From the IMG/VR virus record IMGVR_UViG_3300038468_000135, positions 1 to 23,497 of that record: DNA of 23,497 nt; one strand, given 5' to 3'. This document shows, piece after piece, positions 1-23,497 of this stretch. How positions within the stretch are numbered: the first letter of the stretch is position 1; every line of letters starts with the position of its first letter. A program made the translations under genes and the position numbers. The notes under the pieces were generated by a model that saw nothing but the letters and a program-made list of their open reading frames with translations, did no database searches and was not told where the DNA came from. The DNA is from a virus.

Positions 1-1
1 G

Positions 2-73
2 GCGCTATACAATGTCAAGGGAAAAAGTGACTATTTTTTCGATTGCGGGAATATGCAACTAAGGCCGGTTTGA
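2..73 (+). CDS. 3' end of an unidentified ORF, probably the preceding integron cassette
   Basis: One frame is open from the window edge for 23 codons and stops with TGA at 71-73, three bases before the attC-like site at 76. The visible C-terminus ends NMQLRPV and I do not recognise it. Its position matches an integron cassette, where the ORF usually ends at or just inside its attC site. A 16-codon ATG frame (12-62) overlaps it, so the choice of frame is uncertain. Confidence 0.35.
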   Translation, partial: ALYNVKGKSDYFFDCGNMQLRPV

Positions 74-75
74 GG

Positions 76-129
76 GTCTAACGCGAGCGTCACACTCGCG
101 TAGCGTAGTTGTGGACGCAGTTGTTAGCG
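76..129. other. attC-like integron cassette recombination site (copy 1)
   Basis: The left end GTCTAAC (76-82) fits the R'' consensus RYYYAAC, and the right end GTTAGCG (123-129) holds the invariant GTT of R'. After a 3-nt spacer, AGCGTCAC (86-93) pairs with GTGGACGCA (111-119), leaving one unpaired G, as in the L''/L' boxes of attC sites. A second 3-nt spacer (120-122) precedes R'. The central part (94-110) is variable. R'' and R' are not fully complementary. This is expected in an array, because R'' belongs to the upstream cassette and R' to the downstream one. Confidence 0.75.
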
Positions 130-145
130 TCCGGGAAGGATTAGC

Positions 146-406
146 ATGAAGTGCAATTTTTGCGGAGAATGTACAGAATGTGCAAGCAGAATGATGCGAA
201 TCCGGAATTTTGTCTATGCGGGAAAGACGCTGTGCGTGAAGTGCCCTTCGTGTGGGCATCCAAACGATCTCGGGAAAGAACGCTTGATCCAATATGACTC
301 GCCTGCTCCTTTTGTATTTGAGCATGAGTGCGCGGTATGCGGTAGAGTATTCGACATGCGGGATACCCATGAGGCAGATTATAGCGTGATAGATATGAGA
401 CGCTAA
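146..406 (+). CDS. Small zinc-ribbon protein on a putative gene cassette
   Basis: This 86-residue protein has four Cys pairs: C3/C6, C9/C12, C33/C36 (with C30 nearby) and C62/C65. That spacing suggests a two-site zinc ribbon or knuckle. An AAGGA ribosome binding site lies just upstream of the ATG. The stop codon TAA (404-406) sits inside the R'' box of the second attC-like site, which is typical of cassette ORFs. If recombination occurs after the first G of each GTT, the cassette runs from 124 to 454, about 331 bp. Base composition is clearly more AT-rich than the phage genes that follow. I do not recognise a family; a nucleic-acid-binding or metal-binding role is only a guess. Confidence 0.7.
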   Translation: MKCNFCGECTECASRMMRIRNFVYAGKTLCVKCPSCGHPNDLGKERLIQYDSPAPFVFEHECAVCGRVFDMRDTHEADYSVIDMRR

Positions 407-460
407 CGCTTGCGTCACGCGCAAGCCGAAGGCGTGACGCTGTGGACGCATTTGTTAGCG
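401..460. other. attC-like integron cassette recombination site (copy 2)
   Basis: CGCTAAC (401-407) is the exact reverse complement of GTTAGCG (454-460), and the pairing extends outward by GA/TC to nine base pairs. After 3-nt spacers on both sides, TGCGTCAC (411-418) pairs with GTGGACGCA (442-450), leaving one extrahelical G (444). This is the attC L-box hallmark. The variable centre (419-441) overlaps an alternative 9-bp hairpin, GCGTCACGC (412-420) with GCGTGACGC (432-440). The two copies agree in geometry and in the L box but differ in the centre, as attC sites do. Confidence 0.78.
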
Positions 461-502
461 TCCAGAAAGGATTAGCATGAAGTGCAATTTTTGCGGAGAA
501 TG
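442..502 (+). repeat. 61-bp direct repeat of 111-171 (cassette start duplicated)
   Basis: Positions 442-502 match 111-171 at all but about three bases. The repeat covers the attC right half, the ribosome binding site, the ATG and the first nine codons (MKCNFCGEC). After 502 the two copies diverge completely and the second continues into phage-type sequence. This marks 502/503 as the junction between cassette-array DNA and the prophage. Confidence 0.85.
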
Positions 503-560
503 CCTCAAGCCCCGGACCGACGTGGCCAGCCCGCTCGACACGCTCAGGAGGGCGGCATGA
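477..560 (+). pseudogene. 27-codon chimeric ORF: cassette start joined to sequence upstream of gemA
   Basis: The first nine codons repeat the start of the 86-aa cassette protein. The remaining eighteen come from the GC-rich stretch before gemA and end LDTLRRAA. Its stop overlaps the gemA start as ATGA (557-560), so it could couple translation into gemA. It is either the truncated remainder of a cassette gene or the end of a former phage gene given a new start by the junction. A free-standing function is unlikely. Confidence 0.5.
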
Positions 561-1141
561 ACACATCACCGAAAACCAACTACGACCAGAAGCGCGCGAG
601 GCTGATCAAGATGGTCCATATCGCCGCGAACGAGCTGGGACTCCTGAATCCCAAGCGGCATGAGACCGATCCGGATGATGAATACCATCTCCTGCTCCGG
701 CAGTGGAACCGGCCGGGGACCAGACAACCGGTGACGTCGTCCACCCAGATGAGCACGGCGCAGCTTGGGGAGCTCTACCGGCACATGAAGCGGCTGGGGT
801 TCAGGGTGCGGCGCAGAGAGCAGAGCGCAGAGCGCAGAGAGTCAAAACCCCATGCGCCAAGCCCTATGCGCTATGCCAGCAGCCTCCAGGGCCTGCGCGA
901 GGAGATTGTGGACCTGGCGAAGCAGCGCTGGGGCGCGGATAGATCATGGGAACAGCCCTTGAATAATTTCTGCCGGCGCTTCGGGATATCAAAATGGCAG
1001 TGGCTGGATGTAGCGCACGGCAAAGAAGTGAAGGCGGCGATCATCCGATTGCGGAATGCGGAATGCGGAATGCGGAATGAAAATCAAACAGGCGCCACAG
1101 AGAGCACAGAGGACACAGAGAAAGACGAGGTCCCGTTCTGA
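557..1141 (+). CDS. gemA: GemA-like (Mu gp16, DUF1018) regulatory protein
   Basis: The 194-residue product resembles Mu GemA/gp16. It has an N-terminal basic helix (KRARLIKMVHIAANELGL), a Y-x-x-LL-x-x-W segment, a TSSTQMSTAQLGELYRHMKR segment, and a C-terminal part with FCRRFGISKWQWL. I chose the ATG at 557 rather than the in-frame ATG at 482 because AGGAGG lies seven bases upstream and it overlaps the preceding stop. In Mu, gemA precedes mor in the middle operon and affects host gene expression; here mor is two genes downstream. Two oddities stand out. A heptamer repeat element is embedded in frame at about residues 86-107, between the two halves. The C-terminus (about 165-192) is entirely encoded by two more repeat arrays. 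Confidence 0.85.
   Translation: MNTSPKTNYDQKRARLIKMVHIAANELGLLNPKRHETDPDDEYHLLLRQWNRPGTRQPVTSSTQMSTAQLGELYRHMKRLGFRVRRREQSAERRESKPHAPSPMRYASSLQGLREEIVDLAKQRWGADRSWEQPLNNFCRRFGISKWQWLDVAHGKEVKAAIIRLRNAECGMRNENQTGATESTEDTEKDEVPF
813..877 (+). repeat. Composite heptamer element inside gemA
   Basis: Four GCAGAGN units (813-840) are followed by a 9-nt spacer and four degenerate CTATGCN-type units (850-877). The same two-part composite occurs in reverse complement at 18749-18814. It is translated as an RREQSAERRES-type linker in GemA. Confidence 0.85.
1050..1122 (+). repeat. Two short tandem arrays encoding the GemA C-terminus
   Basis: TGCGGAA is repeated four times perfectly at 1050-1077. The 9-bp unit CACAGAGNN is repeated three times at 1096-1122. 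Both lie in frame at the end of gemA and give low-complexity residues (NAECGMRNE, then ATESTEDTEKDE), so they have lengthened the protein without breaking it. Confidence 0.9.
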
Positions 1142-1554
1142 TGGATGAGAAAAAGAAGCATCTTGAATACGTATACCTGACAGCGGAGGAATATCCGAAG
1201 CTCTGCGAATTGCTCGGGCCGGACGGCGCCGCGGACTGGATCGAGGAGCTGAACGACTACCTTGGTCAGAGCGAGAAGAACCGGAGAAAGTACGACAGCC
1301 ACTACCACACCATCCGGGCCTGGGCGAGAAGGGCCGGGAAGAAGACGAAGAACGAGGGACGAGAGACGAAGGACGCAGAAGTTCTCATTGATCTCATCAC
1401 GGAGCACGCCTCGATGCCTGCGGGGATCGCGTCCGGCCTCGCCGCGAAGTTCCGGACGATGGCGGAAAAGATGCGGACCAACTGGCCGCGGCTGCACGTG
1501 CAGATCCGGCAGGACCGGGAGGCGGCAGAAACGCAGATACGGAAAAACCTCTGA
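1141..1554 (+). CDS. Phage replisome-organizer-like protein (middle operon)
   Basis: The 137-residue product starts inside the gemA stop (TGATG), so the two are translationally coupled. Residues 14-63 carry a pattern common at the ends of phage replication-initiator or replisome-organizer proteins: LTAEEYPKL, a GxxxxxxWIEELNDYLGQ helix, then YDSHYHTIRAWARR. No helicase or nuclease motif is present. The middle (about 68-80) is encoded by a heptamer array, giving charged residues (KKTKNEGRETKDAE). The function is inferred from that short pattern only. It lies between gemA and mor, where Mu has no known replication gene. Confidence 0.6.
   Translation: MDEKKKHLEYVYLTAEEYPKLCELLGPDGAADWIEELNDYLGQSEKNRRKYDSHYHTIRAWARRAGKKTKNEGRETKDAEVLIDLITEHASMPAGIASGLAAKFRTMAEKMRTNWPRLHVQIRQDREAAETQIRKNL
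1343..1377 (+). repeat. Heptamer array, RGACGAR-type, five units
   Basis: Five contiguous 7-bp units (AGACGAA, GAACGAG, GGACGAG, AGACGAA, GGACGCA) lie in frame inside the replisome-organizer-like gene and encode a charged linker. Confidence 0.8.
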
Positions 1555-1560
1555 TCTCGC

Positions 1561-1584
1561 GCAAAGACGCAAAGACGCAAAGGA
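1561..1584 (+). repeat. 8-bp tandem array upstream of mor
   Basis: GCAAAGAC, GCAAAGAC and GCAAAGGA are in tandem between the preceding stop and the mor start. The last unit supplies the AAAGGAAAG purine tract that probably serves as the mor ribosome binding site. Confidence 0.8.
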
Positions 1585-1600
1585 AAGCAGTGTAAATGAA

Positions 1601-1915
1601 ATGAAAAAATCAGATGCAAAGATTATCGAGAAGCTCCCCGGGGACCTGCGGGAGCTGGCGGAGCTGATCGGCGTGGAGAAGACCCTGCTCGTGGTGGAGC
1701 GGTGGGGCGGGAGTTACATCCTCGTGCCGAAGTGCGACGACATCAAGCGCGAGATCCGCATCGCCGAGGCGCAGAAGATCTACGACCGGGGCGGCGTGAC
1801 GATCCGGGACCTGGCGCTCAAGTTCCAGGTGACGGACCGGACGATGAAGACCTGGCTCAAGCTCGAAGCGGAGGACGTGCCCGCGCCGCTGCTTGAGCTC
1901 ATGGACAGGACTTGA
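1601..1915 (+). CDS. mor: Mor/C family transcriptional activator
   Basis: The 104-residue protein matches the Mor family. It has an N-terminal LPGDLRELAELIGVEKTLLV dimerization segment, a GGSYILVPK linker, then a C-terminal helix-turn-helix (IYDRGGVTIRDLALKF, VTDRTMKTWLKLE). Family length is usually about 100-130 residues. In Mu, Mor switches on the middle promoter and its paralogue C switches on late promoters. Here it is the only activator visible, and it sits just before a terminator and the late operon, so it may control that operon. The ATG at 1601 begins the conserved domain; a longer frame upstream is just a shadow of the preceding gene. Confidence 0.88.
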   Translation: MKKSDAKIIEKLPGDLRELAELIGVEKTLLVVERWGGSYILVPKCDDIKREIRIAEAQKIYDRGGVTIRDLALKFQVTDRTMKTWLKLEAEDVPAPLLELMDRT

Positions 1916-1959
1916 CAAGGGAGCAAAATTCAAATATGCTTTGATGCGCGAGGTGAACA

Positions 1960-2232
1960 ATGCTAAAGGAAATCGTTGACCAATTGCAAAACATCAGAGA
2001 ACACATCGCCAAGGAAATTGGCTACCCCTGTGACATACGAGCTCAGCTGAAATCAGAAGGCTTAGAACTCAGGATTTGGTCTACGCTTGGCGGCGTTCTT
2101 GACCGCTACTATTACTACCAGCAGATTTTCACGTACCGAGAATTACAAGAGGGAAAAACCGAGGATCCCCTCGTAGACAGATTCGTTCGCGAAGCTATCG
2201 ATTTGTTCCTGAAACAACTGAACGCAGGCTAA
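1960..2232 (+). CDS. Hypothetical 90-aa protein, AT-richer than neighbours
   Basis: A good ribosome binding site (GAGGTG) lies six bases before the ATG. The product begins with an amphipathic helix (MLKEIVDQLQNIREHIAKEI). It has a Tyr-rich centre (DRYYYYQQIF) and a C-terminal helix (DRFVREAIDLFLKQL). No family is recognised. Base composition is visibly less GC-rich than the flanking phage genes, which suggests a separately acquired gene (moron). The stop codon TAA lies inside a REP-like palindrome, and a terminator follows within 30 bases, so this is the last gene of the middle operon. Confidence 0.7.
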   Translation: MLKEIVDQLQNIREHIAKEIGYPCDIRAQLKSEGLELRIWSTLGGVLDRYYYYQQIFTYRELQEGKTEDPLVDRFVREAIDLFLKQLNAG

Positions 2233-2248
2233 AGCCCTGCGGCTACCC
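2223..2248 (-). repeat. REP-like palindrome, copy A (inverted)
   Basis: CGCAGGC (2223-2229) pairs with GCCCTGCG (2234-2241) with one bulged C, followed by GCTACCC. The reverse complement matches the element at 13955-13979 at nearly every position (GGGTAGCCGCAGG, then CTTYAGCCTGCG). The stop codon of the preceding gene lies in the loop. Confidence 0.75.
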
Positions 2249-2258
2249 GCCAGCCTGA

Positions 2259-2290
2259 AGCCCCGACGGTATTGACCGCCGGGGCTTTTT
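2259..2290 (+). terminator. Rho-independent terminator closing the middle operon
   Basis: AGCCCCGACGG (2259-2269) pairs with CCGCCGGGGCT (2276-2286) with one mismatch around a 6-nt loop, and a run of T follows (TTTTTGTTT). The stem is strong and GC-rich. It separates the gemA-mor operon from the lysis and structural operon. Confidence 0.9.
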
Positions 2291-2375
2291 GTTTCTCCAT
2301 GTGAAGCGTTACCCCTTTTTGATTTCCCCCTCCATCCCGTACTCTCTCTCCATCGCGCATCCTCCCCTTTTCAAC

Positions 2376-2403
2376 GGGGTCTGCGGAGGCATCCGCAGGC
2401 CCC
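2376..2403. promoter_or_regulatory. Long dyad in the leader of the late operon
   Basis: GGGG-T-CTGCGGA (2376-2387) faces TCCGCAG-G-CCCC (2392-2403) across a 4-nt loop: eleven Watson-Crick pairs plus one T-G. No T-run follows, so it is not a typical terminator. It lies in the 148-nt gap (2291-2438) between the terminator and the lysis gene, where the late promoter should be. A competing smaller hairpin (CCCC 2363-2366 with GGGG 2376-2379) overlaps its left arm. I could not identify convincing -35/-10 boxes or a Mor half-site. It may be an operator or an RNA leader structure. Confidence 0.45.
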
Positions 2404-2438
2404 ACCCCTTCCACGACGGGGAGCGCGATGGAGGATAC

Positions 2439-2900
2439 GTGGACAACGCGGTCTTCGAGAAACTTTCCCCCCTCGAGCTCATGGCGCTCTGCATCTGGGC
2501 CGAGGCGCGGAACCAAGGCCTGGAAGGCATGCAGGCGGTGGGGTCCGTGATCCTGAACCGCGCCTCGCGTCCCGGATGGTGGGGCAAGGATATCAAGTCC
2601 GTCATCCTGAAACCCTACCAATTCTCCTGCCTGAACGAAGACGACCCTCAGCGCAGCCGCATGATGCAGATGGCCGCGGACTTTGGCGCGTCCCTTGCCA
2701 AGAGCGAACTACTCCGCGCCTGCTGGTGGATCGCCAAGGGCTTGCGCGAGGCCATCGCTCCGGATGGAAAGCCGGCCCTTGGCACGAACGTCGGCGGCGC
2801 CACGCACTATCACACGACTGCGGTCAATCCCAATTGGAAGAGCAAAATGCGGATGGTGACGAAAATCAAGGACCATATTTTCTATACCACGTTCCCATGA
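2439..2900 (+). CDS. SleB/CwlJ-type cell wall hydrolase (endolysin)
   Basis: The 153-residue product fits the Hydrolase_2 (SleB/CwlJ) family. It has LSPLELMALCIWAEARNQG with the conserved catalytic Glu (E22), AVGSVILNRA, KPYQFSCLNE, and a terminal ATHYHT...VNPNW motif. I chose the GTG at 2439 because GGAGGA sits just upstream and the protein begins at the domain. The frame stays open back to 2289, but that start would lie in the terminator T-run and add a low-complexity leader. No signal peptide is visible, so a holin is probably needed for release. It is the first gene of the late operon and corresponds in position to Mu lys. Its stop overlaps a tiny downstream ORF (ATGA). Confidence 0.85.
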   Translation: MDNAVFEKLSPLELMALCIWAEARNQGLEGMQAVGSVILNRASRPGWWGKDIKSVILKPYQFSCLNEDDPQRSRMMQMAADFGASLAKSELLRACWWIAKGLREAIAPDGKPALGTNVGGATHYHTTAVNPNWKSKMRMVTKIKDHIFYTTFP

Positions 2901-3007
2901 ATACTAGGAGGGGCCCACGGGACCGCGCGCACCCGGAGGAAGACGCAGTCAGGCGGCGAGCATTTAGAGCCGCGCATGACCGGCGGCAGCGCCCTACAGC
3001 CCGATAG
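2897..3007 (+). CDS. Very small basic ORF after the endolysin
   Basis: This 36-codon ORF starts in an ATGA overlap with the endolysin stop. It encodes a strongly basic peptide (many Arg, ending RRQRPTAR) with no recognisable domain. The 189-nt stretch before the next gene holds nothing else that I can identify. It may only be a coupled reading frame without function. Confidence 0.25.
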   Translation: MNTRRGPRDRAHPEEDAVRRRAFRAAHDRRQRPTAR

Positions 3008-3089
3008 AAAAAGGCGTACACGGCGGACCAGGAGAGCGCAGGCGCCCGCGGAAGTTCTCCCCCGCCACGATTCCAAGGAGGGTCATGTC

Positions 3090-3482
3090 ATGAGCCATCG
3101 CACCGTCAGCCTCATTCTTTCGCTCGTCTGTTTCGCGGTCATCATTCTCTGCGCATACTCGGCCTTCGCGGATCAGGCCGAGCTCTCCTGGCAGGCCGTG
3201 ACGACGAACACGGACGGCACCGCCTGTACGGACCTCGCGGGCTACAACGTCTACCTGCACGACGACGCGGCATACGCGAAGATCGGCGTGGTCTCGTCCG
3301 GGGTCCTCGGCTATACGGACTCCGGCATTACGGTGCCGAACAACACTGCGGTCACCCGGTGCTACGTCGTGACAGCCTTCGACAACGACGGCAACGAGAG
3401 CGCGTACTCGAACGAGGCGTGCAAAAGTTTTTTCGGCGCGGACACCATCGCCCCCGGAAAGCCCGCCCTCTCCGTTCGTTAG
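3090..3482 (+). CDS. Secreted fibronectin type III-like protein
   Basis: The 130-residue product starts with a classic Sec signal sequence (MSHRTVSLILSLVCFAVIIL, then CAYSAFA-DQ, cleavage probably after residue 26). A single Fn3-like beta domain follows: AELSWQAV, a G-Y-N-V-Y strand, then CYVVTAFDNDGNESAYSNEA. GGAGGG lies eight bases before the ATG at 3090. A longer in-frame start at 2976 would add a basic, unconserved extension and hide the signal. Location is probably periplasm or envelope. In the lysis cluster it could help envelope disruption or bind the cell wall, but no catalytic motif is seen. Confidence 0.7.
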   Translation: MSHRTVSLILSLVCFAVIILCAYSAFADQAELSWQAVTTNTDGTACTDLAGYNVYLHDDAAYAKIGVVSSGVLGYTDSGITVPNNTAVTRCYVVTAFDNDGNESAYSNEACKSFFGADTIAPGKPALSVR

Positions 3483-3504
3483 GGACGATGGCGCCAGGAA
3501 GGCG

Positions 3505-3663
3505 ATGACGGCGGCGATGGAACAGGCGGGGCTCACCTGCCCCCGGTGCGGCGGCACGGTCCCCGTCCGGCACTGGCAGGTCGGCCCGTTCCCCTGCCCG
3601 CTTTGCAAGGGTCCGGTCCGGATAGGCCGCGGGGACCGGGAGCTCATCCTTCAGGAGGCGTGA
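3505..3663 (+). CDS. 52-aa zinc-ribbon protein
   Basis: A short gene with an AGGAAGG ribosome binding site. The sequence has one clear four-Cys ribbon: C-P-R-C-G at about residues 12-15 and C-P-L-C-K at about 31-34, separated by VPVRHWQVGPFP. That spacing is typical of a rubredoxin-like zinc ribbon. It ends one base before the next start codon region (TGAGATG). No specific function is known; tiny zinc-ribbon proteins are common in the late regions of Mu-like prophages of GC-rich bacteria. Confidence 0.65.
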   Translation: MTAAMEQAGLTCPRCGGTVPVRHWQVGPFPCPLCKGPVRIGRGDRELILQEA

Positions 3664-3664
3664 G

Positions 3665-3970
3665 ATGGACCAGGAATCGGAAGTCGGAAGCCGGCAGTTA
3701 GAAGTAGTAAAGCAGGGTTTTCTCGATGAGGCATTCAGCGACGGCGAGCAGGCGTCGTTCGGCCGCCTGGGCGCGGGCATATCGCTCCTGTTCGTCTGCG
3801 GCTGGATCACGCGCCTCGTGTGGCGCGTCGCCGATTTTTCGGCGCTGCCGAACCTCGCCATCTTCATCGGCGCCTGCGCGGCGTTCGTCGCCACGCTCTA
3901 CGGGCTTTCCCGCGCCGGCGACGTGATCGAGGCGATCAAGACTGTGCCCAAGCCGGAGGGCAAGGCGTGA
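3665..3970 (+). CDS. Two-TM small membrane protein, holin candidate
   Basis: The 101-residue protein has two hydrophobic segments: about 37-58 (GAGISLLFVCGWITRLVW) and about 67-86 (NLAIFIGACAAFVATLYGL). A short charged tail follows (IEAIKTVPKPEGKA). This size and topology match many phage holins, and it lies three genes after the endolysin. The N-terminal residues 4-17 (ESEVGSRQLEVVKQ) are encoded by a heptamer array and probably are an added leader. Its stop overlaps the next start (GTGA). The holin role is inference from topology and position. Confidence 0.6.
   Translation: MDQESEVGSRQLEVVKQGFLDEAFSDGEQASFGRLGAGISLLFVCGWITRLVWRVADFSALPNLAIFIGACAAFVATLYGLSRAGDVIEAIKTVPKPEGKA
3675..3709 (+). 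repeat. Heptamer array at the start of the holin-like gene
   Basis: Five degenerate 7-bp units of type AGTCGGA occur just after the ATG, giving a SEVGSRQLEVV leader. The conserved membrane protein begins after the array. Confidence 0.7.
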
Positions 3971-4170
3971 AACTCGACCCCGGAAAGTTCACGGTCGACG
4001 AGAGTCAATCGAATCCCGACATCGTGGCCATGCAATATCCCGGCTGTCCGATCAAGGGGATCTGCTTCTTCATGGCGGTCGGCTTCGGCAGCGTCGCCAA
4101 ACAATGCGAACACCTGAAAACGGAAGGCGATACCGCCGAATGCCTCTCCGGAGAAGAAAATAAATCATGA
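3967..4170 (+). CDS. Small Cys-containing hypothetical protein
   Basis: A 67-residue product starting with GTG in a GTGA overlap with the previous gene and ending in an ATGA overlap with the next, so it is tightly coupled on both sides. Four Cys residues (about 27, 33, 47 and 59) occur in GCPIKGIC...QCEHLKTEGDTAECL, which could bind a metal or form disulfides. A short hydrophobic stretch (CFFMAVGFG) lies between. No family is recognised. Confidence 0.6.
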   Translation: MKLDPGKFTVDESQSNPDIVAMQYPGCPIKGICFFMAVGFGSVAKQCEHLKTEGDTAECLSGEENKS

Positions 4171-4703
4171 CCCGTTCTCTCGACAAAAAGACCCTGATCA
4201 TCATCGCCGAGGCGCTCGTGATCATCGCACTCTCAATCCTATTGTGGAAGGGCTGCGGGAGCGGAAGGACCGGGACGGTCCTGCCCTCGGACGACGCGGC
4301 GAAGCCGAAGCATGCGGTCGCAACGTCCGCGCCCGTGCGCGCACTCGACAAGGCGGCGGTCAAGGACGCGGTCCCGAAGGGCGTGGTCCAGAACCCGCAG
4401 GCCGAGGTCCTGGCCACGGGTAAGGTCGTGGACGACTCCGGCTCCCGCACCATCGCCGCGGTGCTCGACACAGAGACCGGCGATACCGCGCTCGTCCAGA
4501 AGCGGCCCCTCTTCGAGTGGATGAGCGCGAGCGAGCTGGGCCTGGGCTACGGATGGGGAGACGACGGCGAGGAAAAGGCCGTGCGCGTCGAGCACACCTT
4601 TGCCCGGATCGGCGGCGTCTATGCCTCTGCCGAGGGCCGCATCCAGACGAACGACGAGGAGACCCGCTGGAGCGCCATGCTCTGGCTGAATTACCGATGG
4701 TGA
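4167..4703 (+). CDS. Membrane-anchored protein of the lysis cluster (spanin-like position)
   Basis: The 178-residue protein has one N-terminal membrane anchor at about 9-27 (TLIIIAEALVIIALSILLW). An Ala/Lys-rich linker follows. The C-terminal part resembles a run of beta strands (LGLGYGWGDD, RIGGVYASAEGRI, WSAMLWLNYRW) and ends with an aromatic residue. Mu places its Rz/Rz1 spanins near here, but the coiled coil expected of Rz is not visible, so spanin is only a positional suggestion. It may be a periplasm-facing accessory protein. Confidence 0.55.
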   Translation: MTRSLDKKTLIIIAEALVIIALSILLWKGCGSGRTGTVLPSDDAAKPKHAVATSAPVRALDKAAVKDAVPKGVVQNPQAEVLATGKVVDDSGSRTIAAVLDTETGDTALVQKRPLFEWMSASELGLGYGWGDDGEEKAVRVEHTFARIGGVYASAEGRIQTNDEETRWSAMLWLNYRW

Positions 4704-4712
4704 GGTGATCGC

Positions 4713-5057
4713 ATGACCGACGTATTTGCCCAAGCCTTGGCCGCCGTGATCCAGTACCTCGGACCGTATCCCATTCTGCTGACGATCGTGCTGTTGGTTC
4801 TCGCGCCCTGGGGCGCCATGGTCTGGCTCAGCTACAAGCAGGACAAGCGGCTCAGTAAAGTGTTTGAACGCCAGGACAAACAATTTGCCGACGTGGTGCA
4901 GATGTACAAGGACAACGTCGTGTTGTGCGAACGGTATGATCACCACTCCGGAGAACAGGCCAAAATCACCTCGAACCTCCAGGACCTGGTGATCCTGACG
5001 ACATCCACCATGCAGAGCCTCGTGGACCATATCAAGGGTGCACGAAGCAATGGTTGA
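4713..5057 (+). CDS. DUF2730-like membrane protein (Mu gp25 position)
   Basis: The 114-residue product has a membrane segment at about 20-41 (PILLTIVLLVLAPWGAMVWLS). A long helical, probably coiled-coil tail follows (KRLSKVFERQDKQFADVVQM and onwards). This length and layout match the DUF2730 proteins that lie between lysis genes and terminase in Mu-like phages. A GAGGTGATCGC leader provides the ribosome binding site. The role is unknown, possibly lysis or packaging accessory. Confidence 0.6.
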   Translation: MTDVFAQALAAVIQYLGPYPILLTIVLLVLAPWGAMVWLSYKQDKRLSKVFERQDKQFADVVQMYKDNVVLCERYDHHSGEQAKITSNLQDLVILTTSTMQSLVDHIKGARSNG

Positions 5058-5066
5058 GGAGGACGC

Positions 5067-5306
5067 ATGAGCCAAGCGGACGTAATCAGACAGGGCGACA
5101 TCAAAAAGCGGCGGCTGGCGCGCTCGATGGCCCAGGCGGAAGCGAAGACGGCGCTGCGGTTTTTGATCAACACGGCCACCGCTGCTTTCGGCAAGCCGGT
5201 CGAGGAAATCAATACCGCCGAGCTCACCGCGCATCTGGAACAGCTCGTGGCAAAACAGGAAGAAATCAAACAGCTCGACGCGGAGATCAACGACCTGGAA
5301 CGGTAG
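5067..5306 (+). CDS. Hypothetical 79-aa helical protein
   Basis: GAGGAC lies just before the ATG. The product is almost wholly helical and charged. Its N-terminus is basic (QGDIKKRRLARSMAQAEAKT) and its C-terminus is a probable coiled coil (LEQLVAKQEEIKQLDAEIND). Its place between the DUF2730-like gene and the terminase matches Mu gp26, for which I know no firm function. No enzymatic motif is visible. Confidence 0.6.
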   Translation: MSQADVIRQGDIKKRRLARSMAQAEAKTALRFLINTATAAFGKPVEEINTAELTAHLEQLVAKQEEIKQLDAEINDLER

Positions 5307-5313
5307 AGGTAAG

Positions 5314-5340
5314 TTTTCTCTGCGTCCTCTGCGGTGAAAT
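5314..5340 (+). repeat. Short 9-bp tandem repeat before the cold-shock gene
   Basis: CTCTGCGTC and CTCTGCGGT are adjacent in a longer TTTTCTCTGCG...GGTGAAATTT element between the preceding stop and the AAAGGAGG of the cold-shock gene. Confidence 0.6.
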
Positions 5341-5354
5341 TTAAAGGAGGCATC

Positions 5355-5555
5355 ATGGCAACGGGCACGGTCAAATGGTTCAACGACGCAAAGGGCTTCG
5401 GCTTCATCACCGGCGACGACGGCACGGACTGTTTCGTGCACTACAGCAACATCCTGGGCCGCGGCCACCGGACGCTCGCCGACGGCGCGCGGGTTTCCTA
5501 CGACGTGGCGCAGAAGCCCAAGGGGCCCCAGGCGGAGAACGTGGAAGCCCTCTAA
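5355..5555 (+). CDS. Cold-shock domain protein (CspA family)
   Basis: The 66-residue protein is a full-length CSD. It opens MATGTVKWFNDAKGFGFI, which contains RNP1 (KGFGFI). RNP2 follows (CFVHYSNI), and it ends GPQAENVEAL. These aromatic and basic residues bind single-stranded nucleic acid, and the family acts as RNA chaperones or antiterminators. AAAGGAGG lies six bases before the ATG at 5355, which fixes the start. Its presence within the late operon of a Mu-like phage is unusual and suggests a host-derived moron. RNP2 starts with Cys rather than the usual Val or Leu. Confidence 0.9.
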   Translation: MATGTVKWFNDAKGFGFITGDDGTDCFVHYSNILGRGHRTLADGARVSYDVAQKPKGPQAENVEAL

Positions 5556-5556
5556 G

Positions 5557-5612
5557 GGATGCAGGATACAGGATGCACGATTTGGATCATGCATCATGGA
5601 TCATGAATCATG
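5557..5612. repeat. Heptamer array with opposing halves before the small terminase
   Basis: GGATGCA, GGATACA and GGATGCA units (5557-5577) are followed by GATCATG/ATCATGN-type units that run into the start codon. The two halves are partly complementary, for example GATGCA (5572-5577) with TGCATC (5590-5595). The array appears to have replaced the usual ribosome binding site of the next gene. It belongs to the same family as 21672-21733 and 22554-22617. Confidence 0.8.
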
Positions 5613-6137
5613 ACCAACCACACCAAAAAGCGCCGGCATTCGAAGTTCTTCTCCTTTCCTCCGGAGATCCAGGAGCAGGTAAAAGCGCTCCTGATCGAAC
5701 CCACCACGACCTATGACGACGTGGTGCAGTTTCTCAAGAGCAAGGGCTATGACTGGTCGGACTCGGGCGTCGAGCGGTTTTCGAAGTGGTTCTTCAACGA
5801 GATCCGCGAGACCGAGATGCTCCGGGACCAGGCGGCGCTCCTCCTGAACGAGCCCGAGCGGGCGTTGGAGCTCGAAAAACTCACGGCCACGATGATCACG
5901 AAGCGGCTGGCCATGGCCATGCAGCAGGATGACTTCAGCGTCCTGAAGCACGCCAAGATCATCGACGCCTTTGCCAAGCTGCAGAGGTCGAGCACGCAGC
6001 GGGAGCAGTACACGGCGGAGGTCCGGACAAGGGTTGCCAGGGCCGCGGAGAGCGTTGCAAAGATCGCAAAGAGCAAGGGCCTGACCGCCGACACGGTGAG
6101 CCAGATCAAGGACAAGATTCTGGGTATCGGAAAATGA
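5610..6137 (+). CDS. Small terminase subunit-like, DUF3486 (Mu gp27)
   Basis: The 175-residue product matches the DUF3486/gp27 family. It opens with basic residues, RHSKFFSFPPEIQEQVKALL, which is typical (lp-x-ei-x-x-v-x-x-ll). YDDVVQFLKSKGYDWSDSGV follows as a helix-turn-helix-like segment, then FSKWF and a long helical C-terminus. The start codon emerges from a heptamer array with no clear ribosome binding site. The stop overlaps the large terminase start (ATGA). Its expected role is to recognise the phage end and regulate the large subunit during headful packaging. Confidence 0.8.
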   Translation: MTNHTKKRRHSKFFSFPPEIQEQVKALLIEPTTTYDDVVQFLKSKGYDWSDSGVERFSKWFFNEIRETEMLRDQAALLLNEPERALELEKLTATMITKRLAMAMQQDDFSVLKHAKIIDAFAKLQRSSTQREQYTAEVRTRVARAAESVAKIAKSKGLTADTVSQIKDKILGIGK

Positions 6138-7666
6138 CCGACGTGATCACGCTGGACAAACTGAAGTCCCAGGCGAACGACGGCGTCCTCCTCGGCTATC
6201 AGAGGAGATGGGTCGCAGACCCGGCCGTTGTAAAGGTTTCGGAAAAGTCGCGCCGGATCGGCCTCACCTGGGGGGAAGCCGCGGACGACGTCCTGATCGC
6301 CTCCGCCGAGGACGGCATGGACGTGTTCTACGTCGGCTACAACAAGGACATGACGCGGGAGTATATCGACGAGTGCGCGTCCTGGGCCAGGCATTACAAC
6401 CTCGCCGCCTCGGAGGTCGAGGAGTTCATATTCAAGGACGAGACGCCCGACGGCGACAAGGACATTCATGCCTTCCGCATCGACTTCGCCTCGGGCTTCA
6501 AGATACTGGCGCTCTCCTCGCGGCCCTCGAACCTGCGAGGCAAACAGGGCGTGGTGGTGATCGACGAGGCCGCGTTCCACGACGACCTCGACGGCCTCAT
6601 CAAGGCTGCGATGGCGTTCCTGATGTGGGGCGGCAAGGTGCGGATCATCAGCACGCATTTCGGCGAAGGCAACGCCTTCAACCTTCTGATCAACGAGATC
6701 CGCAAGGGCCGCGTGCCGTACAGCCTGCACCGCGTCACCCTCGACGACGCCATTGCCGAAGGGCTGTACAAGCGGATCTGCCTGCGGCTGAAAAAGGACT
6801 GGACCGAGCAGGAAGAGGCGGCCTGGCGCGAGCAGATCATCAAGTCCTACAAAGAGCACGCCGACGAGGAGCTCTTCTGCATTCCGTCCAAGGGCAGCGG
6901 GATCTATTTCACGAGCGTCCTCGTCGAGAGCTGCATGAAGAAGGACATCCCGGTCCTGCGCTGGCGCTGCCCGGACGGGTTCGACCAGCTCCCGGACGAG
7001 GAGCGCAGGAAGACCTGCCAGGACTGGCTCGACCTCGGAGTGGCGCCCCTGCTCATCGGGCTCGACGAGAAACAGTTCCACTGGTTCGGCGAGGACTTCG
7101 CCCGGGACGTGGACCTCACGGTCATCCTGCCGCTCGGCAGGAAAAAGGACCTCAGCCTCCGCGCGCCCTTCGTCATCGAGCTGGCGAACGTCCCCTTCCG
7201 CCAGCAGGAGCAGATCCTCTTCTTCGTGTGCGACCGGCTCCCGAACTTTCATGGCGGCGCCATGGACGCGCGCGGGAACGGCCAGTACCTCGCGGAAGTG
7301 GCGATGCAGCGCTACGGCGCGGACCGGATCCTCCAGGTCATGCTGACCCGCGAGACCTACCGGGACGCGATGCCGAAATATAGAGTCCGGTTCGAGGAGC
7401 ACACCATCGAGCTGCCAGCGGACGCGGACATCCTGGAAGATCACCGGGCCGTGCGCATGGAGAAGGGCGTGCCGCTCATCTCCGACGTCCGGCGGCCCGG
7501 GCAGGAAGGCGGCAAGCGCCACGGCGACGCGGCAGTGGCCGGCATGCTCGGCGTCCACGCCGTCGAGAAGATCGCCTGGGGCCCGGTGGAGTACGAGACC
7601 GTCGCCTCCCGCTCCGGCATCGGCATGGAACGCTCTCATCTGGGCGGCCGGAGGGGCGCATGGTAG
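6134..7666 (+). CDS. Terminase large subunit (Mu gp28-like)
   Basis: The 510-residue product is the packaging ATPase-nuclease. The ATPase part includes a Walker A-like motif at residues 39-47 (SRRIGLTWG) and a Walker B, VVVIDEAAF, at 140-148 with its catalytic Glu. A coupling-type motif, VRIISTHFGEGN, follows. The C-terminal RNase H-like nuclease part shows an early acidic site in WFGEDFARDVDLTVI, then GGAMDARGNG and a final GGKRHGDAAVAGML. The Walker A lacks the usual Gly-Lys-Ser/Thr pattern, as in other terminases that use a degenerate P-loop. Length is in the normal range. It is coupled to the small subunit by an ATGA overlap. Confidence 0.93.
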   Translation: MTDVITLDKLKSQANDGVLLGYQRRWVADPAVVKVSEKSRRIGLTWGEAADDVLIASAEDGMDVFYVGYNKDMTREYIDECASWARHYNLAASEVEEFIFKDETPDGDKDIHAFRIDFASGFKILALSSRPSNLRGKQGVVVIDEAAFHDDLDGLIKAAMAFLMWGGKVRIISTHFGEGNAFNLLINEIRKGRVPYSLHRVTLDDAIAEGLYKRICLRLKKDWTEQEEAAWREQIIKSYKEHADEELFCIPSKGSGIYFTSVLVESCMKKDIPVLRWRCPDGFDQLPDEERRKTCQDWLDLGVAPLLIGLDEKQFHWFGEDFARDVDLTVILPLGRKKDLSLRAPFVIELANVPFRQQEQILFFVCDRLPNFHGGAMDARGNGQYLAEVAMQRYGADRILQVMLTRETYRDAMPKYRVRFEEHTIELPADADILEDHRAVRMEKGVPLISDVRRPGQEGGKRHGDAAVAGMLGVHAVEKIAWGPVEYETVASRSGIGMERSHLGGRRGAW

Positions 7667-7776
7667 CGCAAAAAATCAAAGCAAGTTTGACAAAGTCGCA
7701 TTTTGGCGACAGGACGAATCGAAAATAAGCCCTCCGTTGCAGGAAGCGGCGGGGATGTATTGCACTAGGGGTCGTC

Positions 7777-7893
7777 ATGCGAACGTACCCCGTTTATGAA
7801 TGCGATGAGGGCTATAGGATGAGACGCGAACAGAGGCACTCAGAATTCGATTTTCGGTTTTATCCGTGTTCATCCGTGTTCATCCGTGGCTAA
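7777..7893 (+). CDS. Doubtful 38-aa ORF before the portal gene
   Basis: This ATG frame gives MRTYPVYECDEGYRMRREQR and then runs into the 10-bp repeat, whose last unit supplies the stop region. An AGGGG tract lies just upstream. Nothing recognisable is present. Because the C-terminal third is repeat-encoded, it is more likely a chance frame or a truncated gene. Confidence 0.2.
   Translation: MRTYPVYECDEGYRMRREQRHSEFDFRFYPCSSVFIRG
7861..7890 (+). repeat. 10-bp tandem array before the portal gene
   Basis: TATCCGTGTT, CATCCGTGTT and CATCCGTGGC are in tandem and end 12 bases before the portal start. AAAGAGG follows directly and is the likely ribosome binding site. Confidence 0.9.
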
Positions 7894-7902
7894 AGAGGAT
7901 TT

Positions 7903-10179
7903 ATGGCGCTCGTCGACCAGTACGGAAAGGAAATCAAGAGCGGCAAACCCATCCTGGAGAAGATCGCGGTCCAGACCGTGCGGGACCGCTACAGCTCCTA
8001 CCCCTCCCAGGGCCTCACGGCCGAGCGGCTCGCCACGATCCTGAAGGAGGCGGACCAGGGCTATGTGTTCCGCCAAGCCGAACTCTTCGAGGAAATGGAG
8101 GAGAAGGACGGCCACCTTGCCTCCGAGCTCCAGAAGAGAAAGCTCGCCGTGGCCGGCCTCGAATGGGAAGTGCAGCCTGCGTCGGAATCCGCCGAGGACA
8201 AGAAGATCGCCCTGGCCGCGAAGGAGATGCTGGGCTACATCGGCTCCTCGCTCGACGCGGATGAGGACCTGGACGGCTTCGACGGCGCGCTCACGGACAT
8301 CATGGACGCCGTGGGCAAGGGGTTCTCCTGCGGCGAGATCGTGTGGGACATGTCCGAGGGCCAGGTGTGGGTCGACTCGATCAACTACTGCCACCCCAAG
8401 AAGTTCACATTCAACGGCCGCCCCGAAAACCAGACCGGCGTCGTGACCGCGGGCCTCGGCAGGCTCCTCGGCTATCCCCGGCTCATCACCGACGCCGAGC
8501 CGGTCTGGGGCGAAGAGCTGCCGCCGAACAAATTCGTCTTCTTCCGGCACAAGGCCCGGTCCGGCGCGACATCGCGCGGCGGGCTCCTGCGGCCCTGCGC
8601 CTACCTGTACTTGTTCAAGAACTACGACATCAAGGACTGGCTCGTGTTCAACGAGCTCTTCTCCGTGCCCATGCGCGTGGGCAAGTACAAGCCCGGCGCC
8701 ACCACGGACGAGATCGAGAAGCTCAAGCAGGCCGTGTTCAACCTGGGCGTGGACGCCGCCGCGGTCGTCTCCGAGTCAACGGTCATCGAGCTCCTGGAGT
8801 CCGCCCAGCGGACGCAGAGCTCCGGGTTCAAGGACCTGGCCGAGTTCTGCGAGAAGACCCAGACCAAGGTCATCCTCGGCCACACGGGATCAAGCGAGGG
8901 CACACCCGGGAAATTGGGCAGCGAGGATCAGGCAAAGGAATTGCGGCAGGACCTCAAGAAGGCCGACGCCAAGGCGCTCGAGCGCTGCGTGCGGCTCAGG
9001 CTCCTCGGCCCCTGGACCATGTTCAACTACGGCCCGGACGCGGCGGTGCCGAACTTCAAGCTCCAGTACGAGCAGGGCGAGGACCTGGAAAAAACCTCCA
9101 AGGTCTACGCCGCCCTCGTCCGCGACATGGGCTACGATCAGATCCCCGTCTCGCATGTGCAGGAGAAGTTCAATCTCCCCGCGCCCAAGGAGGGCGAGCC
9201 CACGGTGAAGCCGCCGCAGCCGGCAAACCCCTTCGGGAATATGACCGCAGAGGACGCGGAGGGCAACGACAAAAAGGCGATGCAACAGAACAGGCGCTGC
9301 GCCTGCGGGCAGATACACAAATCCGCAATCCGCGCCCAGCATCCGGCCCTCGATCTCCAGCTCCACGCCGACCAGGACTGGATCGTCGAGTACCTGCGCC
9401 GCATCGAGCCCGCGCTCAAAGGCGCGAAAAAATCCGCCCTGGACGAGATCGGACGCTGGCTCGCGGAGCAGGCCGAGCCGCCCTCCCAGGCGGAGTTCAC
9501 CGCGAAGATCCAGGAGATACTGGGCGCGGCATACGGGAAGATCGATCAGGCCGCGGTCAGGGACGCCGTCGCCGACATGTACCGCTACTACAAGACGAGC
9601 CTGCCTGCGGGCAGCGCCGTCGTCTCCTTCGGCGGGGCCGACGCCCGGTCCGTGGCCTTCCTCGCGGACGTGGACCGGATGTTCTTCTCCAAGTTCGTGA
9701 AGAACCCCGAGGCAGAGGCGGCCATCACCGATTTTCTGAACGAACGGTATCTCAAGGGCGGAGAGGGACTCTTCGGCAGGGGAAATCCGGAGACGATCGC
9801 CGAGCTCAAGGACCTCCTCTCCCAGAAGATGACCGACGTGTCCGGCAGCCAGGTGAACAGGATCGTGGACACCAGCGTCCAGCGGATCCGCAACTGGGCG
9901 CACATCTCCCGTCTCTCCGACGCGGCCGTGCCCGAGGTGGAGGTCTACGAGCCCACGCAGGACTGCCCCTTCTGCGTCGCGGTCCACGGCAAGGTGGTCC
10001 GGGTCGAGGCCGCGGCGGCGAAGATGAGCGAGTACCGGGACATGGACCCCGCGGACTACGCGGAGCACCTGAAGCAGAACCCCGCGCTCTCGGAGAACGT
10101 GCTCGATTTCGTGGCGCGGGGCGAGCTGCCGCCCTACCATCCCCATTGCCACGGCAGGGTGATCGTGAGGACGAAATAA
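7903..10179 (+). CDS. DUF935 portal protein fused to MuF minor head protein (Mu gp29+gp30)
   Basis: A single 758-residue ORF covers two Mu genes. Residues about 1-440 resemble the DUF935 portal. They include YVFRQAELFEEMEEKDGHLA, ELQKRKLAVAGLEWEV, GRLLRPCAYLYLFKNYDIKD-like text (as RGGLLRPCAYLYLFKN), FNELFSVPMRVGKY, and HVQEKFNLPAP near the end of the portal part. Residues about 640-758 resemble the MuF minor head domain: QVNRIVDTSVQRIRNWAH, CPFCVAVHGKVV and a final PPYHPHCHGRVIV. The linker carries a possible CAC-x-H cluster (RCACGQIHKSAIRAQH, about 464-480). Frame and domain order are intact, so this is a true fusion rather than a frameshift. The portal sits at the packaging vertex; MuF proteins are minor capsid components, sometimes delivered as cargo. 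Confidence 0.9.
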   Translation: MALVDQYGKEIKSGKPILEKIAVQTVRDRYSSYPSQGLTAERLATILKEADQGYVFRQAELFEEMEEKDGHLASELQKRKLAVAGLEWEVQPASESAEDKKIALAAKEMLGYIGSSLDADEDLDGFDGALTDIMDAVGKGFSCGEIVWDMSEGQVWVDSINYCHPKKFTFNGRPENQTGVVTAGLGRLLGYPRLITDAEPVWGEELPPNKFVFFRHKARSGATSRGGLLRPCAYLYLFKNYDIKDWLVFNELFSVPMRVGKYKPGATTDEIEKLKQAVFNLGVDAAAVVSESTVIELLESAQRTQSSGFKDLAEFCEKTQTKVILGHTGSSEGTPGKLGSEDQAKELRQDLKKADAKALERCVRLRLLGPWTMFNYGPDAAVPNFKLQYEQGEDLEKTSKVYAALVRDMGYDQIPVSHVQEKFNLPAPKEGEPTVKPPQPANPFGNMTAEDAEGNDKKAMQQNRRCACGQIHKSAIRAQHPALDLQLHADQDWIVEYLRRIEPALKGAKKSALDEIGRWLAEQAEPPSQAEFTAKIQEILGAAYGKIDQAAVRDAVADMYRYYKTSLPAGSAVVSFGGADARSVAFLADVDRMFFSKFVKNPEAEAAITDFLNERYLKGGEGLFGRGNPETIAELKDLLSQKMTDVSGSQVNRIVDTSVQRIRNWAHISRLSDAAVPEVEVYEPTQDCPFCVAVHGKVVRVEAAAAKMSEYRDMDPADYAEHLKQNPALSENVLDFVARGELPPYHPHCHGRVIVRTK

Positions 10180-10619
10180 TGGAATTCCGGATATCCATGA
10201 CGCCGGACATCGAGGACATGGTCAAACGCCTGGGAGAGGACGTGGAGGCCGGGCTCGTTGCCGGCATGACCAGGGCCGTGGGCGCGCTCGAGGCGGAGGT
10301 CGTCGGGGAGGCCCCGGTCGTCACCTCGAACCTCGCGAACTCGGTGACGAGCGAGGTCGACCCCGATGGCCGGCGCGGCGAGGTGCGGGTCCAGGCGGGA
10401 TACGGCATCTACGTCCACGAGGGCACGGGCCTCTACGGCCCGGAGAAGAAGAAGATCACCCCCAGGACCGCGAAGGCGCTCAAAACGCCCTACGGCCCGA
10501 GAAAGAGCGTCAAGGGCCAGAAGCCCAACCCCTTTGCCCAGCGCGCCCTGGAAGCGACCGACATCCAGGCAGAGTTTGCGCGGGGCCTGGGGGACTATCT
10601 CAAAAGCAAAGGATGGTGA
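10179..10619 (+). CDS. HK97 gp10-like / virion morphogenesis protein
   Basis: A 146-residue product whose ATG overlaps the portal-MuF stop (TAATG). The pattern fits HK97 gp10-like neck proteins: an N-terminal helix (DIEDMVKRLGEDVEAGLVAG), a beta region GEVRVQAGYGIYVHEGTGLY, and a C-terminal PNPFAQRALEAT-type end. In Mu this position is held by gpG-type virion morphogenesis proteins. Its likely role is head-tail joining. There is no clear ribosome binding site, so expression probably depends on coupling to the fusion gene. Confidence 0.7.
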   Translation: MEFRISMTPDIEDMVKRLGEDVEAGLVAGMTRAVGALEAEVVGEAPVVTSNLANSVTSEVDPDGRRGEVRVQAGYGIYVHEGTGLYGPEKKKITPRTAKALKTPYGPRKSVKGQKPNPFAQRALEATDIQAEFARGLGDYLKSKGW

Positions 10620-10623
10620 TGCT

Positions 10624-11943
10624 ATGCCCTACGACATCAAAAATCCGCCCGACGTGATCCGGATGCTCCCGCCCCATGCGCAGGAGATGTGGATCTCCGC
10701 CTTCAACGAGGCATCGAAGGACACCCCCGGCGACGAGGGCAAGTGCGCCGCGATCGCCTGGGCCGCGGTCGAGCGCGAGTACAAGAAGGACGAGCGCGGC
10801 AACTGGGAGAAGATGGGCGAGCCGACGATGAACCGCAGCATGTTCTGCCTGCACGACCTGGCGGGCGTAGCGCCCGCCGAGGTGCAGCTCGCCCCCTACG
10901 GCACGCACCGGACGCCCAAGTACGGGATACTCCTCGTGGATGACGAATCTCTCGGGTCCGTCATGGCGCACGCCGCAGAGCAGGCGAACGACCGCGTGAT
11001 CGATTATGAGCACCAGACCTTTGCCGAGCCGCCCGTGATCGCGCCGGCGGCCGGATGGATCAAGAAGCTCGTGAACAGGGGCAAGGACGGCGTCTGGGGG
11101 ATCGTCGAGTGGACCGAGAAGGCGCGCCAGATGATTGCGAACCGGGAGTACCGCTACCTCTCCCCCGTGACGCTCACGCGCAAATCGGACGGCAAGGTAC
11201 TGGCCATCCTGGGCGCGGGGCTCACCAATATGCCCAACATCGACGGCATGGTGCCGCTCGTGAACAAAGCCGGACTTCCGGAGGGATCCGGGGGCCGAGC
11301 AAACAAGGAGGAACCTATGTGGAAAGAGCTGCTGAAGCTGCTCGGGCTTCCTGAGGACGCGACGGAAGCGGCCGCCATGACGGCGGTCAACAATCTGAGA
11401 GGGGGGCTCGCCTCTGCCCAGCGCATCGTGGCCAACAAGGCCGTGCTCGCCGCCCTGGGCGTGGCCGAGGCGGCGGGCGAGGCCGAGGTCGTCGTCACGA
11501 TCAACAACCTCAAGGCCGGGAACCAGATCGTGGCGAACAAGAACGTGCTCGACGCCCTGGGAGTAAAGCCCGACGCCCCGGAGAGCGAGGTCGTGGGCAC
11601 CATCATGGCGATGCGCCAGGCCCACGCCAACATCGGCGAGCTGACCTCCCAGGTGAACACGCTCAACTCCGACATCACGAAGCGCAACGCCGACGAGCTC
11701 GTCGAGATGGCCATGAAGCAGGGCAAGATCACCCCGGCGCAGAAGGACTGGGCGCTCCAGAGCGCGCGCAAGGACCCCGAGGGCTTTAAGGTATTTCTGA
11801 ACAAGGCGCCCGTGGTCGTGCGGTTCGACAGGGTCGCGGGCGAGGAAGAGGCCGCGGACCGGCTCGATGAGACTCAGGTCAGCGTCAACCGGCTCCTGGG
11901 CGTCACCGACGAGAGCTGGAAGAAGCACCACAAGGTGGCGTAA
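10624..11943 (+). CDS. ChaB domain fused to Mu I-like prohead protease/scaffold
   Basis: The 439-residue product has an N-terminal ChaB-like domain at about 4-62 (PPDVIRMLPPHAQEMWISAF, then CAAIAWAAVEREYKKDERGNW). The Mu I-type protease region follows at about 70-225. It includes HRTPKYGILLVDDES, VIDYEHQTF, APAAGWIKKLVNRG, REYRYLSPVTLTR and a TNMPNIDGM end motif. The C-terminal third is a helical, Ala-rich scaffold. In Mu, protein I is the protease and its C-terminal part, made separately as Z, is the scaffold. The catalytic residues cannot be assigned from one sequence. The ChaB extension is not part of Mu I itself. Confidence 0.88.
   Translation: MPYDIKNPPDVIRMLPPHAQEMWISAFNEASKDTPGDEGKCAAIAWAAVEREYKKDERGNWEKMGEPTMNRSMFCLHDLAGVAPAEVQLAPYGTHRTPKYGILLVDDESLGSVMAHAAEQANDRVIDYEHQTFAEPPVIAPAAGWIKKLVNRGKDGVWGIVEWTEKARQMIANREYRYLSPVTLTRKSDGKVLAILGAGLTNMPNIDGMVPLVNKAGLPEGSGGRANKEEPMWKELLKLLGLPEDATEAAAMTAVNNLRGGLASAQRIVANKAVLAALGVAEAAGEAEVVVTINNLKAGNQIVANKNVLDALGVKPDAPESEVVGTIMAMRQAHANIGELTSQVNTLNSDITKRNADELVEMAMKQGKITPAQKDWALQSARKDPEGFKVFLNKAPVVVRFDRVAGEEEAADRLDETQVSVNRLLGVTDESWKKHHKVA
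11317..11943 (+). CDS. Internal in-frame start: scaffold protein (Mu Z-like)
   Basis: Inside the protease gene a perfect AAGGAGG (11305-11311) lies five bases before an in-frame ATG at 11317. It would give a 208-residue protein that begins MWKELLKLLGLPEDATEAAA. It holds repeated IVANK-x-VL-x-ALGV units and a predicted coiled-coil segment (HANIGELTSQVNTLNSDITK). This reproduces the I/Z arrangement of Mu, where the scaffold is the C-terminal part of the protease gene translated on its own. The strong ribosome binding site at exactly the domain boundary is the main evidence. Confidence 0.8.
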   Translation: MWKELLKLLGLPEDATEAAAMTAVNNLRGGLASAQRIVANKAVLAALGVAEAAGEAEVVVTINNLKAGNQIVANKNVLDALGVKPDAPESEVVGTIMAMRQAHANIGELTSQVNTLNSDITKRNADELVEMAMKQGKITPAQKDWALQSARKDPEGFKVFLNKAPVVVRFDRVAGEEEAADRLDETQVSVNRLLGVTDESWKKHHKVA

Positions 11944-11995
11944 AAAAACAACCACGGGCGCTTAGCGCTCACGGGCAAAAACAAGGAGGCTCTTC

Positions 11996-13012
11996 ATGAG
12001 CAAGACGAAGAAGAAAAGGCTTTTCAGGTTCGGATTGATCGGGCTGGCCGTGCTGGCGTTCGCCTGCCTGGTCATGATGGGATTCATTGACCCGGCGGCC
12101 GCGGCGCTCTACGGCGGGCTGCCGCTCATCGGGTTCGCCGGCGCCCTCTCCGCGGACCGCGACACCCCGCAGCGCATCGAGGGCACGCTCAACCTGGGCG
12201 TCGCAACCGCGAAGAAGATTTACGCCGGCGCCCTCGTCATGCGGAGCGCCACGGGCTACGCCACTCCCGGCGCCGCGGCCACGGGATGCGTGGGCCTGGG
12301 CCGGGCCGCCGAGCAGGTGGACAATACCTCCGGCGCCGACGGCGCGAAGTCCGTCAACATCGACCGCGGCATCTTTCGCTTCGCCAACAGCGCCGCAGGC
12401 GACGCCATCGCCGACGCGGACATCGGCAAGGAGTGCTACATCGTCGACGACCAGACCGTGGCCAAGACCGACGGCGGCGGGACGCGCAGCATCGCGGGCA
12501 GGATCTTCGACGTGGACTCCTCGGGCGTCTGGGTCGAGTTCGCGATCGTGCCCCGGCCCGCCACGGTGGGCAGCGGCGACATGGACGCGACCCTCATCAA
12601 ATACGCCACGGTCAACCTCACCAACGCGGAGATCAAGGCCCTGCGCGCCACGCCCAAGGAGCTCGTGGCGGCCCAGGGCGCGAACAAGGTGGTCGAGTTC
12701 GTGTCCGCCCTGCTCATGCTCAACGCCGGCACGAACGTCCTGACCGAGTCCGCGGACAACCTGGCCGTGAAGTACGAAAACGGCTCCGGCGCGGCCGTCT
12801 CCCAGGCCGTCGAGACGACGGGCTTCATCGACCAGGCCGCGGACACCGTGACCTCGGCGCTCCCGAAGATCGATGCCATCGCGGCCCTGGCCAACGCGGC
12901 CAACAAGGCCCTCGTGCTGCACAACACGGGCGACGGCGAGTTCGCCGGCAACGCCGCGAACGACGCGATTCTGGTGGTCAAGGTCGCGTACCGGGTGCAC
13001 GACCTCTCGTAA
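11996..13012 (+). CDS. Head decoration-like protein with N-terminal membrane/signal segment
   Basis: The 338-residue product has three parts. Residues 1-37 are a basic N-terminus and a hydrophobic segment (RFGLIGLAVLAFACLVMMGF) ending in DPAAAA, like a signal peptide. Residues about 50-190 resemble capsid cement or decoration proteins: RDTPQRIEGTLNLGVATAKK, then GLGRAAEQVDN, IDRGIFRFANS, GKECYIVDDQTV, AGRIFDVDSSGVWVEF. Residues about 203-338 form a second domain also seen in phages (LTNAEIKALRATPKELVAA, VLTESADNLAVKYEN, KALVLHNTGDGEFAGNAAND). AAGGAGG precedes the ATG. Position before gpT fits a structural role. The signal-like N-terminus is odd for a virion protein assembled in the cytoplasm. 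Confidence 0.7.
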   Translation: MSKTKKKRLFRFGLIGLAVLAFACLVMMGFIDPAAAALYGGLPLIGFAGALSADRDTPQRIEGTLNLGVATAKKIYAGALVMRSATGYATPGAAATGCVGLGRAAEQVDNTSGADGAKSVNIDRGIFRFANSAAGDAIADADIGKECYIVDDQTVAKTDGGGTRSIAGRIFDVDSSGVWVEFAIVPRPATVGSGDMDATLIKYATVNLTNAEIKALRATPKELVAAQGANKVVEFVSALLMLNAGTNVLTESADNLAVKYENGSGAAVSQAVETTGFIDQAADTVTSALPKIDAIAALANAANKALVLHNTGDGEFAGNAANDAILVVKVAYRVHDLS

Positions 13013-13025
13013 CGACTGACCCGTA

Positions 13026-13047
13026 GGGGCGGCCCCGTTGCCGCCCC
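13026..13047. repeat. GC-rich hairpin before the major head gene
   Basis: GGGGCGG (13026-13032) pairs perfectly with CCGCCCC (13041-13047) across an 8-nt loop, preceded by GTA. Only GAATTT follows, so it is a poor terminator. It may be a dispersed palindromic repeat or an mRNA processing or stability structure between the decoration and major head genes. Confidence 0.6.
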
Positions 13048-13076
13048 GAATTTCCGTCCCCAGGAGGACACTAATC

Positions 13077-13955
13077 ATGATCATCAATCAGGCATCACTC
13101 ACGGCGCTCTACAAGAGCTTCCAGACCATCTTCAACGAGGCCTTTGCCGGGGCCGATACGTTCTGGAGCCGCGTGGCCATGCGCGTCCCTTCCATGACGA
13201 AGGAAGAGGTCTACGCCTGGCTCGGCGCGTTCCCGAAGATGCGCGAATGGATCGGCGACCGCGTGATCCAGAACCTCGCGCTCTCGAACTACTCCATCCT
13301 GAACAAGGAGTGGGAGCTGACCCTCTCGGCCAAGCGCACCGACATCGAGGACGACACCATCGGCGTCTACAACCCCATGATCGCCCAGATGGGCATGTCC
13401 ACGGCCCAGCAGCCCGACGAACTCATCGCGGCATTGATCGCCAGCGGGTTTGCCACCGCCTGCTACGACGGCCAGTACTTTTTCGACACCGACCACCCCG
13501 CGGGGAGCGGCACGGTCTCGAACTCCGGCGGCGGCGCGGGAACGGCCTGGTATCTCCTCGACGTCAGCAGGCCAGTCAAGCCCTTCATCTTCCAGGAGCG
13601 CAAGCCCACGGAGTTCATCGCCCTGGACAACCCATCGGATGCGAACGTGTTCCTGAAGAACCAGTTCGTCTACGGCGCGTACCGCAGGAACAACGCGGGC
13701 TTCGGCCTCTGGCAGCTCGCCTACGCGAGCAAGCAGACGCTTGACGCCGACGCCTACGCCGCGGCCCGGGCCGCCATGATGAGCTTCAAGGGCGACTCCG
13801 GCAAGCCCCTGGGCGTCCGACCGAACCTGCTCGTCGTGCCGCCCAGCCTCGAGGGCGCGGGACGCGGGATCCTCATGAACGAGCGCGACGCCTCGGGCGC
13901 CACGAACAAGTGGCGCAACACGGCGGACCTCCTGGTCACCCCGTGGCTGGCGTAG
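13077..13955 (+). CDS. Major head subunit, Mu gpT-like
   Basis: The 292-residue product matches the gpT family, normally about 300 residues. Diagnostic text includes LYKSFQTIFNEAFAGADTFW, EEVYAWLGAFPKMREWIGDR, the LSAKRTDIEDDTIGVYNPMI segment, DGQYFFDTDHP, and a C-terminal RPNLLVVPPSLEGAG-type segment. CAGGAGG lies about ten bases before the ATG at 13077, which begins the conserved domain. It forms the capsid shell. A REP-like palindrome and a terminator-like hairpin follow directly after its stop, which could limit expression of the next genes relative to this one. Confidence 0.93.
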   Translation: MIINQASLTALYKSFQTIFNEAFAGADTFWSRVAMRVPSMTKEEVYAWLGAFPKMREWIGDRVIQNLALSNYSILNKEWELTLSAKRTDIEDDTIGVYNPMIAQMGMSTAQQPDELIAALIASGFATACYDGQYFFDTDHPAGSGTVSNSGGGAGTAWYLLDVSRPVKPFIFQERKPTEFIALDNPSDANVFLKNQFVYGAYRRNNAGFGLWQLAYASKQTLDADAYAAARAAMMSFKGDSGKPLGVRPNLLVVPPSLEGAGRGILMNERDASGATNKWRNTADLLVTPWLA

Positions 13956-13979
13956 GGTAGCCGCAGGCTTCAGCCTGCG
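13955..13979 (+). repeat. REP-like palindrome, copy B
   Basis: GGGTAGC followed by a perfect 7-bp stem CGCAGGC (13962-13968) and GCCTGCG (13973-13979) with a TTCA loop. It begins at the last base of the gpT stop codon. It is the same element as 2223-2248 in the opposite orientation. Confidence 0.75.
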
Positions 13980-13991
13980 CAGATAATCGCA

Positions 13992-14019
13992 GGGCGGCCC
14001 TGGATGGGCCGCCCATTTT
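13992..14019 (+). terminator. Terminator-like hairpin after the major head gene
   Basis: GGGCGGCCC (13992-14000) pairs perfectly with GGGCCGCCC (14006-14014) across a 5-nt loop, followed by ATTTTC. The stem is strong but the T-run is short, so it may be a partial terminator. That would let transcription run on at a reduced level into gp35 and later genes. Confidence 0.65.
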
Positions 14020-14034
14020 CGAAAGGAGATCACC

Positions 14035-14214
14035 ATGCCGAAAGTATCCGTCAAAGCAGTCCCCGCAAACGGCTTCTACCGCGCGGGCATGAAGTTCACC
14101 CGCGAACCCCGGGTTGTCGATGTCGATGCAAAGATCCTGGCCGTCCTCAAGGCCGAGCCCATGCTCGTGGTCGAGGATGCGGGAAAAGACGACGTTGACA
14201 AAAAGAAAAAATAG
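14035..14214 (+). CDS. Mu gp35-like (FluMu N-terminal domain) small protein
   Basis: The 59-residue product has the pattern of the Mu gp35/FluMu HI1506-type domain: an aromatic GFYRAGMKFTREPRVVDV segment, then ILAVLKAEPMLVVED (compare 'L-x-x-DPML-x-V'). A charged tail follows. AAAGGAG lies nine bases before the ATG. It sits between gpT and, after the insert, gp36, exactly as in Mu. It is a head-tail joining accessory of unknown detail. The stop TAG forms part of the TAGGAGG ribosome binding site of the next gene. Confidence 0.75.
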   Translation: MPKVSVKAVPANGFYRAGMKFTREPRVVDVDAKILAVLKAEPMLVVEDAGKDDVDKKKK

Positions 14215-14223
14215 GAGGCCCCC

Positions 14224-14880
14224 ATGAAACTCAAATCCGTTTTGATTGTCTGTCTTCTGTCCTCTGTCCTCTGTCTTCTGTCTTCCGCGGCCCAGGCCGC
14301 CTGCACCCAGGCGATCTCCACCAGCGCCAAGGGCAACTGGCTCAGCGGGCTCTTCCAGAAGGGCGACACCTACAAGATCGCCTTCTACCAGACTGCCGCG
14401 ACCTGGGACGCCACGACCGCGCAGTACAGTGCCACGAACGAGATCACCGGCACGAACTACTCTGCCGGCGGCTACGCGCTCGATTCCCTCGCCTACGGGA
14501 CAAGCGGGACGACGTACTGGATGGATTTTGCCGACGAGGTCCAGAACAGCGTGACCTTCGACCAGGCGTCTACCTGCGCCGTCATCTATGACGACACTGC
14601 CGCGAACACGTCCTGCACGGGCGCCGGCGCTCCCTGGCCGTGCTGCTCCGGCGCCGGGGCGGGCACCTGCCAGGACGCGGTCCTGGGAGTCTTCACCTTC
14701 ACGTCCGTCCAGCCCTCGGCCGGGACGCTCACGGTCACCTTCCCGACCGCGGATGCCTCGAATGCCATCATCCGGATCGCCCGGGGCGCACTGGACTGGA
14801 TATTCCCCGAGGCCTGGGCCGGGGACCGGATAGACGCCTACATCGAGCTTTCCGGCATCGTGCTTGAGGCGAAGCAATAG
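14224..14880 (+). CDS. Secreted phage-associated protein with heptamer-encoded signal peptide
   Basis: The 218-residue product starts with MKLKSVLIV and a hydrophobic core CLLSSVLCLLSS, ending AAQA-AC, a standard Sec cleavage site. The core is encoded exactly by five heptamer units at 14251-14285. The mature part is beta-rich and resembles a type seen beside Mu-like tails and heads. It has WLSGLFQKGDTYKIAFYQTA, YSAGGYALDSLAYG, YWMDFADEVQNSVTFDQAS and a C-terminal FTSVQPSAGTLTVTFP, followed by NAIIRIA. A Cys-rich loop (CTGAGAPWPCCSGAGAGTCQ) may hold disulfides, in keeping with export. AGGAGG precedes the ATG. Function is unknown; surface or virion appendage is possible. Confidence 0.65.
   Translation: MKLKSVLIVCLLSSVLCLLSSAAQAACTQAISTSAKGNWLSGLFQKGDTYKIAFYQTAATWDATTAQYSATNEITGTNYSAGGYALDSLAYGTSGTTYWMDFADEVQNSVTFDQASTCAVIYDDTAANTSCTGAGAPWPCCSGAGAGTCQDAVLGVFTFTSVQPSAGTLTVTFPTADASNAIIRIARGALDWIFPEAWAGDRIDAYIELSGIVLEAKQ
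14251..14285 (+). repeat. Heptamer array encoding a signal-peptide core
   Basis: Five 7-bp units (TGTCTTC, TGTCCTC, TGTCCTC, TGTCTTC, TGTCTTC) lie in frame and encode residues 10-21 of the secreted protein. Confidence 0.92.
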
Positions 14881-14896
14881 GCGCACATGACCGCCG

Positions 14897-17800
14897 ATGA
14901 AAAGACTCGCCCTCATGCTCTGCCTCGCCCTCGCGCTGCCGGGGGCGGCCGTCGCCGCCCACACCTACGACACGCAGGGGACATCGGCCTCCTACGGCAC
15001 GGCGGACCCGCACACGATCTCCTACACCTGCGGCGCGGGCACGACGCTCCTGGTGCTCATGGTCGAGCACAACGCGCAGTCGCGCACGGGCGGGACGCCC
15101 ACCTACAACGGCGTCAACATGACGCAGGTGGGGACGGAGATCCGGAACGCCCAGGAGGTCGGCGTCGAGATGTGGTACATGCTGAACCCGCCCACGGGCT
15201 CGGCCTATGACATCGTCGTGCAGAACGATTTGCCCATCGATATGCGGATAACGGCAGCGTCATTCAAGGCGGGGAGCGGCTACGCCTCGGCGCTCTTCGA
15301 CTACGCCACGGACAACGTGGACAAGCAGAACACGTCGCTCACGGTGAGCAGCGTGCCGGCGGGCTCGGTCTGCCTCGACGTCCTGGGCCACGGCTACACG
15401 AACCCGCCCACGGCGCGGTCGCACACGCTCATCTACACCCACGACCCCGGCGCCCTGTCATTTGAGACGCAGTACGGGCTGATCGACTCGACCGGAGACG
15501 TCACGATGACGCACACGCTCGGCGGCTCCGATGACGTGGCGAACATCATGGCCTGTTTCGAGGAAGTGGCAAGCGGCGCGACCGTGAACCTGTCCGGCCA
15601 GGGGACTGCCGCCTCCCCCGGGACGCTCGCCGTCACCGCGGCCACGGACGGCACGGCAACGCTCTCCGGCGGCGCATCTGCGGCGACCGCGGGAAGCATG
15701 TCGATCGCCGGCGGCACGGGAGCGACGGCGGCGCTCTCCGGCAGCGGAGCGACGGCGACTGCGGGCGGGCTCACCGTGGCCGGAGGAGCATCGGCGGCCG
15801 TGACGCTCTCCGGGAAATCGATGGCCGCCTCCGCTGGGAACCCCGGGGCGCACGATACGCCGATGTTCGCCAGCCTCGATCCCCACGGCAGGGCGACGAT
15901 CACGACCGTCCAGGTCCCGTCCACCGGCATTGTCTGGAGCAAGCGCGTTCCCGGCGGCTCCTGGGTGCAGATCGCCTCAACGGGGGCGGGCGTGCAGTCG
16001 ATCGTGGACAAGCGGCCCACGAAGCACTACCAGTGGGTCGCCTACAGCGGCAGCGGCGCGATGGACCTCACCTTCACCGGGACCGAGTTTGCCATATTCA
16101 CGGCCCCCCGCGCGGACCAGTCAGGATACATCGACACGACGGTCGGGACCTCATCCACGTCAAATTCACTCACCGTCGGGCAAAAGACGTTCACGGTCGC
16201 CGCCGGGCTGCCGCTTACCATGGGGCAATCCCTGAAGATCTGCCGTACCGGGTACACGTCGGCGTATTTTTTCCGGGGGACGGTCAACTCCTATTCCGGC
16301 ACCACTCTGGTCGTCGACGTGACGAGCGTCTTCAGCACGGGGACCTACTCCGCATGGACTATCCAGACCCGGGAGAATTTCAACATCCCCGCCTCGGCGG
16401 TTGACCGCATTGATTGGGAGAACACTGTCGGCAAGCTTGTCTACGGCAGGAGCGGTCTCACGAACGAGGCCCACACGATGAACATCTGCCCGGTCGATAA
16501 CAGCGGCGGGCTGGAGTGGGATGGGGAGTCCTGGAATCCGGTTCCCTTCACCTCGGTCTACAAGGGCTACTGGTACTCCGATTTTTCATCGTCCTGGGGC
16601 GAGGAGATCGAATACAAGGCGGTGATCGACGGCGGGACGACCGAGACCGTCACGGTAACCCCGGTGGTCAACCGGGGGCTCGCCATCCAGTCCATCGTAG
16701 ATCGGCTAATCGCCGGAAACAGCTTCACGAACTACCCGGCGAACATGCAGCAGGTCACGCCCTGGTCGAATTACAACGAGATGATCGGGGTCGTGGCCTA
16801 TGCCTACTACATGACGCAAGACGCCCGGCTCGTGGGCATCGCCGAGGACATCTACGACGCCTATATCGCCAACAGCAACGGCACGACTGGCATCATCAAC
16901 GACCAGCCGGACTATCCGAACGGCCACCTGCTGGTGGACGGCCGTACAGCCTATAACTATTATTTCGCCTATCAGGTCTTCAATGATTCCCGCTACCTCG
17001 ACGTGGCGGACAAGATCGCCGGGACGCTGAGAAACAGTTGGAATAAAAACGGCTCGAACGTCTGGTATCCCGTCTCGAACGCATCGTCGGGACTCCCCGG
17101 CGTGCCGAACCACAGGACTGCGGCCAGCTACAGCCTGGCGCTTCTCTACAACGAGCCGAACTCGGACTGGTATCAGGATGCAACGGTCTCTACCATCCTC
17201 ATCGCCAACGCCGACTATGCCGTCAACGACGGCGTGAACGGAAGCCAGATCAACGTCTCGACCGGCGCGACGCGCTACGCGCCCGGCACGGATGCTACCG
17301 AAGAGCATTTGTATGGACAGTACGAATGGGAGCATCTCCAGTATATTTCCGATTCCTTCACATGGGAAGCCACACTCATCGGCAAGATGCGGGACTGGCT
17401 CGTCGATTCCTTCCCGTGGACCGAGCCGTACTTTTTCCGCTCGGAGTTCTATTGGATCCAGTCGAATGCTTTCGCCCTTTCGCGGGCCGCGGCGAAGTAC
17501 GTGAAGGACGGGACAATCCCGCAGGATTACATCAACACCCTCTATTCGGCGGCATTCGACACGATCCCCCTGACGAGCGCAGACAGCGGTTATGTGCCAG
17601 ACGGCACGGCCCAGTCCTCCGCGCCGATCAACGACATCGAGACGGAATGGCCCGACGGCGTGATCTTCAGCGGGTATGCCATCCCGGCGCTCCTCAACAA
17701 CGATGTCCCGAAGAACCTTTGGGCATGGGAAGGGCTGTTCAGCAATCCGGTTGTGACCTTCTTCGACCTTCCTGCCACGAGCAATTCGCTCACGGTCAAT

Positions 17801-18742
17801 GTGACCGCGTTCAATGCGACGGATGACGTGCTCGTGACGGGATACAAGATAACCGAAAGCGCCACCCCTCCGGGGGCGGGGGATGCGGGCTGGACAAGCA
17901 CAGCGCCCGCAACCGTCACGGCATCGGGAGAGGGGAGCATAACCTTTTACCCCTGGGTGAAAGACGGCAACAGCAACGTGTCCGCCGTGTATCCCTATCC
18001 CGAGACCGTCGCCATCAGCCTCGGGGTCACGCTCGTCGGCCAGGGGGCCACGGCCTCTCGCGGCACGCTCGCCGTGTCCGGGAATGTAGGCATCCCCCTC
18101 GCCGGGGAAGGCGCAACAGCCGCTCGCGGGACGCTCACCGTGTCCGGGGGCGCAAGCATCTCTCTCGCTGGGGAAGGGTCAACGGCTTCGCGAGGGACCC
18201 TTACGCCGGGCATCCAGGCGGATGGCGCCGCGACGCTCACCGGAGAAGCCGCGACGGCAAGCCGAGGCACGCTCGCCGTGTCCGGGGATGCGGGGATATC
18301 CCTCTCCGGGGAAGCCGCGACAGCATCGCGCGGCACGATCACGGTGTCCGGTGATGCGGGGATCTCCCTCGCCGGGGAAGGCGCAACGGCAAGCCGCGGG
18401 ACGCTGATTGCAAATGTTACCGCTGATGGGACCGCAGTGCTCGCCGGGGAAGCGGCAACGGCATCGCGCGGGACGCTCGCCGTGTCCGGGAATGCGGGGA
18501 TATCCCTCGCCGGAGAGAGCGCAACGACATCGCGCGGCGACCTCAGTGTAATTTCCGGGACCGTCGCGCCCCTCTCCGGATCCGGGAGCGCGGCAGGGAG
18601 CGGGACGCTCGCCGTGTCCGGCAACGCGGCGATACCGCTCTCCGGCCAGGCGATGGTAGCCTCTGCCGGGAGTCTCGGCGTATCGGGCGGAGGCGGCGCG
18701 TTCAAGCCGGCCTGGGTGAGGCCGCAGGAGGTGGTTCAATGA
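14897..18742 (+). CDS. Giant secreted multidomain repeat protein (1281 aa)
   Basis: The signal peptide is MKRLALMLCLALALPGAAVA, with cleavage before AHTYD. Residues 21-225 form a beta-rich domain. Residues about 228-316 hold four repeats of exactly 24 residues (LSG-x-G-x-x-A-x-x-G-x-L type). Residues about 316-590 are mixed beta. Residues about 590-950 look helical, with repeated helix pairs (YNEMIGVVAYAYYMTQDARL, YNYYFAYQVFNDSRYLDVAD, YSLALLYNEP), reminiscent of an alpha/alpha toroid of glycan-active enzymes; no catalytic pair is assigned. About 950-1035 is an Ig-like domain (VTGYKITESATPP, then ITFYPWVKDGNSNVSA). Residues about 1039-1268 hold ten repeats of 22 or 24 residues (GEGATASRGTLAVSG type). 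There is no strong ribosome binding site; translation may be coupled. Likely a surface adhesin, glycan-binding or depolymerase-type cargo. Confidence 0.7.
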   Translation: MKRLALMLCLALALPGAAVAAHTYDTQGTSASYGTADPHTISYTCGAGTTLLVLMVEHNAQSRTGGTPTYNGVNMTQVGTEIRNAQEVGVEMWYMLNPPTGSAYDIVVQNDLPIDMRITAASFKAGSGYASALFDYATDNVDKQNTSLTVSSVPAGSVCLDVLGHGYTNPPTARSHTLIYTHDPGALSFETQYGLIDSTGDVTMTHTLGGSDDVANIMACFEEVASGATVNLSGQGTAASPGTLAVTAATDGTATLSGGASAATAGSMSIAGGTGATAALSGSGATATAGGLTVAGGASAAVTLSGKSMAASAGNPGAHDTPMFASLDPHGRATITTVQVPSTGIVWSKRVPGGSWVQIASTGAGVQSIVDKRPTKHYQWVAYSGSGAMDLTFTGTEFAIFTAPRADQSGYIDTTVGTSSTSNSLTVGQKTFTVAAGLPLTMGQSLKICRTGYTSAYFFRGTVNSYSGTTLVVDVTSVFSTGTYSAWTIQTRENFNIPASAVDRIDWENTVGKLVYGRSGLTNEAHTMNICPVDNSGGLEWDGESWNPVPFTSVYKGYWYSDFSSSWGEEIEYKAVIDGGTTETVTVTPVVNRGLAIQSIVDRLIAGNSFTNYPANMQQVTPWSNYNEMIGVVAYAYYMTQDARLVGIAEDIYDAYIANSNGTTGIINDQPDYPNGHLLVDGRTAYNYYFAYQVFNDSRYLDVADKIAGTLRNSWNKNGSNVWYPVSNASSGLPGVPNHRTAASYSLALLYNEPNSDWYQDATVSTILIANADYAVNDGVNGSQINVSTGATRYAPGTDATEEHLYGQYEWEHLQYISDSFTWEATLIGKMRDWLVDSFPWTEPYFFRSEFYWIQSNAFALSRAAAKYVKDGTIPQDYINTLYSAAFDTIPLTSADSGYVPDGTAQSSAPINDIETEWPDGVIFSGYAIPALLNNDVPKNLWAWEGLFSNPVVTFFDLPATSNSLTVNVTAFNATDDVLVTGYKITESATPPGAGDAGWTSTAPATVTASGEGSITFYPWVKDGNSNVSAVYPYPETVAISLGVTLVGQGATASRGTLAVSGNVGIPLAGEGATAARGTLTVSGGASISLAGEGSTASRGTLTPGIQADGAATLTGEAATASRGTLAVSGDAGISLSGEAATASRGTITVSGDAGISLAGEGATASRGTLIANVTADGTAVLAGEAATASRGTLAVSGNAGISLAGESATTSRGDLSVISGTVAPLSGSGSAAGSGTLAVSGNAAIPLSGQAMVASAGSLGVSGGGGAFKPAWVRPQEVVQ

Positions 18743-19461
18743 AAAACCGCATAGCGCATAGAGCATGGAGCATAGGGCTTCTTCTGTTCGTTGCCCTCTG
18801 CTCTCTGCCCTCTGTTGTTCCCGCCCTTCAGCGAAACGTCTCCAGCCAGACCATCTGCGCGGAGCTCGTCTCGAAGACCGACGGGTCGGCCGTCACCACG
18901 GGCACGACCACGGTCTACGTCACGGGCGACGGCGGCGCCCAGGCGGAAGGGTCCGGCACGGTAACGCACGAGGGCCAGGGGCTCTGGTGCTACGCACCGA
19001 CGCAGGCAGACACCAATTATTCGCATGTCGCGTTTACATTCGCGAACAGTTCCGCGGTCCCTCAAACGGTCCAGACCTATCCCGGCGGCGTCTTCGCCAC
19101 GGCGCTCTCTCCCGGCGTGCTCTCGGACGTGATCACCGTGTCGGCCTCGGCCGTGGATATCCGGCGCGGCGACGTGGTGACGTTCACGTTCAGCCTGGGT
19201 CCGAGCTGGCCCTTGACCGGGAAGAAAGCCTACTTCATCGCGAAGAAAGACCGGACCGCATCAAACTCGACGGCCATCGTGAACCGCGAATGCACGGTGA
19301 CCGACGCGGCGAACGGCGTCGCCGAGATCGCGCTGACCGATGCCGAGACCGCTGCCGTCGGGAGCTATTACGCCGAGGTCGAGGTGCGGGATGCGGACGA
19401 CACGAACCCGAAGACCGCGCGGCAGTTCACGCTCAGGATCAGCCAGGACGTGAGGCAGTGA
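18739..19461 (+). CDS. Secreted two-domain Ig-like protein, BppU-like C-terminus
   Basis: The 240-residue product starts in an ATGA overlap with the giant gene. Its first 30 residues form a signal sequence (IGLLLFVALCSLPSVVPA) encoded largely by heptamer arrays. Domain 1 (about 32-115) is beta-rich, with SSQTICAELVSKTDGSAVTT and GTVTHEGQGLWCYAPTQADT. Domain 2 (about 138-240) has VDIRRGDVVTFTFSLG, WPLTGKKAYFIAKKDR and GSYYAEVEVRDADD, ending in TARQFTLRISQDV. That order resembles the N-terminal Ig-like domain of baseplate upper proteins (BppU). A tail-fibre or host-contact link is inferred. The signal sequence is unusual for a virion part. Confidence 0.65.
   Translation: MKNRIAHRAWSIGLLLFVALCSLPSVVPALQRNVSSQTICAELVSKTDGSAVTTGTTTVYVTGDGGAQAEGSGTVTHEGQGLWCYAPTQADTNYSHVAFTFANSSAVPQTVQTYPGGVFATALSPGVLSDVITVSASAVDIRRGDVVTFTFSLGPSWPLTGKKAYFIAKKDRTASNSTAIVNRECTVTDAANGVAEIALTDAETAAVGSYYAEVEVRDADDTNPKTARQFTLRISQDVRQ
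18749..18814 (-). repeat. Composite heptamer element encoding a signal sequence (reverse copy of the gemA element)
   Basis: GCATAGN units (18749-18776) are followed, after a short spacer, by CCCTCTG-type units (18794-18814). Read in reverse complement this is the GCAGAGN...CTATGCN composite found at 813-877. Confidence 0.8.
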
Positions 19462-19462
19462 T

Positions 19463-19504
19463 ATGGCCGACTTCAACGCAGCGCTGGACAACCTGAAGAC
19501 GTAA
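19463..19504 (+). CDS. 13-codon ORF between the secreted genes and gp36
   Basis: ATG at 19463 gives MADFNAALDNLKT and then TAA, with a TGAGG tract upstream. It may be a truncated gene start or a leader that couples translation, because the AGGAG for gp36 follows immediately. The 13 residues are too few to assign a family. Confidence 0.25.
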   Translation: MADFNAALDNLKT

Positions 19505-19513
19505 GGAGAGATC

Positions 19514-19945
19514 ATGTATTCATCCATAACCAGGATCAAATCGAAATTGACCGAGCAAACGCTCATCCAGCTCACCGACGACGAGGGCCTGGGCCAGGCG
19601 AACGATGCCCGCATCACGGCGGCGCTCGAAAAGGGGTCCTCCGTCATCGACCTGTTCTGCGGCGTCAAGTATTCCGTGCCCTTCGCCTCGCCCTGGCCCG
19701 CGGTCATCGATGATTTGGCGGACGACCTCGCCGAGTACGAGCTCTACGCCCGGAAGGTGCAGGAGTTCCCGCCGGCGGTCAAGGAGAGGCGGGACAACGC
19801 CGCAAGGTTCCTGACCGACATCTCGAAAGGAACGGCCTCCCTCGGCATCGATCCCGCGCCCGCCGCCCCGACCGCGGGCGCGTCCGAGACCAACGTCGAG
19901 ACGAACAACCGCGTCTTCACGCGGGACAAGCTGAAAGGCTTCTAG
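19514..19945 (+). CDS. Mu gp36-like protein, DUF1320
   Basis: The 143-residue product fits DUF1320. It has an N-terminal TRIKSKLTEQTLIQLTDDEG, RITAALEKGSSVIDLFCG, and then a helical YELYARK...PPAVKERRDNAARFL block ending in a flexible Pro/Ala tail and NNRVFTRDKLKGF. That terminal motif is typical of the family. AAGGAGA precedes the ATG by seven bases. It corresponds to Mu gp36, which belongs to the head-tail connector module. It runs directly into gp37 with no gap. Confidence 0.9.
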   Translation: MYSSITRIKSKLTEQTLIQLTDDEGLGQANDARITAALEKGSSVIDLFCGVKYSVPFASPWPAVIDDLADDLAEYELYARKVQEFPPAVKERRDNAARFLTDISKGTASLGIDPAPAAPTAGASETNVETNNRVFTRDKLKGF

Positions 19946-20371
19946 ATGTCCTATACCGTCGACGAAATATACGCCCCGCTCCTGGACCTGCTCAAGCAGT
20001 CCTTCGGCGGGATCGCCGAGACCGTGGATTCCTACCACGGCGAGGTCCAGGACATCGTGGACCAGGCGCCGCAGCTCGCCGTCGCCTTCCCCGCGGTCTT
20101 TCTGCTGTACGGCGGCGCGACCTTCGAGGGCAGGAGCGCCCTCGTCGAGAACTTCACGGCGCTCGTCGTCTACGTGGCAAAGGACGTCCGCGGGGGCGAT
20201 CATCTGCGCATCGCAGCCCACGCCATGATCGAGGCGGGCAAGGCGGCGATCTCCGGCAACAACCTCGGGCTCAATATCGCGCATTTCCGGCCCGGGCCCG
20301 TGCGCCACATCCGGACTGTGCGCGAGTTCAGCATCTATACCCAGCAGTTCACTACCTGGTTCACACGGTAA
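19946..20371 (+). CDS. Mu gp37-like protein, DUF1834
   Basis: The 141-residue product starts immediately after the gp36 stop (TAGATG). It shows the DUF1834 pattern: IYAPLLDLLKQSFGG at the N-terminus, APQLAVAFPAVFLLYGGATF, a central strand FTALVVYVAKDVRG, and a C-terminal FSIYTQQFTTWF. In Mu it sits just before the sheath/tube genes and is thought to belong to the tail completion module. No clear ribosome binding site is seen, so coupling to gp36 is likely. Confidence 0.85.
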   Translation: MSYTVDEIYAPLLDLLKQSFGGIAETVDSYHGEVQDIVDQAPQLAVAFPAVFLLYGGATFEGRSALVENFTALVVYVAKDVRGGDHLRIAAHAMIEAGKAAISGNNLGLNIAHFRPGPVRHIRTVREFSIYTQQFTTWFTR

Positions 20372-20382
20372 AGGAGGCCCTC

Positions 20383-21666
20383 ATGCGGAATTTCTTAGCG
20401 GACTACAATCAGGTGGCCGTCAGCGCGGCCGCGAAGCAAACCGCGCTCGGCACGGCCCAGACCCTCGACACGCTCCTCTCGCTCCCGCCCGGGACCCTAG
20501 CGGCCCTAGAGAAGACCATCGACACGAACAAGGGCAAGGCCACGGGCTACGAGGAGGTGACGGCCCGGTACAACAAAGGAGACCGGAGCTTGATCACCCT
20601 CCCCTTCGACATGTGCAAGCCCAGCGACCTGGCCTTCCTGCTCGCGTTCCACTACAGCGGGATCTCGAGCTCGGACTGGGGCACGGGCAGGAAGCACGTC
20701 ATCACCCCGGACAATTCCAAGCTCCTGGCGCCGACCTTCCCGGCCTTCACCCTCGGGCAGCGCGTCGGCAACTCGCTCGTTAAGCAGCGCCTGGCCGATC
20801 TCTTCGTGGACACGCTCAAGGTGCGCTTCGAGAAGGACAAGTGGCTTTCGGCCGAGGGCGGGTGCAAGGGAAGCGGCAAGGAGGAGGACAACATATACCA
20901 GGAGACGGTGAACGCGGCCTACAACACCACGTCGCTCACGCTCGCCGCGAACGCGGTCCAGGGAGCGACCGCGGCCGAGCGGCTGGACAGCATCCACCAC
21001 ATCGAGGTCCAGGTGCCGACCACCGGGGAATGGAAGCCCGTGGTCTGCACTGCGGCCAGCGGCGCAACGCCCGCCGTGCTCACCATCGAGGCCCCGGGCG
21101 GGGTCGCCACGCTCTGCGACTACAAGATCATCTACGTCCCCACCGAGCCCGCCTGGTGCACGTTTCCGGCGGAGGTCAGCGAGAGCCCGCTCCTCTGTTC
21201 CGATATGATCCTGAACGTGGGCGGCAAGTGGAACGGCAGCGCCATCGCGGGCGGCGATACGTTCGACCGGCAGTTCGCCAGCGTGGAGCACTCGAGCTCG
21301 AACGGCATGGTCCTCGAGGCCCGGCCGGCCACGGGGTTCTCCGGCCTGTACGCCAACTACGCGCGCCGGGGCGAGCGGAGCCAGACCCTCACCATCGACA
21401 AGGACATGCAGGACTACCTCCTGCAGCAGCGATTCAGGAACATGGAGGAGTTCGTCGTGTATCTCAAGGCCACGGGCGCGGAGTTCGAGAGCGGCAAGAA
21501 CTTCTACGTCGAGGCCGTGTTCCCCAAGGTCGGCATCAACAAGATCCCGGTCAAGGTGGACGGCAAGATCGTGGGCGAGACCGTTGAGCTCACGGTCATG
21601 CAGCATGCGACTTACGGGTCCGTGCGCTACACCGTGGCGAACAAGGTCGCGAACTACGCCGCATAG
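20383..21666 (+). CDS. Major tail tube-like protein
   Basis: The 427-residue product opens MRNFLADYNQVAVSAAAKQT and has a pattern common to tail tube proteins of Mu-like siphoviruses: GYEEVTARYNKGDRSLITLP, CKPSDLAFLLAFHYSG, a central beta insertion (about 170-270, perhaps an Ig-like addition), and a C-terminal KVGINKIPVKVDGKIVGETV strand set. AAGGAGG lies seven bases before the ATG. It takes the place where Mu encodes a separate sheath and tube, and no sheath gene lies between gp37 and the tape measure. This supports a non-contractile tail. The tube role is inferred from position and fold-like pattern. Confidence 0.7.
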   Translation: MRNFLADYNQVAVSAAAKQTALGTAQTLDTLLSLPPGTLAALEKTIDTNKGKATGYEEVTARYNKGDRSLITLPFDMCKPSDLAFLLAFHYSGISSSDWGTGRKHVITPDNSKLLAPTFPAFTLGQRVGNSLVKQRLADLFVDTLKVRFEKDKWLSAEGGCKGSGKEEDNIYQETVNAAYNTTSLTLAANAVQGATAAERLDSIHHIEVQVPTTGEWKPVVCTAASGATPAVLTIEAPGGVATLCDYKIIYVPTEPAWCTFPAEVSESPLLCSDMILNVGGKWNGSAIAGGDTFDRQFASVEHSSSNGMVLEARPATGFSGLYANYARRGERSQTLTIDKDMQDYLLQQRFRNMEEFVVYLKATGAEFESGKNFYVEAVFPKVGINKIPVKVDGKIVGETVELTVMQHATYGSVRYTVANKVANYAA

Positions 21667-21671
21667 AAAAA

Positions 21672-21733
21672 CGATCCATGATTCATGATACATGACTTGT
21701 ATCCTGTATCCTGAATCGTGCATCCTGCATCTC
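21672..21733. repeat. Opposing heptamer array before the tail chaperone gene
   Basis: GATTCAT/GATACAT units (left) face ATCCTGN units (right). GATTCATGATACA on the left pairs with TGTATCCTGAATC on the right with one mismatch, so the element can form a long imperfect hairpin. It is the same family as 5557-5612 and 22554-22617. AAGGAGG of the next gene follows it. Confidence 0.85.
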
Positions 21734-21747
21734 TTTAAGGAGGCCCC

Positions 21748-22164
21748 ATGCTCATCGTCACCACCAGACACGACGGCACCCCCGAGACCCTGCGGCTCAC
21801 GGTCCAGGGCTGTGAGATCGAGATCGACGTCCGGCCCTGCTACGCCGAGGACTACGACGAGCTCGAGCGCAGGTCCTACATCGTCGAGTTTGCCAAGGAC
21901 CCGGACACCAAGGAGATGAAGCGCGTCTCCACCCTGGACAAGGTGCGGCTCTTCGAGAACCGCATCGACCACGCGATCGTAGCCTTCCGCGGCGTGGGGG
22001 AGGCAAAGGACAAGCCCTGGCCCGCGGACCGCAAGCACAAGCTGCTCCTCGTCCGGCTCAACACCGGAGACGATCCGCCCATCTGGAAGGTCGTATTCGA
22101 TCGGTCGCGAGAGCTCGCCCAGGAGCGGCTCGAGGCCGAGGAGGAGGCGAGAAAAAACTCCTAG
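21748..22164 (+). CDS. Tail assembly chaperone, short form (gpG-like)
   Basis: The 138-residue product starts after AAGGAGG. It begins with beta strands (LIVTTRHDGTPETLRLTVQG, IEIDVRPCYAEDYDEL) and ends in a charged helix, RSRELAQERLEAEEEARK. It lies between the tail tube and tape measure genes, where long-tailed phages encode the chaperone pair made by frameshifting (lambda G and GT). A canonical -1 slip site overlaps its last sense codons. The sequence alone shows no named domain, so position and frameshift signal carry the call. Confidence 0.75.
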   Translation: MLIVTTRHDGTPETLRLTVQGCEIEIDVRPCYAEDYDELERRSYIVEFAKDPDTKEMKRVSTLDKVRLFENRIDHAIVAFRGVGEAKDKPWPADRKHKLLLVRLNTGDDPPIWKVVFDRSRELAQERLEAEEEARKNS

Positions 22165-22194
22165 CCCTCGCCGGGGCCTTCTGCTCCGGCGAGG
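22152..22194 (+). promoter_or_regulatory. Programmed -1 ribosomal frameshift signal
   Basis: The heptamer A AAA AAC (22152-22158) is in the correct phase of the upstream frame (aga-aaa-aac). A 7-nt spacer (22159-22165) contains the zero-frame stop TAG. A perfect 9-bp stem follows: CCTCGCCGG (22166-22174) with CCGGCGAGG (22186-22194), loop 11 nt. Slippage by -1 enters a frame open to 22562. All three elements of a -1 frameshift site are present. Confidence 0.88.
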
Positions 22195-22562
22195 CGTGTG
22201 ACGTGCATCAGGGCAACCGGGACATCTGGCGGCTCCTCGTCACCGCGGCCCGCCAGTGGCGGACGTGGGTGTTGACGGAGGCGGTCCGGACGTCGTCCGG
22301 CCACCCCGTCCCGGTCGTGGCCTCCCGGTTCTGCGGCCTGGACATGGGCGCCCTGGCATTGATGGCCCCGGCCTTCGGCCTCGATGCCAATCAAAGCTTC
22401 TTTGAAAAGCTCCGCGTCTTCGAGGCCGAGTGCCTGCGCATATGGGCAGCCGAGGCCTCGGGCGCGTGCACCGAGAAAAAGAAGCAGGAGTGCGCGGCCC
22501 GGCACGGAAAATTTTTGGAGTGGGCATGCAGCAAGTGCCCGGATAAACCAAAAGATGCATGA
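22158..22562 (+). CDS. -1 frame extension of the tail assembly chaperone (gpT-like part of GT)
   Basis: After slippage the frame reads LLALAGAFCSGEACDV and continues with HQGNRDIWRLLVTAARQWRT to the stop at 22560-22562. This gives a fusion of about 271 residues (137 from the upstream frame plus 134). A GTG at 22203 with GAGG nearby could in principle start an independent 119-aa protein. However, the upstream 15 codons are open and the frameshift signal is canonical, so fusion is the better model. The C-terminal half is Cys-rich (CGLD, CLRIW, CTEK, CAAR, CSKC). The stop codon lies within a heptamer array. Confidence 0.75.
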   Translation, partial: LLALAGAFCSGEACDVHQGNRDIWRLLVTAARQWRTWVLTEAVRTSSGHPVPVVASRFCGLDMGALALMAPAFGLDANQSFFEKLRVFEAECLRIWAAEASGACTEKKKQECAARHGKFLEWACSKCPDKPKDA

Positions 22563-22617
22563 TACATGATGCAGGTTTTAAATCCTGTATCCTGAATCCT
22601 GCATCCTGGATCGTTTT
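22554..22617. repeat. Opposing heptamer array before the tape measure gene
   Basis: GATGCAT, GATACAT, GATGCAG (left) face ATCCTGN units (right) around GTTTTAA. GATGCAGG (22568-22575) pairs with CCTGCATC (22598-22605). A TTTTT run follows and abuts the ATG of the tape measure gene, so the element also looks like a terminator or attenuator. No separate ribosome binding site is visible. Confidence 0.85.
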
Positions 22618-22618
22618 T

Positions 22619-23497
22619 ATGGACAACATCGTCAAACTGATCGTCGAGACCGACGCCTCCGGCGCCGTGGTCGGCCTCCGTACCGTGAAGGACGAGGCCG
22701 AGAAGGCCGGCGCCGTGGTCAAGTCCTCCGGCGAGGCCGGCAGGCTCGGCTTCTTCGCCCTCGGGCAGTCCGTCGAGGACGCCGCCGCCAGCATGGGCGT
22801 GGCCCGCCAGGCCACCCGCCAGCTCGGCAACTCCGTCGAGCGCATGGCCGCCAGCGCCCTCCCCGGATTCGGCACGGCCCTGGGCGTGGCCACCCTCGCC
22901 GTCACCGCCGCCGTCGCGATCTACAATAAATTCATTGACGATCAGGAAGAGCTCCGCAATGCCGTCATCGAATCCGGCAACGCCCTGGCCGATGAGGTGA
23001 TCGGCCTCGAGAAGAACCGCGTGGCCACGGAAAACGCCCGCAAGGCCCACTACGACCTCTACCTCATGAAGCGCCGGATCGCCGTCAAGGAGCTGGAGCT
23101 GGCCATCGAGGCCCAGACCGAGAAGATCAAGGAACAGGTCGAGACGATCAACGACGGCGGCACGACCCTGTCAAAGTTTAAGCGGCTTTTTACGACGGCC
23201 TTCGACTGGAAGGGCGCGGCGTTCGAGAACCGCACGATCGTCGAGGCCTGGGCCGAGCAAACGGTCAAGGACCTGGAAAAGCCGCGGAACGAGCTCGAAA
23301 AGTCCGTCCTGGCCCTCGCCGGGATGTACGTCAAGATGAAGGACCTCGGCAATACAGCGCTGCCGAAGAGCACGTTCGAAGAGGGCTCCTATGACGAAGA
23401 GAAATCCACGGGCCTCACGGCGAAGGAAATATACGAGGCGGACATGGCCGAGATGGCCCGGACGCGCGAGCTGGACATCGAGAACGCCCAGGCCTAC
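22619..23497 (+). CDS. Tape measure protein, N-terminal part (runs off the window)
   Basis: The frame is open for 293 codons to the window end without a stop. It begins MDNIVKLIVETDASGAVVGL, a typical tape measure opening (strand, then a long helix with KDEAEKAGAVVKSSGEAGRL). A hydrophobic segment follows at about 80-102 (LPGFGTALGVATLAVTAAVA). Long charged coiled coils come after that (KELELAIEAQTEKIKEQVET). The protein sets tail length and is ejected with the DNA. The ATG directly follows the T-run of a heptamer array. The missing 3' part prevents a length estimate. Confidence 0.85.
   Translation, partial: MDNIVKLIVETDASGAVVGLRTVKDEAEKAGAVVKSSGEAGRLGFFALGQSVEDAAASMGVARQATRQLGNSVERMAASALPGFGTALGVATLAVTAAVAIYNKFIDDQEELRNAVIESGNALADEVIGLEKNRVATENARKAHYDLYLMKRRIAVKELELAIEAQTEKIKEQVETINDGGTTLSKFKRLFTTAFDWKGAAFENRTIVEAWAEQTVKDLEKPRNELEKSVLALAGMYVKMKDLGNTALPKSTFEEGSYDEEKSTGLTAKEIYEADMAEMARTRELDIENAQAY

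Follow-up and report, generated by a model that had tools for sequence, protein, structure and literature searches.

Two attC sites and a reversed zinc-ribbon gene cassette at the end of a Mu-like phage contig, with a possible link to Nitrospirota

In 2023 Qi et al. described attC clusters and integrons in phages, together with IntI1 recombination of phage attC sites (PMC9892861). The phage CALINs described there hold at least two attC sites and small cassette genes, lack an integrase and have a border which is not integrase-made, and the locus presented here resembles them in these respects as far as its record reaches. It differs from them in that its cassette gene faces against the attC polarity and in that its array stands at a contig end. 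The locus thus belongs to a kind already known, the attC cluster associated with a phage, and what is new is the Mu-like carrier, the link to Nitrospirota and the reversed cassettes sharing a common leader. A preliminary description of this DNA had considered that no case of cassettes in such a phage was established; this can hold for Mu-like phages alone, and neither a Mu-like nor a Nitrospirota example of a phage attC cluster was found in the open-access literature searched, but it does not hold for phages at large after the 2023 report.

The window, meaning the whole stretch of DNA analysed, is an entire linear IMG/VR record of 23,497 bases. Positions 1–502 form the array part, with a GC content of 0.44–0.50, and the phage part follows with a GC content of 0.64. 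The features of the array and of its border are, from left to right:

2–74, plus strand: 3' part of an ORF that the contig start truncates, with 23 codons visible and the stop TGA at 72–74, lying within a partial cassette left of site 1; read from the sequence, without an assigned family.
76–129, minus strand: attC site 1, with R'' CGCTAAC (129–123), an L'' with an extra C, R' GTTAGAC (82–76) and the expected cut at 82/81; found by both covariance models.
82–406, minus strand (attC polarity): complete cassette of 325 bp between the expected G^TT cuts, placed by the R-box positions; GC 0.50 against 0.64 in the phage.
121–171, plus strand: first copy of the near-repeat, a leader with the ribosome-binding site GGAAGGA and first codons.
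146–406, plus strand: zinc-ribbon-type protein of 86 aa with several CxxC motifs, antisense to attC.
401–460, minus strand: attC site 2, with R'' CGCTAAC (460–454), L'' TGCGTC[C]AC, R' GTTAGCG (407–401) and the expected cut at 407/406; found by both covariance models.
452–502, plus strand: second copy of the near-repeat, whose leader and first codons (MKCNFCGEC) are what remains of another cassette up to the phage border; 49 of 51 bases equal to 121–171.
477–560, plus strand: fusion ORF of 27 aa, MKCNFCGEC-LKPRTDVASPLDTLRRAA, whose stop overlaps the gemA start.
557–1141, plus strand: gemA of the Mu-like phage (Pfam GemA, E 9.9e-12).

Through the 51-base near-repeat, each attC site is followed by a common leader with its ribosome-binding site and by the same initial codons.

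Read on the plus strand, both sites follow the order R''-3nt-L''-centre-L'(extra G)-3nt-R', with AGCGTCAC or TGCGTCAC as L'', GTGGACGCA as L' at both sites and unlike centres, in agreement with the geometry first reported for them. The R boxes carry the CTAAC and GTTAG cores of the form RYYYAAC...GTTRRRY at both sites, and their outer bases (GTTAGCG, GTTAGAC) deviate from the strict consensus. R'' and R' pair over seven of seven bases at site 2 (nine including the flank) and over five of seven at site 1. In the same plus-strand naming, the R'' of site 2 (401–407) contains the stop of the zinc-ribbon ORF (TAA, 404–406) and is the complement of the R' at 123–129, which is not true of the R'' of site 1. 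The ends of the cassette fit an exchange between attC sites, as had been proposed from this pattern, and the R-box pairing sign holds in either orientation.

Two covariance models were built to score the sites. The first (R1) comprised 22 attC sites from annotated plasmid integrons and two environmental arrays; its training set included two loci, L019 and L021, fetched by a pattern derived from the window, and the second model (R2), made to remove this circularity, comprised 15 plasmid-only attC sites having no selection step in common with the window. R1 gave 28.2 bits to site 2 (E 7e-5) and 27.3 bits to site 1 (E 1.2e-4), the next-best place in the window reaching 13.2, while R2 gave 26.3 bits (E 1.1e-4) and 23.4 bits (E 5.8e-4) respectively, followed by 6.9, so that under both models the two sites outrank every other place in the window. 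Across 767,639 bases from 89 other viral loci the best R1 score was 13.7 bits and R2 produced zero matches. Since both models match and the viral null is clean, the sites are attC beyond chance, and this covariance check, of the kind that the preliminary description had suggested, upholds its claim that two attC-type sites flank a zinc-ribbon gene. DNA folding of the canonical bottom strand gave the attC hairpin a probability of 0.40 at site 2 and 0.27 at site 1, with 0.49 and 0.37 for the reference aadA1 and aadA2 sites. At site 2 the attC hairpin is the minimum-energy fold; at site 1 an alternative fold is slightly better. As far as sequence and predicted folding can tell, the two hairpins are confirmed as genuine attC sites.

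Integron integrases bind attC as a folded bottom strand and recombine it at G^TT. Both models match both sites on the minus strand; read on the plus strand, site 2 scores no more than 7.8 bits with R1. The minus strand has the extra base in L'' (TGCGTC[C]AC), the L' GTGACGC and 3-nt spacers; the extra G of the plus-strand L' is the extra C of the minus-strand L'', which is its canonical place in the training sites, and the extrahelical bases of L'' in a solved complex have the same canonical location (PMC3053210). Furthermore, in three integrons of Nitrospirota (G014:C128, G010:C12 and G010:C15) the strand reported by R1 matches the orientation of the integrase, and in another array (L188) all seven sites fall on one strand. 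Because the extra base is canonical only on the minus strand, the zinc-ribbon ORF runs against the attC polarity and the array, judged from these sequence features, runs leftward, which reverses the orientation implied at first.

In a typical cassette the gene lies in sense with attC at its 3' end; here the ORF is antisense. The array has two attC sites, as CALINs do, and neither an integron integrase nor any other tyrosine recombinase was found in the 23,497-base record, which begins 75 bases before site 1. Positions 82–406 are a real cassette, probably from a Nitrospirota integron. Its 86-aa product is a small zinc-binding protein, perhaps with a regulatory or anti-restriction role. Com-like and other named zinc-ribbon families were tried for it and gave only sub-threshold matches, one example being Lar, with 16.4 bits against a cut-off of 28.6. 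No close relatives of the protein were found in IMG/VR or in phage records.

From about position 503 rightward the window is a Mu-like phage, as previously described: Pfam families recognise GemA, Mor, a cell-wall hydrolase, Gp27, a portal and a Mu-like protease, a terminase is recognised via phage relatives, and the Mu-type head, portal, protease, GemA and Mor genes stand in order. Both phage ends are missing from the record, and so are the Mu early genes. A second IMG/VR contig (L008), 99.98% identical to window positions 4953–16937, confirms the phage and stops short of the join with the array. No close relatives of GemA were found in IMG/VR or in phage records. A related Mu-like prophage lies in a Nitrospirota genome (G018, contig C34), with a terminase about 50% identical, related portal, protease and head proteins, and zinc-ribbon (KLTCPACG...) and regulator genes upstream of gemA; unlike the window, it has its early genes and no attC. 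Low GC recurs in the phage at one further place only (0.51–0.53 in the 400-bp windows at 1801 and 2001), and a 90-aa ORF lies there, at 1960–2232; it has no family match and no attC, and is perhaps another recent acquisition. The last ORF of the record begins with ATCCTG repeats.

Across the join, the cassette remnant MKCNFCGEC reads on in frame into LKPRTDVASPLDTLRRAA. The 27-aa fusion ORF had zero matches in PHROGs. In the G018 prophage the gene directly before gemA ends in ...GTDVKSASPACRHWEVL, and the faint likeness of the two tails suggests, and no more than suggests, that the start of a cassette replaced the front of a native phage gene. No R box stands at the border (about 502/503), which means that the join was not made by an integrase. 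Of the earlier proposal that a cassette was inserted into a prophage, or that a phage joined an array by recombination, the integron cassette itself is borne out; insertion into a phage genome is not, given an array at the contig end and a border of non-integrase type.

The account that we hold to be probable, with moderate confidence, is that positions 1–502 are a piece of a Nitrospirota integron array joined to a Mu-like phage upstream of gemA by recombination other than that of an integrase. Under it, two functional-looking attC sites would bound one complete 325-bp cassette with cassette parts on either side, the source of the array would most likely be the chromosomal integron of a Nitrospirota host, and ordinary recombination through a cassette would have joined the array to the phage, the point of joining being just upstream of gemA. 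Array and phage would then make up a single molecule. An integrase supplied by the host could excise the cassette, shuffle it or add it to the host array via the folded plus strand. As the gene lies against attC, the integron promoter of the host array would not read it; being co-directional with gemA and having its own ribosome-binding site at the attC edge, it would be carried by phage transcription. Both expression and mobility of the cassette are thus predicted.

The position of the array at the extreme end of a linear contig counts against carriage by the phage, and the chief competing account accepts the attC array as real and denies that the phage is its carrier. The contig would then be a chimeric assembly, or a piece of host chromosome where a chromosomal cassette array is abutted by a decayed Mu-like prophage that has lost its left (early) end. 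The array is restricted to the first 502 bases, and the join coincides both with the end of the 51-base repeat and with a step in GC from 0.42 (453–502) to 0.72 (503–560). Moreover, Mu early genes, expected upstream of gemA and present in the G018 prophage, are absent from the record. The join is covered by no second record, either in an exact IMG/VR search of the phage side or among phage and plasmid records, and window positions 60–510 had no match in phage or plasmid records; hence a chimera, or a host array lying next to a decayed prophage, stays a distinct possibility, if not the probable one. On the other side, the ORF with which the cassette remnant is in frame has a stop that overlaps the start of gemA, and an assembler jump at this point would need a stretch of cassette shared by the phage itself. 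Mu-like phages have variable small genes just upstream of gemA, a region of this kind is present in the G018 prophage, and the array of the window lies at this location.

For joined array and phage, three weak to moderate lines point to a Nitrospirota host: a cassette type found in a Nitrospirae MAG, the G018 prophage, and short repeat motifs. A scan of one genome per species over 84,980 species brought up this combination of site type and leader in that MAG only (L016/L033). Looser attC relatives occur in other phyla (L017, L019 and L021), three further matches of the genome scan (L018, L020 and L022) look like chance, and exact pattern scans of IMG/VR with the L'/R' core returned coincidental matches only. 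As for the repeats, heptad- or octad-type short repeats (CACAGAGnnCACAGAG, GCAAAGnCGCAAAG, ATCCTGnATCCTG) occur in and between phage genes at 1096–1130, 1561–1585, 21701–21725 and 22582–22610. Those at 1096 and 1561 are shared with the MAG and its class (Nitrospirota loci L033 and L192), and none of the three motifs was found in 673 kb of other viral DNA. Against our preferred account count, besides the contig-end position, the border without an R box, the record without an integrase and the related Mu-like loci without attC, and also the result that searches of the MAG and its class gave no relative of the terminase.

In the MAG (WY3.bin154) the array spans L033 15323–16590 and is set in a chromosome, with no phage genes recognised nearby. 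Two tandem sites are each followed by a ribosome-binding site and a small ORF (86 and 62 aa) on the same strand. These ORFs are cysteine-rich and zinc-ribbon-like by eye, and they end in R''-like boxes. The likeness to the window comprises the L'' and L' boxes, the leader TTAGCGTCCRGRAAGG, of the same type as that at 121–171, and small antisense ORFs stopping in such boxes; the ORFs themselves are not homologous to those of the window. In the canonical direction the L033 array continues into a SUKH-family cassette in normal sense, followed by a third attC, which is weak (11.8 bits) and readable by eye. The short L033 site was reported by R1 and not by R2. The cassette DNA has a GC content of 0.475 against 0.60 in its surroundings. 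In the same MAG (L027 1501–1740, G001:C83) the last 71 codons of an integron integrase remain near the contig end, with unrelated DNA before them.

Across the class of the MAG, a long integron integrase match was present in nine of 14 genomes, against none of 14 control genomes. An R1 scan of the class was limited to 150 first-look candidates in each genome; as it failed to pick up the L033 site, its counts are incomplete. In sedentary chromosomal integrons of Nitrospirota (G005, G010, G014 and G016) R1 finds attC sites on one strand, as in the window, but these are of other sequence types. In two such arrays, moreover, the longest ORF was in sense in all eight cassettes checked. Since the cassettes of those two arrays lie in sense, the reversed leader-sharing cassettes form a distinct set, a small sample in which two contigs contribute three full cassettes and a single remnant. 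All reversed cassettes seen (L033 16075–16580 and window 146–560) encode small, cysteine-rich products that are zinc-ribbon-like by eye and unlike in sequence, the leader being common to them.

The shared leader also bears on an unlikely account in which the hairpins are not attC and are instead REP-type palindromes, or an RNA leader element, duplicated along with small zinc-ribbon genes. All four hairpin copies, two in the window and two in L033, are followed by the conserved leader with its ribosome-binding site and a small ORF, a transposase that by eye is of the REP-associated type lies 1 kb from the L033 array, and site 1 has the better alternative fold already mentioned. Yet attC models trained on plasmids match, with the extra base at its canonical place, the L033 array continues in the same polarity into the SUKH cassette and the third attC, and the R boxes vary between sites as those of arrays do. 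REP and REPIN sequences are known by many dispersed near-identical copies, whereas the core pattern occurs in the MAG in just two adjacent copies and gave three single, chance-like matches in 395 other Nitrospirota genomes. An Rfam search returned nothing notable, and both regulatory RNA leaders and REP palindromes were judged unlikely.

That the repeat belongs to an operon of small zinc-ribbon genes normally present in Mu-like phages is scarcely credible: the related G018 prophage does have zinc-ribbon genes upstream of gemA, but the attC models found no match above chance in it or in the other Mu-like relatives examined, where the repeat was sought as a possible refutation of the cassette reading, and window positions 60–510 have no counterpart in phage or plasmid records.

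If array and phage do form one molecule, as we favour, the locus adds to the signs that integron gene cassettes can be acquired by phages. Mu-like phages insert nearly anywhere, and one that carries cassettes would therefore offer them a plasmid-independent route between replicons and species. The reversed leader-sharing cassettes of the two contigs, in turn, suggest that cassette genes can be expressed without the integron promoter. Tentatively, and with more doubt than assurance, we propose that a Mu-like phage of Nitrospirota carries cassettes of this reversed, leader-sharing type which are expressed by phage transcription; such a phage would serve small zinc-ribbon cassettes both as a vehicle and as an expression platform, and a host integrase could still shuffle them.

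Two minor observations concern the class of the MAG. Several integron integrases (in G005, G007, G008, G009, G010, G014 and G015) lie in open frames of about 370–507 aa, compared with the 315 positions of the family model, which may reflect either an extra domain or an unusually long open frame. Near-identical attC-like sites, TCGTTCCACGCCGAC...GCGGCGTGTGAACTCGTCGTTAG, occur at four loci (L173, L175, L176 and L179, in G009, G006, G007 and G001 respectively), and may represent either a class-specific attC type or dispersed single sites.

Follow-up and report, generated by a model that had tools for sequence, protein, structure and literature searches.

A probable lambda-type -1 frameshift between tail assembly chaperone genes G and T of a Mu-like phage

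The stretch of DNA analyzed here (the window) is a 23,497-base IMG/VR virus record, possibly a fragment, that carries a Mu-like phage gene set comprising a gp27-like protein, terminase, Portal_Mu, gpT, gp36 and gp37. Its gpT major head protein is 48-52% identical to the best phage relatives among the matches listed. A probable tail tube gene, a cassette of overlapping genes G and T, and the start of a tape-measure-like gene running to the window end follow in that order 3' of gp37 (Table 1). A Mu-style pair of sheath-sized and tube-sized genes is absent from the window, which would fit a flexible-tailed relative of Mu.

Table 1. Coordinates of the G/T cassette and its neighbors in the window
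Feature	Position	Strand	Basis
Probable tail tube gene, 427 aa	20383..21666	+	Gene order only
Gene G: tail assembly chaperone, zero-frame product, 138 aa	21748..22164	+	Position as G of DUF1799/Phage_TAC_4 phages
Slippery heptamer A_AAA_AAC, in phase with G	22152..22158	+	In-phase XXXYYYZ in the equivalent position at 54 further distinct junctions
T part, -1 frame, 134 aa	22158..22562	+	PHROG 680 match; related to DUF1799
Zero-frame stop TAG of G, one codon past the slip	22162..22164	+	Sequence
Putative stimulatory hairpin, 7 nt past the slip	22166..22194	+	Pairing, predicted fold
GTG-start ORF inside T, 119 aa, likely annotated as its own gene	22203..22562	+	ORF list
Tape measure gene start, cut by the window end	22619..23497	+	Weak N-terminal similarity to homologues' tape measures; gene order

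Several other features of the window were recorded. A complete gene for a cold-shock domain protein (CSD, E 5e-26) is found at 5355-5555, just 5' of gp27. A 1281-aa protein is encoded in an unusual place, between the major head gene and gp36 (14897-18742); it has internal 66/204-nt repeats at 18046-18538 and a weak, below-cutoff match to glucuronyl C5-epimerase, and its gene is adjoined by that of a BppU_N-like protein (18739-19461). A 62-nt direct repeat, 95% identical (110-171 and 441-502), lies over the starts of two small reading frames. Among relatives with long contigs, the closest in their head genes, L005 and L006, have gpT proteins 55-60% identical to that of the window and, compared with window 12-23 kb, lack a recognizable counterpart of its tail module, the switch from head to tail genes forming a sharp mosaic boundary. 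Across the whole window, no Rfam family attained its gathering score.

Stretches with a 7-nt period occur seven times (809-844, 1043-1085, 5582-5615, 14245-14290, 18748-18779, 21698-21732 and 22581-22615). Their unit sequences differ, and some are intergenic while others lie inside reading frames. The same repeat scan found none at periods 4-6, 8, 9 and 11, and one at period 10. Three related period-7 elements of about 68 nt were recognized (5554-5621, 21669-21736 and 22550-22617), the last two flanking the G/T cassette and the last containing the T stop. Both flanking elements have predicted hairpins built of short helices with single mismatches (z -4.9 and -5.7).

A ribosome site, AAGGAGG, stands just 5' of G, which ends in the zero frame as ...AGA AAA AAC TCC TAG. 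The spacer between heptamer and hairpin, TCCTAGC (7 nt, 22159-22165), includes the TAG. The -1 frame is without stops from 21816 to 22562, open on both sides of the slip, and ends in TGA at 22560-22562; a shift at the heptamer would join 137 residues to the 134 of T in a predicted G-T fusion of 271. Directly downstream of the spacer, CCTCGCCGG (22166-22174) pairs perfectly with CCGGCGAGG (22186-22194) over 9 bp. The predicted fold has 12 contiguous pairs (22166-22177/22183-22194) around a 5-nt loop, at -26.9 kcal/mol. Relative to shuffles, the hairpin scored z = -3.9 over 35 nt and -3.3 over 45 nt, and a longer stretch of 72 nt only -1.8. An earlier note on this DNA had claimed the in-phase heptamer, the stop-bearing 7-nt spacer, the open -1 frame and the perfect 9-bp stem, and all were confirmed.

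AAAAAAC alone is unremarkable, with 4 copies in the window versus 1.1 expected. Heptamers of the form XXXYYYZ occupy 7 of 5526 in-phase codon positions of the called genes, and only one of these seven, the A_AAA_AAC of G, falls within 80 nt of its own gene's stop. Perfect hairpins of at least 9 bp, 4-10 nt downstream, accompany 5 of 5512 in-phase positions. A chance coincidence of all these signals is improbable. The cassette is known from a single metagenomic contig, with no second copy found, as might be the case were heptamer and stem coincidental, or had the frame break arisen from faulty sequencing or assembly of a decayed prophage. Given the joint rarity of the signals within the window, the intact appearance of the neighboring genes and the recurrence of this frame break, again with a slip site, in phage genome records, we rate chance or damage as negligible.

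The T part matched PHROG 680 (E 3.6e-6), which leads to a family carrying Pfam DUF1799, and our own profile of 57 homologous T parts (E 7e-7, one-sequence search). It carries the QWR...GLD (QWR...GLDY) core of DUF1799, which underlies the match to our profile; the Pfam DUF1799 model itself was not reached by window T. As queries against viral contigs, the window's G, T, tail tube, tape measure and gp36 gave no match, nor did G, T and tube against phage records or T against plasmids. Because direct searches were empty, conservation was tested on distant relatives, to which PHROG 680 and the head gene gpT gave access. The collection scan worked with a T alignment of 3 closer sequences, one of 7 having been too diverse. 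Junctions were read in phage records, IMG/VR contigs and bacterial genomes, yielding 55 distinct ones, window included. They derive from phages and prophages of Alphaproteobacteria, a cyanobacterium and Enterobacterales, and those of related phages are not independent events.

Each of the 55 distinct junctions places the DUF1799 part in the -1 frame relative to the upstream gene and has an in-phase XXXYYYZ where that gene ends: GGGAAAC (40), AAAAAAC (13), AAAAAAG (1) or GGGTTTG (1). In most homologous junctions a stop directly follows the heptamer. One peptide pattern of the genome scan included slip codons, biasing the loci it found towards AAAC; the 27 junctions found without a slip-containing peptide comprised GGGAAAC (17), AAAAAAC (8), AAAAAAG (1) and GGGTTTG (1). 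The RcapMu record annotates a "potential -1 frameshift" at the equivalent place. The six A's at 22152-22157 could instead join the frames by transcriptional rather than ribosomal slippage. A run of six is short for polymerase slippage; moreover, the heptamer prevailing at this place, GGGAAAC, is without a long homopolymer, and the 7-nt distance to the stem is consistent with pausing of the ribosome. Slippage by the polymerase is thus scarcely credible here.

The comparison of homologues proposed in the earlier note upheld the slip site, invariably in the same phase, and the stem only in part. Downstream stems of homologous junctions had a mean z of -1.3 (n = 51), being strong in some and absent in others; very strong stems (z < -4) were seen at L109, L126, L141 and G007, and many junctions were near zero. 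The stem is a frequent, not constant, companion of the slip site in this family, and this variability is in line with a previous account of downstream stems as often, not always, present (PMC3483164). In E. coli, A_AAA_AAG shifts more readily than A_AAA_AAC does (PMC5009743), and we speculate that the strong hairpin of the window is perhaps owed to this difference.

Relatives' records list T as a gene of its own, an annotation that the earlier note had foreseen for the downstream ORF. T might indeed be expressed from GTG 22203 by reinitiation or internal initiation past the TAG, with no functional frameshift. The sequence GAGG, 8 nt upstream of this GTG, leaves internal initiation possible, and the 38 nt between TAG and GTG may be within reinitiation range. 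In the predicted fold, however, pairing within the hairpin sequesters this GAGG, which is part of the 3' arm. Among the 55 junctions no independent T start codon is conserved, the first ATG, GTG or TTG in the T frame past the slip varying from codon 3 to codon 114 across homologues. Furthermore, in most homologous T parts KL..AGR.WA..G begins immediately at the slip, ahead of the first possible start codon. The window's own slip-to-GTG codons, KLLALAGAFCSGE, outscore about 98-99% of control peptides on the homologue profile, which lends modest but independent support to their translation. The earlier note had named as contrary evidence a conserved start and ribosome binding site at 22203 in homologues that had neither slip site nor stem; what we found was scattered starts and a slip heptamer in every junction. 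A separate T gene is consequently very unlikely. The hairpin might also have a double duty, stimulating slippage while the GAGG of its 3' arm serves GTG 22203, such that free T is started once a terminating or shifting ribosome has opened the hairpin. We consider this very unlikely; if true, three products, namely G, GT and T, would arise from the locus in coupled amounts. Three alternatives were rejected: a separate start (no conserved start in homologues), transcriptional slippage (GGGAAAC in 40 of 55 junctions) and chance or decay (the frame break recurs in homologues).

Window G had no match in Pfam, including Phage_TAC_4 (PF08748), or in PHROGs, and its sequence similarity to the G proteins of homologues is marginal. 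It is classed by position and T partner, not as a member of Phage_TAC_4. When upstream partners were compared (alignment A2, window included), 5 of 7 matched PHROG 569 and 2 matched Pfam Phage_TAC_4. The placement of the cassette between tail tube and tape measure, also proposed earlier, agrees with gene order and with the weak similarity of the downstream gene to tape measures. The 427-aa ORF in the tube position had no detected homologue, and its structure model was worthless (pLDDT 31). One large ORF likewise separates gp37 from G in RS1 and vB_ThpS-P1. PHROGs 569 and 680 are labeled "tail length tape measure protein" and their members occupy the G and T positions. In several phage records (L093, L094, L095 and L096 among them), G and/or T bear the same name beside the true tape measure. 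The label is apparently a carry-over from the neighboring gene.

The arrangement in the window resembles that of phages with DUF1799 and Phage_TAC_4 G/GT genes, namely Rhodobacter phage RcapMu, Rhodovulum RS1, Thiobacimonas vB_ThpS-P1, Synechococcus S-CBS1, Dhillonvirus HK578 and SO-1. In these, as in the window, G is followed by T in the -1 frame, with a slip site at the G end and the tape measure next. The window shares a Mu-like head with RcapMu, RS1 and ThpS-P1, and an AAAAAAC slip with HK578, SO-1 and S-CBS1. It differs in having its stop one codon after the heptamer rather than directly after it, a much diverged T with an extra C-terminal stretch, and a barely recognizable G. Phage lambda G/GT likewise relies on -1 slippage to obtain a pair of products from a single start, 5' of the tape measure gene; its slip site is GGGAAAG, unlike the AAAAAAC of the window. 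In Burkholderia phage KL1, a GGGAAAC directly before TGA and a downstream stem are predicted at gp18/gp19 (PMC3483164). KL1 and the window thus have in common a predicted slip before the stop and a downstream stem, whereas KL1 has an extra gene 5' of the tape measure and another heptamer. Mu-like P. aeruginosa phages of the D3112 group, whose head genes are related to those of the window, have a predicted -1 frameshift between tail assembly genes, with a proposed slip, TTTTTTC, that unlike that of the window lies 43 codons before the stop (PMC4378225).

Collectively, sequence signals and homologous junctions indicate that the cassette very probably undergoes lambda G/GT-type programmed -1 ribosomal frameshifting, with G (138 aa) and a G-T fusion (271 aa) as its products. 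Slippage itself, its rate and the assembly roles of G and GT are what we infer. Most ribosomes would stop at TAG and release G. In a minority, held up at the hairpin 7 nt past the slip, the P- and A-site tRNAs would re-pair from AAA/AAC to AAA/AAA, and these ribosomes would continue in the -1 frame to produce the 271-aa fusion. By analogy with lambda, G would form a coat around the tape measure protein, to which the T part would recruit tail tube subunits. The G/GT mechanism has been reviewed as one in which much G and little GT are made, G binding the tape measure and T the tube subunit (PMC5009743). The cassette is a previously unrecorded example of a known frameshift mechanism in long-tailed phages, and no new mechanism is implied. 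The 55 junctions serve as a conservation table for a single chaperone family: the heptamer is retained, and a strong downstream stem is not always seen. The finding also corrects annotation, in that T of this phage, and of many phages with DUF1799, should be joined to the gene upstream.
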